Source: Solirubrobacteraceae bacterium (GTDB lineage: Bacteria > Actinomycetota > Thermoleophilia > Solirubrobacterales > Solirubrobacteraceae). From it: DNA of 64,000 nucleotides. A model generated the notes under the pieces. That model was given only the letters and a program-made list of their open reading frames with translations. It was not told the DNA's origin and made no database searches. Position numbers and translations under genes: made by a program. Of the stretch, positions 1 to 64,000 are shown piece after piece (within the stretch, counting starts at the first letter, position 1; each line of letters starts with the position of its first letter). The stretch lies in NCBI GenBank assembly GCA_030681525.1, contig JAUXSD010000084.1, forward strand, positions 1 through 64,000, read 5' to 3'.

Positions 1-1748
1 TCGATCGGGGTGTCGGCATCGCGGTAGCCGTAGCGCTCGTCGTGCTGGGCCTCGAAGGCGTCGCGCAGAACGTCGGTGGTCGCCTCGGCGAGGTCGCGCA
101 CGGTGAGCTCGTGGGCCTGACCGCGATAGCGCACCTCGTAGGCCATCTCGACCTCGATCTCGCCCTCGCCCGCGTCCTCCCCATCGCCCGCGCCCAGCGT
201 GGCACGGGCCGCCGCGGCCAGCTCGTCGCGCGCCGCGGCGAGCGCCGTGTCGGTCAGCCCGCCGCCCGCCAGCAGCACCGTGCGCTGCTCGCTGGCGCGG
301 CGGTCGGCGGCGGCCAGGCCGAGCGCGCTCAGGACGCCCGAGGCGCGCGGGCAGAGGATCGTCGACATCCCCAGCTCGTCGGCGATCGCGGCGGCGTGCA
401 GCGGGCCGGCGCCGCCGAACGCCAGCAGCGCGAAGCGGCGCGGATCGATGCCCTGTTCGACGGTCATGACCCGCAGCGCGCGCACCATCTCGGCGTTCGC
501 GACCCGCACGATGCCCTCGGCGCAGCCCATGGGATCCAGCCCGAGCTGCTCGGCCAGCGCGGCGACCGCGCAGTGCGCCGCGTCGCGGTCCAGCGCCACC
601 CCGCCGGCCAGCGGCGCGTCGCTGCCCAGCCGGCCCAGCAGCAGGTTCGCGTCGGTCACCGTCGGCTCCTCGCCGCCGCGTCCGTAACAGGCCGGTCCCG
701 GCACCGCGCCCGCGCTGCGCGGCCCGGCGCGCAGCGCGCCGCCCGGGTCGCGCCAGGCGACCGAGCCGCCGCCCGCGCCGACCGTGTGGATGTCGACCAT
801 CGCCAGCGCGAGCGGGCGCCCGCCGACCTCGCGGGGTGGGTGGGACGTCGTCTCGCGCACGGCGCCGCCCTCCACGACGCAGACGTCGCACGACGTCCCG
901 CCCATGTCGAAGCAGACGAGGTCCTCGCGGCCCGAGCGGCGCGCGACGAGCGCCGCGGCCGCCGCGCCGCCGGCCGGGCCGGAGAGCACCGTGTAGGCGG
1001 CGTGTCGCGCGGCGAGGTCCGCCGCCGCCAGGCCGCCGCTGGACTGCATGATCCGCGGCTCGGTCAGGCCCGCCTCGGCCGCGCGTTCCAGCAGCCGCTC
1101 GAGGTAGCGCGACAGCAGCGGCGACAGGGCGGCGTCGATCTCGGTCGTGGCCGCCCGCTCGTACTCGCGAAACGTCCCGACGACATCGTGCGACAGCGAG
1201 ACGTGGACGCCGGGCAGCGCGTCGCGCAGCGCCGCGCCGATCGCCAGCTCGTGCCGCGGATGGGCGTAGGCGTGCAGCAGGACCACCGCGACGGCCTCGG
1301 GCTCGAGCGCGGCGACCTTCTCGGCGATCGCCGCGGCGCCGCGCTCGTCCAGCGCGCGCAGCACGCCGTTCGGGCCGCAGCGCTCGGGCGCCGCGACGCG
1401 GCGGTCGGGCGGCACGAGCGGGGCGGGCCGCGCGGCGCACAGCCGGTAGAGGTCGGCGCGCGCCTGGCGACCGAGCTCGACGACGTCGGTGAAGCCCTCG
1501 GTCGCGACGAGCACCGTGCGCGCGCCGCGACCCTCCAGCAGCGCGTTCGTGGCGACGGTCATCCCGTGCGCGAACGCGACGACGTCGCCGGCCGCGGCGC
1601 CCGCCCGCTCCAGCGCCGCGCCGACGGCGGCCATGACGCCCTCGGACTGGTCGCCGGGCGTCGTCGGCGCCTTCGCCGTCACGAGGCGGCCGCCGGTGGC
1701 CAGCACCGCGTCGGTGAAGGTCCCGCCGACGTCGACGCCGAGCAGCAC
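1..1748 (-). CDS. Hydantoinase/oxoprolinase family protein (HyuA-like), 3' end beyond left window edge
   Basis: Minus-strand translation from GTG at 1748: VLLGVDVGGTFTDAVLATGGRLVTAKAPTTPGDQSEGV...; contains GGTSCDV and FGGAGPLHA motifs typical of the HyuA family. Missing from the ORF track because it runs off the edge. Confidence 0.9.
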   Translation of the reverse strand, partial: MLLGVDVGGTFTDAVLATGGRLVTAKAPTTPGDQSEGVMAAVGAALERAGAAAGDVVAFAHGMTVATNALLEGRGARTVLVATEGFTDVVELGRQARADLYRLCAARPAPLVPPDRRVAAPERCGPNGVLRALDERGAAAIAEKVAALEPEAVAVVLLHAYAHPRHELAIGAALRDALPGVHVSLSHDVVGTFREYERAATTEIDAALSPLLSRYLERLLERAAEAGLTEPRIMQSSGGLAAADLAARHAAYTVLSGPAGGAAAAALVARRSGREDLVCFDMGGTSCDVCVVEGGAVRETTSHPPREVGGRPLALAMVDIHTVGAGGGSVAWRDPGGALRAGPRSAGAVPGPACYGRGGEEPTVTDANLLLGRLGSDAPLAGGVALDRDAAHCAVAALAEQLGLDPMGCAEGIVRVANAEMVRALRVMTVEQGIDPRRFALLAFGGAGPLHAAAIADELGMSTILCPRASGVLSALGLAAADRRASEQRTVLLAGGGLTDTALAAARDELAAAARATLGAGDGEDAGEGEIEVEMAYEVRYRGQAHELTVRDLAEATTDVLRDAFEAQHDERYGYRDADTPI

Positions 1749-1854
1749 GCCGGCTCAGCCGCGCCGCCGCGCGAAGGGGAGATCGATCGCCGGCATCGCC
1801 ACATCTAAGCCCAAGTGGACAGCGTCCGCCCGCTGGGACAGACTGGGCGCCCGC

Positions 1855-2568
1855 ATGCCGCTGCTCGCTCGCCTCGCCGCCCTCGTCGTGCTCGTGCTGC
1901 TCGCGGCACCGGCCTCGGCGTCGGCGCTGACGGCCACGAACGCGCGGATCGCCTCGCACCCCGGCTTCGTTCGGGTCGTCGTGGACTTCACCGGCGGGAC
2001 GTTTCGGGTCAACGATGCCGACGCCACCGACCCGATCCCGGCGGACGGCACCGCGCGGGTCGACGTGTCGCGTGCCGGCATCAGCACGCTGGCGATCGAC
2101 CGCTCGGCGGCGGGCGTGCGCGTTCGCATCACGCAGGCCGCGAACCGCATCGTCATCCGCCTGGAGGGAGCGCGGCGCGCGTCGAAGTACCTGCGCATCA
2201 GCGGCCTGCACGGGCCCGAGCGGCTCGTGCTCGATCTCTACAGCGCGAAGCCTCCGTCGCGTGCCGGCGAGATCCGCAGCGGTCGCGGCGGCTGCCTGCG
2301 CCTGACCGGCCATACCGCCGACGGGCGCGGCTTCCGCGTGCGCGGCGTCGAGCGCGAGCTGTTCGAGGCGAGCTTCGTGCTGCGCGTGCGCGACGCCGCC
2401 GGGCGCAGCGTGGGCCGGCGGGTCATGACCGCGCGCGGGGCGTGGAGCGCGCGCGTCTCCTACCGCGTCGGCAGCGCGCAGACCGGCACGCTGGAGGCCG
2501 TCGCGACGTCGGCGAAGGACGGTTCGCTGGCCTGCCTCGTGCAGGTCCGGGTCGGTCTGAACCCGTAG
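1855..2568 (+). CDS. Secreted protein with AMIN-like N-terminal and Gmad2-like C-terminal region
   Basis: Signal peptide MPLLARLAALVVLVLLAAPASASA; beta-rich body. ATG at 1855 preferred over the longer ORF start. Confidence 0.6.
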   Translation: MPLLARLAALVVLVLLAAPASASALTATNARIASHPGFVRVVVDFTGGTFRVNDADATDPIPADGTARVDVSRAGISTLAIDRSAAGVRVRITQAANRIVIRLEGARRASKYLRISGLHGPERLVLDLYSAKPPSRAGEIRSGRGGCLRLTGHTADGRGFRVRGVERELFEASFVLRVRDAAGRSVGRRVMTARGAWSARVSYRVGSAQTGTLEAVATSAKDGSLACLVQVRVGLNP

Positions 2569-2573
2569 CGGCG

Positions 2574-3005
2574 CTACGCGGCGATCGAGCTCTCCAGCTC
2601 GAGCTCCTCGGTCTCGGCGAGGTGCTGGTGCGACGGGCAGTAGCCGTTGTGGGCGAGCGGCATCCGCTGGCAGGGCGTCCCGCGGCGCGTCGTGGCGCGG
2701 CACTCCAGCGGGTTGCCGTGGATGTCGTAGCCGTGCTGCGGCTGGCGGGCGAGCCACTCCTGGGCGGCGCCGACGTAGGCGGTGACCACGTTCCAGACGC
2801 GCGGCTGCACGCCGATCGGGAAGTTCGTGCGGATGTCGTTGAACAGCGTCCGGGCCGGCTTGGCGAAGTAGTGCCGGTCGGTGGCGAGGCGCTCGATGGT
2901 GGCCTCGCAGGCCCGCAGCACGTCGGAGTGGCCGTCGCGCGCACCCGGCCCCGGGTGGATGAGTGGCGACAGCTCGCGGTAGATCGCGCGACTGAACTGA
3001 TACAT
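2574..3005 (-). CDS. Hypothetical protein with C-terminal Cys/His cluster (CRATTRRGTPCQRMPLAHNGYCPSHQH)
   Basis: 143-aa ORF; CxnC..C..H cluster suggests zinc binding. Confidence 0.6.
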   Translation of the reverse strand: MYQFSRAIYRELSPLIHPGPGARDGHSDVLRACEATIERLATDRHYFAKPARTLFNDIRTNFPIGVQPRVWNVVTAYVGAAQEWLARQPQHGYDIHGNPLECRATTRRGTPCQRMPLAHNGYCPSHQHLAETEELELESSIAA

Positions 3006-3116
3006 GGGTTCAGGATCTCCTTTCCTCGGGCTACTCCGGCCGCGGCAGTCTGTCGCTCCCGTGTGAAGGTAAGAACGATCCCAATGTTGAGTTCGTATTA
3101 AGACCCTGACGGTCTG

Positions 3117-4583
3117 TCAGCTCCAGCGCGACGGATGCGGCCGTTCGTCTGCGCCGATCACCGTGTGCTGGTGGTCCAGGGCCGGATCGAGCGCGCGGAA
3201 GTCCGTGCGCTGGTGCGCGCCGCGGCTCTCTTCGCGGCGCAGCGCGCAGCCGGCGATCAGGCGGGCGAGCGGGTGCGGATCGCCGCGCAGGCGCTCGAGC
3301 CCCGCGCGCGTGCGGTGGATGCCGGCGTCGCGCCACAGCGCCTCCTGCGTGGCGCGGGCGGGGCGCTCGAGCCGGCTCGCGGCGGGCGGGGCGCCGGTCG
3401 CCGCGGCCTGGGACGGGGCGGCCGGCTCGTCGAGGCCGGCGGCGGCGGCGCGGGCGCCGAAGACGAAGCACTCGCTGAGCGAGTTGGAGGCCAGCCGGTT
3501 GGCGCCGTGCAGGCCGGTGCAGGCGGTCTCCCCGACGGCGTACAGGCCGGCCACCGTGCTGCGGCCGTGCAGGTCGGTGACGACCCCGCCCATCATGTAG
3601 TGCGAGGCGGGGGAGACCGGGATCCGCTCGCGCGTCGGATCCAGGCCGGCCTCCTGCAGCGCCGAGACGACGTTGGGAAACAGCGCCGGGTCGACGGAAC
3701 GCATGTCGAGCCCGACGGAGCTCGCCCCGGTCGCCTCCAGCAGCGCGGCGATCGCGCGCGCGACCTCGTCGCGCGGCGCGAGCTCTTCGACGAAGCGCTC
3801 GCCGTCGGGCCCGTGCAGCGTGGCGCCTTCGCCGCGGATCGCCTCGGTGACGAGAAAGCCCTCGCGGCCGGGCACTCCGACGACGGCGGTCGGATGAAAC
3901 TGCAGGAACTCGAGGTCGGCGAGCTGCGCGCCGGCGGCGTGCGCGATCGACATCCCGATGCCGAGCGAGCCGGGCGGGTTCGTGGTGCGCGACCACAGCG
4001 CGGCCGCACCGCCGGTGGCGAGGATCGTCGCGCGGGCGCGGACCGCGCGGCCGTCTTCGAGCACGATGCCCGCGCAGCGACCGTCGTGCATCCAGGCGCC
4101 GGTCGCCCGCGCGCCCTCGAGCACCGCGATGCGCGGGTCGTCGACGACGAGCGCCGAGAGCTGGCGAACGACGCGCCGGCCCGTCGCGCTGCCGCCGGCG
4201 TGCACGACGCGGCGCACCGAGTGACCGCCCTCGAGGCCGAGCGCGAGCACGCCGCGGCGGTCGGCGTCGAAGCGCACGCCGAGCTCCTCGAGGTCGTGCA
4301 CGCGCGCGGGCGCCTCGTGGACGAGGACCAGCGCCGCCGATCGCCGGACGAGGTCGCGGCCGGCCACCTCGGTGTCGGCGAGGTGGCGGGCGAAGGAGTC
4401 CTCGACCGCCAGCGCGGCGGCGATCCCGCCCTGCGCCCAGTAGCTGGCGGTCTGCGCCAGCGGGGTCGCCGAGACGAGCACGACGCGGGCGCCGCGGGCG
4501 GCGGCGCAGAGCGCGGCGTACAGCCCGGCGGCGCCGGCGCCGACGACCGCGAGGTCGCTGCTGATCACCGGTTCGTCGGGCAC
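3117..4583 (-). CDS. nadB: L-aspartate oxidase
   Basis: DLAVVGAGAAGLYAALCAA FAD motif, QGGIAAAL, HPTAVV, MMGGVVTDLHGRSTVAGLYAVGE, HGANRLASNSLSECFVFG. Confidence 0.95.
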   Translation of the reverse strand: MPDEPVISSDLAVVGAGAAGLYAALCAAARGARVVLVSATPLAQTASYWAQGGIAAALAVEDSFARHLADTEVAGRDLVRRSAALVLVHEAPARVHDLEELGVRFDADRRGVLALGLEGGHSVRRVVHAGGSATGRRVVRQLSALVVDDPRIAVLEGARATGAWMHDGRCAGIVLEDGRAVRARATILATGGAAALWSRTTNPPGSLGIGMSIAHAAGAQLADLEFLQFHPTAVVGVPGREGFLVTEAIRGEGATLHGPDGERFVEELAPRDEVARAIAALLEATGASSVGLDMRSVDPALFPNVVSALQEAGLDPTRERIPVSPASHYMMGGVVTDLHGRSTVAGLYAVGETACTGLHGANRLASNSLSECFVFGARAAAAGLDEPAAPSQAAATGAPPAASRLERPARATQEALWRDAGIHRTRAGLERLRGDPHPLARLIAGCALRREESRGAHQRTDFRALDPALDHQHTVIGADERPHPSRWS

Positions 4584-4603
4584 CCGGCGGGTACGGTATC
4601 CGG

Positions 4604-5635
4604 ATGGCCGTCTCGGTCCTGTTTCGCCATCCGTCGTCGCTGGAGCACGACACGGGGGCGCACCCGGAGAACGCCCGGCGGATCGTCGCGATCGAGCACG
4701 CGCTGAGCGAGCGCGACTGGCTGGGCTGGGACGTGCGGGAGTCGCCGGCCGCGACGCGCGAGCAGATCGGCCGCGTGCATCCGCAGCGCCACATCGACCG
4801 CATCGAGTCGCTCTGTCGCCGCGGCGGCGGGATGATCGACATGGACACGCTCGTCAGCGAGGGCTCGTTTCAGGCCGCGCTGCACGCCGCGGGCGGCGCG
4901 GTGGCGGCGGTCGACGCGCTGCTGTCAGGGGCCGAGGCCGACGGCGTGCGCTGTGCCGCGTCGCTGCACCGACCGCCGGGCCATCACGCCGAGCCTGCGC
5001 AGGCGATGGGCTTCTGTCTGTTCGGCAACGTGGCGATCGGCGCGGCCCACGCGCTGGACGCGCACGGGGCGCGGCGCGTGCTGATCCTCGACTGGGACGT
5101 CCACCACGGTAACGGGACGAACGCGATCTTCCACGACCGCGACGACGTGCTGTTCTGCTCGATCCACCAGTCGCCGCTGTATCCCGGCACGGGCCCGGCT
5201 TCCGACGTCGGCAGCGGCGCCGGCGAGGGCTTCACGGTCAACCTGCCGGTTCCGGGCGGCTCCGGCGACGCGGTCTTCCTGTCCCACCTCGAGCACGTCG
5301 TGCGGCCGCTGGCGCGAGAGTTCGCGCCGGACCTGGTGCTCCTGTCGGCCGGCTACGACGCGCACGCCGAGGACCCGCTGGCCGACTGCCGCGTGACCGA
5401 CGACGGCTTCGCCGGGATGGCCGCCTCGATGCGGGCGGCCGCGGACGAGCTCGGCGTCCCGCTCGGGCTCGTGCTGGAGGGCGGCTACGAGCTCGGCGCG
5501 CTGTCGCGGTCGGTGGTGGCGACGCTGGAGGTGCTCGGCGCGGCGGACCCACCCGCCGTGCCGGAGGTGGCGCTGGACCCGCTGGCGGCGCAGGCGCAGG
5601 AGCGGCTGGCGGCGTACTGGCCGGCGCTGGCGTAG
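4604..5635 (+). CDS. Histone deacetylase family protein (acetoin utilization / acetylpolyamine amidohydrolase-like)
   Basis: RPPGHHAEPAQAMGFCLFGNVAIGAAHA, DWDVHHGNGTNAIF, LSAGYDAHAEDPL, LEGGYELG motifs. Confidence 0.93.
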   Translation: MAVSVLFRHPSSLEHDTGAHPENARRIVAIEHALSERDWLGWDVRESPAATREQIGRVHPQRHIDRIESLCRRGGGMIDMDTLVSEGSFQAALHAAGGAVAAVDALLSGAEADGVRCAASLHRPPGHHAEPAQAMGFCLFGNVAIGAAHALDAHGARRVLILDWDVHHGNGTNAIFHDRDDVLFCSIHQSPLYPGTGPASDVGSGAGEGFTVNLPVPGGSGDAVFLSHLEHVVRPLAREFAPDLVLLSAGYDAHAEDPLADCRVTDDGFAGMAASMRAAADELGVPLGLVLEGGYELGALSRSVVATLEVLGAADPPAVPEVALDPLAAQAQERLAAYWPALA

Positions 5636-5668
5636 CTCGCGGGCGCCGGCGTAGCTCGCGGGCGCTGG
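5623..5668. repeat. 19-bp tandem duplication GGCGYYGGCGTAGCTCGCG (2 copies plus partial third) spanning the HDAC-family stop codon
   Basis: Unit 1 5623-5641, unit 2 5642-5660 (one mismatch), partial 5661-5668. Confidence 0.85.
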
Positions 5669-5720
5669 TTCGCGCACGCTCCCCGCGCCGAGCCCGGGCG
5701 CGGCACCCTCGTTTCGCGAA

Positions 5721-5761
5721 GTGCTAGCGAGTGCTAGCAGGGGGCTAGCACGTGCTAGCAC
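5721..5761. repeat. Cluster of four GTGCTAGC/GCTAGCAC repeats in inverted and direct orientation
   Basis: GTGCTAGC at 5721 and 5731, GCTAGCAC at 5744, palindrome GTGCTAGCAC at 5752-5761. Confidence 0.9.
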
Positions 5762-5827
5762 CTCCGCGGGAGGAATGGCCGCACGCTGGTCCGGCAACCA
5801 CTCGCCGGGGGCCGCGGGGTCCGTCCC

Positions 5828-6328
5828 CTACGGCGTGGTGGCGGTTGCCGGTCCCGTTGCCGTCGGCGTCGGCGTCGCGACCGGTGGATCGGGCGTCGTC
5901 GCCCCGCCGGGCGTGGGGGCGGTCGTCTGCCCCGGCACGGCGGTCGACGGCGCGGCGGGCTGCGCGGGCGCCGTGGTGCTCGCGGTGGGGGTGGTCGGCG
6001 TGACCGCGGGAGGCGGTGTGATGACCGCGGGGGGCGCGGTCTGGACGACGGCGGTCGGGGTCGTGCCGGCAGGGACGTCGTCGTCGCTGGTCAGCTTGAC
6101 GAACGCGAACGCCAGCAGGGCGCCGGCGATCGCGACGATCGCGCCGATCGCCACCGTCGGAAGCTGCCAGTTCGGCGTCGGGGCCAGCCGCGTGCGGGCC
6201 GGCGCGCCGCACTCCAGGCACCAGTCCTGCTCGGGCGCGATCGGCGACGAGCAGCGCGGGCAGCGCATCGAGCCGGGCTCGGGAAGCTGCTGAGGCGGAG
6301 GACCGGCAGGCGGCGGCGCGGTGCTCAC
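5828..6328 (-). CDS. Zinc-ribbon, single-TM protein with Pro/Thr/Ala-rich tail
   Basis: VSTAPPP...MRCPRCSSPIAPEQDWCLECGAPART then TM helix and T/P-rich tail. GTG start overlaps the upstream stop. Confidence 0.75.
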   Translation of the reverse strand: MSTAPPPAGPPPQQLPEPGSMRCPRCSSPIAPEQDWCLECGAPARTRLAPTPNWQLPTVAIGAIVAIAGALLAFAFVKLTSDDDVPAGTTPTAVVQTAPPAVITPPPAVTPTTPTASTTAPAQPAAPSTAVPGQTTAPTPGGATTPDPPVATPTPTATGPATATTP

Positions 6329-7101
6329 GAGCCGTCGTCGTGAGGCTGCGTCGGCCGCATCGCCTGGGTGGGCTGCGACGCGGGGGACGCCGGTCCCGCT
6401 CCGGGTGCGGCCGGCGGCGCGGCGACCGCTGCCGGCGGTGGCGCCTGCAGCGGCGCCTGCGGTGCCTGCGGCGGCGCGGCGATCGCGCCGCCGACCTCGC
6501 CCATCGCGCGCGGCCCGCCGATCTGCAGCCCGCAGTTCGGGCAGAAGTTGGAGTCGCTGGAGTGCAGCGCGCCGCAGCGGGCGCAGGAGGTGATGCCGGG
6601 CTCGCGCAGCTCGTGGATCGGGCGGCGGTCGTCGAGGACGCGTTCGAGCGCGCGCAGCTCCTGGTCGACGGCCGCCAGCGCACCGATCTTCGCCTCGACG
6701 AGGTCCGGCCGGTCGCGGCCGAAGCGGCGCATGTCGAAGATCAGGCCGCCGATGTCGCGAAACGCGAGCTCGCGCGTGCGGCGCAGGAAGCGCAGGCGGC
6801 GGCGCAGCCGGCCACGGTCGCGGAAGCTCGCACCCTGCGCGTCGCCGGCCATGCCCGCGCCCGGGCCGCCCGGGACCTCCTGGACGATGACCTGGGTGTG
6901 CTGCTCGGTGGTGCCCGCGACCGCCGGCCCCGCGCCGGCGTGCGGCTGTGCGGCCGCGGCGGCCTTGCCCCACGGCAGCCGGTTGCCGGAGGAGCGCTTG
7001 CGAAACAGGCCTGACGGAAGTCGGCTGAGGAGGCCGGGGCGGCTGCGGCCAGGAGAGCCGGAGGCGCGGCGGCGGAAGATGCGCTGCATCGGTCCGGTCA
7101 T
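6325..7101 (-). CDS. Zinc-ribbon domain protein
   Basis: 258 aa, ...SCARCGALHSSDSNFCPNCGLQIGG... double CxxC ribbon. Confidence 0.75.
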   Translation of the reverse strand: MTGPMQRIFRRRASGSPGRSRPGLLSRLPSGLFRKRSSGNRLPWGKAAAAAQPHAGAGPAVAGTTEQHTQVIVQEVPGGPGAGMAGDAQGASFRDRGRLRRRLRFLRRTRELAFRDIGGLIFDMRRFGRDRPDLVEAKIGALAAVDQELRALERVLDDRRPIHELREPGITSCARCGALHSSDSNFCPNCGLQIGGPRAMGEVGGAIAAPPQAPQAPLQAPPPAAVAAPPAAPGAGPASPASQPTQAMRPTQPHDDGS

Positions 7102-7334
7102 GTCAGAGAGGCGCCGCGTGACGCGTGGCCGGCGCCTCGGCGGGCGAGTATAGAACGCCGGCCGGGCCGGGGTGGGGGGTCATGCGGATGACGACGGGCG
7201 CGGGCATCGGGGGTTGCGGTCATTGGACAGCGTCGGCACAACTTCCCCGCAGACTTGTCACACGCACGCGTAGATCCGGCACGCGATCCGGCGCAGCATC
7301 CGAGCGGCACACCCACTTCCCCTGGAGGCCGCAC

Positions 7335-7559
7335 ATGCCGTACCGCACGATGGGCTGGATCCACGCAAACCTCGCTCGCCTCGCGCGCGGGGAGTCCGGG
7401 CAGGGAACCGTCGAGTACGTCGGGCTCATCCTCCTGCTCGCCGGCCTGCTGACCGGAGTCGTCCTCGCCGCGCGCAGCATGCGGGACGGCGGCGGGCTGG
7501 CGCAGGAGATCGCCACGAAGCTCAAGGAGACGATCGAGTCCATCGGCTCGCGCAGATAG
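7335..7559 (+). CDS. Flp/TadE-like small pilin-type membrane protein
   Basis: 74 aa, ESGQGTVEYVGLILLLAGLLTGVVLAA: class III prepilin-like segment. Confidence 0.6.
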   Translation: MPYRTMGWIHANLARLARGESGQGTVEYVGLILLLAGLLTGVVLAARSMRDGGGLAQEIATKLKETIESIGSRR

Positions 7560-7595
7560 CCGGCGCGCCCGGCGCGGGCGCCTAACATGGCGCCC

Positions 7596-8441
7596 GTGCC
7601 GGCCGCCCCGCAACGCACAGCTCCGATCGGCGTCTTCGACTCCGGGGTCGGCGGCCTGACGGTCCTGCACGAGCTGCTCGTCGAGCTGCCGCAGGAGGAC
7701 TTCCTGTACCTCGGCGACTCGGCGCGCTTTCCCTACGGGGACCGCACCCCGGGCGAGCTGCGGGAGTTCAGCCGGCAGATCGCCGACGCGCTGCTCGAGC
7801 GCGGCGCGAAGCTCATCGTCGTCGCGTGCAACTCGGCGACGTCGAGCGCGCTGGCGGACGTCACCGAGCATGTCGCCGAGCGCGGCTGGGGCGTCGACGT
7901 CATCGGCGTCGTCGGGCCGGAGTCCAACCTCGCGGTGGCGCAGACGCGCAACGGGCGCATCGGCGTGCTGGCGACCGCGGCGACGGTCGCCAGCGGCGCC
8001 TACGAGCGCGCCGTGCTGGCCGCCGACCCGCTCGTGCGGTTGACGAGCGTCGCGTGCCCGCAGCTCGCGCGGATCTCACAGGACGGCGCGCCGATCACCG
8101 AGCAGGACGTCGCGCTGGCGCGCGAGTACTGCGCGCCGCTGCGCGAGGCGCAGGTCGACACCGCGATCCTCGGCTGCACGCACTATCCGTTCGTCGGCTC
8201 GCTGCTGCAGCGGCTGCTCGGCCCGCAGGTCACGCTCATCACCTCGGGCACCGCGATCGCGCGGCGGGTGCAGCATGCGCTCGACGCGCGCGACCTCGCC
8301 ACGCCGCGCACCGGCGAGGGCACGTACAGCTTTCTGTGCACCGGCGACGCCGCGGCGTTCGCCCGGGTCGGCTCGCGCTTCCTGCAGCTGCCGATGGGCA
8401 CCGTCGACCACATCCTGCTCCCGATCGAGGTACCCGCATGA
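7596..8441 (+). CDS. murI: Glutamate racemase
   Basis: IGVFDSGVGGLTVLHEL, YLGDSARFPYG, VVACNSATSSAL, LGCTHYPF. GTG 7596 preferred (TAACAT -10-like hexamer at 7583-7588); track start is 7587. Confidence 0.95.
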   Translation: MPAAPQRTAPIGVFDSGVGGLTVLHELLVELPQEDFLYLGDSARFPYGDRTPGELREFSRQIADALLERGAKLIVVACNSATSSALADVTEHVAERGWGVDVIGVVGPESNLAVAQTRNGRIGVLATAATVASGAYERAVLAADPLVRLTSVACPQLARISQDGAPITEQDVALAREYCAPLREAQVDTAILGCTHYPFVGSLLQRLLGPQVTLITSGTAIARRVQHALDARDLATPRTGEGTYSFLCTGDAAAFARVGSRFLQLPMGTVDHILLPIEVPA

Positions 8442-9172
8442 CCACCACCGCCGCCCCCACCCGCTCCTACGGCCGTACGGTGTCGGACCTGCGCCCGACG
8501 ACGATCGAGCCGAACTTCGTCAAGCCCGCCGCCGGCTCGGCGCTCATCACGCAGGGCGAGACCCGCGTCATCTGCACCGCGTCCGTGCAGGAGTCCGTGC
8601 CGCGCTGGATGGCCGGCCTGGGCCGCGGCTGGGTGACGGCCGAGTACGGGATGCTGCCCGCATCGACCGGCGACCGCAAGGCGCGCGACATCTCCAAGGG
8701 CAAGCTCGACGGGCGCAGCGTGGAGATCCAGCGGCTCATCGGCCGCTCGATCCGCGGCGTGATCGACTTCGCCGCCCTCGGCGAGCGCACGATCTACCTC
8801 GACTGCGACGTGCTGACCGCCGACGGGGGCACCCGCTGCGCGTCGATCACCGGCGCCTTCGTCGCCCTCGATCTCGCCGTGCGCCGGCTGCTGGTCGAGG
8901 AGAAGATCGAGCGCTCACCGCTGACCGGCAGCGTCGCGGCGGTCTCCTGCGGCATCGTCGGCGGCGTCGCGCTGCTGGACCTCGACTACTCCGAGGACTC
9001 GACCGCCGAGGTCGACGCCAACGTCGTGATGACCGGCGAGGGCGGCCTCATCGAGGTGCAGGCCACCGCCGAGCGCACCCCGCTGTCGCGCGCGCACCTC
9101 GACGACCTGCTCGCGCTCGCGGCCGGCGGCATCGAGCACCTGCGCGGCGTGCAGGCCCAGGCCGTGATGTGA
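8438..9172 (+). CDS. rph: Ribonuclease PH
   Basis: TRSYGRTVSDLRPTTIEPNF, GRGWVTAEYGMLPAST, RSVEIQRLIGRSIR, DCDVLTADGGTRCASITGAF. ATGA overlap with murI. Confidence 0.95.
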   Translation: MTTTAAPTRSYGRTVSDLRPTTIEPNFVKPAAGSALITQGETRVICTASVQESVPRWMAGLGRGWVTAEYGMLPASTGDRKARDISKGKLDGRSVEIQRLIGRSIRGVIDFAALGERTIYLDCDVLTADGGTRCASITGAFVALDLAVRRLLVEEKIERSPLTGSVAAVSCGIVGGVALLDLDYSEDSTAEVDANVVMTGEGGLIEVQATAERTPLSRAHLDDLLALAAGGIEHLRGVQAQAVM

Positions 9173-9735
9173 GGCTCGTCCTCGCGACCCGCAACGCGCA
9201 CAAGGTGCGCGAGTTCGAGAGCCTGCTGACCGAGCACGAGATCCTCCCGCTGCCCGACAACGTCGACCTGCCGCCGGAGACCGCCGACACGTTCGCCGGC
9301 AACGCGCTCGGCAAGGCGCGCGCGGCGTTCGCGGCGACCGGACGGCCGGCGATCGCCGACGACTCGGGCATCGAGGCCGCGGCGCTGGGCGGCGCGCCCG
9401 GCGTGCGCTCGGCGCGCTACGCCGGCGAGGACGCGACCGACGAGGAGAACCTCGCCAAGCTGCTGCGCGAGGCGCCCGCCGGATCGGCGCTCGCCTATGT
9501 CTGCGCGCTGGCCTACGTCGACGAGGACGGCGGCGAGCAGCTCGTCGAGGGACGCTGCACCGGCACGCTGGCGCAGCAGCCGCGTGGCGATGGCGGCTTC
9601 GGGTACGACCCCGCGTTCCTGCCCGACGACATCTCCGACGGGCGCACGATGGCCGAGCTCGAACCCGCCGAGAAGGATGCGATCAGCCACCGCGGCCGCG
9701 CCGCGCGGGCGCTGCTGGCGCGGCTGGAGGGCTGA
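9169..9735 (+). CDS. rdgB: RdgB/HAM1 family non-canonical purine NTP pyrophosphatase
   Basis: VRLVLATRNAHKVREFESLL, IADDSGIEAAALGGAPGVRSARYAG, GGFGYDPAFLP. Confidence 0.93.
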   Translation: MRLVLATRNAHKVREFESLLTEHEILPLPDNVDLPPETADTFAGNALGKARAAFAATGRPAIADDSGIEAAALGGAPGVRSARYAGEDATDEENLAKLLREAPAGSALAYVCALAYVDEDGGEQLVEGRCTGTLAQQPRGDGGFGYDPAFLPDDISDGRTMAELEPAEKDAISHRGRAARALLARLEG

Positions 9736-9741
9736 CGACCC

Positions 9742-10677
9742 GTGGCCGGGCCGCTCATCGCCTCGCCGGCGCAGGGACGGGGTGGCTCGGTGAAGACGCG
9801 CGCCGCGGCCCTGTCGATCGTCTCGAACACGCTGCTCATCGCGCTGAAGCTCGCAGCCGGAGCGATCACCGGGTCGATCGCGATCCTGACCGAGGCGATG
9901 CACTCGTCGATCGACCTCATCGCCTCGTTCGTCGCGTACTTCTCGGTGCGCGAGGCCGACAAGCCGGCCGACGCCGAGCACCCCTACGGCCACGACAAGA
10001 TCGAGAACCTCGCGGCGGCGATCGAGGCGATGCTGATCCTCGTCGGCTCGGGCGTGATCATCTACGCCGCCGTCCGCAGCCTCGCCAACGGCCCGGAGGT
10101 CCACTCGCTGGGCATCGGCATCGCGGTCATCGCGTTCTCGGTCGTGGCCAACGTCATCGTCTCGGGCGTGCTCGCCAGGCGCGCGCGCGAGACCGAGTCG
10201 CCGGCCCTGGAGGGCGACGCGGCGCACCTGCGCACCGACGCGGCGACGTCGGCGGCCGTGCTCGTGGGCCTCGTCGTCGTGCACTTCACCGGCGTCGCCT
10301 GGCTTGACCCGGTCATCGCGCTCGTCGTCGCCGCGGCGATCCTGACCGCCGGGGTGAGGCTGCTCGCGCGCGCCTCGCGCGTACTCGTCGACGAGGCGCT
10401 GCCCGAGGCCGAGCTCGCCGCGGTGCGCGACGCGATCGAGCAGTTCGGCCCGCGCGGCGTGGTCGGCTTCCACAAGCTGCGCGCGCGCCGCGCCGGCTCG
10501 CGGCGCTACGTCGACATGCACGTCCAGTTCGCGGGCGGCACGACGCTCGAGGACGCCCACGCCACCGCGCACGAGCTGCAGGACGCGATCCGCGCGCGTG
10601 TGCGCGGCGCCGACGTGCTGATCCACCTCGAGCCCGAGGGCAGCGTCCACCCCGGCACGGAGATCCGGCCGGACTAA
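9742..10677 (+). CDS. Cation diffusion facilitator family transporter
   Basis: NTLLIALKLAAGAITGSIAILTEAMHSSIDL, HPYGHDKIENL; multiple TMs. Confidence 0.9.
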   Translation: MAGPLIASPAQGRGGSVKTRAAALSIVSNTLLIALKLAAGAITGSIAILTEAMHSSIDLIASFVAYFSVREADKPADAEHPYGHDKIENLAAAIEAMLILVGSGVIIYAAVRSLANGPEVHSLGIGIAVIAFSVVANVIVSGVLARRARETESPALEGDAAHLRTDAATSAAVLVGLVVVHFTGVAWLDPVIALVVAAAILTAGVRLLARASRVLVDEALPEAELAAVRDAIEQFGPRGVVGFHKLRARRAGSRRYVDMHVQFAGGTTLEDAHATAHELQDAIRARVRGADVLIHLEPEGSVHPGTEIRPD

Positions 10678-10868
10678 CGTGGGCCGGCCGGCGGCGGCGG
10701 CCCCGCGCCGGTCGGGCGGGTCTTCTCGGGCAGCAGGTTGATCGCCGCCGACAGCCCGACGGCGATTGCGACGGCGCCGTAGCCGTTGTAGCCCGAGATG
10801 AACAGCAGCAGCGCGGTGATGAGCGCGGCTCCGACGGTGATCAGCCAGGCGATGCGGTTGAAGGACAC
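10674..10868 (-). CDS. Small two-TM membrane protein
   Basis: GTG at 10868: VSFNRIAWLITVGAALITALLLFISGYNGYGAVAIAVGLSAAINLLPEKTRP... Confidence 0.55.
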   Translation of the reverse strand: MSFNRIAWLITVGAALITALLLFISGYNGYGAVAIAVGLSAAINLLPEKTRPTGAGPPPPAGPR

Positions 10869-10962
10869 AGCTGCATCCTGCCCGATCGCGTCGGGTCCGG
10901 CCACGGTGCTAGCTTCAGAACGTCCGTTTGATCCGCCTGCAGCACACAAGGGAGCACCTCTC

Positions 10963-11238
10963 GTGACGAAGTCCCAGCTCATCGAAGCTGTCGCCGCACG
11001 CACCGATCTGACCCGCCGGCAGGCCGCCGACGCGGTCGACGCCGTGCTCGAGACGATGGAGGACGTGCTCAGCCGCGGCGGGGAGGTTGCCCTTGCCGGC
11101 TTCGGCAAGTTCAGCGTCGCCGAGCGTGCCGCGCGCCAGGGCCAGCACCCTCGCACCGGTGAGGCAATGGACATCCCCGCCTCGCGCGTGCCGAAGTTCA
11201 CGGCCGGCTCGAACCTCAAGCAGGCCGTGCGCCGGTAG
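10963..11238 (+). CDS. HU family DNA-binding protein
   Basis: VTKSQLIEAVAARTDLTRRQAADAVDAVLETMEDVLSRGGEVALAGFGKFSVAERAAR. Confidence 0.93.
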   Translation: MTKSQLIEAVAARTDLTRRQAADAVDAVLETMEDVLSRGGEVALAGFGKFSVAERAARQGQHPRTGEAMDIPASRVPKFTAGSNLKQAVRR

Positions 11239-11267
11239 GTGCGGCGGTTCTCTCAGCATCACCAGCC

Positions 11268-12194
11268 GTGACGGCGCCCTTCGCCGACCGGCTCGCCGAT
11301 CTCGTCGAAGCGCGCTCGTCGCAGATCGTCCTCGGCCTCGACCCCGACCCTGCCCGCCTGTGGCCCGACGCCGTCGCCCAGGCGCCGTCCGAGGGCTCCC
11401 CGGCGCACCGCGCGGCGGCGGCCGTGCGCGCGCACTGCGCCGCGCTGATCGACGCCGCCGGGCCGGCCTGCGTTGCCGTCAAGCCGCAGCTCGCATGCTT
11501 CGAGCGCCTCGGCGCCGAGGGCTGGGCGGCGCTCGCCGCCACGGTCGCCTACGCCCGGGCACAGGGCCTGCTCGTGATCGCCGACGCCAAGCGCGGTGAC
11601 ATCTCGGTGTCGGCGGCGGCCTACGCGCAGGCGCTCGTCGGCAGCACGCCGACCCCGTTCGGCGATGTCGCCGGCCTCGGCGCCGACGCGTTCACGGCCA
11701 ACCCGCTGCTCGGCATCGATGCCCTCGAGCCGATCGTCGGCGGCGCGCGGGCGGCCGGTGCGGGCGTCTTCGTGCTCGTGCGGACCTCGAACCCCGGCGC
11801 GGCGGACGTCGAGGACCTCGTCATCGCCGACGGCGACGGGGCGGGCGAGACCGTCTGGGAGCGCCTGGCCGCGATCGTCGCCGACCTCGGCGCACCGCCG
11901 TCCACCACCAGCGGGCTGTCGGACATCGGCGCCGTCGTCGGCGCGACCGCGCCCGAGCACGTTGCGCGCATGCGCGAGCTCATGCCGCACGCCCCGTTCC
12001 TGCTGCCGGGCATCGGCGCGCAGGGCGGCCGCGTCGAGGATCTCGCGCCGGCCTTCGCGCCCGGACGGGCCGGCGGCCTCGTCAGCGCGTCACGCTCGAT
12101 CGCCTCCGCGCACGAGTCCGGCGGCGCCCCTCCGGCCGCCGCCGCGCGCGCCGAGGCGGAGCGCCTGCGGGAGGCCGCATGGTCACTGATCTAG
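11268..12194 (+). CDS. pyrF: Orotidine 5'-phosphate decarboxylase
   Basis: IVLGLDPDP, VKPQLACFERLG, VIADAKRGDIS, LLPGIGAQGG. Confidence 0.93.
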   Translation: MTAPFADRLADLVEARSSQIVLGLDPDPARLWPDAVAQAPSEGSPAHRAAAAVRAHCAALIDAAGPACVAVKPQLACFERLGAEGWAALAATVAYARAQGLLVIADAKRGDISVSAAAYAQALVGSTPTPFGDVAGLGADAFTANPLLGIDALEPIVGGARAAGAGVFVLVRTSNPGAADVEDLVIADGDGAGETVWERLAAIVADLGAPPSTTSGLSDIGAVVGATAPEHVARMRELMPHAPFLLPGIGAQGGRVEDLAPAFAPGRAGGLVSASRSIASAHESGGAPPAAAARAEAERLREAAWSLI

Positions 12195-12233
12195 GCGAAC
12201 GCCGACGCGCCATCCCCGTATGCTCTGCCCGGG

Positions 12234-12596
12234 ATGGAGGAGATCGATGTCCAGCACTACGTGCTGCCGGCGCTGCTGACGCTGCTGTTTCTCGGGACGT
12301 TCCTGGTCATCGTCACCAGCGGTGGGGGCGAGGAGTCCGGCGCGGTCGATCGCCCGGCCCGCTCGGGCGCCACGACGACCACGAAGTCCAGGACGACCGC
12401 GACGACGAAGTCCAGGACGGCCACGACGCAGACCGTTCCGGCATCGTCGGGTCGCTTCGTCAAGGTCCAGCCGGGCGACACGCCGACGTCGATCGCCGAC
12501 CGCTCCGGGATCTCGGTCGAACGACTGCTCGAGCTCAACCCCAGCGTCGATCCCGGCGCGCTGAAGCCGGGGCAGACGCTCAAGCTCGCACCTTGA
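12234..12596 (+). CDS. LysM-domain membrane protein
   Basis: TM helix, TTTTKSRTTATTKSRTATT linker, then FVKVQPGDTPTSIADRSGISVERLLELNPSVDPGALKPGQTLKL. Confidence 0.85.
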   Translation: MEEIDVQHYVLPALLTLLFLGTFLVIVTSGGGEESGAVDRPARSGATTTTKSRTTATTKSRTATTQTVPASSGRFVKVQPGDTPTSIADRSGISVERLLELNPSVDPGALKPGQTLKLAP

Positions 12597-13855
12597 CGGC
12601 GCGCCTGGCCCTGGCCGGGGTGGTGCTGCTCGCGCTGCTGACTGCGCCGAGCGCGCTGGCGCAGCGGCCTGACCCGCCGCGGCTGCAGGGCGCCAAGGCG
12701 GCCATCGTCATGGAGGCCACGACCGGCGACGTGCTGCTGGCCCACAACGCCGATCAGCGCCGCCAGATCGCGTCGACGACGAAGCTCATGACGGTGCTCG
12801 TCGCGCTCGAGCGCGACGACCTCGACGACGTCTTCAGCGCCGCCGACTACGACCCGGCGCCGGCCGAGTCGCAGATCGAACTGCGCAGCGGCGAGCGGAT
12901 GAGCGTGCGCGACCTCCTGCGCGCGGCGCTGCTGCCGAGCGCCAACGACGCCGCCGCCACGCTCGCCGTCGGCACGATGGGGTCGACGCCCGACTTCGTC
13001 GCCGAGATGAACCGCCGCGCGCGGGCGCTGGGGCTGCGCAACACCCACTTCGCCAACCCGATCGGCCTCGACGACCCCGAGAACTTCTCCACCGCCACCG
13101 ACCTCGCCCGCCTGGCGATCCGCCTGCGCCGCTACGAGTTCTTCCGGCGCACCGTCGACCTCGAGCACGCGACGCTGCGCAGCGGCGCGATGGACCGGAC
13201 GGTGCCCAACCGCAACCGGCTCGTGGGACGGGTCTCCGCGGTCAACGGCGTCAAGACGGGCTACACGCGGCGGGCCGGCAACGTCCTCGTCGGCTCGGCC
13301 AGCCGCGACGGCGTGACCGTGATCAGCGTCGTGCTCGGCGAGCCCACCGAGCGCGCCCGCGACAGCGACTCGCTGACGCTGCTGCGCTACGGCCTGGACA
13401 GCTACAACGCGCGGACCGTCCTGCCGGAGGGACGCGTGCTCGGCCGGGTCGGCCTGCGCTACCGCGGCGACGACGCCGTCGAGGTCATCGCGGGCGACAC
13501 CGTCAAGCGCGTCCTGCGCTCCGGCGCGCGCACGCGGACGACCGTCGTCGGCCTGCCGACCGAGGTCGACGGCCCGCTGCCGCGCGGCACGCGGCTGGGC
13601 ACCGCGATCGTGCGCCGTGGCGAGGAGGTGCTCGCCCGCGTGCCGGTCGTGACGGCGCGACCGGTCGCGGAGGCGGGCCTCGGCACGCGCCTGGACGACA
13701 TGCTGCGGCGCTCGCAGACGATCGTCGCCCTGGTGCTGCTGCTGGTCTGTAGCCTCCCTCTCCTGTTGCTGCGCCGCCGGGCGCTTCATCGCAGGCGCGC
13801 GCTCGACGCAGAGCACCGCCGGGCGCGGCGACGGGAGGAGTCAACGGTTCCGTGA
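12593..13855 (+). CDS. D-alanyl-D-alanine carboxypeptidase (PBP5-like)
   Basis: TTG at 12593 overlapping LysM stop; RRQIASTTKLMTVLVALE (SxxK), LLPSANDAA (SxN), NGVKTGYT (KTG); C-terminal TM. Confidence 0.92.
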   Translation: MTARLALAGVVLLALLTAPSALAQRPDPPRLQGAKAAIVMEATTGDVLLAHNADQRRQIASTTKLMTVLVALERDDLDDVFSAADYDPAPAESQIELRSGERMSVRDLLRAALLPSANDAAATLAVGTMGSTPDFVAEMNRRARALGLRNTHFANPIGLDDPENFSTATDLARLAIRLRRYEFFRRTVDLEHATLRSGAMDRTVPNRNRLVGRVSAVNGVKTGYTRRAGNVLVGSASRDGVTVISVVLGEPTERARDSDSLTLLRYGLDSYNARTVLPEGRVLGRVGLRYRGDDAVEVIAGDTVKRVLRSGARTRTTVVGLPTEVDGPLPRGTRLGTAIVRRGEEVLARVPVVTARPVAEAGLGTRLDDMLRRSQTIVALVLLLVCSLPLLLLRRRALHRRRALDAEHRRARRREESTVP

Positions 13856-13862
13856 GTCTCCC

Positions 13863-14822
13863 ATGATCATCACCGTCACCCTCAACGCCGCGATCGACAA
13901 GTCGCTCTCGGTGCCGAACTTCCGGCTCGGTCGCCGCCACCGGACGGTCGAGCAGACGACGCTGCCGGGCGGCAAGGGCGTCAACGTCGCGCGCACGCTC
14001 AAGACGCTCGGCCAGCCCGTCATCGCGACCGGCTTCGCCGGCGGCGCGACCGGCACGCGGATCGTCGAGGCGCTGACCGACGAGTCGATCCTCAACGACT
14101 TCGTCCGCATCCGCGAGGAGTCGCGCACGAACACCGCGGTGCTCGACCCGACCAACGGCGAGCAGACCGAGATCAACGAGCGCGGGCCAGCCGTCAGCGG
14201 CCGCGAGCTCGAGCTCTTCCGCGACAAGCTCATGTACCTCGCGCGCGGCGCGGCAATCGTCGTCTTCGCCGGATCGCTGCCGCGCAACGTCGACGCCGAC
14301 GTCTACGCCGGCCTCATCAAGGAGCTGCGCAGGCTCGGCCTCGTGGTCGTCATCGACACGGACGGCGACCCGCTGCGCCACGCCGTCCGCGCCGAGCCGC
14401 ACGTCGTCTCGCCCAACGTGCTCGAGGCCGAGGAGCTCGTCGGCCACGAGTTCAACGACGACGAGGACCGCATCATCGCCGTGCGCGAGATCGCCACGCT
14501 GGGCGCCCAGGAGGCGATCATGACCGTCCCCGACGGCTGCTTCGCCCAGGTCATCGACGAGGGCGAGCCGCGGCTGTACCGCGTGTACATCGAGCCGCGC
14601 GAGGCGGTCGCCACGGTCGGCGGCGGCGACGCGTTCCTGGCCGGCTACATCGCGGCGCGCTACGGTGGCAAGCCGCCCGCCGAGTGCCTGCGCTTCGGGG
14701 TGGCCTGCGGCGCCGAGTCCGTGCAGAGGCTGGGCGCGGGGCTGATCGACCCGCAGAAGGTCGAGCGGCTCGTGGGAGAGGTCGACGTGCGCCGGCTGGT
14801 GGCGCCGGCCGAGGTCGGGTAG
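13863..14822 (+). CDS. PfkB-family sugar kinase (1-phosphofructokinase / tagatose-6-P kinase-like)
   Basis: MIITVTLNAAIDKSLSVPNFRLG, LPGGKGVNVARTLKTLG, VGGGDAFLAGY. Confidence 0.9.
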   Translation: MIITVTLNAAIDKSLSVPNFRLGRRHRTVEQTTLPGGKGVNVARTLKTLGQPVIATGFAGGATGTRIVEALTDESILNDFVRIREESRTNTAVLDPTNGEQTEINERGPAVSGRELELFRDKLMYLARGAAIVVFAGSLPRNVDADVYAGLIKELRRLGLVVVIDTDGDPLRHAVRAEPHVVSPNVLEAEELVGHEFNDDEDRIIAVREIATLGAQEAIMTVPDGCFAQVIDEGEPRLYRVYIEPREAVATVGGGDAFLAGYIAARYGGKPPAECLRFGVACGAESVQRLGAGLIDPQKVERLVGEVDVRRLVAPAEVG

Positions 14823-14867
14823 CGCGGCACGGGCTGGTCGGTCTTGCCCGGGTCGTCCTCGATCTCC

Positions 14868-15800
14868 ATGCGCCACGCCGCCGTGCGGACCCTCGCGGTC
14901 GACGCTCAGACGGCGGAGGTGATGTCCGCCCTCGCCGCGCGCGGCGTCGAGGGGCTGCTGCTCAAGGGGCTGGTGGTGGCGCGGCGGCTGTACGCGGGAG
15001 ACGAGCCGCGCTTCTACGGCGACACCGACCTCTTCGTGGCGCCGCGATCGCTTGCCGACGCGCGCCGGACGCTCGGCGAGCTCGGCTACGAGCCGTGGGT
15101 CGGTGATCGCAGCGCCGAGCTCATCGGCCACCACGGAACGCACTGGCGGCGGCCGGGCAGCCTGCTCGAGGTCGACCTGCACCACACGCTGACGGGCGTG
15201 CGGGCCGATCCGCAGGCGCTGTGGGACGCGCTGCGCGAGCACACGACCACGATGGAGGTGCACGGCACGCCGGTCCGCGTACCCGCCGACGCGGCGCTCG
15301 CGCTGCACCTCGCGCTGCACGCCGCGCAGCACGGCGTCGCGCGCGAGCGGCCGTGGCACGATCTGCGCCGGGGCATCGAGCACATCGACCGGGCGGGTTG
15401 GCGCGCCGCCGCCGCGCTCGCCGCGCGGGTCGACGCCGTCGATGCCTTCGGGGTGGGGCTGCGGCTGGTGCCGGAGGGCGCCGCGCTCGCGCAGGCCCTC
15501 GCCGTGCCGTCCAACCGCTCGCGCAACGCCGCCCTGCGCGTCATGGCGGCGCCGTCGGTGACGCTCGGCGTCGACCGGCTCAGCGCGACCCCCGGCCTGC
15601 GGACCAAGGCGCGGCTCGTGCTCGGGTGGACGTTCCCGCCGGCGGACTTCATGCGCGAGTGGAGCGCGCTGGCGCGCCGCGGCCGCGCCGGGCTGCTGCT
15701 GGCCTACGCGTGGCGCCCGCTCGCCCTCGCGGGGCAGGCGCGCGCGGCGGTCGTCGCCTGGCGCCGGGCGACGCGCGTCACTCGCGACAGGCGCGCGTGA
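14868..15800 (+). CDS. Nucleotidyltransferase family protein (NTP_transf_5-like), RiPP-cluster associated
   Basis: LLLKGLVVARRLYAGDEPRFYGDTDLFVAPRSLADARRTLGELGY; adjacent to HprK-like/PqqD genes. ATG 14868 chosen; TTG 14844 possible. Confidence 0.8.
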   Translation: MRHAAVRTLAVDAQTAEVMSALAARGVEGLLLKGLVVARRLYAGDEPRFYGDTDLFVAPRSLADARRTLGELGYEPWVGDRSAELIGHHGTHWRRPGSLLEVDLHHTLTGVRADPQALWDALREHTTTMEVHGTPVRVPADAALALHLALHAAQHGVARERPWHDLRRGIEHIDRAGWRAAAALAARVDAVDAFGVGLRLVPEGAALAQALAVPSNRSRNAALRVMAAPSVTLGVDRLSATPGLRTKARLVLGWTFPPADFMREWSALARRGRAGLLLAYAWRPLALAGQARAAVVAWRRATRVTRDRRA

Positions 15801-16672
15801 GCACCGGCGCGACCGCGACCGGCGACCACGTCGCGTTCGGGTTTCGCCTGCACGGCGTGCCGGCGCGCGCGCTGATCCCCGACGACCGGCCCGACTGGCC
15901 GGCCCTGCACGTGACGCAGCGGCTCGGCCCGGCCGGCAGCGCACCGGGCCATCTCGGCGAGTCCGGCGCGCGGCTCTCGCTGGGGGGCGAGGACTGGCTC
16001 GAGCTCGACCGCGGCGCGCAGACCGCGACGTACCGCACGCTGCGGCCCGTCGACGAGGACACGCTCATCCACCCCCGCCTCGCGCCGGCGGCCGCGCTCA
16101 TGGCGCGGTGGCTCGATCGCGAGGCGCTGCACGCCGGCGCGTTCGTCGCGGCGGGCGGCGCCTGGGGCGTCGCCGGCGCCAACCAGGCGGGCAAGAGCAC
16201 GCTGCTCGCCGGCCTCGCCCTGCGCGGCACGCCGGTGTTCAGCGACGACCTGCTGGTCATCGATCGCGCCGGCTTCGCCTACGCCGGGCCGCGCTGCATC
16301 GACCTGCGCCGGCCGGAGGTCCTCGGCGCCGCCGTGGGCGACGGCCTGCGGTCCGTCCGCGAGGAGACGCGCCGGCGCATGGATCTGCCGCCGGTGGCGG
16401 CGGTCGCGCCGCTGCGCGGCTGGTTCTTCCTGGACTGGGGAAGCCGCGTCGAGGCGCTGCCGTGTCGCGCGGGGGCTCGGCTGGGCGGGCTGCTGGCGCA
16501 ACGGCGCTGGGCGACGCAGGCGATCGACCCGCACGTGCTGCTCGCGCTGGCGGCGCTGCCGACGTGGACGCTGCGCCGGCCTCCCGGCGCCGAGCACCTG
16601 GCGGCCACGCTCGCGCTGCTCGACGAGCTGACGGCCGCGGCGGGCTCCCGCGGCAGCGAGGCGGCCGCCTGA
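15797..16672 (+). CDS. HPr kinase/phosphorylase-like protein (lasso-type tailoring kinase candidate)
   Basis: P-loop GVAGANQAGKSTLLAGLALRG, FSDDLLVID, RCIDLRRPEVLG; GTG start overlaps upstream stop. Confidence 0.8.
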   Translation: MSTGATATGDHVAFGFRLHGVPARALIPDDRPDWPALHVTQRLGPAGSAPGHLGESGARLSLGGEDWLELDRGAQTATYRTLRPVDEDTLIHPRLAPAAALMARWLDREALHAGAFVAAGGAWGVAGANQAGKSTLLAGLALRGTPVFSDDLLVIDRAGFAYAGPRCIDLRRPEVLGAAVGDGLRSVREETRRRMDLPPVAAVAPLRGWFFLDWGSRVEALPCRAGARLGGLLAQRRWATQAIDPHVLLALAALPTWTLRRPPGAEHLAATLALLDELTAAAGSRGSEAAA

Positions 16673-16947
16673 TGGGTCCCGCCGAGGGCCGCCTGCACCT
16701 GCGTGACGGGGGCGTGGACTGGAAGGTCCTCGAGGACGAGACGATCGTGCTCGACCTGCGGGGCTCGCGCTACTTCTCGATCAACGCCACCGGCACGCTG
16801 CTGTGGCCGCTGCTGGCGGAGGGCGCGACACGAGCGCAGCTCGTCGCGGCCGTGACCGGGCGCTGGGAGATCTCGGCGGCCGACGCGGGCCGTGATGTCG
16901 ATGCGTTCTGCGCCGAGCTCGAAGCGGCCGGGCTGCTGGAACGCTAG
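16672..16947 (+). CDS. PqqD-family peptide chaperone / RiPP recognition element (lasso B1-like)
   Basis: DWKVLEDETIVLDLRGSRYFSINATGTLLWPLLAEGATRAQLVAAV...VDAFCAELEAAGLLER. Confidence 0.85.
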   Translation: MGPAEGRLHLRDGGVDWKVLEDETIVLDLRGSRYFSINATGTLLWPLLAEGATRAQLVAAVTGRWEISAADAGRDVDAFCAELEAAGLLER

Positions 16948-17330
16948 GCGGGGTGGCGGCTGAGCTCCTCGAAGCCGGCCGAGGCGGTCGCCGGATCGCC
17001 CTCGAGCCATGCGTGCGCCGCGAACGGCGGGCCGTGCCTGACCCCGATCACCAGGTCGCGCGCCGTTCCCTGGCTCGCCAGCCAGCGCTGGCGCACGATC
17101 GCCCGCTCCAGGCACGACCAGCGGGTCCGCCGCACGACCGCGTGCACGCCGCGCCCCGCCGCCCGCGGCAGGTCGGGCACGGGCGGCAGCTCGAGCTCGT
17201 CGAGCGCGGCCGTCCGCAGGCCTCGGTGCGCGGCGGAGCACGCCCGCAGCGCCCAGAGCGCCCCGCGCGCCGCCGCCACGCGGCGGTCGAGCGCCGCTTG
17301 GACGCGCGCACGTGTCGCGGTCGGCCCCAT
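16944..17330 (-). CDS. Transglutaminase-like leader peptidase (lasso peptide biosynthesis B2)
   Basis: RRTRWSCLERAIVRQRWLASQGTARDLVIGVRHGPPFAAHAWLEGD: Cys and His active-site context of the B2 family. Confidence 0.82.
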   Translation of the reverse strand: MGPTATRARVQAALDRRVAAARGALWALRACSAAHRGLRTAALDELELPPVPDLPRAAGRGVHAVVRRTRWSCLERAIVRQRWLASQGTARDLVIGVRHGPPFAAHAWLEGDPATASAGFEELSRHPA

Positions 17331-17368
17331 CTCGCCAAGGGTACGGGCGCGGGTACGCTCACGCCGCG

Positions 17369-18253
17369 ATGGCGGGACCGAACTTCTTCGTGATCGGAGC
17401 GCCCAAGGCCGCGACGACCGCGCTGTACCACGCCCTGCGCGAGCACGACGACGTGTTCCTGCCGGAGGTCAAGGAGCCGCACTTCTACGCCTACCTCGCC
17501 GACCGCTCGGCGGCCGGTCACCTGTACCCCGACGAGGCGAGCGCGCGGCGGCGCTACGCCGAGCTGTACGCGGGCGCCGCCGCAGCGAGCGCGATCGGCG
17601 ACAGCTCGACGACGAACCTCGTCGTCGCGGGCGCGGCGGAGGCGATCGCCGCCGACGTGCCAGACGCTCGCATCGTGGCGATCCTGCGCCAGCCCGTCGA
17701 CCGCGCCTTCGCGCAGTGGTCGCACTTCCGGGCAGCGGGCGGCGAGCCGATCGCCGACTTCGCCGAGGCGGTGCGCCAGGAGGGGCCGCGGCAGGCGGCG
17801 GGCTTTCCGTTCACCTACCGATACCTCCAATGGGGTCGTTACAGCACGCGGCTGCCGGCGTTCTACGAGTGCTTTGGGCGCGACCGCGTGCTCGTGCACC
17901 TCTACGACGATCTCTGTGCCGATCCCGACGCGGTCGTCCGCCGCACCCTGCGCTTTCTCGATCTGGACGACACGCGATTCGTGCCGCGCCTGGAGCGTCG
18001 CAACGAGATGCGGCCGCCGCGGTTTCCCGCCGTGCAGCGCGCCCTCGAAGGCCGGGGCAGGGCCGGGGGAGTGGTCCGCAGGATCGCTCCGGCGCGGGCC
18101 CGCCGCGCCGCGTCGGGCTGGACGGCCGAGCACCTCGGCCGCAAGCCCACGCTCGAGCCGGCGCTGCGCGCCGAGCTCACCGCGCAGTTCACGGCGGAGC
18201 TCGATCGCCTGGAGTCGCTGATCGGCCGCGATCTCTCCGCGTGGCGCGCGTGA
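17369..18253 (+). CDS. Sulfotransferase domain protein
   Basis: FFVIGAPKAATTALYHALREHDDVFLPEVKEPHFY (PAPS 5'-PSB), VAILRQPVDRAFAQWSHF. Confidence 0.88.
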   Translation: MAGPNFFVIGAPKAATTALYHALREHDDVFLPEVKEPHFYAYLADRSAAGHLYPDEASARRRYAELYAGAAAASAIGDSSTTNLVVAGAAEAIAADVPDARIVAILRQPVDRAFAQWSHFRAAGGEPIADFAEAVRQEGPRQAAGFPFTYRYLQWGRYSTRLPAFYECFGRDRVLVHLYDDLCADPDAVVRRTLRFLDLDDTRFVPRLERRNEMRPPRFPAVQRALEGRGRAGGVVRRIAPARARRAASGWTAEHLGRKPTLEPALRAELTAQFTAELDRLESLIGRDLSAWRA

Positions 18254-19431
18254 CCGGCGGCGCATTCCCCGCCGTGCTGCGGCCGGGGCCGCTCGAGATC
18301 GCCTGCGGGCTCGTCGTCGAGCGGGAGCGGCATGCGGCGAAGCTGGGCAGCGAAGCGCCGCACCACCCCCGCGTCGCGTTCGACGACGCCATCCGGCCGG
18401 CGCTGCTGCGGCCGCCGTGCCTGGTCAGCTTCTCCGGCGGGCGCGACTCCTCGGCCGTCCTGGCGGCCGCGGCCGCCCTCGCGCGGCGCGAGGGGCTGGC
18501 GCTGCCGGTCCCGATCACGTATCGCTTTCCCGCCGCTCCCGCCACGCAGGAGGACGAATGGCAGGAGGAGGTCGTCCGTCATCTCGCCCTGCCGGATTGG
18601 GTGCGCATCGCGGTGACCGACGAGCTGGACTCGGTCGGCCCGGTGGCGCAGTCGGTCCTGCGCCGCCACGGCGTCCTGTGGCCGTTCAACGCGCACCTCC
18701 ACGTCCCGCTGCTGGAGCGAGCCGCCGGCGGCACGTTGACGACCGGTGTCGGCGGCGACGAGCTCTTCGGCCCGCAGCGCTGGCGGGTGGCGCAAGCCGT
18801 CCTGACCGGTCGCGCCCGCCCGAAGGCGCGTCACGTCCGCACGGTCGCGCTCGCCCTCGCGCCGGTGCCGGTGCGCCGCGCGGTCCTCGCGCGCCGGCAC
18901 GAGATCCGCTGGCCGTGGCTGCACCCGCCGGTGGAGGCGCGCGTCAACCGCGCGCGGGCCGACTGGCAGGCGCGCATGCCGGTGCGCTGGGATGCCGCGG
19001 TCGGGTGGTGGTGGCAGAGCCGGACGCGCCGCGTGCTGGCTGAGACCAAAGCGATCCTCGGCGCCGACTCGGACACGGCGGTCGTCCAGCCGTTCCTCGA
19101 GCCGGCCGTGCTCGCCGCCGCGGCGCGCCAGTTCGGCCAGCGCGGTCCGCGCGACCGCACGACCGCGCTGCGCGCCCTCTTCGGCGATGTGCTGCCCGAC
19201 CGGGTCCTGGCCCGTCGCTCCAAGGCGACGTTCAACGAGGCGTTCTTCTCCGACCACAGCCGTGCGTTCGCGGCGCGGTGGAGCGGTGCCGGGGTTGACA
19301 GAACTCTGGTAGATCATGAAGAAGTCGCCGCAATGTGGAATGCTGTGCGACCCGACCCGCGTTCGTTCTCGCTCATGCAGGCCGCTTGGCTGGCAAGCGA
19401 GGGGCTGAATGACCAGGAGGAGCGCATATGA
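18250..19431 (+). CDS. Asparagine-synthetase-like protein (lasso isopeptide cyclase C candidate), lacking N-terminal glutaminase domain
   Basis: [22 protein letters not shown]-loop, LTTGVGGDELFG, RSKATFNEAFF; GTG start overlaps sulfotransferase stop. Confidence 0.82.
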   Translation: MTGGAFPAVLRPGPLEIACGLVVERERHAAKLGSEAPHHPRVAFDDAIRPALLRPPCLVSFSGGRDSSAVLAAAAALARREGLALPVPITYRFPAAPATQEDEWQEEVVRHLALPDWVRIAVTDELDSVGPVAQSVLRRHGVLWPFNAHLHVPLLERAAGGTLTTGVGGDELFGPQRWRVAQAVLTGRARPKARHVRTVALALAPVPVRRAVLARRHEIRWPWLHPPVEARVNRARADWQARMPVRWDAAVGWWWQSRTRRVLAETKAILGADSDTAVVQPFLEPAVLAAAARQFGQRGPRDRTTALRALFGDVLPDRVLARRSKATFNEAFFSDHSRAFAARWSGAGVDRTLVDHEEVAAMWNAVRPDPRSFSLMQAAWLASEGLNDQEERI

Positions 19432-19601
19432 CGCCGGACGAGAGGCAGATCAGTACCAACCATGCGGGTGACGCGGATGCGAGCTACAGCCCGCCGACCG
19501 TGACGTTTCTCGGCACGCTTGGCGAGCTCACGCAGAAGACCGTCGGCGAGGCCGACGGCGAGACCTTCCTGGGGCTCGACATCGGCGAAGTCGGGAGCTG
19601 A
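19428..19601 (+). CDS. Lasso-type RiPP precursor peptide
   Basis: 57-aa ORF not in supplied track: MTPDERQISTNHAGDADASYSPPTVTFLGTLGELTQKTVGEADGETFLGLDIGEVGS. Leader Y20-xx-P23-x-V25-xxx-G29-xxxxx-T35; ATGA overlap with cyclase; GGAGG-type SD upstream. Confidence 0.82.
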   Translation: MTPDERQISTNHAGDADASYSPPTVTFLGTLGELTQKTVGEADGETFLGLDIGEVGS

Positions 19602-19605
19602 CCTC

Positions 19606-21375
19606 CTGGCACGAGCGGACCTCGCCCCGGCACGCGATCTGCGCGCCTGGTGGGCGAGCGTCACGTTCGGCACGCGGCGGCCCGGCCGGCGAGTCGCAGC
19701 GCTGGGCCTCCTCGGCGCGATCAGCGGCGTGGGGGAGGCGGTCGTCGTCCTGCTGCTCGTCGCGCTGGTCGCGCGTGACGGAGCAGGGCTCCCGGCGCTC
19801 GTGCCCGACGCGGGAACGTGGTCGCTGGCGGCACTGGCGCTCGCCGCGGTGGGCGTTCTCGGCGCGGCCCATCTGAGCTCCGCCTGGGTCGCGGCACGCG
19901 CCGCCGCGGACGCGCAGCGCTCGCTGCAGCTCATGCTGCTCGACGCCTTCCTGCACGCATCCTGGCAGGCACAGCGGGCCTCGCCGCCGGGGGAGCTGCA
20001 GGAGCTCGTGACAGGCAAGGCGCGCCTGGCGGTCCACGGCACCGCGGACGCGGCCAAGGCGCTCGCGACCGCCGCCAACCTGCTCATCATCGTGTCGGTC
20101 GCGATCCTCGTGGACGTTCGCGTGACCGCCGGGCTGATCGCCGTCGTCGCGTTCGCCGTGCTGGTCGCGCGCCCGTTCCAGGCCCGGACACGGAGGATCG
20201 CCGTGCGCACGGCGGCGGCGTCGTCGGAGCTCGCCGGGCGGGTCGCCGACACCGCCCGGCTCGCCGCCGACCTGCGAATCTTCGGCGTCGGCGACCGCGC
20301 GCGCGAGGGGCTGGCCGGCAGCGTCGGCGCCACGGCCCGCCTCGCGCGGGAGATCCACCTGTCCGCGACCGCGACGCCGGCGCTGACGCGCGATGCCACG
20401 CTCGCGGTCCTCGTCGTCGCGATGGCGATCGTCGTGACCTCCGCCGACGTGGGCCTGACCGTGCTCGCCGCGGCCGTCGTGCTGCTGCTGCGTGCGCTGT
20501 CGCACGCCCAGGCGCTGTCGAGCACGCTGCACCGGCTGGCCGACCGCTGGGCGAACCTCGCGCCGATCCTGGAGCGCCTCGAGCGCTGGCGCCCCGCGGC
20601 CGAGCCGGGCCGGCGGCCCTGCCCGCAGATCGGCGCGGTCGAGCTGCGTGACGTCAGCGTCGCCTACGCCCCCGACGCGCCCGACGTGCTGGCGGCGGCG
20701 AGCCTGGTCATCGGCGCGGGCGAGCAGCTCGGCGTCGTCGGCCCGACCGGCGCCGGCAAGTCCACGCTGGCGGCCACGCTGCTCGGTCTGCTGGCTCCGC
20801 GGGAGGGGAGCGTCCTCGTCGACGGCGTCTCGCTGGCCGAGCTCGATCCCGCCGACTGGCACGCGCGGGTCGCCTGGGTCTCGCAGGATCCGCTCCTGCT
20901 GACCGGAACCGTGCGCGAGAACATCCGCTTCCTGCGCCCGCACGTCGACGACGCGGCGGTCGAGCGCGCCGCCCACGCCGCCGTGCTGGGCACCGACATC
21001 GCCGGCTGGAGCGACGGCCTGGATCACCCCGTCGGGCCGGCCGGGTCGGCGCTGTCGGGCGGCCAGCGCCAGCGCGTCGCGCTCGCGCGGGCGCTGGCCG
21101 GCGACCCGCAGCTCGTCGTGCTCGACGAGCCCACCAGCGCCCTCGACGTCCACACCGAGGTGGCCGTGCGCGAGACCCTGGCGGCGCTGCGGGGGCGGGC
21201 CGTGGTGGTGGTCATCGCGCACCGCCTGTCGACCGTGAACCTGTGTGACCGCGTGGCGGTCATGCGGGCCGGTCGGGTCGTGGCGCTCGGCGATCCCCGC
21301 GAGCTGGCCGAGCGCGACCCGTACTTTCGTGAGGTGCTCGCGCTCTCGGCATCGGCGCCGGCGGCGCGCACATGA
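19606..21375 (+). CDS. ABC transporter, fused permease/ATPase (exporter of the RiPP locus)
   Basis: GPTGAGKSTLAATLLGLL, LSGGQRQRVALARAL, LVVLDEPTSALD; six-TM N-terminal half. Start uncertain: CTG 19606 behind GGGAG, or TTG 19519 overlapping the precursor. Confidence 0.85.
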   Translation: MARADLAPARDLRAWWASVTFGTRRPGRRVAALGLLGAISGVGEAVVVLLLVALVARDGAGLPALVPDAGTWSLAALALAAVGVLGAAHLSSAWVAARAAADAQRSLQLMLLDAFLHASWQAQRASPPGELQELVTGKARLAVHGTADAAKALATAANLLIIVSVAILVDVRVTAGLIAVVAFAVLVARPFQARTRRIAVRTAAASSELAGRVADTARLAADLRIFGVGDRAREGLAGSVGATARLAREIHLSATATPALTRDATLAVLVVAMAIVVTSADVGLTVLAAAVVLLLRALSHAQALSSTLHRLADRWANLAPILERLERWRPAAEPGRRPCPQIGAVELRDVSVAYAPDAPDVLAAASLVIGAGEQLGVVGPTGAGKSTLAATLLGLLAPREGSVLVDGVSLAELDPADWHARVAWVSQDPLLLTGTVRENIRFLRPHVDDAAVERAAHAAVLGTDIAGWSDGLDHPVGPAGSALSGGQRQRVALARALAGDPQLVVLDEPTSALDVHTEVAVRETLAALRGRAVVVVIAHRLSTVNLCDRVAVMRAGRVVALGDPRELAERDPYFREVLALSASAPAART

Positions 21376-21535
21376 CCCGCGACGGCCGCCCGGCGCTTCC
21401 GGGAAGCACCTCACCGCGCCAAGTCCGTGCAACGCGGCCACCAACTGCGGAACCATCGGCCCGGTACGTCTACCCTGAACCTTCGCCGGTGCACGTGCTC
21501 GATCCCGGCACGACAACGCCACCGCCAGGATCCCC

Positions 21536-22579
21536 ATGACTCGCATCGCGCTCATCACCGCCGCCCTGCTCGTCGCGCTCGCCGCCGGCACGTTCGGCGC
21601 GCTCGCCTGGGCCGACGGCAGCGCCTCCGGCACGCTGCCCGCGGGCACCCGCGTGGGCGGCGTCGACGTGGGCGGCCTCAACCAGCAGGAGGCGATCGCG
21701 CGGGCGCGGGATCGCGTCCATTCGGCGATCGCGCGGCCGACCTACGTCCGGCTCGGCGAGAAGCGCTACACGCTCGGCCCGTCCGAGGCGGGCGTGCGCA
21801 TCGACGTCGAGACCGCGGTCAAGCGCGCCTACGTCGAGAGCCGCGAGGGCTCCTTCATCAGCCGGGGGTGGCGCAAGATCACCGGCGCCGAGCTCGATCA
21901 GAACGTCCCGGTCAAGGCCGTGGCGGATCGTCTGAAGGTGCGCCGCTTCGTGGAGGGCATCGCCAAGCAGCAGGCGCGCGCGCCGGTCGACTCCGCGCTG
22001 AACATCACGCTCACGAGCGTCTCCGTGACGCGCAGCAAGCCCGGTCGCCGCCTCGCCGCGCGCGACGCGCTCGTCGCGCGCCTCATGCGCCGGCTGACGA
22101 GCAGCACCGACGAGCGCACGCTGCGCGCCAAGACCGTCGAGGTGCCCGCGAAGGCCAACGCCGACGCGATCTGGGACGCCAACCCGCTGGCCGTCACGGT
22201 CTCGCGCGATGGCAAGCAGGCGCGCCTGTTCCGGCGCGGCAAGCTCGTCAAGACCTACCGCGTGGCCGTCGGCACCCCCAAGTACCCCACGCCGACCGGG
22301 CGCTACGTCGTCCAGACGATGCAGAAGAACCCGGCGTGGAACGTGCCGCAGTCCGAGTGGGCCGGCGACCTCGCCGGTCAGACGATCCCCGGCGGCGACC
22401 CGCGCAACCCGCTCGTCGCGCGCTGGATCGGCTTCAACGGCTCGGTCGGCTTCCACGGCACCGCGAGCTCCGGCTCGCTGGGCACCGCCGCCTCGCACGG
22501 CTGCGTGCGCATGTCGCCGGCGGACGTCATCGACCTGTTCGAGCGGGTGCGGACCGGCACGCCGGTCTACGTCGCGTAG
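21536..22579 (+). CDS. L,D-transpeptidase (YkuD) with N-terminal peptidoglycan-binding region
   Basis: TM/signal, ARLFRRGKLVKTYRVAVGTPKYPTPTGRY, GFHGTASSGSLGTAASHGCVRM catalytic motif. Confidence 0.92.
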   Translation: MTRIALITAALLVALAAGTFGALAWADGSASGTLPAGTRVGGVDVGGLNQQEAIARARDRVHSAIARPTYVRLGEKRYTLGPSEAGVRIDVETAVKRAYVESREGSFISRGWRKITGAELDQNVPVKAVADRLKVRRFVEGIAKQQARAPVDSALNITLTSVSVTRSKPGRRLAARDALVARLMRRLTSSTDERTLRAKTVEVPAKANADAIWDANPLAVTVSRDGKQARLFRRGKLVKTYRVAVGTPKYPTPTGRYVVQTMQKNPAWNVPQSEWAGDLAGQTIPGGDPRNPLVARWIGFNGSVGFHGTASSGSLGTAASHGCVRMSPADVIDLFERVRTGTPVYVA

Positions 22580-22582
22580 CTC

Positions 22583-23521
22583 CTAGGCCGCCTGCGTGGT
22601 GGCGGCGGCCTCGCCCTCGGCCTCCGGCTCGCCGAGCGAGACCCGCGCCCGCGCCACCGTGAGGTGGTAGAGGATCAGCAGCTGGACGAGCGCGAGGGAC
22701 TCCGAGCGGTGCACGTCGTTGCCGACCGTGAACTCGCCGAGCGCCTCTGAGCGCAGGTGGCGGGCGAAGTGCATCCGGTCCCAGATGCACTCCTCTATCG
22801 CGGCGGCCTTCTCACGCGGCAGCGCGCCCGGGATGAAGAGCTGGCATTCGTTGTTGCGCTCCTCCATCGTGATGAGGCCGTCGCTCTCCTCGACGAACGG
22901 GGACAGATCGGGGTGCGGCAGGCTGTCGCGCAGCACGAGCTCGGCGTCGAGGACGAACGGGTCTTCGGGGTTCTGCATGCGGCAGACGACCATGTCGGCG
23001 TGGCGGCGCTGCGGGCGGATGAACGCCTCCGAGTCGGGCTCGCGGCGGTCGAGGTCGGCGAGCACCTCGTCGGTCGTGTAACCGCGCTTGGAGCAGTCGC
23101 GGTCGACCTTCCACTGGCGCCGCAGGGACTCGGGCGGGTCGAGGTACACGCGCACGTCGTAGGCGGAGCGCATCTCGGCCGTGTGGTAGCCCAGCAGGCC
23201 TTCGATGAGCGTGAAGTTCTCGGGCGCGAGGTACGTGAGCGGGCCGAACGTGCCGTCGTGGTGCTGGTAGACGGGCTTGAGGATCGGCTCGCCCATCCGC
23301 AGGCACTGCAGGTGCTGGGCCATGATGTCCAGGTAGTTGCACTCCGGGTTCAGCGGAGTGATGCCGCGCTCGGCGCGCTGGCGGCGGTCGTACTTGTGGT
23401 AGTCGTCGGTGCAGATGTGGGTGACGGAATCCTCGCCGAGGAGACGCACGAGCCCCTTGCTCAGCGTCGTCTTCCCCGACGCCGAATCACCCACGATTCC
23501 GAGCATGATCGGTCGTGCCAT
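22583..23521 (-). CDS. prk: Phosphoribulokinase
   Basis: MARPIMLGIVGDSASGKTTLSKGL P-loop; CTDDYHKYDRRQRAE; ITPLNPECNYLDIMAQHL; LIEGLLGYHT. Confidence 0.88.
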   Translation of the reverse strand: MARPIMLGIVGDSASGKTTLSKGLVRLLGEDSVTHICTDDYHKYDRRQRAERGITPLNPECNYLDIMAQHLQCLRMGEPILKPVYQHHDGTFGPLTYLAPENFTLIEGLLGYHTAEMRSAYDVRVYLDPPESLRRQWKVDRDCSKRGYTTDEVLADLDRREPDSEAFIRPQRRHADMVVCRMQNPEDPFVLDAELVLRDSLPHPDLSPFVEESDGLITMEERNNECQLFIPGALPREKAAAIEECIWDRMHFARHLRSEALGEFTVGNDVHRSESLALVQLLILYHLTVARARVSLGEPEAEGEAAATTQAA

Positions 23522-23650
23522 GCTGATGTCGTTCCTCCTCGCCCAGGCCGGGCACCGTCCACTGTTGCGCGGCAGAGTACCGGCGCGGCGCCATTTCGCG
23601 TAGTGCGGCGGTTCGTACGAGGACGCGCCGTCACAACCGTACGCCGGCGT

Positions 23651-23986
23651 TCAGGCCGCGACCCGCTCAGCCCGCGCGGCGAGCGTCACCAAGACGCGCT
23701 CGCCGTCGAGCTCGACGCGGTGGGGCGTCACGCCGTCGTCGGCGTTGAGCGCCTCGCCGCTTGCGAGGTCGTAGCGGCGGTCGTGCAGCGGGCAGATGAC
23801 CGCGTTGTCGCAGACGATGCCGTCGGCGAGCGGGCCGCCGCGGTGCGGGCAGGCCGCATCGAGCGCGAACCACCCGGCGGCGGAGCGGAAGATCGCGATG
23901 CGCCGGCCGTCGAGCGTGATCGCGCGACCCTCGCCGAGCGGCACGTCGTCGACGCGGCAGGCGTACATGCTCGTCGCGACGCTCAT
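23651..23986 (-). CDS. nirD: Rieske [2Fe-2S] nitrite reductase small subunit
   Basis: ACPHRGGPLADGIVCDNAVICPLHDRRYDLASGEAL; overlaps nirB stop. Confidence 0.88.
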   Translation of the reverse strand: MSVATSMYACRVDDVPLGEGRAITLDGRRIAIFRSAAGWFALDAACPHRGGPLADGIVCDNAVICPLHDRRYDLASGEALNADDGVTPHRVELDGERVLVTLAARAERVAA

Positions 23987-26412
23987 CGCCTCGCCCCGAC
24001 CGGGGGCCCGACGAGGTCCGGCGCGGCCTCGGGCGACTCGAGATCGTCGAACTGGCGCGGGTGGTACGGGTCGTCGCGCTCGAGCCAGGGATCGGCGGTC
24101 GCGGCCTTGGCGATCCGCAGGCGCTCGCGCAGCGCCGCGCCGGACTCCTCGCCGAGGACGATCTCGCGCACCTTCTCCAGCCCGATGCGCGGGATGAAGT
24201 CGTAGGTGCGCTCCTTGTAGTCGGCGTTCTCGCGGTAGAACTGCAGGAAGGTCGTGGCGATCCGCAACGCCTCGGCGCGCGACTCGACGGTGGCGAGGAT
24301 GTCGGCCTCGCGCACGTTGCCGCCCGCCGCGCCGCCCGCGCGCACCTGCCAGCCGCCCTCGACGGCGACACAGCCGATGTCCTTGACCGTCGCCTCGGCG
24401 CAGTTGCGCGGACAGCCCGACACGCCCGACTTGACCTTGTGCGGGGTGTGCAGGCCCTCCCACGCCTTCTCCATCTCGACGCCGAGGCCGATCGCGTCGC
24501 CGAGGCCGAAGCGGCAGAAGTCCGTGCCGACGCAGGTCTTCACCGTGCGCACCGCCTTGGCGTAGGCGTGGCCCGACGGCATCCCGAGGTCGCGCCAGAT
24601 CGCCGGCAGGTCCTGCTTGCGGACGCCGAGCAGGTCCAGGCGCTGGCCGCCCGTGACCTTGACCATCGGCACCTCGTACTTGTCCGCCACGTCGGCGATC
24701 CGGCGCAGCTCGTCGGGCGTCGTGACGCCGCCGTACATCCGCGGGACGACCGAGAACGTGCCGTCACGCTGGATGTTCGCGTGCACGCGGTCGTTGATGA
24801 AGCGCGCGTCGCGCTCCTCGCGGTGCTGGTTGGCGCACACCTCCGAGACGAGATAGGCCAGTGCGGGCTTGCAGGTGCCGCAGTCGCGCCCCGTCCCGCA
24901 GGCCGCGGCGACGTCGCTGACGGACTCGTGGCCGTCCTCGCGGATCGCGGTCGCGAGCGCCTCGCGCGTCTGCTTGCGACAGGGGCACAGGTAGGTGGGC
25001 TCGTCGCTCAGGCCGCCGGTCGCCGCGGCGACGATCTCCTTGACGGCGGGCCGGCAGGAGCCACAGCCCGTGCCGGCGCGGGTCACGGCCATGACCTCGC
25101 GCGGCGTCGCGCAGCCGCCGACGGTGACGGCCTGCACGAGGTCGCCCTTGCAGACACCGTTGCAGTCGCAGATCTGCGCGGTGTCGGGCAGGTCGGCGGG
25201 GCCGGCGAGCGACGCGTCGGCCAGCGCCTGCAGCGGGTTGTCGACGAGGTCGCCGGCCCGCACCGCCGCGACGAGCGCCTCGGAGCCGCGCGTGTCGCCG
25301 AGCAGGACGGTGCCCACGACGCGCCCGTCGCGGACGGTGAGCTTGCGGTAGACGCCGGTCGCGGCGTCGGTGACGACGGCCTCGAGGTCGCCGACGGCAT
25401 CGCCGGCGCAGACGAGGTCGATGCCCGCCACCTTGAGCTTGGCGCTCGGGATCGAGCCGAGGTACAGACCGCCCACGGGGCCGTCGGCGCCCGCCGTCGC
25501 CGTCAGCGTCGCGGCGGCGGCGCGGGCCTGGTCGTAGATCGGCGCCACGAGCCCGTAGACGACGCCGCGGTGCTGGGCGCATTCGCCGACGGCGAGCACG
25601 CCGGGCAGGCTCGTGTTCATCGCGTCGTCGACGATGATCCCGCGGTCGCAGACGATGCCCATCGAGCGCGCGAGCTCGGTCTCGGAGCGGATCCCGATCG
25701 AGACCACGACGAGGTCGGCCATGAGCTCGGAGCCGTCGGTGAAGCGCAGCCCGTGAGCGCGGTCGGGACCGATGATCTGCTGCGTGTTGCGGTCGAACTC
25801 GACGTCGATGTCCAGGCCCTGCAGGGCCGGGGCCAGCAGCGAGCTGGCGCCCGCGTCGAGCTGGCGCTCCATGAGGCGGTCGAGCAGGTGCACGACGGTG
25901 ACCGCGCAGCCCTGGGCGGCGATGCCTCGCGCCGCCTCGAGGCCCAGCAGGCCGCCGCCGATGACGGCCGCGCGCTCCACGCGGCCCTCGGTGGCGGCGA
26001 GGCGGATCGCCTCGCAGTCGGCCGGATCGCGGAACGGGTGCACGCCGGCGAGGTCGATGCCCGCGATCGGCGGCATGAGCGGCTGCGATCCGGTGGCGAG
26101 GACGAGCCGGCCGAACTCCATCTCCTCGACGTCGTCGAGGCCGAGCACGCGGCGCTCGCTGTCGACCCATGTGACCATGCGGCCGACGATCAGCTCGACG
26201 TCGTGGTCGGCGTACCACTCGGTCGGTCGCAGCCCGAGCGTCTCGGGATCCTCACCGCTGACGAGGATCTCCGAGAGCCGGACGCGGTCGTAGGGCGGGC
26301 TGCCCTCGCCGCAGATGAGCGTGATGGGGACGCCGGCGTCGCGCTCGCGAAGCGCCTCGCAGACGGCCTGCCCGGCGATTCCTCCACCGACGATGACAAC
26401 TCGCGAGTTCAT
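23983..26412 (-). CDS. nirB: Nitrite reductase [NAD(P)H] large subunit
   Basis: MNSRVVIVGGGIAGQAVCEALRERD; two BFD-like [2Fe-2S] segments; GVSGCPRNCAEATVKDIG sirohaem/4Fe4S region. Confidence 0.93.
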   Translation of the reverse strand: MNSRVVIVGGGIAGQAVCEALRERDAGVPITLICGEGSPPYDRVRLSEILVSGEDPETLGLRPTEWYADHDVELIVGRMVTWVDSERRVLGLDDVEEMEFGRLVLATGSQPLMPPIAGIDLAGVHPFRDPADCEAIRLAATEGRVERAAVIGGGLLGLEAARGIAAQGCAVTVVHLLDRLMERQLDAGASSLLAPALQGLDIDVEFDRNTQQIIGPDRAHGLRFTDGSELMADLVVVSIGIRSETELARSMGIVCDRGIIVDDAMNTSLPGVLAVGECAQHRGVVYGLVAPIYDQARAAAATLTATAGADGPVGGLYLGSIPSAKLKVAGIDLVCAGDAVGDLEAVVTDAATGVYRKLTVRDGRVVGTVLLGDTRGSEALVAAVRAGDLVDNPLQALADASLAGPADLPDTAQICDCNGVCKGDLVQAVTVGGCATPREVMAVTRAGTGCGSCRPAVKEIVAAATGGLSDEPTYLCPCRKQTREALATAIREDGHESVSDVAAACGTGRDCGTCKPALAYLVSEVCANQHREERDARFINDRVHANIQRDGTFSVVPRMYGGVTTPDELRRIADVADKYEVPMVKVTGGQRLDLLGVRKQDLPAIWRDLGMPSGHAYAKAVRTVKTCVGTDFCRFGLGDAIGLGVEMEKAWEGLHTPHKVKSGVSGCPRNCAEATVKDIGCVAVEGGWQVRAGGAAGGNVREADILATVESRAEALRIATTFLQFYRENADYKERTYDFIPRIGLEKVREIVLGEESGAALRERLRIAKAATADPWLERDDPYHPRQFDDLESPEAAPDLVGPPVGARR

Positions 26413-26435
26413 GCCAGGCATCGTCGGTGTCCCGG

Positions 26436-26473
26436 GTTTCCTCGGCGTGCCGTGAGTGTTTCCACCCGGTGAA
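26436..26473 (-). promoter_or_regulatory. Tandem GlnR-type box upstream of nirB
   Basis: Minus strand: TTCAC-CGGGTG-GAAAC-ACTCAC-GGCAC-GCCGAG-GAAAC; matches gTnAC-n6-GaAAC-n6-gTnAC-n6-GaAAC spacing. Confidence 0.65.
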
Positions 26474-26531
26474 CGGGGCTCGGCCCTGGCCGATGAGCGG
26501 TCGGACCGTCTTGCGGGTAGGCGGCATCCCA

Positions 26532-27524
26532 ATGGGTCGAGCGGTCACAGTCGTCGTCGGGATCCTCCTCGCGCTCGTGCTCGTCGCCGTGGTGGCGGTG
26601 GTCGTCTTCGACGCCGCCGGCCAGGCCACGACGGCCGACGGCGTGCGGGTCGCCACGGTCGACGTCGGCGCCATGGAGCGCGACGAGGCGGCGGCGCTGA
26701 TCCGGCGCCGGCTGGGCGGCACGACGGGCGAGAAGGTCGCCGTCATGTTCCGCGACACGCACTATGTGCTGCGCCCCGAGGTCGCCAGGTCGCGCGTCGA
26801 TGTCGACGCGACGGTCGATGCGGCGCTGGAGGCCGACGCGGGCGAGACCGTCACGCCGCGCATGACCTTCGCGCGCGCCGGCCTGCAGGCGTTCGCCGCG
26901 CGGCTGGCCAAGCGCGTCGACCGCCCGGCGCGCGAGGCCGACATCGAGTGGCACGACGGCAAGCTCGACCGCACCCGCGCGCGGGCCGGCGTCGCGATCA
27001 ACCAGGCCACGCTCGTGGACCGGCTCGCGCGGGCGATGGGCCAGACCGGCGCGGAGCGCCGCGTCGACGTGCCGGTACGGGTGACCGAGCGCCCCGACCG
27101 CACGTTCGAGGACCTGGCCAAGCGCTATCCGGCGGTGATCGCGGTCGACCGCGACGCCAGGCAGCTGCGCCTCTACAAGCACCTCAAGCTCGAGAAGAAG
27201 TACAAGATCGCCGTCGGCAAGGCCGGCACCGAGACGACGGCCGGGCGCTACAAGATCGTCGAGAAGACGGTCGACCCGCCCTGGCACGCGCCGAACAAGG
27301 CGTGGGCGGGCGAGCTCGCCGGCCAGACGATCCCGCCCGGCGATCCGCGCAACCCGCTCGAAGCGCGCTGGATGGGCTTCCACGACGGCCAGGGCATCCA
27401 CGGCACGGCGGACCTCGCCTCGCTGGGCAGCGCCGCCTCGCACGGCTGCATCCGCATGTCGGTGCCGGCGGTCAAGCAGCTCTTCCGCGAGGTCGAGGTC
27501 GGCACGCCGCTGTTCCTGCAGTAG
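26532..27524 (+). CDS. L,D-transpeptidase (YkuD), paralog of 21536-22579
   Basis: QTIPPGDPRNPLEARWMGFHDGQGIHGTADLASLGSAASHGCIRMS. Confidence 0.9.
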   Translation: MGRAVTVVVGILLALVLVAVVAVVVFDAAGQATTADGVRVATVDVGAMERDEAAALIRRRLGGTTGEKVAVMFRDTHYVLRPEVARSRVDVDATVDAALEADAGETVTPRMTFARAGLQAFAARLAKRVDRPAREADIEWHDGKLDRTRARAGVAINQATLVDRLARAMGQTGAERRVDVPVRVTERPDRTFEDLAKRYPAVIAVDRDARQLRLYKHLKLEKKYKIAVGKAGTETTAGRYKIVEKTVDPPWHAPNKAWAGELAGQTIPPGDPRNPLEARWMGFHDGQGIHGTADLASLGSAASHGCIRMSVPAVKQLFREVEVGTPLFLQ

Positions 27525-27576
27525 GGGGGAGGGGTCGGCGGCGGGCGCGCGGTTGCACTGACCGCGCGCAGCGAAG

Positions 27577-28962
27577 ATGCTGCGCAGCATGCCCGCCGTC
27601 CTGCTGGTGGCCGCGCTGCTCGCCTGCCTGGCGCTGCCGGCCGCGGCCGGCGCGCAGGACCGCCAGCTCGAGCCGACGATCGTCGTCGACAGCGCGACGG
27701 CGTCGGCGACCGCGCCGGTGGCGTCGACGACGACGCTGCAGGCCGGCCGGTCCTACCTGCTCGTCGTCAACGGCCAGTACACCGAGACGTTCGCGACGGT
27801 CGGTGGGGGGACCGCCCAGTACTTCATGGACGGCGTCTACTGCTTCGACGAGAACCCTCCGCAGCCGCAGTTCGGCTGCCGGACGCGGCCGCAGGTCTTC
27901 GAGCGGTCCGGCCTCATGGTTCGGCTGGGCTCGCCGGGCGACGGCTCGGCCGAGAACCTCCGCCCGTTCTACACGAAGCTGGGAAACACGACCACACCAC
28001 CGCCGTTCGCGGTCGGCCACCGCTACGAGCTGCGCTTCACCCCGCCGTTCGGAGGCCGGCTGCTGATGGCGGTGACCCGCGATCCGAACAGCACGTACGC
28101 CGGCACGCTCGGCGTCGAGCTGTGGGGCGAGCCGGTCCCCGGCGACGGCTCGACGGGACCGTCGGGTGACTTCTCGCCCGACCTGCAGGACCTGCTCAAC
28201 AACCCCGACGGGTGCGCGGTTTCCCTGGCGACCCCGATCGCGCTTCCCGGCGACGACTTCTGCCCGCGGCGGCTGCGCGCGCGCACATGGAACCGGCCCG
28301 GCCGGATCCCGCGCCTCGGCCCCGGCGAGGCAGCCACCGTCTCGTCGCCGCCGCTGGCGCCGTCGCAGCGCACCGCGACGGTGACGCTGGGCACGAGCGC
28401 CGGCGACGTCGTGGTGACGCTGTCGGAGGAGGACGCGCGCTTCCGGCGCTTCAGCCGCACGGCCTGCCTGCTCGTGGCGGGCCGGCGCGTGCGCCGGGAT
28501 CTCGTCACCTCGGGGATCCTCGAGCCGAACGCGAAGGCGCTGATGGATGCGGGCGAGTTCCTGGCGCTCAGCGGTCTGGGCCGCTACCTCGTCGCGTGCC
28601 TGCGCCTCGTCGACGACACCCTCGTCGGCAGCACGCGACCCGTCGCGCTACCGCTGGCGCCTTCGCATGGCCTCCGGTCGCGCGCGGCGGCCGCCGGCTG
28701 CCCGGTCAGCCGCGTGCCGATCCGCCTGTCCGCGAGCCAGGCGACGAGCCTGCTGCACATCCGCGCGCAGCGCGCGGGCGCGCCGCCTGCGTTGCTGCGC
28801 GTGACCTGCCGCTTGACGGCCGCCGGGCTGCAGGTCCGGGTCAGCCCGCGCAAGCGCGGGATCAGCCTGCGCAGCGTCGTCGGGGCGCGGCTGAAGCTCG
28901 GCCTGCTGCGCTCGCCGAAGTCGGCGCGCTCCGCCGGGCCGACGATCGCGTTTCGCCGCTGA
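27577..28962 (+). CDS. Secreted hypothetical protein
   Basis: Signal peptide MLRSMPAVLLVAALLACLALPAAAGAQD; 461 aa. Confidence 0.6.
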   Translation: MLRSMPAVLLVAALLACLALPAAAGAQDRQLEPTIVVDSATASATAPVASTTTLQAGRSYLLVVNGQYTETFATVGGGTAQYFMDGVYCFDENPPQPQFGCRTRPQVFERSGLMVRLGSPGDGSAENLRPFYTKLGNTTTPPPFAVGHRYELRFTPPFGGRLLMAVTRDPNSTYAGTLGVELWGEPVPGDGSTGPSGDFSPDLQDLLNNPDGCAVSLATPIALPGDDFCPRRLRARTWNRPGRIPRLGPGEAATVSSPPLAPSQRTATVTLGTSAGDVVVTLSEEDARFRRFSRTACLLVAGRRVRRDLVTSGILEPNAKALMDAGEFLALSGLGRYLVACLRLVDDTLVGSTRPVALPLAPSHGLRSRAAAAGCPVSRVPIRLSASQATSLLHIRAQRAGAPPALLRVTCRLTAAGLQVRVSPRKRGISLRSVVGARLKLGLLRSPKSARSAGPTIAFRR

Positions 28963-28989
28963 GCGTGGCCGATGATCGGGTTGGCGCGG

Positions 28990-31900
28990 TCAGGCGGCCC
29001 GCGCCGCCGCCTCGTGCCTCAACAGCGCCTCGATGTCCGCCGTACAGCCGCCGCAGCCGGTCGTCGCGCGGGTGCGCCGGCCGACCTGGGCGACGGTGCT
29101 CAGCCCGTCGCGGCGGATCGCCGCCTGGACGTCGCCGACGCTGACGTCGTTGCAGGAGCAGACGTTGGCCGACGGGTCGGCCGCGAGCGCGTCGGCGCTC
29201 GGGCCGGAGCCGGAGTCGAGCAGGTCCGAGGGGACCGGATCGCCGGTGCGCAGCAGCTCGGTCAGCCGCCGGGCAGCGGAGACGTCGCCGACGAGGGCGG
29301 CGCTCGTCAGCCGCTCGCCGTCGAGGACGAGGCGGCGGAAGATCCCGCGCCGGGTATCGCTCAGCACGATCTCGTCGTGATCCGCGGGCATCGTCTCGGC
29401 CGACACCCCGCCGGCGTAGACGTCGATCCCCGAGACCTTGAGCGTCGTCGCCTGTACGGCGCCGTGGAAGGCGGCGGGGTCGCCGGCGACGCCCGCGCCG
29501 GCCACGCGCGCCTGCTCGGCCAGCGGCGACCACAGGCCGTAGACGACGCCGCGGTGCTCGGCGCACTCGCCGACCGACCAGACCGACGGCGCGCTCGTGC
29601 GCAGCGCGTCGTCGACGACGATGCCGCGCTCGACGTGCAGCCCGGCGGCACGGGCCAGCGACGTCTCGGCCCGCACGCCCGCCGCCACGATGACGCGCGT
29701 CGCGGGCAGCTCCTCGCCGTCGTCGAGCACGACGTGGCCCGCCTCGATGCGCGCGGCGCTGCGGCCCAGCCGGCAAACGATCCCCTGGGCCTCGAGCGCG
29801 CGCTGGAGCATCGCCGCCGCGCCCGCGTCGAGCTGCTGGCCCATGAGCTGGTCGGCCAGCTCGACGACCGTGACCCGCACGCCGCGCGCGCGCAGCCCCG
29901 CCGCTGCCTCCAGGCCGAGCAGGCCGCCGCCGACGACGACCGCCTGCGTGCCGGGCGGGGTGGCGGCGAGCGCGTCGGCGTCGCGCCAGGTGCGAAAGAC
30001 GTCGACGTGCGGCAGGCCGGCGCCCGGCACCGGCGGCACGAATGCCCGCGAGCCGGTGGCGATGACCAGCGCGTCGTAGGGATGGGCGATGCCGGCCTCG
30101 TCGACGACCGTGCGGCGATCGACGTCGATCGACGCGGCGCGGCTGCCGCCCCGCAGGTCGACGTCATGGGCGGCGTACCAGGCCAGCGGGCGCAGCTCGA
30201 GCTCGCCGGGCCCGCAGTCGCGCGCGAGCAGCTTGGAGAGCAGCACGCGGTTGTACACCGGGCCGGGCTCCTCGCCGAGCATCACGATCTTCCAGTGCTC
30301 GGCGGACCGTCGGCGCAACGCCTCCTCGACCACCGCCAGGCCGGCCATGCCGGTGCCGACCACGACGAGCCGCCTGGGCCGCGCCGGTGCGCGCCGCGTG
30401 ACCGGCTCGTCGCGCCGCCGGACGGGCTCCAGCCGGACGGCGAGCGCCTTGAGCTCGGGCTGCTTCGAGGTCGGGTCGACCGCGCCGATCGTCAGCGAGT
30501 TGAGCACGCCCGCGCCGGCCACGGCGTGCTTGGCGCCCCAGTGAAAGGGGACGAACGCGACGCCCGGCGGCAGCGTGTCGTCGAGCGCGACCGGCACCCG
30601 CAGCTCGCCGCGCCGCGAGACGACCCGCACGAGGTCGCCCTCGGCGAGGCCCGCGACCCCCGCGTCGTGCGGGTGGCAGGACAGCGTCGCCTGCCCGGCC
30701 GACGCCAGCAGCGTGGGGGAGTGGCCGGTTCGCGTCATCGTGTGCCACTGGTCGGCGACGCGGCCGGTCGTCAGCAGCAGCGGGAAGTCGGCGTCGGGCG
30801 TCTCGGCGGGGTCGGCGTGCGGTGTCGGGGCAAAGCGCGCGCGACCGTCCGGCGTCGGGAAGCGGCGGTTCTCGTAGAGGCGGACGGTGCCCTCGTGCTC
30901 GCCGACGGGCAGCGCGGGGCAGGGCCACTGGACGCCGCCCTCGCGGCGCAGTCGCTCGTGTGAGACGCCGGTCATGTCGCACGGCCGCCCGGCCGTGCAG
31001 GCCGCGAACTCGTCGAACACCGCGGCGCTGTCGCGCCAGGCGAAGGCGTCGCCGTAGCCGAGGTGACGCGCCAGCGCGGCGACGATCTCCCAGTCCGGCT
31101 TGGCCTCGCCGGGCGGGGCGACGGCGCGCCGCACGAGCCCGATCCGCCGCTCGGAGCTCGTCATCGCGCCCTGCTTCTCCGGCCAGGCGGCGGCCGGCAG
31201 CACGGCGTGGGCGAGGGCGGAGGTCTCCGTCGGATGGTGCGGGTCCTGCACCACGACGAGCTCGGCGCGCTCGAGCGCGGCGCGCGCGCGCTGGCCGTCG
31301 GGCAGCGACACGAGCGGGTTGGTGGCCATGACCCAGACCGCCTTGACCTTGCCGCTCTCCAGCGCCTCGAAGAGCTCGACCGCCGGCAGCCCCGGCGTCG
31401 GCGAGATCCGCCCGGCCGGCACGCCCCAGTGCGCCTCCATCGCGGCGCGGTCCTCGGCCACCGCGACCTGGCGATAGCCCGGCAGCAGCTGCGACAGGCC
31501 GCCGGTCTCGCGCCCGCCCATCGCGTTGGGCTGGCCGGTGAGCGACAGCGGCCCGGTGCCGGGGCGGCCGATCTGCCCGCCGGCCAGGCAGAGGTTGATG
31601 AGCGCGCGGTTCTTCAGCGTGCCGACCGTCGACTGGTTGGCGCCCATCGACCACAGCGCCATCGCGGCGCCCGCGCCGGCAAACCGATGCGCGGCCTGCT
31701 CGATGAGCGCGGCGTCGACGCCACAGACCGCCGCGGCACGGGCCGCGGGCCACTCGCGCGCGACCGCGCGGGCCTCCTCCCAGCCGCTCGTGTGGCGCGC
31801 GACGAAGCTCTCGTCGAGGAGCCCGTCGCGGTCGACGACGTGCAGCAGCGCGTTCAGCAGCGCGAGGTCGGTGCCCGGCCGCACCGGTAGGTGCAGGTCG

Positions 31901-32526
31901 GCGCCCTTGGCGGTCGGCGTGCGGCGCGGGTCGGCGCAGATGACGAACGCGCCCTCGGCCTGGCGGTCGCGGATGCGCCCCCAGAGGATCGGGTGGCAGG
32001 CGGCGGTGTTCGTCCCGAGCAGCAGGAAGCAGTCGGCCAGCGCGATGTCGGCGTAGGCCGGCGGCGGGCCGTCGAAGCCGAACGCGCCGCTGTAGCCGGC
32101 CACCGCCGAGGACATGCACAGGCGCGAGTTGGAGTCGACGTTGTTCGTGCCCAAGAAGCCCTTGGCGAGCTTGTTGATCGCGTAGTAGTCCTCGGTCAGC
32201 AGCTGACCGGAGATGTAGAACGCGACCGCGTCGGGCCCGTGCTCATCGACGATCGATCGCAGCCTGCCGGCGAGCGTGCCGAGCACGTCCTCCCAGCCGC
32301 GCGGCTCGAAGCGCGCGTCGCGGTCGGCGCGGTACAGCGGCATGGTCGCGCGGTCGGGCGCGGCGACGGCGAACGGCAGGCCGAGCGGCTTGCGGCATGT
32401 GCGCCCGCGGTTGGCGGGGTGGTTGGGGTCGCCGCGAACCGCCTTCAGACCGCCGTCGTCGTCGACGTCGGCCAGCAGGCCGCAGCCGACGCCACAGTAC
32501 GGGCACTGGGTCGGGGTGGTCTGCAC
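28990..32526 (-). CDS. Assimilatory nitrate reductase catalytic subunit fused to FAD-dependent NAD(P)H oxidoreductase and BFD-like [2Fe-2S] domain
   Basis: QCPYCGVGCGL 4Fe4S, GRTCRKPLGL, MopB body; then RLVVVGTGMAGLAVVEEAL...; C-terminal CSCNDVSVGDVQAAIRRDG...TTGCGGC. Confidence 0.9.
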   Translation of the reverse strand: MQTTPTQCPYCGVGCGLLADVDDDGGLKAVRGDPNHPANRGRTCRKPLGLPFAVAAPDRATMPLYRADRDARFEPRGWEDVLGTLAGRLRSIVDEHGPDAVAFYISGQLLTEDYYAINKLAKGFLGTNNVDSNSRLCMSSAVAGYSGAFGFDGPPPAYADIALADCFLLLGTNTAACHPILWGRIRDRQAEGAFVICADPRRTPTAKGADLHLPVRPGTDLALLNALLHVVDRDGLLDESFVARHTSGWEEARAVAREWPAARAAAVCGVDAALIEQAAHRFAGAGAAMALWSMGANQSTVGTLKNRALINLCLAGGQIGRPGTGPLSLTGQPNAMGGRETGGLSQLLPGYRQVAVAEDRAAMEAHWGVPAGRISPTPGLPAVELFEALESGKVKAVWVMATNPLVSLPDGQRARAALERAELVVVQDPHHPTETSALAHAVLPAAAWPEKQGAMTSSERRIGLVRRAVAPPGEAKPDWEIVAALARHLGYGDAFAWRDSAAVFDEFAACTAGRPCDMTGVSHERLRREGGVQWPCPALPVGEHEGTVRLYENRRFPTPDGRARFAPTPHADPAETPDADFPLLLTTGRVADQWHTMTRTGHSPTLLASAGQATLSCHPHDAGVAGLAEGDLVRVVSRRGELRVPVALDDTLPPGVAFVPFHWGAKHAVAGAGVLNSLTIGAVDPTSKQPELKALAVRLEPVRRRDEPVTRRAPARPRRLVVVGTGMAGLAVVEEALRRRSAEHWKIVMLGEEPGPVYNRVLLSKLLARDCGPGELELRPLAWYAAHDVDLRGGSRAASIDVDRRTVVDEAGIAHPYDALVIATGSRAFVPPVPGAGLPHVDVFRTWRDADALAATPPGTQAVVVGGGLLGLEAAAGLRARGVRVTVVELADQLMGQQLDAGAAAMLQRALEAQGIVCRLGRSAARIEAGHVVLDDGEELPATRVIVAAGVRAETSLARAAGLHVERGIVVDDALRTSAPSVWSVGECAEHRGVVYGLWSPLAEQARVAGAGVAGDPAAFHGAVQATTLKVSGIDVYAGGVSAETMPADHDEIVLSDTRRGIFRRLVLDGERLTSAALVGDVSAARRLTELLRTGDPVPSDLLDSGSGPSADALAADPSANVCSCNDVSVGDVQAAIRRDGLSTVAQVGRRTRATTGCGGCTADIEALLRHEAAARAA

Positions 32527-32655
32527 TGCTCTGCAGCCTGCTGGGAGGCGGTTTCCCGAACAGGTCGGATCGATGAACGCTCTGTGAACGTGGTGCTGGC
32601 GCGCCGGGTGCGCAATCGCACCGTGTGCGCCAGGACCGGCCGGCGCGGGCGGGGG

Positions 32656-33036
32656 TCAGCGGACCGCGACGTAGGCGTGGGCGTCCTCGATCACGCCTGC
32701 CACCTCGTCCCAGTCGACCTCGGGCAGGTCCAGCCGCAGGCCGACCCAGCCGCGGTGACCGACGTACGGCGGCACGAAGAAGCGCTTCGGCGCGCCGCTG
32801 ACGAGTGCCTCCTGCAGCTCCCTTGGGCCGGCCGCCCAGAGGCACAGCCGCCCCTCGCCCCACTCGCGCTCGTCGTGCACCGACGCAAACGTGCGCCCCC
32901 GCCGGCCCTCGCCGTTGAAGAACGTCGGCGAGCCGTGCGACAGGCGCTCGACGACGCCCGGCAGGGCGAGGGCGATCGGGCGGATGAGCTGCGTCGCGGC
33001 CTCCAGCCGGGGCGTGCTGACGATGGGATGGGTCAT
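32656..33036 (-). CDS. MmcQ/YjbR family protein
   Basis: ALALPGVVERLSHGSPTFFNGEGRRGRTFASV...PPYVGHRGWVGLRLD. Confidence 0.75.
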   Translation of the reverse strand: MTHPIVSTPRLEAATQLIRPIALALPGVVERLSHGSPTFFNGEGRRGRTFASVHDEREWGEGRLCLWAAGPRELQEALVSGAPKRFFVPPYVGHRGWVGLRLDLPEVDWDEVAGVIEDAHAYVAVR

Positions 33037-33174
33037 GGCGCCGAGCCTGCCAGTCCGTGGCCGCGCCGACAACCGGGCCGGTGTGGCGACCGGCGGCGCG
33101 CCACTTTCGTGATCTGCGCGCCCGCAGGCGTCGTAGCGGGCTGACGAAAGGCCGACAACAACTGGGGGTCCGTC

Positions 33175-33270
33175 ATGGAAGTCTCGAACATCGGAATCGC
33201 ACTGCTCGCCATCGTCGCCGTGATGGTCGTCGTGATGGTCGTGACCGTCGGTTTCGGCTCGTCGGTCTGA
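33175..33270 (+). CDS. Putative 31-aa single-TM microprotein
   Basis: MEVSNIGIALLAIVAVMVVVMVVTVGFGSSV; GGGGG SD-like run upstream; below track length cutoff. Confidence 0.4.
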   Translation: MEVSNIGIALLAIVAVMVVVMVVTVGFGSSV

Positions 33271-33288
33271 CGCGCTCGCGCGCGCAGG

Positions 33289-33720
33289 TCAGTCGCCGGC
33301 CAGCTCGGGCGGCAGCGCCTTCGGGCCGTCCGGGTACATCCACGCGAGCTGGTCGGGCGTCATGTCGAGCGTGTTGGCCGGCTCCGGCGGCGTCCCGACG
33401 ACGAGCCACAGCGTGTCCTCGTCGGTGTCGTTGAACACCTGGCGAACCACGTCGGGCTCTACGAGCACGGTCGACAGCGGCGCCAGCGTGAGCGGCTCGT
33501 CGTCGCCGATCCGCATCCGCCCGGTGCCCTCGAGCACGACGTAGAGCTCGGTCTGGGTCGTGTGGCGATGGCGGGTCGACGCCTGGCCCGGGGTCAGGCG
33601 CCAGAAGCGCGCGGCGAGCGTCGCGGCCTCGAGCTGCTTGCCGAGGTCGGTGTTGAGCACGCCCATCTGGTTGGACGGGCGCCAGAAGGCGTCGTCGGCG
33701 GGCAGGACGCGGGCGGCCAT
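33289..33720 (-). CDS. Cupin domain protein
   Basis: RHRHTTQTELYVVLEGTGRMRIGDDE... Confidence 0.85.
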   Translation of the reverse strand: MAARVLPADDAFWRPSNQMGVLNTDLGKQLEAATLAARFWRLTPGQASTRHRHTTQTELYVVLEGTGRMRIGDDEPLTLAPLSTVLVEPDVVRQVFNDTDEDTLWLVVGTPPEPANTLDMTPDQLAWMYPDGPKALPPELAGD

Positions 33721-33861
33721 GAACCCAGATGCTAAGCCTCACGCGAGCGGGAAGGCGGCGGCGGCTACGACAAGCGGCCAGCACGCACCGGATGGCCGGG
33801 AGCGCCATCGCCGGTGCCGTAGGTTGGACGCACTGTCTTTGATCGCCGCGGCGATCCGGAG

Positions 33862-34824
33862 GTGTTCGGACTGGACTTCTACTTCGATGCGAACGACGCG
33901 ACGGCTATCGGCGAGCTGCGCCGCGAGCTCGGCCAGTACTTTCGCCGCCACGCCGCGCCGGACTCCGACGTCGAGGGTGCCGACCTCGCCCTGAGCGAGC
34001 TGCTGTCCAACGCCGTGCGGCACGCACCGGGACCGGCCTGGGTGCACGTCGACTGGAGCGAGCGGCGCCCCCGCGTGGAGATCCACGACCTCGGGCCCGG
34101 CTTCACGCTGCCGATCGCGGCTCCAGAGGATCCGCGGGCTCCGGGCGGCCGCGGGCTGATGCTCGTCTCGCACGTCACCGACGACCTGGCGTCCGCGGCC
34201 AAGCGCGCCGGCGGCAGCAAGGTCACGGCGCGGATGCCCGTGCAGCGCAGCGTCGAGCGCAGCCTGGACCCGCCGCGCCAGCGGCGCGGGGCCCTGCCGG
34301 CCCCAGAGGAGGCCGCCGCCGACGGCACGTTCGCGCGGGAGCCGTTTCTGCGCGCGCTCGTCGTGCAGCTCGCCCACGCCGTCGAGCGCCAGTCCGGTCC
34401 GGCCGCGGCCGAGGCGGCGGTGGCGCAGGTCGGCGCCGACGTCGGCGGGCGGATGGAGGACGAGTACCGCCGCGCGCGCGACGTCGTCGGCGACCTCGAG
34501 CCGGCGCAGATCGCCGACCTCTACGTGCGCCTGAAGGCGGCGATCGGCGGCGACTTCTACGTCATCGAGGCCGACGCGGACAAGATCGTGCTCGGCAACC
34601 GCCGCTGCCCGTTCGGCGACGCCGTCACCCGCGCGCCCGGGCTGTGCCGCATGACGTCGAGCGTGTTCGGCGGCATCGCCGCGCGCAACAGCGGCGGGGC
34701 CGCGGTCGTGCTCGAGGAGCGGATCGCCGTCGGCGACCCCGAGTGCCGCGTCGTCGTCTGGCTCGGCCCGGACAAGCGCGGGCGCTGGGAGACCGCCCAC
34801 GACTACGCGCCGCGCGACGGTTGA
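33862..34824 (+). CDS. HATPase (anti-sigma factor kinase-like) fused to methanogen-output-domain-like (MetOD1) region
   Basis: ADLALSELLSNAVRHAPG...EIHDLGPGF...GRGLMLV; C-terminal NRRCPFGDAVTRAPGLCRMTSSVFGGIAARN. Confidence 0.75.
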   Translation: MFGLDFYFDANDATAIGELRRELGQYFRRHAAPDSDVEGADLALSELLSNAVRHAPGPAWVHVDWSERRPRVEIHDLGPGFTLPIAAPEDPRAPGGRGLMLVSHVTDDLASAAKRAGGSKVTARMPVQRSVERSLDPPRQRRGALPAPEEAAADGTFAREPFLRALVVQLAHAVERQSGPAAAEAAVAQVGADVGGRMEDEYRRARDVVGDLEPAQIADLYVRLKAAIGGDFYVIEADADKIVLGNRRCPFGDAVTRAPGLCRMTSSVFGGIAARNSGGAAVVLEERIAVGDPECRVVVWLGPDKRGRWETAHDYAPRDG

Positions 34825-34832
34825 GTCGGGTT

Positions 34833-35342
34833 GTGTCCGCCGTCAGCCCAATCCCGACCGACTCGTTCCGTGCTGCCACCTTCGCACGCACTCGGCTTGG
34901 GTCTGTAGATCCGAAGCGCCACCGCAGTTCGGGATTACACCGCGCGCTGTGGCGGGCGCACTACTCGTCACGCCACAAGGGGACGCTGCGGCGCGCCCCG
35001 CGCTATGTCGAGGAACGCATTGAGGCCCTGCTCGATGGGCGACTCAGCCGCGACGAAGTAGACCGGTGGGCGGCGCAATCGGTCGCTGCGCAAGGCGATC
35101 CCGGAGTAGACGACGAGGCCGTGTGGGAGGCGTTGACGCGGCTGTACGGGATCGACATGCGGCACGGACCCGGCGAAGCTTTCCTCGTTGATGACGACGG
35201 GCTGCGCGAGTGGCTCGACCAACTTAGGCGCTGCGCCCGCAGAGGCATCAGGACTACCAGCGGGCTGAAGCTATGGCACCAATTCCCCGGTATTCGGGGA
35301 ATAGCTGCCAACGGCCAACCCCGCTTGACCGGTCCGAATTGA
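34833..35342 (+). CDS. Hypothetical protein in reduced-GC segment
   Basis: 170-codon ORF; VEERIEALLDGRLSRDEVDRWAAQ...DEAVWEALTRLYGIDMRHGPGEAFLVDDDGLREWLDQLRR. Confidence 0.6.
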   Translation: MSAVSPIPTDSFRAATFARTRLGSVDPKRHRSSGLHRALWRAHYSSRHKGTLRRAPRYVEERIEALLDGRLSRDEVDRWAAQSVAAQGDPGVDDEAVWEALTRLYGIDMRHGPGEAFLVDDDGLREWLDQLRRCARRGIRTTSGLKLWHQFPGIRGIAANGQPRLTGPN

Positions 35343-35552
35343 GATCCCGCAGAGGGCCGCCATGCGGACCCGGCGCCGCACCCGCAATTCGGAAATGGGT
35401 CGACGGAATTCGGGATGAACCGGTGGAAATTCGGGGATCGGTTGACGAACGACCGGTTGTGTGAACGGCGCGTTAACGACTCGCCAAACTGGCGGGTGAG
35501 GTTGGACTGAGGGCTAAAGACAGGCTCGTGGCCTGGCCATACGGTCCAGGGC

Positions 35553-36863
35553 GTGACCTCTGCAAGGGAAGAATTCGTGCTGCGCACGGTCGAGGAGCGG
35601 GGCGTGAAGTTCATCCGCCTCTGGTTCATCGACGTGCTCGGCCTGCTCAAGAGCATCTCGATCCCCGTCTCCGAGCTCGACTCGGCGCTGCAGGACGGCG
35701 TCGGGCTGGACGGGTCGTCGCTGGAGGGCGCCTCGCGGCTGCGCGAGCACGACGTCATCGCCCACCCGGACCCGCGCACGTTCCAGGTCCTGCCGTGGCG
35801 GCCGGACTCGATCGTCGCGCGGATGTTCTGCGACGTGCGCCAGCCCGACGACGGCCCGTTCGGCGGCGACTCGCGCGCCACGCTGCGTCGCGCGCTGGAA
35901 CACGCCGCGGCGCTGGGATACACGATGCAGGTCGGCTGCGAGGTCGAGTTCTTCATCTTCGCCCCGCTGGGCGCCAACGGCGCCAAGCCGACGACGCTCG
36001 ACGACGGCGCGTACTTCGACCTCACGCCGCTGGACGTCGGCAGCGACTTTCGCCGCCGCACCATCGACTACCTCGAGCAGATGGGGATCCCGGTCAAGGC
36101 CTCGCACCACGAGGTCGCGCCGTCGCAGCACGAGATCCAGCTCGCCCACACCGACGCGCTGTCGATGGCCGACGCCGTCACGACGTTCCGCCTCGCCGTC
36201 AAGGAGGCCGCGCACGAGCTCGGCGCCTACGCGACGTTCATGCCCAAGCCGCTGGCCGAGCATCCGGGCAGCGGGATGCACCTGCACATCTCGCTCTTCC
36301 AGGGCGAGCGCAACGCGTTCTACGACCCCGAACCGGAGCAGCCCCTGTCGCCGACCGGGCGCGCGTTCCTGGCGGGCGTCCTGGCTCACGCGGGCGAGCT
36401 GACCGCGGTCACCAACCAGTGGATCAACTCCTACCGGCGCCTGGCCACCGGCTTCGAGGCGCCCGACTACGTCAGCTGGACGCGGCGCGGCGCGGCGGCC
36501 CTCGTGCGCGTGCCGTCGCGCCGTCCCGGCCGCGCGGAGAGCACGCGCTTCGAGCTGCGCTCGCCCGATCCCGCCTGCAACCCGTACATGGTGCTCGCGC
36601 TCGTGCTCGCCGCCGGGCTGCGCGGGGTCGAGCGCGGCTACGAGCTGCAGGCCGAGTCGATCGACGACGACCCGGGCGGCGCGGCCCGGCTGCCGCTGGA
36701 CCTGCGCGAGGCGACCGACCTCTTCGCGGCCTCCGAGCTCGCCCGCGAGACGCTCGGCGACCGGCTCGTCGACGTCTTCGTCGCCAACAAGCGCCGCGAG
36801 CTCGACGACGAGCGCCGCGCCGTCACCGAGTTTGACCGCGGCCGCTATCTGAGGCTGCTGTGA
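35553..36863 (+). CDS. glnA: Glutamine synthetase
   Basis: IDVLGLLKSISIPVSEL, GLDGSSLEG, GCEVEFFIF, EVAPSQHEIQ, PGSGMHLHISL, ESTRFELRSPDPACNPY. Confidence 0.93.
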   Translation: MTSAREEFVLRTVEERGVKFIRLWFIDVLGLLKSISIPVSELDSALQDGVGLDGSSLEGASRLREHDVIAHPDPRTFQVLPWRPDSIVARMFCDVRQPDDGPFGGDSRATLRRALEHAAALGYTMQVGCEVEFFIFAPLGANGAKPTTLDDGAYFDLTPLDVGSDFRRRTIDYLEQMGIPVKASHHEVAPSQHEIQLAHTDALSMADAVTTFRLAVKEAAHELGAYATFMPKPLAEHPGSGMHLHISLFQGERNAFYDPEPEQPLSPTGRAFLAGVLAHAGELTAVTNQWINSYRRLATGFEAPDYVSWTRRGAAALVRVPSRRPGRAESTRFELRSPDPACNPYMVLALVLAAGLRGVERGYELQAESIDDDPGGAARLPLDLREATDLFAASELARETLGDRLVDVFVANKRRELDDERRAVTEFDRGRYLRLL

Positions 36864-37534
36864 GCGACGCCTGGATCTATGGCGACCAGGGCTCCGAGAC
36901 GACCTCGCGGCTGCTCGCGGAGCTCGGCTTCAGCCCGCACCGCGTGGCCGCCAACGGCACGCTGCGACCGCCGCAGGGCGAGTCGCGCACGCCGGCGCTC
37001 GCGCTCGTGCTCTCGACCGGCTCCGAGCAGCCCTCCTGCGCGGAGATCTGCGCGCGGCTGGCCGCCGACGAGGAGCTCGCCGAGGTGCCGGTCATCGTCT
37101 CGCTGCCGGCCGACGGGCTCGGCGCCGGCGTCGGCGTGGCGGAGGGCCACGAGCTGCTCATCGAGCCGTTCACCGCCGAGGAGCTGCAGGCGCGGATCGC
37201 GCGCGCGCGCCGCGCCGTCAACGGCATCGACCACGACGACATCGTGCGCGTCGGCGGCCTGGAGATGAACCTCGCGACCTACCAGGTGGCGATCGACGGG
37301 CGGCCCGTGGACTTCACGTTCATGGAGTACGAGCTGCTGAAGTTCCTCGTCACCCACCCGCGGCGCGTCTTCTCACGCGAGGCGCTGCTCAACCGGGTGT
37401 GGGGCTATGACTACTACGGCGGCGCGCGCACGGTCGACGTGCACGTGCGCCGCGTCCGCGCGAAGCTCGGCAGCGAGCACGCCGCCCGGATCAAGACGGT
37501 CCGCAGCGTCGGCTACCGCTGGGAGAGCACGTGA
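36860..37534 (+). CDS. OmpR-family winged-helix regulator with degenerate receiver domain (GlnR-like)
   Basis: Receiver region ALALVLSTG lacks the phosphoacceptor Asp; C-terminal FTFMEYELLKFLVTHPRRVFSREALLNRVWGYDYYGGARTVDVHVRRVRAKLG. Confidence 0.85.
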   Translation: MSDAWIYGDQGSETTSRLLAELGFSPHRVAANGTLRPPQGESRTPALALVLSTGSEQPSCAEICARLAADEELAEVPVIVSLPADGLGAGVGVAEGHELLIEPFTAEELQARIARARRAVNGIDHDDIVRVGGLEMNLATYQVAIDGRPVDFTFMEYELLKFLVTHPRRVFSREALLNRVWGYDYYGGARTVDVHVRRVRAKLGSEHAARIKTVRSVGYRWEST

Positions 37535-38592
37535 CCGCGCCGCAGGGAGGCGGCGGGCTGGCCGAGCGCAAGGGGCGCAGCGACTACATCGGGTTTCGCG
37601 CCGTCATCAAGGCGGTCGGCACCGGGCCGCGCGGCAGCCGCGCGCTGACGTTCGAGGAGGCGCGCGAGGCGACCGCCGGGCTGCTCGGCGGCGAGGTCAG
37701 TCCCGTACAGGCGGGGGCGTTTCTCATCGCGATGCGGATCAAGGGAGAGACGCCGGCGGAGCTGGCCGGCGTCACCCAGGCGCTGCGCGACGCCGCCCGC
37801 CGCGTCGCCCCCGAGCGGGCCCCCGGCGGCCGGCCGATCGTCGCCTGCGCCGGCGCCTACGACGGCATCACCGAGGCGCCGCACCTCTCGCTTGCCGCCG
37901 CCGTGCTGGCGGCGGCCGCCGGGGCGCGCGTCGTCGTGCACTGCGGCAGCACGATCGGACCCAAGCGCGGCACGACGCCGGCCGACGTGCTGGCTGCGCT
38001 GGGTGGCCCGGGGCGGCCCGCGCCGGCGGAGTCGCTGGCGATGCTCGAGCGCGCCGACGTCGCGCTCGTCCACGCGGGCGCCGCGATCCCCGGCTGGGAC
38101 GCGCTCGCCGCCGTGCGCGACGAGATCGGGCTGCGCGGGCCGCTGCACACCGCCGAGAAGCTCGTCGACCACCTCGGCGCCACGTGCTTCGTCGTCGGCC
38201 ACACGCACAGCTCCTACCGCGAGCGGATCCTCGGTGCGCTCAAGCTGCTCGGCGCGCTGCGGTCGGTTGCCGTGCGCGGGATGGAGGGGGCCGACATCCT
38301 GCGCGCGGCGCGACCGTCGGCGGCCGACGCGGCCGGGCCGCTCGAGATCGCCGAGTCGCCGGGAGAAGTCCTGCGCGGCGACGCCGATCCGCACGTCTGC
38401 GCCGAGCTGACGCGGGCGATCGCCGCCGGCGAGGAGCACGGCGTCGCCGGCCGGACGGCGCTGGCCAGCGCCGGCGTGCGCCTCTACGCCGCCGGGCGCT
38501 GCGACAGCGTGAGCGGCGGTGCGGCGCTGGCTTCGGCGGCCGTCGCCGACGGGCGCGCGGCGGCCACGCTCGAGGCGCTGCTGGCGGCGTGA
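37531..38592 (+). CDS. Anthranilate phosphoribosyltransferase-like protein (TrpD2-type)
   Basis: LTFEEAREATAGLLGGEVSPVQAGAFLIAMRIKGET, VVVHCGSTIGPKRGTTPADVLAALG. Confidence 0.82.
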   Translation: MTAPQGGGGLAERKGRSDYIGFRAVIKAVGTGPRGSRALTFEEAREATAGLLGGEVSPVQAGAFLIAMRIKGETPAELAGVTQALRDAARRVAPERAPGGRPIVACAGAYDGITEAPHLSLAAAVLAAAAGARVVVHCGSTIGPKRGTTPADVLAALGGPGRPAPAESLAMLERADVALVHAGAAIPGWDALAAVRDEIGLRGPLHTAEKLVDHLGATCFVVGHTHSSYRERILGALKLLGALRSVAVRGMEGADILRAARPSAADAAGPLEIAESPGEVLRGDADPHVCAELTRAIAAGEEHGVAGRTALASAGVRLYAAGRCDSVSGGAALASAAVADGRAAATLEALLAA

Positions 38593-38649
38593 GCCGGTCC
38601 GGCCCGGGCCCGGGCGCGCGCCGCGCCGATCGCCGGCGCCCCGCCAAGG

Positions 38650-39531
38650 TCAGCCCGGCTGCCCGCGCGCGGTCCGGCGCTGCAGCCAGTCGCGAACCGT
38701 GAGGCTCTCGGGCCGGATCGCGCGCAGCGTGTCGCTGTTGCCCGCGGGCTCCGAGTCGCCCAGCCAGCGCCACATCGTCACGAGGTCGCGGCTGGCGACG
38801 CGGTTGAACATCCAGACCGGCATCGGGAAGCCGCGCGGGCGGCGACCGAGGATCTCGCGGTACAGCGCACGGCATTCGTCGATCGAGCGCAGCTCGGCCG
38901 CGAGCTTCAGATCGCGGCCGATGTAGCGCTCGGGCTCGGCGAACGCGAGGGCCGCCACGGCGGCAGCGTCGTCGACGGCGATCCACGGGATCGGCGTCGA
39001 ACCGCCGGCCAGCTTCGGCATGAGGTGCCACGTCGAGACCGGTGGATAGAAGCCGCGGTCGGTCATGAGCTCCATGAACGCCACGGGGCGCACGATCGTC
39101 AGCGCCAGCCCGAGCTCGCGCATGTGGGCCTCGATCTCGAGCTTGGAGTCCCACCACCCGATGCCGGTGTCCGCTGCTCCGGTCCCCGCCGATGCGTACA
39201 CGACGTGCTCAAGCTCGGCGGCGCGGGCGGCGTCGGCGACGTTCTTGCCCTGCCGCACCTCGTCCTTCACCCCGCTGAGCGCCGGGTTCTGAACGCTGAA
39301 CACGCCGCGCGCGCCCGCGAGGGCGGCGTCCAGCGAGCCCCGGTCGCTCATGTCCGCGCGGACGACCTCGGCGCCCGCGGCCGCGAGCCTGCGAGCGGCC
39401 TTGGAGTCCGGTGATCGCGTCAGCGCCCGCACGGTCCATCCCGCGCCGAGCAGCCGGCGCGCGACGGCGCCTCCCTGGCGGCCGGTCGCGCCGGCGACGA
39501 CGATGGTCGATGCCGCGTCGGGTGGGGTCAT
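38650..39531 (-). CDS. NmrA-family NAD(P)-binding protein
   Basis: STIVVAGATGRQGGAVARRLLGAGWTVRALTRSP. Confidence 0.88.
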   Translation of the reverse strand: MTPPDAASTIVVAGATGRQGGAVARRLLGAGWTVRALTRSPDSKAARRLAAAGAEVVRADMSDRGSLDAALAGARGVFSVQNPALSGVKDEVRQGKNVADAARAAELEHVVYASAGTGAADTGIGWWDSKLEIEAHMRELGLALTIVRPVAFMELMTDRGFYPPVSTWHLMPKLAGGSTPIPWIAVDDAAAVAALAFAEPERYIGRDLKLAAELRSIDECRALYREILGRRPRGFPMPVWMFNRVASRDLVTMWRWLGDSEPAGNSDTLRAIRPESLTVRDWLQRRTARGQPG

Positions 39532-39649
39532 CGGGGTGCAGGATCGCATCCGCCGGCGACGCCTGCACGACGTGCACACGCGCCGCCGGCACGCCGCTCG
39601 CCGGCCTGCGATGCGTGAGGCCGCGGGCCACGCTCTAGGCTCTCCCGCC

Positions 39650-40849
39650 ATGGCCGTCTCGATCCACGAAGCCCGCGCCGCCGTGCTCGAGCATGCGCAG
39701 GTGCTCGACGCCGAGGACGTCTTCCTCGACGATGCGCTGGGCCGCGCGCTCGCGCTCGACGCCAGCGCGCCCAACGACGTGCCGCCGTTCGCCGCCTCGG
39801 CGATGGACGGCTTCGCGATCCGCGCCGCCGACACGGTCGCGGGCGCGGCCGAGCTCGAGCTCATCGGCGAGGCGAAGGCCGGCACGGAGGCGGGCGTCAG
39901 CGTGCGCCGGGGGACCGCCGTTCGGATCTCGACCGGGGCGCCGGTGCCCGACGGCGCCGACGCGATCGTGCCGCAGGAGATGACGACGAGCGACGGGACG
40001 ACGGTCGCCGTCGTCGGCCAGATCGCGATCGGGTACCACGTGCGCCCGCCCGGCGAGGACATCCGCGCCGGCGAGCTCGTCGTGCCGGCGGGGTCGCTGC
40101 TCGGGCCGGCCGAGCTCGGCGTGCTGGCCTCGATGAACATCCCGCGCCCGAGCGTCGTGCGCCGACCGCGCGTGGCGATCGCCGGCACCGGCGACGAGCT
40201 GACCGATCCCGGCCAGCCGCTCAAGCCGGGCGCAATCCGCGACTCCAACGGGCCCGCGCTCGGCGGGGCCGTGCACCGCGCCGGCGGCGAGCTCGTCGCC
40301 CGCGTGCGCGTGGGAGACGATCTCGAGGCGACGGTCTCGGTGCTGGGCGCCGCGCTGCGCGACGTCGACATGCTGATCACCACCGGCGGCGTGTCGGTCG
40401 GCCCGCACGACCACGTCCGGCCGGCGCTCGCGCGGCTCGGCTACCGCGAGGTCTTCGCCGGCGTGAAGCTCAAGCCGGGCCGCCCGACGACGTTCGCCGT
40501 CGGCGAGGACGGCACGCTCGTCTTCGCGCTGCCCGGCAATCCGGTCTCGGCGCTCATGGCCTTTCGCCTGTTCGTCGTCCCGGCGATGGACGCGATGCTC
40601 GGCCGCAGCGGCGAGCACCACCCGCTCACGGCGACCGCCGACGAGCCGCTGGAGGGCGCGGTCGGCCGCACGACGGTCATCCGCTGTCGCACGACGCTGC
40701 AGGACGACGGCTGGCACGTGCGCCCGACGAAGTCCCAGGAGTCGCACATCCTCACGTCGATGCTCAACGTCGACGCGCTCGCGCTCGTCCCCGAGGACCG
40801 CGACGGGATCGAGGCGGGGGAGCCGGTCGAGATCGAGTTCGTGGGTTAG
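39650..40849 (+). CDS. moeA: Molybdopterin molybdotransferase
   Basis: PPFAASAMDGFAIRAADT, VRISTGAPVPDGADAIVPQE, GDELTDPGQPLKPGAIRDSNGPAL, LPGNPVSALMAFRLFV. Confidence 0.94.
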   Translation: MAVSIHEARAAVLEHAQVLDAEDVFLDDALGRALALDASAPNDVPPFAASAMDGFAIRAADTVAGAAELELIGEAKAGTEAGVSVRRGTAVRISTGAPVPDGADAIVPQEMTTSDGTTVAVVGQIAIGYHVRPPGEDIRAGELVVPAGSLLGPAELGVLASMNIPRPSVVRRPRVAIAGTGDELTDPGQPLKPGAIRDSNGPALGGAVHRAGGELVARVRVGDDLEATVSVLGAALRDVDMLITTGGVSVGPHDHVRPALARLGYREVFAGVKLKPGRPTTFAVGEDGTLVFALPGNPVSALMAFRLFVVPAMDAMLGRSGEHHPLTATADEPLEGAVGRTTVIRCRTTLQDDGWHVRPTKSQESHILTSMLNVDALALVPEDRDGIEAGEPVEIEFVG

Positions 40850-40952
40850 ACACTGACTTCGTGACGCGTCTGTGGGGGCGCCGGCGAACGGCATCCCCAT
40901 GGCGCGTGTGACGCGCTCTGGTGCGGGCGGGAGGTCCGGGTTCTACGTGGTC

Positions 40953-40991
40953 GTGACGCGCCGAGTCCGGATATCGGACCGGGCGCGTCAC
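40953..40991. repeat. Long hairpin in moeA-guaB3 intergenic region
   Basis: GTGACGCGCC-GA-GTCCG-GATAT-CGGAC-CG-GGCGCGTCAC; 10 bp plus 5 bp stems with a 2x2 internal loop. Confidence 0.85.
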
Positions 40992-41133
40992 AACCGCCCG
41001 CCGCAGAACCTCGCGGAACGCCCCGGATCACCCCCTGCCGCCATCCCCGCAGTCCGGAAGACTCCATAACCCCCGTTGCTAAGCTCGAAGAACGCCCAGC
41101 CGCCCCCGCAAAGTGCGGAATTCGTCGTCCCCG

Positions 41134-41159
41134 GCCCCGCTCATGCGGGGCTGTTTTGT
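41134..41159 (+). terminator. Intrinsic terminator-like hairpin in guaB3 5' leader
   Basis: GCCCCGC-TCAT-GCGGGGC followed by TGTTTTGT; 25 nt before the guaB3 ATG. Confidence 0.8.
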
Positions 41160-41184
41160 CCGCCACCACGCCTAGGATTCGCCA

Positions 41185-42429
41185 ATGGAGATTGAGATCG
41201 GACGCGGGAAAAAAGCCCGCCGCGCATACGGCTTCGACGACATCGCAATCGTGCCGTCCCGGCGCACGCGCGACCCTGACGACGTGGACATCTCGTGGAA
41301 GCTGGGCGACTACCGCTTCGATCTGCCGCTGCTGGCCTCGGCGATGGACGGCGTCGTCTCGCCCCGTACCGCGGGCGTGATCGGCAAGCTCGGCGGCCTC
41401 GCCGTCCTCAACCTCGAGGGGATCTTCACGCGCTACGAGGACGCCGAGGCGATGCTCGAGCGCATCGCGCAGCTGCCCACCGAGGCGGCCACGCGCGAGA
41501 TGCAGAAGATCTACCAGGCGCCGATCATTCCCGAGCTCATCACGCGGCGGATCGCGGAGATCAAGGAGCAGGGTGTCGTCGTCGCCGCCGCGCTGACCCC
41601 GCAGCGGGTGCGCTCCCACTACGAGGCCGCGCTCGAGGCGGGCCTCGACATCCTCGTCATCCAGGGCACGGTGGTCTCCGCCGAGCACGTCTCCAGCGAC
41701 GAGTCGCGCCCGCCGCTGAACCTCAAGGAGTTCATCCGCGAGGTGCCGCTGCCCGTCGTCGTCGGCGGCTGCGCGAGCTACCACACGGCCCTGCACCTCA
41801 TGCGCACCGGCGCGGCCGGCGTGCTCGTCGGCGTCGGTCCCGGCGCCGCCTGCACCACGCGCGGCGTGCTCGGCATCGGCGTTCCCCAGGCGACGGCGAT
41901 CGCCGATGTCGCGGGCGCCCGCTCGCAGCACATGCTCGAGACCGGCGAGTACTGCCAGGTCATCGCCGACGGTGGCATGCGCAACGGCGGCGACGTCTCC
42001 AAGGCGATCGCCTGCGGCGCGGACGCGGTCATGATCGGCTCGCCGCTGGCCCGCGCCTACGAGGCGCCCGGCCAGGGCTTTCACTGGGGCATGGCGACGT
42101 TCCACCCGACGCTCCCGCGCGGCGCGCGCGTCAAGACCGTGCAGAACGGCACGCTCGAGGAGATCCTCACCGGGCCGGCGCACGAGAACGACGGCACGTT
42201 CAACCTCATGGGCGGCCTGCGCACCTCGATGGCGACGTGCGGCTACAAGGACATCGCGGAGTTCAACCGCGCCGAGCTCATGATCGCGCCCGCCCTGCAG
42301 ACCGAGGGCAAGCAGCTGCAGACCGCGCAGGGGATCGGCATGGGCGCCCGCGGATCGGCCGCCGCCGCACCGGCCGAACCCGGTCACACCAACGGGGTCC
42401 ATCAGGAGCCGGCCCTGGCCGACGTATGA
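41185..42429 (+). CDS. guaB3: GuaB3-family IMP dehydrogenase-related protein
   Basis: [59 protein letters not shown]. Confidence 0.92.
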
Positions 42430-44042
42430 CCGACGGCCTCGTCACCGCGGCGACGGCGGCCACCGAGCTCGTCGAGGAGGACGTCCGCGAGATCAGGGCG
42501 CCGCGCGCCGTCGACGAGGTCGTCGTGCTCGACTACGGCGGTCAGTACTCCCAGCTCATCGCGCGGCGGGTGCGCGAGCTGGGCGTCTTCAGCGAACTGC
42601 TGCCCCATCACGTCGGCGCCGCCGAGGTGCGCAAGCGCAAGCCCAAGGGCCTGATCCTCTCGGGCGGCCCGGCCTCGGTCTACGCGCCGGGCGCACCGCG
42701 GCTGGATCGCGAGCTGCTCGAGCTCGGCATCCCGGTGCTCGGCATCTGCTACGGCATGCAGCTCATCGCGCTCGACCAGGGCGGCCAGGTCGAGGGCGCC
42801 GAGGTCGGCGAGTTCGGCCGCTCGGAGCTCGAGGTGCGCGAGCCCGGCCGGCTCTTCGCGGGCCTGCCGGCGCACCAGACCTGCTGGATGTCGCATCGCG
42901 ACACGGTCTTCGCGCCGCCACCCGGCTTCACGGCGCTGGCCTCGTCGACCGGCTCGCCGGTCGCGGCGCTGGAGAACGTCGAACGCGGCATCTACGGCAT
43001 CCAGTTTCATCCCGAGGTCGTTCACACGCCCTACGGCCAGACGATTCTCGAGCGCTTCCTCGACGAGATCTGCGAAGCCGACCGCACGTGGTCGCCGGAG
43101 AGCATCGTCTCCGAGCAGATCGCCTGCATCCGCGCCCAGGTCGGCGACGGCAAGGTCATCTGCGGCCTCAGCGGAGGCGTCGACTCGAGCGTCGCGGCGC
43201 TGCTCGTGCACCGCGCGATCGGCGACCAGCTGACCTGCGTGTTCGTCGACCACGGGCTCATGCGAAAGAACGAGGGCGAGCAGGTCGTCGCCGCCTTCCG
43301 CGACCACTTCAAGGTCCCGCTCGTCGCCGTCGACGCCGAGGCGCGCTTCCTCGCGCGGCTGAAGGGCGTCAGCGATCCAGAGACGAAGCGCAAGGCGATC
43401 GGCGCCGAGTTCATCCGCGTCTTCGAGGAGGAGGCCGAGAAGATCGGCGACGCGAACTACCTCGTCCAGGGGACCCTGTACTCCGACGTCATCGAGTCCG
43501 GCGGCGGCACGGGCGCGGCGACGATCAAGTCCCACCACAACGTCGGCGGCCTGCCCGACGACCTGCAGTTCGAGCTCGTCGAGCCGCTGCGCGCGCTGTT
43601 CAAGGACGAGGTCCGCGCGGTCGGCGCCGAGCTCGGCCTGCCCGAGCGCCTCGTCTGGCGCCAGCCGTTCCCCGGGCCCGGGCTGGCGATCCGCATCGTC
43701 GGCGGCGAGGCCACCCGCGAGCGCCTCGACCTGCTGCGCGAGTGCGACTACATCCTGCAGGACGAGATTCGCCAGGCCGGCCTGTACCGCGACCTGTGGC
43801 AGTCCTTCTGCGTGCTGCCGGACATCCGCACGGTCGGCGTCCAGGGCGACGAGCGCACGTACGGCAGCGTCGTCGTCATCCGCGCGGTCACGTCCGACGA
43901 CGCGATGACCGCCGACTGGGCGCGCCTGCCCTACGACCTGCTCGAGCAGATCGCCTCGCGCATGATCAACGAGCTGCGCGACGTCAACCGCGTCGTGTTG
44001 GACATCACGTCCAAGCCGCCCGGCACGATCGAGTGGGAGTAG
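42426..44042 (+). CDS. guaA: GMP synthase (glutamine-hydrolysing)
   Basis: [52 protein letters not shown]-terminal [13 protein letters not shown]. Confidence 0.97.
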
Positions 44043-44247
44043 CCCGACCGCACCCGTAGCGGGGCGGTCCTGGCGCGCGCGGTGCGATATCCGCGCACTC
44101 GGCGCGCCACGACCCACGCCACATCCGGCGCGTACGACGCCGGCGAAACACCCTCACACCCTCGGCGATGCAGTTCGCCGTCGGCGTCCCCGACACAGTG
44201 CGACCGCGCAGCCCGGAACACGGGACCCCTGCCCGACCGCCGCCCGT

Positions 44248-44766
44248 ATGTCCTGCATGAACCGCACCCACGTCACGCTCACCGCGGCGGCCGCCGCCGC
44301 CATCGCCGCCGCCGGCCTCGCGCTCGCCAGCGGCGGCCCGCCGCCGGTCCAGCCGGCCGATCCCGCCGTCGACACCGTCGTCTCGACGGCCACCGCGCAG
44401 TCGCGCGTCGTCGCCCCGGCGCGCAGGTCCGACGCGACGATCGAGCGCGCCGTGCGCGCCGCCCGCGCGCGGGCGCTGCCGCGCGCGGTCGCGGCCGCCC
44501 GCGCCGAGTCCGCACAGCTCGCCGGCGCCGCCGACCTGCGCGCGGGGGCGATCGTCGGCATCCGGCGCGACAGCTCGCCGCTGGGCTACTGGGACCAGGA
44601 CGCCGGGCGCTTCGGTCCCGGGGTCTGGTGCGGGCGGATCCACAGCAGCCGCATGGTGCGCCAGGCGGACGGCACAAGGAAGCGGGTGTCGCGCTCCCGC
44701 CACGGCTGCCCGGTCCCGAAGACCGCCTCGATTCGCGTCACGCTGACGTTCGCGGCGAGCCGGTAG
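44248..44766 (+). CDS. Secreted hypothetical protein
   Basis: Signal-peptide-like Ala-rich N-terminus; 172 aa. Confidence 0.45.
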   Translation: MSCMNRTHVTLTAAAAAAIAAAGLALASGGPPPVQPADPAVDTVVSTATAQSRVVAPARRSDATIERAVRAARARALPRAVAAARAESAQLAGAADLRAGAIVGIRRDSSPLGYWDQDAGRFGPGVWCGRIHSSRMVRQADGTRKRVSRSRHGCPVPKTASIRVTLTFAASR

Positions 44767-44778
44767 CGTCCCGCCTCA

Positions 44779-45579
44779 GTGACCGACAGCGGCTTCGCCG
44801 ACATCCGCAACGCGCGCATCGCCTGGTACAGCGACGGTGACGGCACGGGCGACCCGCTCGTCCTCGTCCACGCCGGCGTCGCGGACGCGCGCATGTGGGA
44901 GCCGATCGTCCCGGCGCTCGCGGCGGCGCGGCGCGTGGTGCGCTTCGACATGCGCGGCTTCGGCCGGTCGCGCTCGGCGCGCGGCGCGTACACCGACGCC
45001 GGCGACCTGCGCGCGCTGCTCGACGCGCTCGCGATCGAGCGGGCGCACCTCATCGGCGCGTCGTTCGGCGGGCTCGTCTCGCTCGAGCTCGCGGCCACGC
45101 AGCCCAGCCGGGTGGCGTCGCTCGTCCTGCTCGCCGCCGCCCTGCCCGACATCGAGCCGTCGCCGGCGCTGCTGGCCTTCGCCGAGGCCGAGGAGGCCGC
45201 GGTCACGGTCGGCCAGGTCGAGCAGGCCGTCGAGGTCAACGTGAAGATGTGGGCCGGCGACAGCACGCCGGAGGTCAGGACGCTCGTCGCCGACATGCAG
45301 CGCATCGCGTTCGAGCTGCAGCTGCGCGAGGGCGCCGAGTCCGACGAGCTCGATCCGCCGGTGTCCGACCGGCTGGGCGCGATCGGCGTCCGTGCGACGG
45401 TCGCCTACGGCGACCGCGACGTCGAGGACTTCGAGCAGATCGCGCGGCGCCTGCACGCCGAGCTGCCCGACGCGACCCTGCACGAGGTCACCGGTGCCGG
45501 CCACCTGCTCGCGCTCGACCGGCCCGCGGAGGTGACGCAGCTCATCCTGCGCCACCTCGAGGGGGCGGCGACGGCTTAG
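44779..45579 (+). CDS. Alpha/beta hydrolase
   Basis: LVLVHAGVADARMWEPIVPALA, HLIGASFGGLVSLELAA. Confidence 0.92.
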   Translation: MTDSGFADIRNARIAWYSDGDGTGDPLVLVHAGVADARMWEPIVPALAAARRVVRFDMRGFGRSRSARGAYTDAGDLRALLDALAIERAHLIGASFGGLVSLELAATQPSRVASLVLLAAALPDIEPSPALLAFAEAEEAAVTVGQVEQAVEVNVKMWAGDSTPEVRTLVADMQRIAFELQLREGAESDELDPPVSDRLGAIGVRATVAYGDRDVEDFEQIARRLHAELPDATLHEVTGAGHLLALDRPAEVTQLILRHLEGAATA

Positions 45580-46001
45580 GACTCGAGCGTCGCCTCGACG
45601 CTGATCGGGACGCTCAGCGCGCCCGAGATCGGGCAGCCGTCGCCGGCCGAGGCGGCCGCCGCGGCGAACGCCGCCTGGTCGATGCCCGGTACGCGCCCGG
45701 TGACGACGATCCGCGACGACGTCACGCCCTCGCCCGGGACGAACTCGACCGTCGCGGTCGCCTCGAGCGACGCGGGCGGCGTGCCGGCCTCCGCGAGCTC
45801 GTGCGAGAGCTGCATGCAGTAGCAGGAGGAGTGCGCGGCGGCGAGCAGCTCCTCGGGGCTCGTCTTGCCGGCGGCGCGCTGCGTGCGCGACGCCCAGGAG
45901 ACGTCGGTGGCGCCGAACGCCCCGCTCTGCGGCGTCGCGACCCCGGAGCCCGTCGCCAGATCGCCCTCCCACACCGTCGTCGCGCTGCTCGCAGCCGCCA
46001 T
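45576..46001 (-). CDS. OsmC family protein
   Basis: GKTSPEELLAAAHSSCYCMQLSHELAEAG...GCPISGAL. Confidence 0.92.
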   Translation of the reverse strand: MAAASSATTVWEGDLATGSGVATPQSGAFGATDVSWASRTQRAAGKTSPEELLAAAHSSCYCMQLSHELAEAGTPPASLEATATVEFVPGEGVTSSRIVVTGRVPGIDQAAFAAAAASAGDGCPISGALSVPISVEATLES

Positions 46002-46040
46002 CCTGCCTCCTCGATTCGTCGTATCGCTCGTTGCCCGAGA

Positions 46041-46694
46041 CTAGATGGTCGCGTCAGCCTCGGCGACCGCCGCCGGCGTGCGATGGCGGCGCACGATGAG
46101 CCAGGTCAGCCAGATGCCGATCACGAAGAGCGGGATGCCCATCGCGGTCTTCACCACGCCCAGCGCGACGACGCTCTCGGTGAGATACAGCGGCAGCTGC
46201 ACGACGAGGCGCAGCGCGAAGAGGCCCGCCCACAGCCACGACGCGAGCACGAAGGCGCGGGCGCGTTGCGGATCGCGGCGCCACTCCTTGCCCTCGCCGT
46301 CGAGGTTGGCCACGATGACGCCGACGAGCGGGTGCTTGACCGCGATCGAGATGACGAACGCCGACGCGTAGGCGGCGTTCATCAGCAGCCCGGGCAGAAA
46401 GAAGTTCTCCGCGCGCCCGCTGCGCGTCGCGATGAACGCGGCGATGCCGACCCCGACGAGGCCGGAGATCGCGTGCAGCGTCGTCTCGCGCTTGGCCAGG
46501 CGCGCGATCGTGAGCACGAGCGCCAGCGCGACGGCGACGATCGCGGCCGTGTTCGTGTTCGAGCCGGAGGCCGTGTAGGCGATGACGAAGGCCACTCCGG
46601 GCAGCGCCGTCTCGGCCATCCCCAGCGGGCCGCCGACCGCCTCGCGGAGGTTCATCGGCGGAGGCGCCTGGGGCTCCTGCTGGTCGTCGCTCAT
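46041..46694 (-). CDS. DUF3159-like membrane protein
   Basis: 217 aa, ~6 TM segments, REAVGGPLGMAETALPGVAFVIAY. Confidence 0.7.
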   Translation of the reverse strand: MSDDQQEPQAPPPMNLREAVGGPLGMAETALPGVAFVIAYTASGSNTNTAAIVAVALALVLTIARLAKRETTLHAISGLVGVGIAAFIATRSGRAENFFLPGLLMNAAYASAFVISIAVKHPLVGVIVANLDGEGKEWRRDPQRARAFVLASWLWAGLFALRLVVQLPLYLTESVVALGVVKTAMGIPLFVIGIWLTWLIVRRHRTPAAVAEADATI

Positions 46695-46716
46695 CCCCTG
46701 ATGATGCCCAACGCGG

Positions 46717-47709
46717 CTATGGCGCCAGCGGCGGGCGATTGCGGCGCAGCGCGCCGGGGCCGAGCAGGACCGCGCCGATGAGGAGAAACGGGACGAGGTT
46801 GAGCACGTGCAGGACGAGGGCGTAGGAGAGCGCCTCGGCGTGCGGGACGTCGAACGCGTTCAACGCGATGATCGTCGCCGCCTCGAAGACGCCGAGCGCC
46901 GCCGGGCTCGACGGCAGGACGAGCGAGAGGTTGATCGCGACCGTCACGAGGATCGCGGCGTCGAGCGGCAAGGAGAGGTGGAAGGCCTCCATGAGGATCC
47001 AGTAGGAGAGCGCGAGCACGAACCACGAGGCGAGCGTCAGCACGAAGCCCCGCAGCGCGATGACCGGGTTGCGCAGGGCGACCAGCCCGCGCGTCCCGTT
47101 GATCGCCGCGGCCTCCACGCGCTCGGCGAAGCCGGGCCGGCGGATGCGCCGCAGCGGGCTGAGCAGCCAGTGCACGGCACGGGCGTCGTAGCGCACGATG
47201 AGCACGATGACCACTGCCAGGGCGGCCGTGACGACCGCGCCGAGGATCGCCGCGTTGCGCAGCCACGAGATGTCGGGCAGCCAGGGGTAGGCGCACAGCA
47301 GCAGCAGCAGCAGCGCGAGCAGGTCGAAGACGCGCTCCACGACGACCGTCCCGACGATCTCCCCGAGCGGGGTCCTCGCGCGGCTGTTCAGCGCGATCAC
47401 GCGTGCGGCCTCGCCCGCACGGGCGGGCAGGATGTTGTTGAAGAAGTAGCCGACCAGCAGCCCGTACATCACCGCGCCCAGCGGCGGCCGCATCGTCTGG
47501 TCGTACAGCGCCCACCACCGCACGCCGCGCAGGACGATCGCCGCCGCGAAGACCGGCAGCGCCGGGATCAGCCAGACGAGGTCTGAGTCGCGAAACGCCT
47601 GCGCGGCGTCGTCGAACTCGACGCCGCGCAGGGCCAGGTACATGCAGGCCACGGTGACCGCGAGGCCGATGACCGCCAGCAGCGGCCGCACGCCGCGGCG
47701 CGTGGTCAC
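46717..47709 (-). CDS. LPG-synthase TM/flippase-like membrane protein
   Basis: GYFFNNILPARAGEAARVIALNSR...VGTVVVERVFDLLALL; start uncertain (track start 47745). Confidence 0.82.
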   Translation of the reverse strand: MTTRRGVRPLLAVIGLAVTVACMYLALRGVEFDDAAQAFRDSDLVWLIPALPVFAAAIVLRGVRWWALYDQTMRPPLGAVMYGLLVGYFFNNILPARAGEAARVIALNSRARTPLGEIVGTVVVERVFDLLALLLLLLCAYPWLPDISWLRNAAILGAVVTAALAVVIVLIVRYDARAVHWLLSPLRRIRRPGFAERVEAAAINGTRGLVALRNPVIALRGFVLTLASWFVLALSYWILMEAFHLSLPLDAAILVTVAINLSLVLPSSPAALGVFEAATIIALNAFDVPHAEALSYALVLHVLNLVPFLLIGAVLLGPGALRRNRPPLAP

Positions 47710-48455
47710 AGGCCGCGGCGCAACCGCACGGCGAACAGCACCCACACGGCGATCAGCCCGTCGCGCCAGGTGATGTTCTTGCCCTCGGCGTACGTGCGCC
47801 CGTAGTAGGCGATCGGCATCTCGTAGATGCGCAGCTTGCGACGGCAGATCTCGCCGGTGATCTCCGGCTCGATGCCGAAGTCGTCGCGCGTCAGGCGCAG
47901 CGACGCGAGCACCTCGGAGCGAAACGCCTTGTAGCCGGTCTCCATGTCGCTCAGCGTGGTGTTGAACAGCACGCCGGCCAGCAGCGACAGGAAGCGGTTG
48001 CCGATGAGATGCCAGAACATGTACGCGCGCTGCGGCGCGCCGCCGCTCAGGCGCGAGCCGTAGACGACGTCGGCGACGCCCTGCTCGATCGGGGCGATGA
48101 GCGCGATCACGTCGGTGGGGTCGTACTCCATGTCGGCGTCCTGGATGACCGCGATCTCCTTGCGCACGCGTGTGGCCGCCAGGCGCACCGCCGAGCCCTT
48201 GCCCCGGTTGGGCTGACGCAGCAACTCGACATGCGGATGGCCGGCCGCGTAGGACTCGACGATCGACGCCGTCGCGTCGGTCGAGCCGTCGTCGACGACG
48301 ACGATCTGCGCGTCGAGTCCCAGCGCGTCGATGCGCGCCAGGACCTCGCCGATCGTCGCCGCCTCGTTGTACGCCGGGATCAGAAACGAGACGCCGATCC
48401 GCTCATTGAACCTGACCGGACGACGGCGCCACCGCTTGGGTAGATTCGCCGGCAA
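47706..48455 (-). CDS. Glycosyltransferase family 2 (DPM1/DolP-Glc synthase-like)
   Basis: VSFLIPAYNEAATIGEVLARI, VVVDDGSTDATASIV, IQDADMEYDP; TTG 48455 is the only close conventional start candidate. Confidence 0.88.
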   Translation of the reverse strand: MPANLPKRWRRRPVRFNERIGVSFLIPAYNEAATIGEVLARIDALGLDAQIVVVDDGSTDATASIVESYAAGHPHVELLRQPNRGKGSAVRLAATRVRKEIAVIQDADMEYDPTDVIALIAPIEQGVADVVYGSRLSGGAPQRAYMFWHLIGNRFLSLLAGVLFNTTLSDMETGYKAFRSEVLASLRLTRDDFGIEPEITGEICRRKLRIYEMPIAYYGRTYAEGKNITWRDGLIAVWVLFAVRLRRGL

Positions 48456-49873
48456 TGGTTGCGGCGCGCGACAACCGCGGCGTCGCGATCCGGCTGGGCG
48501 GCGCGGTGGCCCTGTTCCTGCTGATCGTCGGGCAGGCACAGGTCACCGTCCTGGACGGCAACTCGATGCTCGCCGTCGCGCAGTCGATCGTCCACGACGG
48601 CTCGTTCGCCGTGCCGCCCGCGCTCGGCGTCCCCGGCCACGACGGCGAGACGTACTACTCCAAGTACGGGCTGCTGCTGCCGCTGCTGTCGGTCCTGCCG
48701 GTGCTCCTCGCCCAGCCGATCGGCGCGCTGACCGGCCGCGTGGATCTCGTCGAGGCCGCCGCCGCGGCGTCGATCATGCCGCTCGTGGCGGGCGCCCTCG
48801 CTGCCGCGCTGTTCGCCCTGGCTCGCCGCCTCGGCGCGCCACGCCCGGCGGCCGCGCTCGTCGCCGCGGGCATCGTGCTGGGGACGTACCTGCTGCCCTA
48901 CGGACGCGACTTCTTCACGGAGCCGCTCGTCGCGCTCGGCCTCGTCGTCATGGTCGAGCGTGCGCTGGCCGGCCGCGAGCGGCAGGCCGCGCTCGCGCTC
49001 GCCCTCGCGGTCCTCGCGCGACCGCAGTCCGCCGCGTTCGTGCCGCTGCTGCTCGGCTTCATGGCGCTGCGCGGCGACGGCGTGCGGGCGATCGCGCGGA
49101 CGATCCCGCCGCTGGCCGTCGCGGCGATCGTCACCGTTGCCTACAACCTGCACCGCTTCGCGGACCCCCTCGAGTTCGGCTACCGGCCACCGGTCGACCC
49201 GGGCTTCACCACCCCGCTGCCCGAGGGCACGAGCGGCCTGCTGTTCGACCTCGAGAAGTCGCTCGTGCTGTTCGCGCCGGCGCTGCTGCTCGCACCCCTG
49301 GCCCTCGCGGCGCTGTGGCGGAGCGCGCGGGCGACGGCGATGCTGCTGCTCGCGCTGTTCGCGGTCACGTTCGTGCTCGCCGCGACGTGGCACTCGTGGC
49401 AGGGCGGCTGGAGCTGGGGCCCGCGGCTGGTCATCCCCGGCGTCGCGCTCGTGCTCGTCGCGCTCGCGCCGTGGATCGGTTCGAGCCGGCGCCGCATGGG
49501 GCTCGCCGGGGCGCTGTTCGGCGTGGGCTTCGTGCTGTCGTTCTCGGCCGTGCTCGCACCGCCCGGGATGCAGCTCGTCGACCGCGCGCCGGGCACCGTG
49601 GGACCGCAGATCGTGCGCCAGTACCGCGAGCTGCCGCGGCTGACGGAGAACTCGATCGACGCGGCGAGCGATCGTCGCGCGCGCGATGGCGACTACCGCC
49701 GCTATCTGTCGTTGTGGCAGGCCAACCTCGTGCGGCAGGTCGGCGGCGGCGCGGCGCTGCCCGCGCTGCTCGTCACGTTGTCGGGGTTCGCGGCGCTGCT
49801 GTGGCTGGCTGTCGGCCTCGTGCGCGACTTGCGCCGGGACTTTGTTACGGAGACCATGTCGACGACCCGTTAG
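48455..49873 (+). CDS. Multi-TM glycosyltransferase/mannosyltransferase-like protein
   Basis: 472 aa with many TM segments; adjacent to GT2. Confidence 0.6.
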   Translation: MVAARDNRGVAIRLGGAVALFLLIVGQAQVTVLDGNSMLAVAQSIVHDGSFAVPPALGVPGHDGETYYSKYGLLLPLLSVLPVLLAQPIGALTGRVDLVEAAAAASIMPLVAGALAAALFALARRLGAPRPAAALVAAGIVLGTYLLPYGRDFFTEPLVALGLVVMVERALAGRERQAALALALAVLARPQSAAFVPLLLGFMALRGDGVRAIARTIPPLAVAAIVTVAYNLHRFADPLEFGYRPPVDPGFTTPLPEGTSGLLFDLEKSLVLFAPALLLAPLALAALWRSARATAMLLLALFAVTFVLAATWHSWQGGWSWGPRLVIPGVALVLVALAPWIGSSRRRMGLAGALFGVGFVLSFSAVLAPPGMQLVDRAPGTVGPQIVRQYRELPRLTENSIDAASDRRARDGDYRRYLSLWQANLVRQVGGGAALPALLVTLSGFAALLWLAVGLVRDLRRDFVTETMSTTR

Positions 49874-49920
49874 CCGCTAAGGTTCCGCGCTCGACCGGCA
49901 CGGACAGGGGAGACAGCAAC

Positions 49921-50871
49921 ATGGCACGCCCGATCATCCTCGGCGTCGTCGGAGATTCAGCGACAGGCAAGACGACCCTCACGAAGGGGCTCGTCGAGAT
50001 CCTGGGCAGCGAGAACGTCACCCACATCGGGATGGACGACTACCACTGCTATGACCGCCAGGAGCGCAAGGAGCACGAGATCACTCCGCTGAATCCGGAG
50101 TGCAACTACATGGACATCATCGGCCAGCACCTCACGCACCTGCGCAACGGTGAGCCGATCCTCAAGCCGGTCTACCAGCACGGTGACGGGACGTTCGGCC
50201 GGCCGGACTACGTCAAGCCGCAGAGCTTCGTGCTCATCGAGGGGCTGCTCGGCTACCACACGCCGGAGCTGAGCTCGAACTTCGACGTGCGGGTGTACCT
50301 CGCGCCGCCGGAGGAGTTGCGCAGGGAGTGGAAGGTCAAGCGCGACACGTCCAAGCGCGGCTACACCGAGGAGCAGGTGCTCGCCGAGCTCGACATGCGC
50401 GAGCCCGACTCCGAGTCCTTCATCCGGCCGCAGCGCTCCCGCGCGGACATCGTCGTCGCATTCCAGCCCGGCGTGAAGGACGACCCCGACCATCTCGACG
50501 CGGTGCTCACCCTGCGCGAAGGTCTGCCGCACCCCGACCTCTCCTCGCTGGAGGGCGGAGCCGACGCGATCGAGGTCGAGCAGCACGCCTCGGAGCGCCG
50601 CATCCGGATTCCCGGCGAGATCGACAAGGAGCGCGGCGCCGCCATCGAGGAGGCGATCTGGGAGCAGATGCACTTCGCTCGCCACCTGCGCACCGAGCAG
50701 CTCGGGCTGTTCGCGATCGGCACCGACGAGGAGCACCGCTCTGAGTCGCTGGCGATCACCCAGGTCCTCATCCTCTACCACCTGGTGACGGCGAAGGCCA
50801 CGGCCGCCATCGGCGGCGACGACGTCGCCAACGGACGCGACACCGCGTCGGGCGTGCCGTCGCCGGCGTAG
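49921..50871 (+). CDS. prk: Phosphoribulokinase, paralog of 22583-23521
   Basis: MARPIILGVVGDSATGKTTLTKGLVEILG; EITPLNPECNYMDIIGQHLTHLRNGEPILKPVYQHGDGTFG. Confidence 0.88.
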   Translation: MARPIILGVVGDSATGKTTLTKGLVEILGSENVTHIGMDDYHCYDRQERKEHEITPLNPECNYMDIIGQHLTHLRNGEPILKPVYQHGDGTFGRPDYVKPQSFVLIEGLLGYHTPELSSNFDVRVYLAPPEELRREWKVKRDTSKRGYTEEQVLAELDMREPDSESFIRPQRSRADIVVAFQPGVKDDPDHLDAVLTLREGLPHPDLSSLEGGADAIEVEQHASERRIRIPGEIDKERGAAIEEAIWEQMHFARHLRTEQLGLFAIGTDEEHRSESLAITQVLILYHLVTAKATAAIGGDDVANGRDTASGVPSPA

Positions 50872-50889
50872 CGGCACCGCGCCGTAAAC

Positions 50890-50902
50890 GAGAATGATTC
50901 TC
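50890..50902. promoter_or_regulatory. Zur/Fur-type palindrome upstream of zinc-binding protein gene
   Basis: GAGAAT-G-ATTCTC perfect 6-1-6 inverted repeat immediately upstream of TGCTAGCGT -10-like element. Confidence 0.7.
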
Positions 50903-50918
50903 TGCTAGCGTCGGGCGG

Positions 50919-51848
50919 GTGCTCTCCCGCCGGACGCTCGCCCTCGCTGCCGCCGGCCTGACCGCGGGGCTGCTCGGCGCCTGCGGGTCGGAGGCCGGCC
51001 CGGGCGACGCCCGCACCGCGGTGGCGACGACGACGCAGGTCGCCGACCTCGCGCGCGCCGTCGCCGGCGACCGCGCCGAGGTGCGCCAGATCCTGCGCCC
51101 GAACTCCGATCCGCACGACTACGAGCCGCGGCCGAGCGACGTCAAGGCGGTCGCCGGCGCCGCCGTCGTGCTGCGCTCGGGGGGCGGGCTGGACGACTGG
51201 CTCGGCGAGGTCCTCGACAACGCCGGCTCGGACGCGGAGGCGACGACGCTGATCGACGCCGTGCGCACGCGCGGCCGCGACCGCGGGGTCGACCCGCACT
51301 GGTGGCAGGATCCGCGCAACGCGATCGCCGTCGTGCAGCGCATCCGCGACGTGCTGGTCGCGGCCGATCCGGGCGGGCGCGGCGAGTACACGGCCAACGC
51401 GGCGAGCTACCTCGCCCGGCTGCGGGCGCTCGACGCGGCCATCGCCCGGTGCATGAGCTCGATCCCGGCCGACCGGCGCCGGCTCGTCACCGACCACGAC
51501 GCGCTCGGCCCCTATGCCGAGCGCTACGACATCGACGTCATCGGCACGGTGATCCCGGGGCGCACCACGCAGGCGCAGGCCTCCGCGGGCGAGGTCGTGC
51601 GCCTCGCGCGCACGATCCGGTCGACCGGCGTGCGGACGATCTTCCCCCAGGGGTCGGGCAGCGCGAAGCTCGTCCGGGCGGTCGCGCGCGAGGCCGGGGC
51701 GTCGGTCGGGCCGGCGCTGTACGCCGACACGCTCGGGCCGGCCGGCAGCCCGGGCGCGACGTACACCGGCTCGCTGCGCTTCAACACGCGCGCCCTCGCC
51801 GTGGGCTTCGGCGCGCGCACCGGCGCGAGCTCGGCCTGTCAGCTGTAG
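50919..51848 (+). CDS. Zinc/manganese ABC transporter substrate-binding lipoprotein (ZnuA-like)
   Basis: Lipobox LLGACGS; VRQILRPNSDPHDYEPRPSD, HWWQDPRNAIAVV, VTDHDALGPYAERYDI. Confidence 0.9.
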   Translation: MLSRRTLALAAAGLTAGLLGACGSEAGPGDARTAVATTTQVADLARAVAGDRAEVRQILRPNSDPHDYEPRPSDVKAVAGAAVVLRSGGGLDDWLGEVLDNAGSDAEATTLIDAVRTRGRDRGVDPHWWQDPRNAIAVVQRIRDVLVAADPGGRGEYTANAASYLARLRALDAAIARCMSSIPADRRRLVTDHDALGPYAERYDIDVIGTVIPGRTTQAQASAGEVVRLARTIRSTGVRTIFPQGSGSAKLVRAVAREAGASVGPALYADTLGPAGSPGATYTGSLRFNTRALAVGFGARTGASSACQL

Positions 51849-52960
51849 GAGTCCCAGAGCTTGAGGAACACCAGCGGGTCGATCGGCGCGCCGCCGGTGT
51901 ACCAGCCCGGCGCATCCCACAGCTCGAAGTGCAGATGGCAGCCGCGCGCGTCGCCGGTGTCGCCGACGTTGCCGATCCGCTGACCGGTCAGCACGCGAGC
52001 GCCCTGGGCCAGCGGCGAGCGCTCCTGCAGGTGCATGTAGACGTAGTCGACGTCGGTGCCCTCGCCGTCGATGACGACGTAGTTGCCGGCCGAGCGCTCG
52101 AACTTGTTGAGCTTCACGACGCCGCCGCGCGCCGCCACCAGCGGCGTGCCGCAGCGGGCGAACACGTCATGGCCCTGGTGCGTGTGGCCGCTGCGCTGCG
52201 CGCCGAAGGCCGCCTGGCCCGACCCGTAGCTGTGGCGCCCGCGCACGGGAAAGATGTGGTCGACGAGGTCGAAGCCGCCGGTCGCCAGCGCGGCGGGCGC
52301 GGATGCGGCGACGGCTCCGGGGGCGGGCCCTCCGGCGAAGACCCGGAACTCGTAGCGGCCGACGGGCTGCGCGACGCCCTCGATCCGGCCGTCCCAGGTG
52401 ATCGAACTGACCGCCTCGGGCGCCAGCGCGACCGGCCACGTCGTGACGACGGCGCCGTCGATCACGCGCACGAGGGCGACCGTCACGAGCATCGCTCGCC
52501 GGGCCAGCAGGTCGACCCGGGCCGGTCGGGCCGCGTCGTAGTACACGCGCCGGCCGACGACGCGGACGTCGAGCGCGGCAGAGCTCCCGGCGCCGCGCTG
52601 GATCGAGACGACGGCACGGCTTGCCACCGAGCGCGCCCCGTCGCCGTTGACCGCGCGCAGCCGGCCGCTCGTCGCCTTGTCGGGGACCGTGACGTCGACG
52701 CTGTTGCGGCGCGCCTTGCTCACGCGCACGGTCGCGTTGTCGGCGTGGCCGCCGCCGCCGAGGAAGACGATCTTGGCGACCTCGCGCATGCCGCTGCCGC
52801 GGACGCGCAGCAGGCTGCCGGGCTTCGCCGCGTCAGCGGTCGCGCAGCGCGCGACACACGACACCGACTTGATCTTCGCGGGCGCGGACGCGAAGGCGCC
52901 ACCGGAGCCCGCGGACGCCGTCGCGGGCGCGATCAGCCCTGCTCCGCATGCCATCAGCAC
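51839..52960 (-). CDS. Secreted M23 family metallopeptidase
   Basis: FPVRGRHSYGSGQAAFGAQRSGHTHQGHDVFARCGTPLVAARGGVV...YMHLQ...GCHLHFEL. Confidence 0.9.
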   Translation of the reverse strand: MLMACGAGLIAPATASAGSGGAFASAPAKIKSVSCVARCATADAAKPGSLLRVRGSGMREVAKIVFLGGGGHADNATVRVSKARRNSVDVTVPDKATSGRLRAVNGDGARSVASRAVVSIQRGAGSSAALDVRVVGRRVYYDAARPARVDLLARRAMLVTVALVRVIDGAVVTTWPVALAPEAVSSITWDGRIEGVAQPVGRYEFRVFAGGPAPGAVAASAPAALATGGFDLVDHIFPVRGRHSYGSGQAAFGAQRSGHTHQGHDVFARCGTPLVAARGGVVKLNKFERSAGNYVVIDGEGTDVDYVYMHLQERSPLAQGARVLTGQRIGNVGDTGDARGCHLHFELWDAPGWYTGGAPIDPLVFLKLWDSYS

Positions 52961-53137
52961 GACGCTGCGCTTCAGCTCGACCAGTCCCCCGCGTTATTGA
53001 TCGTCCCCCCGAGATCGCCCGCAGCACGGGGATCCGGCGATCTGCTGCGCGGGACCGTAGCGGATCGCGACGACGCCACGTCGGCCGATTGCCCCGGCAA
53101 ACTCGATGTCGATTTGGTTTGTCTACACTGCTGACTC

Positions 53138-53166
53138 GCCGCGCGGAAGTTCGCGTGGCCTTTTTT
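53138..53166 (+). promoter_or_regulatory. Hairpin plus U-tract leader immediately upstream of rplM
   Basis: GCCGCGCG-GAAGTT-CGCGTGGC then CTTTTTT; ends 5 nt before ATG 53172. Confidence 0.75.
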
Positions 53167-53171
53167 CCGTC

Positions 53172-53606
53172 ATGAAGACCTACGTCGCCAACGCCAACGA
53201 TCGCGAGCGCAACTGGCTCGTCGTCGACGCCACCGGGCAAACGCTCGGGCGTCTGGCGACGCAGATCGCCGACACGCTGCGCGGCAAGCGCAAGCCGACC
53301 TACACCCCGCACGTCGACACCGGCGACTTCGTCGTCGTCATCAACGCCGAGAAGATCGCCGTCACCGGCAACAAGCGCGCGGACAAGCTGTACTACCGCC
53401 ACTCGGGCTACCCCGGCGGGCTGAAGACGCGCACGCTCAACGACATGCTCGAGCGGCGTCCCGAAGAGGTCCTGCGCCTCGCGGTCAAGGGCATGCTGCC
53501 CCGCAACCGCCTGGCCCGCAAGCAGCTCACCAAGCTCAAGATCTACGCCGGGCCCGAGCATCCGCACCAGGCCCAGAAGCCGCAACCGATGGAGCTGAAG
53601 TCGTGA
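53172..53606 (+). CDS. rplM: 50S ribosomal protein L13
   Basis: [62 protein letters not shown]. Confidence 0.97.
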
Positions 53607-54328
53607 TCGACGAGAGCGCCGAGCCGCCCGAGTCCGAAGAGACCGCGGCGCCCACGCCGGAGGCCGAGGCCTCCGCTCCCGTCCCCGCCGACGAGCCCGC
53701 CGCCGACCCGGCCGTGCCCGCGCCGCCGGCCGCGCTCGAAGAGGACATCGACGACGACGCGCCCGCCGCTCCGCGCGTCAAGCCCGCGATCCCCGGTGCC
53801 GACCTCGAGGTCGACATCGTGCTCGAGGGCGCCGACCCGCTGGCGCGCGAGGAGCAGGAGGAGCTCGACGCCGCCGCGGCCGCCGCCGAGGAGGACCGCG
53901 CCGACGAGCAGCCCGTCGCGGCCGCCATCGACCTCGCCGCCGGCGCGCGCTACCGCGCGACGGGCAAGCGCAAGACCGCGGTCGCCCGCGTGATCCTGCG
54001 CCCCGGCTCCGGCGCGTACACCGTCAACGGCAAGACGCTCGACGACTACTTCCCGCGTCCCGCCCTGGGGCGCAACATCCGCCAGCCGCTGGAGACCGTC
54101 GGCTACGAGGACCGCATGGACGTCGTGGTCCGCGTGCACGGCGGCGGCGTCAGCGCCCAGGCCGGCGCGCTGCGCCATGGCATCTCGCGCGCGCTGCTCG
54201 AGGCCGACCCGAACCTGCGCGGCGAGCTCAAGCGCCGCGGCTTCCTCACGCGCGATCCGCGCGTGAAGGAGCGCAAGAAGGCCGGGCTGAAGAAGGCCCG
54301 CAAGCGGCCGCAGTTCAGCAAGCGCTAG
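53603..54328 (+). CDS. rpsI: 30S ribosomal protein S9 with long acidic N-terminal extension
   Basis: C-terminal [21 protein letters not shown]...[12 protein letters not shown]; about 110 aa of acidic/Ala/Pro-rich N-terminus. Confidence 0.95.
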
Positions 54329-54362
54329 AGCGCTTCGCGGCGCTGCGCGCGTACACGTCCAC

Positions 54363-55679
54363 ATGCGCAAGCTCTTCGGCACCGACGGTGTCCGAGGTGT
54401 CGCCGGTGAGCTGCTCACGGCTGAGCTGGCCCTCGCGCTGGGCAGCGCCGCGACCCGCGAGATCGGCGGCGAGCGCCCGCGCGTGCTCGTCATCCGCGAC
54501 CCGCGCGAGTCCGGCGCGATGCTCGAGTCCGCGCTCGCCGCGGGCATCGCCGCGGCCGGCGGCGACGTGCTGCTCGGCGGCGTGCTGCCGACGCCCGCCG
54601 CGCCTCTGCTGATCGGGCGCTACGGCTTCGATCTCGCCGCGGTCATCTCCGCGTCGCACAACCCGTTCGGCGACAACGGGATCAAGTTCTTCGGCGCCGA
54701 TCGCTTTAAGCTCTCCGATGCCACCGAGCTGGCGATCGAGCAGCGCCTCGACGACCCGCCGGGCGGCGGCGTCGCGTCGCGGATCGGCTCCGTCAGCCAT
54801 CTGCGCGGGACCGACGAGGACTACCTGCGCGCCCTGCAGGAGCGCTTCGCCGGCCTGTCGCTGACGGGGCTCGACGTCGCGCTGGACTGCGCGAACGGGG
54901 CGACCCATCGCTGTGCGCCCGAGATCTTCCGCCGGCTGGGCGCGACGGTGACGGTGCTCGCGGCCTCGCCCGACGGGCGCAACATCAACGACGGCTGCGG
55001 CTCGACGCACCCCGCAGCCCTCGTCGAGCAGGTGCGCGCGGGCGGCCACGACGTCGGCTTCGCGTTCGACGGTGACGGCGACCGTGTGCTGGCGGTCGAC
55101 CGCACCGGGACGCTCGTCGACGGCGACGAGCTCATCGCGCTCGCGACGCTGCACCTGCGCCGGCACGACCGCCTGCCCGGCGGGGGCGTCGTCGTGACCG
55201 TGATGACGAACTTCGGCTTTCACACCGCGATGCGCGAGGCCGGGGTGCAGGTCGCCACGACGGCGGTCGGCGACCGCTACGTGCTCGAGGAGCTGCGGGC
55301 GCGCGACTGGGGGCTGGGCGGCGAGCAGTCCGGCCACATCATCGACATGGGCTTCGTGCCGTCGGGCGACGGCATCGCCTCCGCGCTGCTGACGCTCGAG
55401 GCGCTGGCCGGCCGCGACCTCGCGGAGCGCAGCGCGATGGACAAGCTGCCCCAGCAGCTCGTCAACGTGCGCGTGGCCGACCGCGACGCGGCGATGCGGA
55501 GCGCGGCGCTGCGCGAGGCGATGGACCGCGAGGCGGCGGCGCTGGAGGGGCGCGGCCGCGTGCTCGTGCGCCCGTCGGGCACCGAGCAGCTCGTGCGCGT
55601 CATGGTCGAGGCACCGAGCGAGGAGGAGACGGCGGCGGTGTGCGCCCGGCTCGTGGCGATCGTGGAATCCGCGGGCTGA
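54363..55679 (+). CDS. glmM: Phosphoglucosamine mutase
   Basis: MRKLFGTDGVRGVAGELLT, ISASHNPFGDNGIKFFG, FDGDGDRVLAVD, RPSGTEQLVRVMVEA. Confidence 0.96.
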   Translation: MRKLFGTDGVRGVAGELLTAELALALGSAATREIGGERPRVLVIRDPRESGAMLESALAAGIAAAGGDVLLGGVLPTPAAPLLIGRYGFDLAAVISASHNPFGDNGIKFFGADRFKLSDATELAIEQRLDDPPGGGVASRIGSVSHLRGTDEDYLRALQERFAGLSLTGLDVALDCANGATHRCAPEIFRRLGATVTVLAASPDGRNINDGCGSTHPAALVEQVRAGGHDVGFAFDGDGDRVLAVDRTGTLVDGDELIALATLHLRRHDRLPGGGVVVTVMTNFGFHTAMREAGVQVATTAVGDRYVLEELRARDWGLGGEQSGHIIDMGFVPSGDGIASALLTLEALAGRDLAERSAMDKLPQQLVNVRVADRDAAMRSAALREAMDREAAALEGRGRVLVRPSGTEQLVRVMVEAPSEEETAAVCARLVAIVESAG

Positions 55680-55703
55680 CCCGCCAGCGCCGACCGCCGG
55701 CTC

Positions 55704-57089
55704 CTAGGGCCGCACCGTGACCGTCTGGTGCATCGTCACGGGGTGCAGGTCGCAGAACAGGTTGTACGTGCCCGGCGCCGTGAACGTCTGGGTGTAGCGG
55801 CCGCCGCGCCGCGTCAGCGGCGAGTCGACGGCGCGCGGGGCGTTCGCCGACAGCACGCTGTGCATATCGCGGTCGCGAAAGCGCCACGTCACGCGGCCGC
55901 CGCTCGGGATCGTCAGGTTCGACGGCTTGAACGCCGCGCGCTCGACGTCGACGCGCGCGTCCGCGCCGCCCTCGACGAGCGGGCCGCCCGCGAACGGGAT
56001 CTCGATCGGGTCACCGCCCGCGTCCAGGCGCGTCAGCGGGACCCCCATCGGCGCCACCGCGGCGCGCCCATCCGTGCGCGACCAGCGGATCCGGCCATCG
56101 GCCGGCAGCGGGTCGCAACCGCGTGGGGCATCAGCGTCCTTGGCGACGTAGACGTGGGTGATCGCCATCACCCGCGGGTGCGGCAGCTCGGCGTCGTAGC
56201 TGCCCGTCACGCGCAGGACCTCGCCGCGGCGGACGGGGATGCCCGTGGGCGACAGAAAGTAGCCGGTCGCGATCGGGCCGGGCTCGTGGAGCATCGGGCG
56301 GACGCGGTACACGGGGTCGTCGGGTCTTCCCCACAGCGGGCGGTGGTCGAGGATCGTGCGGTCATCGCAGCGCGGCTGGCTGACCGCGAGGCGCAGTGCG
56401 CCGCCGTGCAGGTGAGCGCCGGCGGCGACGATCCGGCCGCTCGTCGGGATCGTCCAGTCGTGGGAGCGCACGTCCGCCGATCCCGGCGCTCCGCCGCCGG
56501 GGACCGTGTAGCTCGACAGCGGATCGCAGCCGCTGGCCCGCAGCCACAGCGGCTTGACCGGCACGAGCCCGGGTGCGTCGGAGATGGTCACGGAGTACTC
56601 GAGAAAGGCCCTCAGCGGCCGGCTCGTGTGGCTCATGTACATCGCGACCGCGCGCCAGCGATCGTGTTCTCGGACCGGGTAGCCGTAGCCGGGCGGCAGG
56701 ATGAGCCGTTGCTGCTCCTCGCCGGTACCGAAGAAGGGCTCGCCGGGGCGGCCCGGGCACGCGTTGTTGCGCGGCGCGGCGCGCGGGCCGCTGTTGATGA
56801 ACACGACGTGGTGCAGCATGAGCCGCTTGATCGAGATCGGCCGGCCGCGAGCGTCGACCAGGCGCGTGCTCATGCGCACGATGAAGCCCGCTCGTCGCGG
56901 GGTGGGGACGACGCGCGACGGGAACTTCGTCTCGAAGCCGCCGAAGCTCATCGCCGCCGAGCGCAGCTTGTAGGTCCGCTCGGTCGCCGGCGCGGCCGCG
57001 GGCGCCGCGGCGAGCCCGAGCACGACGAGCGCGACGAGTCCCACCCCCCGTCGACGCGGCATCCCGGCGTGGCCCGAAGGCGGCTGCAC
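55704..57089 (-). CDS. Secreted SURNod19/PHM-like copper-domain protein with C-terminal cupredoxin domain
   Basis: LMLHHVVFINSG..., GAHLHGGALRL; C-terminal TFTAPGTYNLFCDLHPVTMHQTVTVRP type-1 copper motif. Confidence 0.7.
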   Translation of the reverse strand: MQPPSGHAGMPRRRGVGLVALVVLGLAAAPAAAPATERTYKLRSAAMSFGGFETKFPSRVVPTPRRAGFIVRMSTRLVDARGRPISIKRLMLHHVVFINSGPRAAPRNNACPGRPGEPFFGTGEEQQRLILPPGYGYPVREHDRWRAVAMYMSHTSRPLRAFLEYSVTISDAPGLVPVKPLWLRASGCDPLSSYTVPGGGAPGSADVRSHDWTIPTSGRIVAAGAHLHGGALRLAVSQPRCDDRTILDHRPLWGRPDDPVYRVRPMLHEPGPIATGYFLSPTGIPVRRGEVLRVTGSYDAELPHPRVMAITHVYVAKDADAPRGCDPLPADGRIRWSRTDGRAAVAPMGVPLTRLDAGGDPIEIPFAGGPLVEGGADARVDVERAAFKPSNLTIPSGGRVTWRFRDRDMHSVLSANAPRAVDSPLTRRGGRYTQTFTAPGTYNLFCDLHPVTMHQTVTVRP

Positions 57090-57229
57090 GATGCGTCAAG
57101 GCTAGGCCCTGGGCCCGACGCAGGTCGCGCACCGTTCGGCCCGCTCGTCGATGTCGATCCCCGTGGACGGCCGCTGTCAGCTGCGGCGGCGCGGCGGCGG
57201 GGTGAAGCCCGAACCCTAGAATCGCGGCC

Positions 57230-57631
57230 ATGCCGTTCACGCTCAAGAACCTCAGAGAGGATCTGGCGGACGTCGGGTCCAACTTCGACGGCGCGCCGGA
57301 CCTCGAGTTCCGTCTCGCGAGCAAGGCGCTCGAGCTCGAGCAGTCCGGCCTGAGCTACCAGCGCATCCCGCCCGACTACCGGTTCCCGTACGGCCACACG
57401 CACAAGGAGCAGGAGGAGGTGTTCGTGGTCGTGGGCGGGAGCGGGCGGATGAAGCTCGACGACGAGATCGTCGCGGTCGAGAGGTGGGACGTCGTGCGCG
57501 TGCCGCCCGGTACATGGCGAGGATACGAGGCCGGGCCGGAGGGGCTCGAGATCCTCGTCTTCGGCGCGCCCAGCCTCGGCGAGGACCCGCGGGGAGACGT
57601 GGAGGGTCGGCGCGACTGGTGGGCTGACTGA
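57230..57631 (+). CDS. Cupin domain protein
   Basis: YGHTHKEQEEVFVVVGGSGRMKLDDEIVAVERWDVVRVPPGTWRGYEAG. Confidence 0.88.
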   Translation: MPFTLKNLREDLADVGSNFDGAPDLEFRLASKALELEQSGLSYQRIPPDYRFPYGHTHKEQEEVFVVVGGSGRMKLDDEIVAVERWDVVRVPPGTWRGYEAGPEGLEILVFGAPSLGEDPRGDVEGRRDWWAD

Positions 57632-57645
57632 GCGTCGCACGTGCT

Positions 57646-59238
57646 ATGCACGCTGTGAACCACGGGCCGGACCGCGAGGGCTTGCATGAGCTTCACGAGT
57701 ACCTGCGGCCGCTTCGCCGACGGTGGCCGATCGTGCTGCTCGGGCTCCTGCTGGGGACTGCTCTGGGCGCGGGCGTGGCCGCGATCGTGCAGCCGACCTT
57801 CACGTCGACGACGTCCGTGGTGGTCACGCCGAACGTGCCGCAGAGGACCGACAGCAGCACCGGGCGGGTGCAGGGGGCGATCAACGTCGAGACGGAGGCC
57901 CAACTCGTCCGCTCGCATGAGGTCTTGACGCCGGCGCGCCGGCTGCTCGAGCTCAGCGAGCCACTGGGTGAGCTCAGGAGCCGGGTTGCGGTGTCGGCGC
58001 CGGCGAACACGACCGTGATGGACATCAGCTTCAGCGCGCGGTCGCCGAGAGCCGCGCAGGCCGGAGCGCGAGCCGTCGCCCGCGCGTACCTCGAGTACCG
58101 GCGGTCCGCGGGAGAGTTCTACGTGCGAGAGCAGGCCAGGATCGTCGACGCTCAGATCGCGTCACTACGACGCCAGGTCCGCGAGCAGGCTGCGATCGTC
58201 GCATCGCGGCGCGCGGGATCAGCGTCACGCGCGGTCGCCGAAGCGCAGCTCGATTCCTACACCGCGCAGCTGACCGCGCTCGCCACGTCGCAGACCGCCG
58301 CGACGCCGCCGGCCAGAGGGGGACGGGTCATCGCCGATGCAGCTCGGCCAGATGACGCCGGCCGCCCGCGCGCCGTGCTCGGGCTCGTCGGCGGCATGAT
58401 GCTGGGACTGCTCCTGGGGATCTCCGCAGCGCTCGTGCGGGAGCGCACCGACGGCCGCCTCCGCGATGTCGCCCCGTTCGACGAACGGGGCGTGCCGGTC
58501 GTTCTCTGGCCGGCCGACCACCGCACGGCGGCCGGGACGAACGGCGGACGCGCCGGCGGGCTGACGGCGTCCCAGCGGCTCTGCGACCTCGTGTTCGCGG
58601 CGTGCGGGACCACCCAGGGCACGATCGTCGTGGCCCCCCTCTCCGTGCAGCAGGTGGACATGGGCGTCGCGCGGGACCTCGCAGCGTCGATTGCGAGCTT
58701 CGGGCGCAGCTCCGCGCTCGTGCGCGCAGGCGGGCAGAGCGCACCAGATCCGGATCCCGTGCCTCCGGGCGCCGCCGCTGACGGCCGGCCGCTGCCGCCC
58801 GACCACCTTCACCCGGCGGTCGAGCCCCCGTCCTTCGTGGCAGAGCTGCTCGACGGGACCGACGCAGACGGCCTTGACGTCGTGACGCTCCAGCAGCGGC
58901 TCGACGCCCTGGAGCAGACCGCTGCCTTCCTCGTCATCGTCGCGCCGCCGGTCACCCACGAGCCGATCACGCAGACCCTCGCCGGCATGTGCGACGGCGT
59001 CGTCCTCGTCGCCCAGATCGGCGTGACGCACACAGATGACGTCGCGGATGCGCTGGGTCACCTGGACGCCGTGCGAGCCACGGTGCTGGGCGCCGTGGTC
59101 CTGCCACGCTCGCCGGTCGAGGGACGACGCCGGGGCCGTCCTCCGCCGCCTCCGGTCGCTGCGGAGCGAGCGGGCGACGAGCTGCTCGCGGCCGACGAGC
59201 CAGGCCACCGTGCGAGGCGGCGCACCGACCGATCGTGA
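57646..59238 (+). CDS. Wzz-type polysaccharide co-polymerase / chain length determinant protein
   Basis: LRRRWPIVLLGLLLGTALGAGVAAIVQPTFTSTTSVVVTP...; C-terminal TM and BY-kinase-like degenerate domain. Confidence 0.8.
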   Translation: MHAVNHGPDREGLHELHEYLRPLRRRWPIVLLGLLLGTALGAGVAAIVQPTFTSTTSVVVTPNVPQRTDSSTGRVQGAINVETEAQLVRSHEVLTPARRLLELSEPLGELRSRVAVSAPANTTVMDISFSARSPRAAQAGARAVARAYLEYRRSAGEFYVREQARIVDAQIASLRRQVREQAAIVASRRAGSASRAVAEAQLDSYTAQLTALATSQTAATPPARGGRVIADAARPDDAGRPRAVLGLVGGMMLGLLLGISAALVRERTDGRLRDVAPFDERGVPVVLWPADHRTAAGTNGGRAGGLTASQRLCDLVFAACGTTQGTIVVAPLSVQQVDMGVARDLAASIASFGRSSALVRAGGQSAPDPDPVPPGAAADGRPLPPDHLHPAVEPPSFVAELLDGTDADGLDVVTLQQRLDALEQTAAFLVIVAPPVTHEPITQTLAGMCDGVVLVAQIGVTHTDDVADALGHLDAVRATVLGAVVLPRSPVEGRRRGRPPPPPVAAERAGDELLAADEPGHRARRRTDRS

Positions 59239-60677
59239 GCCTGATCGCAGGCGGCGGACTCTCGACCGACCGACGACGGCAGGGCGCTCGGGCGGCCGGG
59301 CCTCGCCGCCCCCGGCGGCCCCCGCGGGGGTGGCCGCTCGTCGCCCTGCTGGGGCTCTACCCGCTCTGGTGGGCGCTCGGCCTCGGTGCTTTCGCGTTTC
59401 TGCTGGTCGCGTTGCCGATGGCGTGGCATCTCGTCCGCCACCGCCCGCTCAAGGTCCCCCCGGGCTTCGGCTTGTGGTTGCTGTTCTTGCTGTGGGCCGT
59501 GGTCAGCCTCGTGATGCTCCCGTTCGACCCTCCGGGCACGACGTCCGGCACGCCGTCCGGGCGCATGATCGGCATCGCCGTCACCCTGGGCGGCTACCTC
59601 GCCGCCACGATCGTTGTGCTCTACGTCGTGAACCTGCCGCATGAGCAGTTGTCACAGCAGCGCCTGCTGCGCCTGCTCAGCATCCTCTTCGCCGTCACGG
59701 TGGCGGGCGGACTGCTCGGCGTCGTCGCGCCGCGCTTCGAGTTCGTCGCGCCGCTGGAGCGGCTGTTGCCCGAGAGCGTCCGCGCCAACAGCTACACGCA
59801 GGCGCTCGTCCATCCGACGTCAGCGCAGATCCAGGACGTGCTCGGCTCTGAGTCGGCGCGGCCGGCGGCGCCGTTCGGCTACACGAACTTCTGGGGCAAC
59901 AACTTCTCGATCCTGCTCGTGTGGTTTCTGGCCTACATGTGGGCGGGCCGCTCCGCGCGGCGGCGCATCGTCGCGGTCGGGGTCGTGCTCGTGGCGCTCG
60001 TCCCCGTGGTGCACTCGCTGGACCGCGCGCTGTGGCTGGGGCTCGGCCTGTCGGCCGCATTCGTGATGGTGCGGCTTGCCCTGCGCGGCCGGTTGCGCAC
60101 CGCGCTCGTGGCGGCCGCGCTCGTCCCCCTCGGGACCCTCGCGTTCACGCTCACGCCGCTGCACGGCATCGTCCAGGCGCGTCTGGCGGATCCGGGCAGC
60201 ATCGGCCTGCGCAACTTCCTCAGCCGCGCCGCGCTCGACGGCGCCGCCCACTCGCCCGTCATCGGGTACGGCGCTACGCGCAAGGTGCTGGGCAGCCGCA
60301 CGTCGATCAGCGCCGGGCCGACCCCGAGCTGCCCGGGTTGCGGCCAGTTCAACGTCGGCAGCAACGGCCAGTTCTGGCTGATCGTCTTCGCGCACGGCTT
60401 CGTCGGGGCCGCGCTCTACGTCGCCTTCTTCGTGCGCGTCGCTTGGGCGTTCCGGCGAGAACGGAGGGTCACGGCCGGCGGCGGGGTTCTCGTGGTGCTG
60501 CTAAGCCTCTTCTACATGTTCTTCTACAGCGCCTTCCCGGTGGCGCTCACCCTCACGATGATCTCGATCGGACTGATGGCCCGCGACCGCGTCGAACAGC
60601 CCGACCGGTCGATCGGCCGCGCGCCGCCGCCCGCCGGGCGTTCGCCCGGCCGACCGGCGGTGGCCGTCGGCGCCTGA
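59235..60677 (+). CDS. O-antigen ligase/polymerase-like membrane protein
   Basis: Many TM segments; flanked by Wzz and glycosyltransferases; GTG overlap. Confidence 0.75.
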   Translation: MSLIAGGGLSTDRRRQGARAAGPRRPRRPPRGWPLVALLGLYPLWWALGLGAFAFLLVALPMAWHLVRHRPLKVPPGFGLWLLFLLWAVVSLVMLPFDPPGTTSGTPSGRMIGIAVTLGGYLAATIVVLYVVNLPHEQLSQQRLLRLLSILFAVTVAGGLLGVVAPRFEFVAPLERLLPESVRANSYTQALVHPTSAQIQDVLGSESARPAAPFGYTNFWGNNFSILLVWFLAYMWAGRSARRRIVAVGVVLVALVPVVHSLDRALWLGLGLSAAFVMVRLALRGRLRTALVAAALVPLGTLAFTLTPLHGIVQARLADPGSIGLRNFLSRAALDGAAHSPVIGYGATRKVLGSRTSISAGPTPSCPGCGQFNVGSNGQFWLIVFAHGFVGAALYVAFFVRVAWAFRRERRVTAGGGVLVVLLSLFYMFFYSAFPVALTLTMISIGLMARDRVEQPDRSIGRAPPPAGRSPGRPAVAVGA

Positions 60678-61577
60678 GGGAGGCGATGCGCAGGACGCAT
60701 CGTCTCCGTCCGAACGGCGGTCTGCGCTCGTTCGCCCCCTGCTGCGATGCGCGGCGGTCCGCATATCGGCGGCGCCCGCCCGTGGGGACCGGTGGCGGGC
60801 ACGGGCCGAGCGGAGCATCAGCGCGGCGGCATAGGAGAGCCCGTCGACAAGGTAGCGGCGAAAGAGCCGGATCGGCTCGCGCATCAGGCGGTGCAGCCAC
60901 TCCAGACCGTAGCGCTGCATCCACGCGGGCGCTCGTCTCAGGTGCCCGGCGGCGAACGGGATGGCGGCGCCGCAGCCGATGAACCACGCGCCCGGAAGCC
61001 CGCGTCGCAGCTCGCGGATGACGAGCTCCTGCCGCGGAAAGCCCAAGCCGCAGAAGATGATGTCGGGCGCCGCGGCGACGAGCTTGCGTCGTGCTCGGTC
61101 GAAGTGCTCAGGCTGGGCTTCGAACCCGAACGGCGGGCTGTCCGCGCCGGCGATGTGGAGTCGCGGGTTTCGCGCCACCAGCGCTCGCGCCGCCGCGTCC
61201 GCCACCCCCGGCACGCCGCCGAGAAGATAGATCGAGAGATCGTCGTCGGCAGCGGCGCTCAGCGTCCAGATCAGCGAAGCGCCCGTGACGCGTTCGGGCA
61301 GCGATCGGCCCGCGAGGCGCGCCGCCCACAGCACCGGCATGCCGTCGGCGACCACGAGCGTGGCCTGGCTCACCATGGCTCGCAGCGTCGAGTCGCGGCG
61401 CAGGCGGCGCAGGATGTCGAGGTTGACCGTGACCACCCACCCGCCGCGCCCGGCGCGTGCTTCGCCGACGATCGCGTCGACGACCTCCTGCTCGGTGCGG
61501 GCATCCAGCGGCACACCGTCCACCACGACCGTGCACGGGTCCACGACATCTGCCTCCCTCACGTTGCGACCATACAC
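60501..61577 (-). CDS. WecB/TagA/CpsF family glycosyltransferase
   Basis: VVTVNLDILRRLRRD, VVADGMPVLWAARLAG, IIFCGLGFPRQELVI. Confidence 0.92.
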   Translation of the reverse strand: MYGRNVREADVVDPCTVVVDGVPLDARTEQEVVDAIVGEARAGRGGWVVTVNLDILRRLRRDSTLRAMVSQATLVVADGMPVLWAARLAGRSLPERVTGASLIWTLSAAADDDLSIYLLGGVPGVADAAARALVARNPRLHIAGADSPPFGFEAQPEHFDRARRKLVAAAPDIIFCGLGFPRQELVIRELRRGLPGAWFIGCGAAIPFAAGHLRRAPAWMQRYGLEWLHRLMREPIRLFRRYLVDGLSYAAALMLRSARARHRSPRAGAADMRTAAHRSRGRTSADRRSDGDDASCASPPSGADGHRRSAGRTPGGRRRAADRPVGLFDAVAGHQSDRDHREGERHREGAVEEHVEEA

Positions 61578-61676
61578 CGCTCCCGCGACCCTCAGCGCGC
61601 GCGAGCATCACGACCGTCGGCGTCCGCCACCAGCTAGATTCGCGCGGACCACCACGGACCCGAGGCGCTGGCGTCA

Positions 61677-62630
61677 CTGACCCGAGTTATCTTCCTCGCA
61701 GGACTGGGCCGCAGCGGCACGACGCTGCTCGAGCGGGCTTTGGGCGAGCTCAGCGGCATCCGGGCACTCGGCGAGGTCGTGCACCTGTGGCAACGCGGGA
61801 TCGTCGACGACGAGCTCTGCGGCTGCGGCGAGCCGTTCTCGCGATGCGAGTTCTGGACGGGCGTCGGTCGGCGCGCCTTCGGTGGCTGGGACGCCGTCGA
61901 CGTGGCGGGGGTGGCGGCGGCGAGGCGCCGGGCCGATCGCCTGCGGAGCCTCCCGCAGATGGCGCTCGTCCGCCGTGGCAGCGATGTTCGTGCCGCCGCC
62001 GCCGTGCTGGCCGAGCATCACGCGCGCGTGTACGACGCGGTTGCCCGCTTGACCGGTGTGAGCACCGTCGTGGACTCGAGCAAACATCCCTCGCTCGCGT
62101 ACTGCCTGCGTGGCGACCATGCGATCGACCTCCGCGTCGTACACGTCGTCCGCGACAGCCGGGGCGTCGCCTACTCGTGGACGAAGAGCGTCGAGCGCCC
62201 GGAGACGACCGGCCGCGGGCCCGATGCGTGGATGACGCGGTATGCGCCCAGCCGCTCTGCCGTGCTGTGGTCGCTGCACAACACCTGCGTTCGGACGCTC
62301 GCGAGGCTCGGAACCCCGGTCATGCTCGTGCGTTATGAGTCCTTTCTCCGGGCTCCGGCGCAAACGCTCGTCGACGTGGCGCGGTTCGCGGGGCTGGCGG
62401 TGGACCCCGCCGAGTTGCGGTTCGTCGCGGACGGCCAGATCACGCTGACGCCGGCCCACAGCGCCGCCGGCAACCCGCTTCGGTTCAGGAGCGGCACCCT
62501 GCCGTTACGTCCCGATGACGCATGGCGGGCGCTGCTTCCGCGGCCTCAGCGGCTGACCGTCACCGCCCTCACCTACCCGCAGCTCCGGCGGTACGGCTAC
62601 GTGCGGAGCGCCGGGCGGGGGCAGCCCTGA
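61677..62630 (+). CDS. Sulfotransferase family protein (CTG start inferred)
   Basis: LTRVIFLAGLGRSGTTLLERALGEL (5'-PSB loop), VHVVRDSRGVAYSWTKS; the track start (61740) would delete the PAPS loop. Confidence 0.85.
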   Translation: MTRVIFLAGLGRSGTTLLERALGELSGIRALGEVVHLWQRGIVDDELCGCGEPFSRCEFWTGVGRRAFGGWDAVDVAGVAAARRRADRLRSLPQMALVRRGSDVRAAAAVLAEHHARVYDAVARLTGVSTVVDSSKHPSLAYCLRGDHAIDLRVVHVVRDSRGVAYSWTKSVERPETTGRGPDAWMTRYAPSRSAVLWSLHNTCVRTLARLGTPVMLVRYESFLRAPAQTLVDVARFAGLAVDPAELRFVADGQITLTPAHSAAGNPLRFRSGTLPLRPDDAWRALLPRPQRLTVTALTYPQLRRYGYVRSAGRGQP

Positions 62631-63541
62631 GCCCGCCGCCTCCCTGGCCCTCGGTCGGCGTCGTCGTGCCGACGCGAGGCCGGCCACGGCAGCTGCGCGC
62701 AGCGATCTCGTCGATCCTGGGCCAGGACTACCCCGGAAGCATCGAGGTGGTGATCGTCTTCGACGGCACGCAGCGCGACGCGTCGCTGGACGGCGAGCGC
62801 GTGCGAACGACGACGAATGCCCGGTCCGCCGGGCTCGCCGGGACCCGCAACACCGGCATCCTGGCGGTCGGGTCCGACCTCGTCGCGTTCTGCGACGACG
62901 ACGATCTGTGGCTTCCCGGAAAGCTGCGCGCGCAGGTGCAGCGCCTCGTTGCGGCGCCCGCCGCGGACTTCGCGACCTGCAGCGTCATCGTCGACTACGC
63001 CGGCCGGTCGACGGTCCGGCTGGCGGCCACCGATGTCGTCGCCCACCACCGGCTCGTGCGTTCGAGGATGGCGATGTTGCACTCGTCCACGTTCGTGATC
63101 CGCCGGTCCAGCCTGGTTGGCCGGCTCGGGCTCGTCGACGAGTCGATCCCCGGCAGCCAGTGCGAGGACTGGGATCTCCTGCTGCGCGCTTCGCGCGAGC
63201 GCGCGATCCTGCACGTCGACCGACCGCTCGTGCGCGTCTTGTGGAGCGATGCGTCGTACTTCGCGCGGGCCTGGGAATCGAAGGTCGCGTCCCTGCAATG
63301 GATGCTGGCGCGCCACCCCGACATCGCGGCCGACCGTGCGGGGTGCGCCCGCGTCCACGGGCAACTCGCGTTCGCGCACGCGGCTATGGGCGCCCGCCGC
63401 ACCGCGCTCGCGTGGGCGGGGCGCTCGCTCGCCCGCGCGCCCTGGGAGCCAAGGGCGCTGCTGGCGATGGCGGTTGCCGCCGGGCTGGCGGACAGCACGG
63501 CGGTCCTCGACGCACTGCACCGCCGCGGCCGCGGCATATGA
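62627..63541 (+). CDS. Glycosyltransferase family 2 (CTG start inferred)
   Basis: SVGVVVPTRGRPRQLRAAISSILGQDYPGSIEVVIVFDG, FCDDDDLWLPGKL. Confidence 0.85.
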   Translation: MSPPPPWPSVGVVVPTRGRPRQLRAAISSILGQDYPGSIEVVIVFDGTQRDASLDGERVRTTTNARSAGLAGTRNTGILAVGSDLVAFCDDDDLWLPGKLRAQVQRLVAAPAADFATCSVIVDYAGRSTVRLAATDVVAHHRLVRSRMAMLHSSTFVIRRSSLVGRLGLVDESIPGSQCEDWDLLLRASRERAILHVDRPLVRVLWSDASYFARAWESKVASLQWMLARHPDIAADRAGCARVHGQLAFAHAAMGARRTALAWAGRSLARAPWEPRALLAMAVAAGLADSTAVLDALHRRGRGI

Positions 63542-63652
63542 CGATCAGCTCGCTCGACGACGACGACGTCGGTGAATCGCGCTCGCTCCCTGCGCGGGTG
63601 CGAGTCCGGGGCTCCGCGAAGGGAACGGGTCCGGCTCGCCTACTCTCCCTGT

Positions 63653-64000
<348 letters not shown>

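Follow-up and report, generated by a model that had tools for sequence, protein, structure and literature searches.

The window analyzed here, a 64,000-nucleotide stretch from the genome of a soil actinobacterium (4.56-Mb assembly, 352 contigs), carries an intact lasso-peptide gene cluster that profile searches placed at positions 14868-21375. The genes that identify a lasso cluster are all present, namely an RRE (B1) protein, a transglutaminase-like B2 leader peptidase, an asparagine-synthetase-like cyclase and a precursor. The order is nucleotidyltransferase (NTase), HprK-like kinase, RRE, B2 (minus strand), sulfotransferase, cyclase, precursor and ABC exporter, with the following features:

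14868-15800, plus strand: nucleotidyltransferase, NTP_transf_5 (PF14907, 3.7e-27)
15797-16672, plus strand: HprK-like kinase with H112, P-loop K133, D150 and D151; starts with GTG and overlaps the NTase gene by 4 bp
16672-16947, plus strand: RRE, a PqqD-like B1 protein (PF05402, 2.9e-16; lasso_PqqD_Strm, 4.6e-14, under the curated cut-off)
16944-17330, minus strand: B2 leader peptidase (NF033537, 52 bits, cut-off 33), its Cys/His/Asp legible in the sequence
17369-18253, plus strand: sulfotransferase (PF13469, 1.3e-16)
18250-19431, plus strand: lasso cyclase (C), short form, with an SFSGGRDSS motif (PF00733, 1.6e-11)
19428-19601, plus strand: precursor peptide A of 57 aa (leader 1-36, core K37-S57)
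19536-19556, plus strand: core segment K37-x5-D43 (KTVGEAD), a candidate ring segment; K-x5-D recurs beside the kinase clade
19596-19598, plus strand: codon of Ser57, candidate phosphoacceptor; sole core Ser, with near-terminal Ser enriched in the family
19603-21375, plus strand: ABC exporter (PF00005, 1.1e-29)

The initial annotation had described the locus as 14868-19601; these positions are right, but the cluster continues through the ABC exporter to 21375. Both types of modifying enzyme that it named, as well as the sulfotransferase, are indeed encoded, while the RRE gene (16672-16947) and the minus-strand B2 gene (17330-16944) were missing from its list. The flanking genes, which encode a PfkB kinase (13863-14822, upstream) and an L,D-transpeptidase (21536-22579, downstream), are unrelated to the cluster, and an Rfam search over 13.8-22 kb gave no match. 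The set of kinase, RRE, B2 and cyclase, usually with an NTase, was found again in about 20 actinobacterial loci, and its co-occurrence is thus beyond chance. No viral contig carrying the kinase appeared in our scan, and no plasmid carrying the cyclase in our search.

The B2 gene is convergent with the RRE gene, which it overlaps by 4 bp, and is inverted relative to the other genes of the cluster. Most of the kinase clade's other loci have B2 after the RRE on a single strand. The orientation in the window is a local inversion; a look for inverted repeats flanking the flipped gene gave nothing clear.

The ATG of the precursor gene overlaps the stop codon of the cyclase gene (ATGA), with AGGAGG just upstream. 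The encoded peptide ends in ...LDIGEVGS, which bears out the ...GEVGS terminus read initially, and scores 13.9 bits against lasso_leader_L3, under the cut-off. Its leader contains YxxPxV, in which the L of YxxPxL is replaced by V. By both leader rulers Lys37 is core residue 1, and the core, KTVGEADGETFLGLDIGEVGS, has a single Ser (Ser57) and, as noted previously, no Tyr. Lasso rings require an acid at core position 7-9 (PMC10368454), and the window core has both D7 and E9.

The HprK-like kinase and its probable phosphoacceptor

The kinase has no family match in Pfam and scores 21.8 bits against TIGR04352 and 12.3 bits against TIGR04355, far under the curated cut-off of 200; by sequence, it is related only weakly to HprK-related kinase A (TIGR04352). 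The HprK-like identity given to it initially is upheld by motif and fold, although it belongs to no curated HprK family. H112, K133, D150 and D151 are invariant in an alignment of 22 kinase homologues and match the published His-Lys-Asp-Asp of lasso kinases, residues reported to be essential in ThcoK-type kinases (PMC9266682) and in BsfK (PMC10368454). The AlphaFold model (pLDDT 89.2) matches PEPCK and HprK/P structures, and the protein is the sole match of its type in the genome.

In a tree of 59 kinases, the window kinase falls within clade I (39 members, support 100/98), which includes a subclade Ib from Mycobacteriales-type genomes (support 96/92); we refer to clade I minus Ib as clade Ia and to the remaining kinases of the tree as clade II. 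A conserved-pattern scan from a three-sequence kinase alignment returned six loci, two already in the collection. Five related lasso loci (L026, L034, L028, L124, and L129) each encode two diverged HprK-like kinases.

Precursors were gathered beside the kinases of each clade by leader patterns, with the core ignored, so that those with other leaders were missed; this gave 27 distinct precursors for clade Ia and 22 for the comparison sample (Ib plus II). A C-terminal Ser is found in 14 of the 27 and 4 of the 22 (Fisher p 0.019), and a Ser within the last two residues in 20/27 and 9/22, respectively (Fisher p 0.023), a modest excess over controls (p ~0.02) in sequences that are related, such that p-values overstate their independence. 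Subject to the same relatedness, terminal Ser in clade Ia is enriched over the core Ser frequency of 0.09 (p 1.5e-8), and 17 of 20 precursors with the Lys-Asp pair described below have Ser in the last two residues (p 0.0046). Precursors of the sister kinases at L091, L092 (core beginning TDKKYGVSDGFTF...) and L090 end in NAS, NASS, and NASP; Ser is constant and the last residue varies. Several relatives have one residue beyond the Ser (TSG, VSN, CSA, ASP, VSE, and GSI), while L094 (PAR), L023 (HTR), and L116 (LVL) have no Ser near the end. A C-terminal Ser was rejected as a rule for all HprK-like kinases in the phylum, given its low count in the other clades (only 4/22).

The catalytic motif, the fold, the sole core Ser and the enrichment of near-terminal Ser beside the kinase clade support Ser57 as the probable phosphoacceptor. 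Phosphorylation of the C-terminal Ser had been proposed initially from gene content, an argument that is weaker than was stated. ThcoK, SyanK, and PsmK phosphorylate the C-terminal Ser (PMC9266682); BsfK, however, phosphorylates Ser3 in a lasso precursor ending in Asp (PMC10368454) and LppK likewise targets Ser3, in the core of a RiPP outside the lasso class (PMC13381572), so that kinase gene content alone is insufficient to assign a C-terminal target. These two enzymes also lend some weight to an internal or ring hydroxyl as the target, for which Thr38 (core position 2) would be the candidate: BsfK acts efficiently on an S3T variant, its cluster likewise has an NTase (PMC10368454), and the precursors of other kinase clades in the phylum mostly do without a C-terminal Ser. 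Such a target is nonetheless unlikely, as the near-terminal Ser is better conserved than any internal hydroxyl, only about one in two family members has Ser/Thr immediately before the Asp, and the window ring has no Ser. A role of the kinase/NTase pair in self-immunity, or in something other than peptide modification, might be read from a kinase that scores under all curated kinase cut-offs. We consider this very improbable, given that the kinase is consistently linked to lasso genes and near-terminal Ser and that kinases sharing its motif have lasso precursors as substrates (PMC9266682, PMC10368454).

A Lys-Asp pair in the cores and its possible role in ring closure

Clade Ia cores otherwise look unrelated, but 18 of the 27 contain K-x5-D, often followed by G, compared with 2 of the 22 controls (p 4e-5, for a motif spotted in these same data and not predicted beforehand). 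In 5000 shuffles, the mean was 1.9 and the maximum 7. Besides KTVGEAD in the window, examples include KKYGVSD, KDYVGSD, KQFGGTD, KDATGTD, and KSFGAAD, as well as KHGRKSD, KDFSGND, KTAGTGD, and KVGTTPD; L088 and L095 have x6 spacing in place of x5. Lys-Asp precursors also occur in other actinobacteria (L039-L042 and L106-L109), those named being Modestobacter, Actinotalea, Cellulomonas, and Jatrophihabitans.

The leader never varies at Tyr(-17) and Thr(-2) across the 20 Lys-Asp precursors (the window and 19 relatives), and PMC10368454 gives the same two positions for lasso leaders. Counted from the leader-defined cut, the Asp of these precursors lies at core positions 7-13 and the Lys 0-6 residues past the cut, or 8 and 12 in the doubtful pair L116 and L023, weak members whose K-x5-D matches, with long extensions, may have arisen by chance. 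In most relatives, the conserved Lys is 2-6 residues into the core. We rejected the alternative that Lys is residue 1 in all relatives, since Thr stands two before Lys in only 4, whereas the leader Thr is fixed. The kinase clade also includes short cores of about 6-13 residues, at L020 (9414-9560), L096 (12033-12125), and L098 (10494-10658), which are too short for a usual lasso.

The cyclases of clade Ia read SFSGG-R-DSS in 17/17 alignment rows, those of clade Ib, whose precursors are canonical, SFSGG-L-DSS in 4/4. Other residues occupy the R position in the L020 and L023 cyclases, and at L098 and L116 a clade Ia cyclase with R accompanies a core with no pair or only a doubtful one. Clade I cyclases generally have only about 40-70 residues ahead of the SFSGG motif, and structural matches to the model of the window cyclase (pLDDT 91) fall in the asparagine synthetase / beta-lactam synthetase family. 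Judged by the motif, the clade Ia cyclases fit a distinct subtype.

An acid at core 7-9 is found in 21/22 controls and only 10/27 clade Ia precursors (p 1.9e-5). Because the acid often falls outside core 7-9, closure on a side chain is possible, and the conserved Lys 2-6 residues into the core in most relatives points to the side chain for the family; the amine that closes these rings may be that of the Lys side chain rather than the N-terminal one. Ring-atom counts accommodate this, with 26 atoms when the Lys side chain is joined to Asp at +6 and 29 when it is joined to Asp at +7 (canonical range 22-29), although alpha-amine closure, at 22 or 25 atoms, is also permitted by the arithmetic. We tentatively suggest, as possible rather than probable, that the family ring joins the Lys side chain to the Asp six residues on, its 26 atoms equaling those of an 8-residue Glu ring, with 0-6 residues left free at the N-terminus and a phospho-decorated Ser at the opposite end. 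This would be a two-tailed lasso, made by a short SGGR-loop cyclase.

We would give even odds to an ordinary ring, in which the N-terminal amine closes on Asp43 (7 residues) or Glu45 (9), K-x5-D is structural, and relatives have 9-13-residue rings or undergo further trimming of the core. In the window, a canonical ring is available because Lys37 is residue 1, and the fusilassin enzymes have formed a ring of ten residues in vitro (PMC8498205). Less easily accommodated are the relatives, in which the distance from cut to acid ranges over 9-13 while that from Lys to Asp is constant at 6 (7 in L088 and L095), and the scarcity of acids at 7-9 relative to the other clades. In the literature searched, whose coverage left out most subscription journals, we found no lasso ring closure other than on the N-terminal amine. 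If the Lys-Asp reading is true, the family would be an exception to N-terminal-amine closure on an acid at 7-9, rule-based genome mining would overlook or mis-call such precursors, and the free N-terminus beside the ring would provide a new engineering handle.

Accessory enzymes, proposed pathway and known systems

An NTase (PF14907) lies alongside the kinase in most relatives; no NTase gene was found in the stretch examined at L090, L092, and L093, and it is thus not obligatory. By analogy with PsmN of pseudomycoidin, the NTase would plausibly act on the phosphate of phospho-Ser. For PsmN, hexose transfer was seen, with nucleotidylation and then a host glycosyltransferase as an alternative route (PMC9266682). 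The closest PDB match of the sulfotransferase is the bacterial sulfotransferase 3rnl (5.5e-40), followed by heparan-sulfate sulfotransferases (3e-5 to 3e-4). No sulfotransferase was found in other annotated loci of the window's kinase clade, and we therefore rejected it as a member of the conserved module. Any sulfation had initially been placed on Thr, Ser or Lys; a sugar is a reasonable target given the heparan-sulfate sulfotransferases among the PDB relatives, and one added by the NTase seems at least as likely. Lys37 is a poor candidate because it is probably a ring residue.

We propose, with a probability of roughly 0.6, that the product of the locus is a lasso peptide carrying a modification on its C-terminal Ser. 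The RRE would bind the YxxPxV leader, the HprK-like kinase would phosphorylate Ser57 on the linear precursor, and the NTase would then place a nucleotide or sugar on the Ser57 phosphate. B2 would cleave after Gln36 (Thr35 being -2 and Gln36 -1), and the cyclase would activate Asp43 (core position 7) and join it to an amine of Lys37; in the window, this amine could be that of the side chain or the alpha-amine, the latter giving a ring of 7 residues, or of 9 if Glu45 were used. The ABC protein would export the product, with sulfation potentially a late, strain-specific addition.

The window adds a member to the kinase/NTase lasso clusters; should the Lys-Asp core of the family form the ring, it would count as a new variant. 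With the paeninodin-type systems (PadeK, ThcoK, and SyanK; Zhu et al., 2016), as described in PMC9266682 and PMC8498205, the window shares the cyclase, leader peptidase, exporter, an HprK-like kinase with His-Lys-Asp-Asp and a precursor with C-terminal Ser. Those systems have been reported from Firmicutes and Proteobacteria, whereas the window, from Actinomycetota, has a kinase of a distinct clade, a short-form cyclase and a K-x5-D core, in a family where C-terminal Ser is not strict. Pseudomycoidin (PsmK and PsmN; Zyubko et al., 2019, as covered in PMC9266682) shares the kinase, NTase and C-terminal Ser; the window differs by its sulfotransferase, its inverted B2 and an NTase activity that is predicted. 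The Bradymonas Bsf cluster (BsfK and BsfN; PMC10368454) has the same kinase, NTase, RRE, B2, cyclase and exporter, but BsfK modifies ring Ser3 and the precursor has Ile(-2) and ends in Asp, in contrast to Thr(-2) and no ring Ser in the window. LPP RiPPs (LppK and LppN; PMC13381572) share the RRE, HprK-like kinase, NTP transferase and exporter; they use a signal-peptidase-like protease, and their core set is without the lasso cyclase and B2 that the window has.

In the reviews consulted, Actinomycetota are not listed among the sources of phosphorylated lasso peptides. If the phosphorylation reading is true, lasso peptides modified at a C-terminal Ser would extend to this phylum, with a third, sulfated layer possible.

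A further arrangement was observed at L024 (10277-10772), where two clade I kinases, an NTase, an RRE and B2 occur with no cyclase found in 20 kb. Its three precursors have a lasso-type leader followed by few residues (TLQTG, TLQTGIP, and TLQTGIPGG).

What the first reader, a model, noticed from the sequence alone, without database searches (positions are those of the whole stretch)
19428..19601. Unannotated 57-aa lasso-type precursor with atypical core
Translation MTPDERQISTNHAGDADASYSPPTVTFLGTLGELTQKTVGEADGETFLGLDIGEVGS. The leader matches YxxPx[L/V]xxxGxxxxxT exactly (Y20, P23, V25, G29, T35). With the usual Thr at -2, the core is KTVGEADGETFLGLDIGEVGS: Lys at position 1 with D7 or E9 as ring acceptor. 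A core beginning at the more canonical G40 would have no Asp/Glu at positions 7-9. Residue 1 as Lys would be unusual for the class.
Basis: partly seen in the sequence, partly recalled or inferred. Interest (0 to 1): 0.85.

Follow-up and report, generated by a model that had tools for sequence, protein, structure and literature searches.

The report
Lasso-type precursor with a Lys–Asp pair
A small unannotated bacterial gene encodes a knotted-peptide precursor of a widespread actinobacterial family in which a lysine at a fixed distance before an aspartate, not the first residue, appears to close the ring, which would be a new way to build a lasso-type peptide.

Summary
The 57-aa ORF is real. It starts on the cyclase stop codon (ATGA), has an AGGAGG ribosome site and carries an exact lasso leader. 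It lies in an intact cluster: nucleotidyltransferase, HprK/PEPCK-fold kinase, B1, inverted B2, sulfotransferase, cyclase C, precursor, ABC exporter. C is only 393 aa and lacks the N-terminal glutaminase-like domain. Using C, I collected 79 loci and about 100 precursors across Actinobacteria. Most relatives are ordinary (Ala/Gly at 1, Asp at 8–9). Of 29 full-length cores with no acid at 7–9 after the conserved Thr(-2), 28 carry Lys exactly 6 (21) or 7 (7) residues before an Asp; shuffled cores give 2.7 with the offset-6 pattern on average and never more than 9. The stretch between the cleavage site and this Lys varies from 2 to 17 residues, even between paralogues in one cluster, while the Lys–Asp distance stays fixed. 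I think the Lys side-chain amine most likely closes the ring (26 ring atoms, as in microcin J25), leaving an N-terminal tail in most relatives. In this window Lys is residue 1, so alpha and epsilon closure cannot be told apart. No product has been observed.

The parts
19428..19601 (+). precursor peptide gene A (57 aa)
   Evidence: ORF; unique leader-pattern match in the window; weak NF033521 lasso leader, 13.9 bits, below cut-off; AGGAGG at 19415-19420 and ATGA overlap with C
19485..19535 (+). leader recognition motif Y20..P23.V25...G29.....T35 plus Q36; predicted B2 cut after Q36
19536..19598 (+). predicted core KTVGEADGETFLGLDIGEVGS (K37 at 19536-19538, D43 at 19554-19556, C-terminal S57 at 19596-19598)
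   Evidence: alignment of the K-x5-D motif with relatives
18250..19431 (+). C: short macrolactam synthetase, 393 aa, only the asparagine-synthase (synthetase) domain
   Evidence: PF00733 1.6e-11; PDB sequence relatives beta-lactam synthetase and AsnB; AF2 model pLDDT 94, Foldseek hits TsnB9, asparagine synthetase, beta-lactam and carbapenam synthetases; GTGA overlap with the sulfotransferase
16672..16947 (+). B1: PqqD-type leader-binding protein (RRE)
   Evidence: PF05402 3.1e-16; NF033530 4.9e-14, 52.3 bits, below its 70-bit cut-off; ATG overlaps the kinase stop
16944..17330 (-). B2: leader peptidase, inverted relative to its neighbours
   Evidence: NF033537 7.8e-14 above cut-off; PF13471 6.6e-15
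15797..16672 (+). K: HprK/PEPCK-fold kinase, presumed peptide Ser kinase
   Evidence: TIGR04352 partial 8.5e-05; AF2 pLDDT 89, Foldseek hits PEPCK and HPr kinase/phosphorylase
14844..15800 (+). N: NTP_transf_5 nucleotidyltransferase, presumed tailoring of the phosphate
   Evidence: PF14907 2.4e-27; start codon uncertain
17369..18253 (+). S: sulfotransferase, translationally coupled to C
   Evidence: PF13469 1.3e-16, PF00685 2.2e-11; no homologue in the 79 relative loci
19603..21375 (+). D: ABC exporter (start uncertain; the open frame begins at 19519)
   Evidence: PF00005 1.2e-29 and ABC permease/ATPase models

Best explanation
The gene encodes the precursor of a lasso-type peptide belonging to an unrecognised branch, and the ring is closed through a lysine. 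B1 binds the YxxP leader (inferred from the family). B2 cuts after T35-Q36 (inferred from the conserved Thr at -2). The short cyclase C adenylates D43 (inferred from its fold) and the amine of K37 attacks it. The family pattern makes the side-chain (epsilon) amine the likelier nucleophile: Lys sits at a fixed 6 or 7 residues before Asp, while the number of residues between the cleavage site and Lys is free, so most relatives would keep an N-terminal tail outside the ring. K then phosphorylates a Ser, probably S57, N and possibly S decorate it, and D exports it (inferred from paeninodin and pseudomycoidin). Shown here: the genes, the cluster, the short C, and the fixed Lys-Asp spacing with variable spacer. 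Not shown: any product, the bond itself, threading, or the amine used.
For: 28 of 29 full-length relatives whose core has no acid at 7-9 carry K at D-6 (21) or D-7 (7). The number of cores with the offset-6 pattern is 21, against a shuffle mean of 2.7 and maximum of 9 in 20,000. The K-to-D offset histogram has a single sharp peak at 6. Precursors were picked by leader only, so the core pattern is not a selection artefact. Lys lies at core position 3 to 18 and its Asp at 10 to 24, so a ring from the N-terminus would need 10 to 24 residues. Pairs of precursors beside one and the same C differ in spacer but not in the Lys-Asp distance: L103 (K4, K7), L107 (K5, K6), L118 (K5, K6). Residue 1 is A/G in 49 of 61 canonical cores but 9 of 28 Lys-type cores (p = 2e-5, not corrected for kinship). 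The leader end (T, then L or Q) is the same in both groups. Three precursors with a Cys in the spacer each have exactly one Cys in the tail (L103 twice, L106), as expected if the spacer stays in the product. Ring atoms: epsilon K(i)-D(i+6) = 26, equal to the Gly1-Glu8 ring of microcin J25, and (i+7) = 29; alpha K1-D7 = 22. Most Lys-type cyclases share a motif N147-x(3)-H151-x-P153 that canonical relatives lack.
Against: No product or mass is known. In this window Lys is residue 1, so alpha closure (22 atoms, a ring size known from huascopeptin, Gly1-Asp7) or K1-E9 cannot be excluded from the sequence. L102 and L158 have a Lys-type cyclase motif but Lys-free Gly1...Asp8 cores, so this enzyme type is not restricted to Lys. 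L116 and L160 have the K-D pattern but a canonical-branch cyclase. L175 fits neither pattern. The three Cys-pair precursors are close kin. Sequences are not independent, so the statistics overstate certainty.
Confidence: 0.52

Rival explanations
1. Alpha closure at Lys: a peptidase removes everything before the Lys in every member, so Lys is residue 1 and its alpha-amine forms a 7- or 8-residue ring with Asp.
For: It fits the window directly (K37 is at T+2). It also explains the fixed Lys-Asp distance. Gly1-Asp7 rings exist (huascopeptin, cited in PMC13352647) and residue 1 can vary (Asn1 in metanodin, PMC12670498). In L082/L083 and L079 a second Thr lies two residues before the Lys.
Against: Thr at -2 of the usual site is invariant while the Thr-Lys distance varies, even between paralogues using the same enzymes. 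Residues at -2 from the Lys are otherwise not conserved. No extra peptidase was recognised in the window cluster; relatives were not screened for one. Spacer Cys would be wasted. The ring would be the smallest size known.
Confidence: 0.25
2. Classical lasso in this cluster only: K1 alpha-amine with E45 (K1-E9), a normal 9-residue ring with an odd first residue.
For: E45 lies at position 9, inside the 7-9 rule; a 9-residue Glu ring of 29 atoms is normal in size.
Against: E45 is not conserved in relatives, whereas K37 and D43 align with the K-x5-D motif.
Confidence: 0.08
3. The Lys-Asp pair is not a covalent ring. Lys is conserved for another reason (modification, target binding), and the product is linear or cyclised otherwise, as in the linear polyphosphorylated peptides.
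For: HprK-like kinase and NTP transferase also occur with linear polyphosphorylated peptides (PMC13381572). Some members (L077, L105, L110) have cores too short for a lasso.
Against: B2 and a cyclase with an intact SGGRDSS ATP site are present. The LPP signal peptidase was not seen among the window cluster genes. Spacing of 6 or 7 is sharply fixed.
Confidence: 0.1
4. Core begins at G40, or the ORF is a chance ORF.
For: Gly is the commonest first residue of lasso peptides.
Against: No acid at 7-9 from G40. Chance of the leader pattern in the window is about 0.03, and the gene sits in a translationally coupled cluster with B1, B2 and C.
Confidence: 0.02

Closest known systems
Paeninodin / pseudomycoidin-type phosphorylated lasso peptides (Firmicutes)
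   Same: A, B1, B2, C, D with an HprK-like kinase and a PF14907 nucleotidyltransferase; C-terminal Ser as phosphate acceptor; a sulfotransferase has been noted in such clusters (PMC8498205)
   Different: Short C without the N-terminal domain, Lys-Asp pair instead of residue-1 closure, different K sequence (below NCBIfam cut-offs), actinobacterial
Canonical actinobacterial relatives with the same short C (for example L120 Jiangella, L128 Prauserella, L124 Pseudactinotalea)
   Same: Leader register, B1, short C
   Different: Residue 1 Ala/Gly, Asp at 8-9, no Lys-Asp motif, mostly no adjacent K gene, different motif at C positions 147-153
Lariocidin B
   Same: A Lys side-chain isopeptide in a lasso peptide (Lys2 to the C-terminal carboxyl of Arg17; PMC11451635)
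   Different: There it is a second ring that depends on a clostripain-family peptidase (LrcF), the first ring is ordinary Ser1-Asp8; here the Lys would close the primary ring
Xanthomonins / huascopeptin (7-residue rings) and metanodin (Asn1)
   Same: Ring of 7 residues, or a non-G/A/S/C first residue
   Different: N-terminal alpha-amine closure
Graspetides (microviridin type)
   Same: Side-chain Lys to Asp/Glu macrolactams
   Different: Made by ATP-grasp ligases, no B2 or asparagine-synthetase-like cyclase

Membership tests
Lasso peptide (class-defining features) | Leader YxxP... with Thr at -2 | tested here: met
   sequence; register kept in relatives
Lasso peptide (class-defining features) | B1 (RRE), B2 (transglutaminase-fold peptidase) and asparagine-synthetase-like C nearby | tested here: met
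Lasso peptide (class-defining features) | Acidic residue at core position 7-9 | tested here: met
   D43 at 7 and E45 at 9 in the window; not met in 29 relatives
Lasso peptide (class-defining features) | First ring residue among those seen experimentally (Gly, Ala, Ser, Cys, Asn) | tested here: not met
   Lys at T+2; list from PMC12670498
Lasso peptide (class-defining features) | Macrolactam between the N-terminal alpha-amine and Asp/Glu side chain | not testable with these tools
   needs MS/MS or NMR; the family pattern argues for a side-chain amine
Lasso peptide (class-defining features) | Threaded topology | not testable with these tools
   needs carboxypeptidase test, ion mobility or NMR
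Lasso cyclase of usual two-domain build (own knowledge) | N-terminal glutaminase-like domain of about 200 residues before SGGxDS | tested here: not met
   S62 of the SGGRDS motif is at residue 62 of 393 in the window; at least 40 relatives have at most 87 residues upstream even in the open frame
Paeninodin/pseudomycoidin-type phosphorylated lasso peptide | HprK-like kinase gene | tested here: met
   fold match to PEPCK/HprK; sequence match weak
Paeninodin/pseudomycoidin-type phosphorylated lasso peptide | C-terminal Ser in the core | tested here: met
   S57; Ser in the last two residues of 24 of 28 Lys-type relatives, but also 57 of 61 canonical ones
Paeninodin/pseudomycoidin-type phosphorylated lasso peptide | Phosphate (and hexose) on the product | not testable with these tools
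   predicted masses
Linear polyphosphorylated peptide (LPP) | No cyclase, archaeal-type signal peptidase, motif YxxPxVLxHQ | tested here: not met
   C and B2 present, no signal peptidase among the cluster genes
Graspetide | ATP-grasp macrocyclase | tested here: not met
   none among the cluster proteins scanned

The most novel reading that the evidence does not exclude
A branch of lasso cyclases stripped to the synthetase domain closes a Lys(Nz)-Asp side-chain-to-side-chain ring inside the core, giving a lariat with a free N-terminal tail as well as a C-terminal tail; the window is the limiting member with no N-terminal tail.
Probability: 0.48. Interest if true: 0.85.

Novelty: new variant of a known kind. 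Interest (0 to 1): 0.72.

Why it matters
Lasso peptides are defined by an N-terminal alpha-amine ring at residues 7-9, and genome-mining rules encode this. If a cultured actinobacterial branch uses a lysine side chain, the class definition and the mining rules both change. Free N-termini would also allow peptides to be extended or tagged at both ends, which ordinary lasso peptides do not permit. Type strains such as Cellulomonas carbonis CGMCC 1.10786, Blastococcus aurantiacus DSM 44268 and Solirubrobacter taibaiensis KCTC 29222 carry members, so it can be tested directly.

Tried and rejected
Direct search with the 57-aa precursor in 232 genomes of the order gave mainly chance hits inside long ORFs; it pointed to a few true precursors in short frames. 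A family search for B2 found many ordinary lasso clusters with canonical cores, used as a control. A literature search in the held library for Lys side-chain or epsilon-amine primary rings and for cyclases without the glutaminase domain found none; absence there is not proof of absence, since most subscription papers are not held. Held-out clusters from further genomes: L200 fits the Lys pattern (K at D-7), while L197, L204 and L205 are canonical, so the Lys type is a subset of the short-C family. I rejected a core start at G40 and the K1-E9 ring (see rivals). The kinase had no Pfam match; the fold comparison settled its type.

Full report
OBSERVATION. The ORF at 19428-19601(+) is as described. 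It has AGGAGG 7 nt upstream and its ATG overlaps the stop codon of the cyclase gene as ATGA. The leader pattern occurs once in the window against 0.03 expected in shuffles and the gene is unique in the 4.56-Mb assembly. NCBI's leader model NF033521 hits residues 20-36 at 13.9 bits, below its cut-off of 19, so automatic annotation would miss it.

CLUSTER. In order: N, a PF14907 nucleotidyltransferase (14844-15800); K (15797-16672); B1, a PqqD/RRE protein (16672-16947); B2 on the minus strand (16944-17330); S, a PF13469 sulfotransferase (17369-18253); C (18250-19431); A; and D, an ABC exporter (to 21375). K/B1, S/C and C/A overlap by a few bases, as in coupled operons. K has only a partial sequence match to HprK-related kinase models, but its AF2 model (pLDDT 89) matches the PEPCK/HPr-kinase fold. 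C is 393 aa, matches only the asparagine-synthase domain, and its model (pLDDT 94) matches TsnB9, asparagine synthetases, beta-lactam and carbapenam synthetases. The SGGRDS ATP site begins at residue 62, so the usual N-terminal glutaminase-like domain is absent. It is also absent in relatives: at least 40 have no room for it even in the open frame.

RELATIVES. A B2 search in 399 genomes of the class gave ordinary clusters and a few like this one. A scan of 85,462 species genomes with an alignment of short C proteins gave 79 loci across Actinobacteria. Precursors beside C were found by leader pattern only. In all of them Tyr to Thr is 15 residues.

THE LYS-ASP PATTERN. Counting from Thr at -2, 75 of 104 cores have an acid at 7-9, with Ala or Gly at residue 1 in 51 of them. 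The other 29 do not. In the first count 20 of these 29 have K-x5-D; after dropping five truncated cores and adding L119 and the held-out L200, 21 of 29 have K-x5-D and 28 of 29 have K-x5-D or K-x6-D. Shuffled cores give 2.7 K-x5-D on average, at most 9 in 20,000. The K-to-D offset histogram peaks only at 6 (20), then 7 (7), all others 5 or less. The Lys itself is at core position 3 to 18. Two precursors beside the same cyclase can differ in spacer while the Lys-Asp distance stays constant (L103, L107, L118). In the 14 precursors of long-C clusters none has K-x5-D. The window's K37...D43 is K-x5-D with spacer zero.

WHICH AMINE. Two readings fit a fixed Lys-Asp distance. Either B2 (or another peptidase) cuts just before Lys at a variable site, giving alpha closure, or B2 cuts at the usual site after Thr-x and the Lys side chain is the nucleophile. 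The second is favoured by five points: the invariant Thr and the same L/Q at -1 in both groups; a relaxed residue 1; spacer Cys paired with a tail Cys in three related precursors; ring size, since epsilon K(i)-D(i+6) has 26 atoms, as microcin J25's Gly1-Glu8, and (i+7) has 29, while alpha closure gives 22; and L102/L158, whose Lys-type cyclases face Lys-free Gly1-Asp8 cores with a 25-atom ring, close to 26. None of these is proof. For the window, where Lys is residue 1, sequence cannot decide.

CYCLASE. On the C tree, Lys-type precursors go with a set of deep branches separate from the large canonical group of 47, apart from L116/L160 (short search, several forks poorly supported). Most Lys-type cyclases, the window's included, share N147-x3-H151-x-P153, absent in the canonical group; L086, L122 and L174 have it only in part and L116/L160 lack it. 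A K gene lies near C in 18 of 25 Lys-type loci and 7 of 50 others (some contigs end early).

TAILORING. In paeninodin K phosphorylates the C-terminal Ser and in pseudomycoidin N adds hexoses to the phosphate (PMC8498205). The window core ends in Ser, so the same is likely. The sulfotransferase is coupled to C and has no homologue in the 79 loci; its acceptor is unknown (the core has no Tyr).

VERDICT. New variant of lasso-type biosynthesis, pending one mass-spectrometric test. Sequence relatedness means the numbers above are descriptive, not formal probabilities.

Noticed in passing
L110:6525-7185 (-), L077:11345-11658 (-), L105:760 (-): Clusters with short C and K carry one to seven lasso-like precursors whose 'cores' are only about 3-13 residues (for example DDGSQFDADQVIN, QTGIP, VPGSIT), too short for a lasso. 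What they become is unexplained.
   Followed up: no
window 17369-18253: Sulfotransferase overlapping C by GTGA; not found in any of the 79 related loci. A sulfated lasso-type product would be unusual.
   Followed up: partly
window 16944-17330: B2 is inverted relative to all neighbouring cluster genes and meets B1 tail to tail with overlapping stop codons.
   Followed up: no
L102:11279, L158:9329: Lys-type cyclase (N147/H151 motif) with Lys-free Gly1...Asp8 cores: possible switch between nucleophiles within one enzyme type.
   Followed up: partly
L116:7935, L160:7259: K-D motif far downstream of the Thr (K8 and K14) with a cyclase in the canonical branch: independent origin or coincidence.
   Followed up: no
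L165:13905, L167:7177: Cores with both a usual Asp8 and, right after it, K9 to D15 at the Lys-type spacing: possibly two rings.
   Followed up: no
L197 (G564) 8636-9784 and 14263-15411: Two short-C genes 5.6 kb apart in one genome, each with a canonical precursor nearby.
   Followed up: no
window 21536-22579 and 26427-27524: Two similar ORFs that look by eye like L,D-transpeptidase (YkuD) paralogues flanking an apparent nitrite-reductase-like operon; not tested.
   Followed up: no
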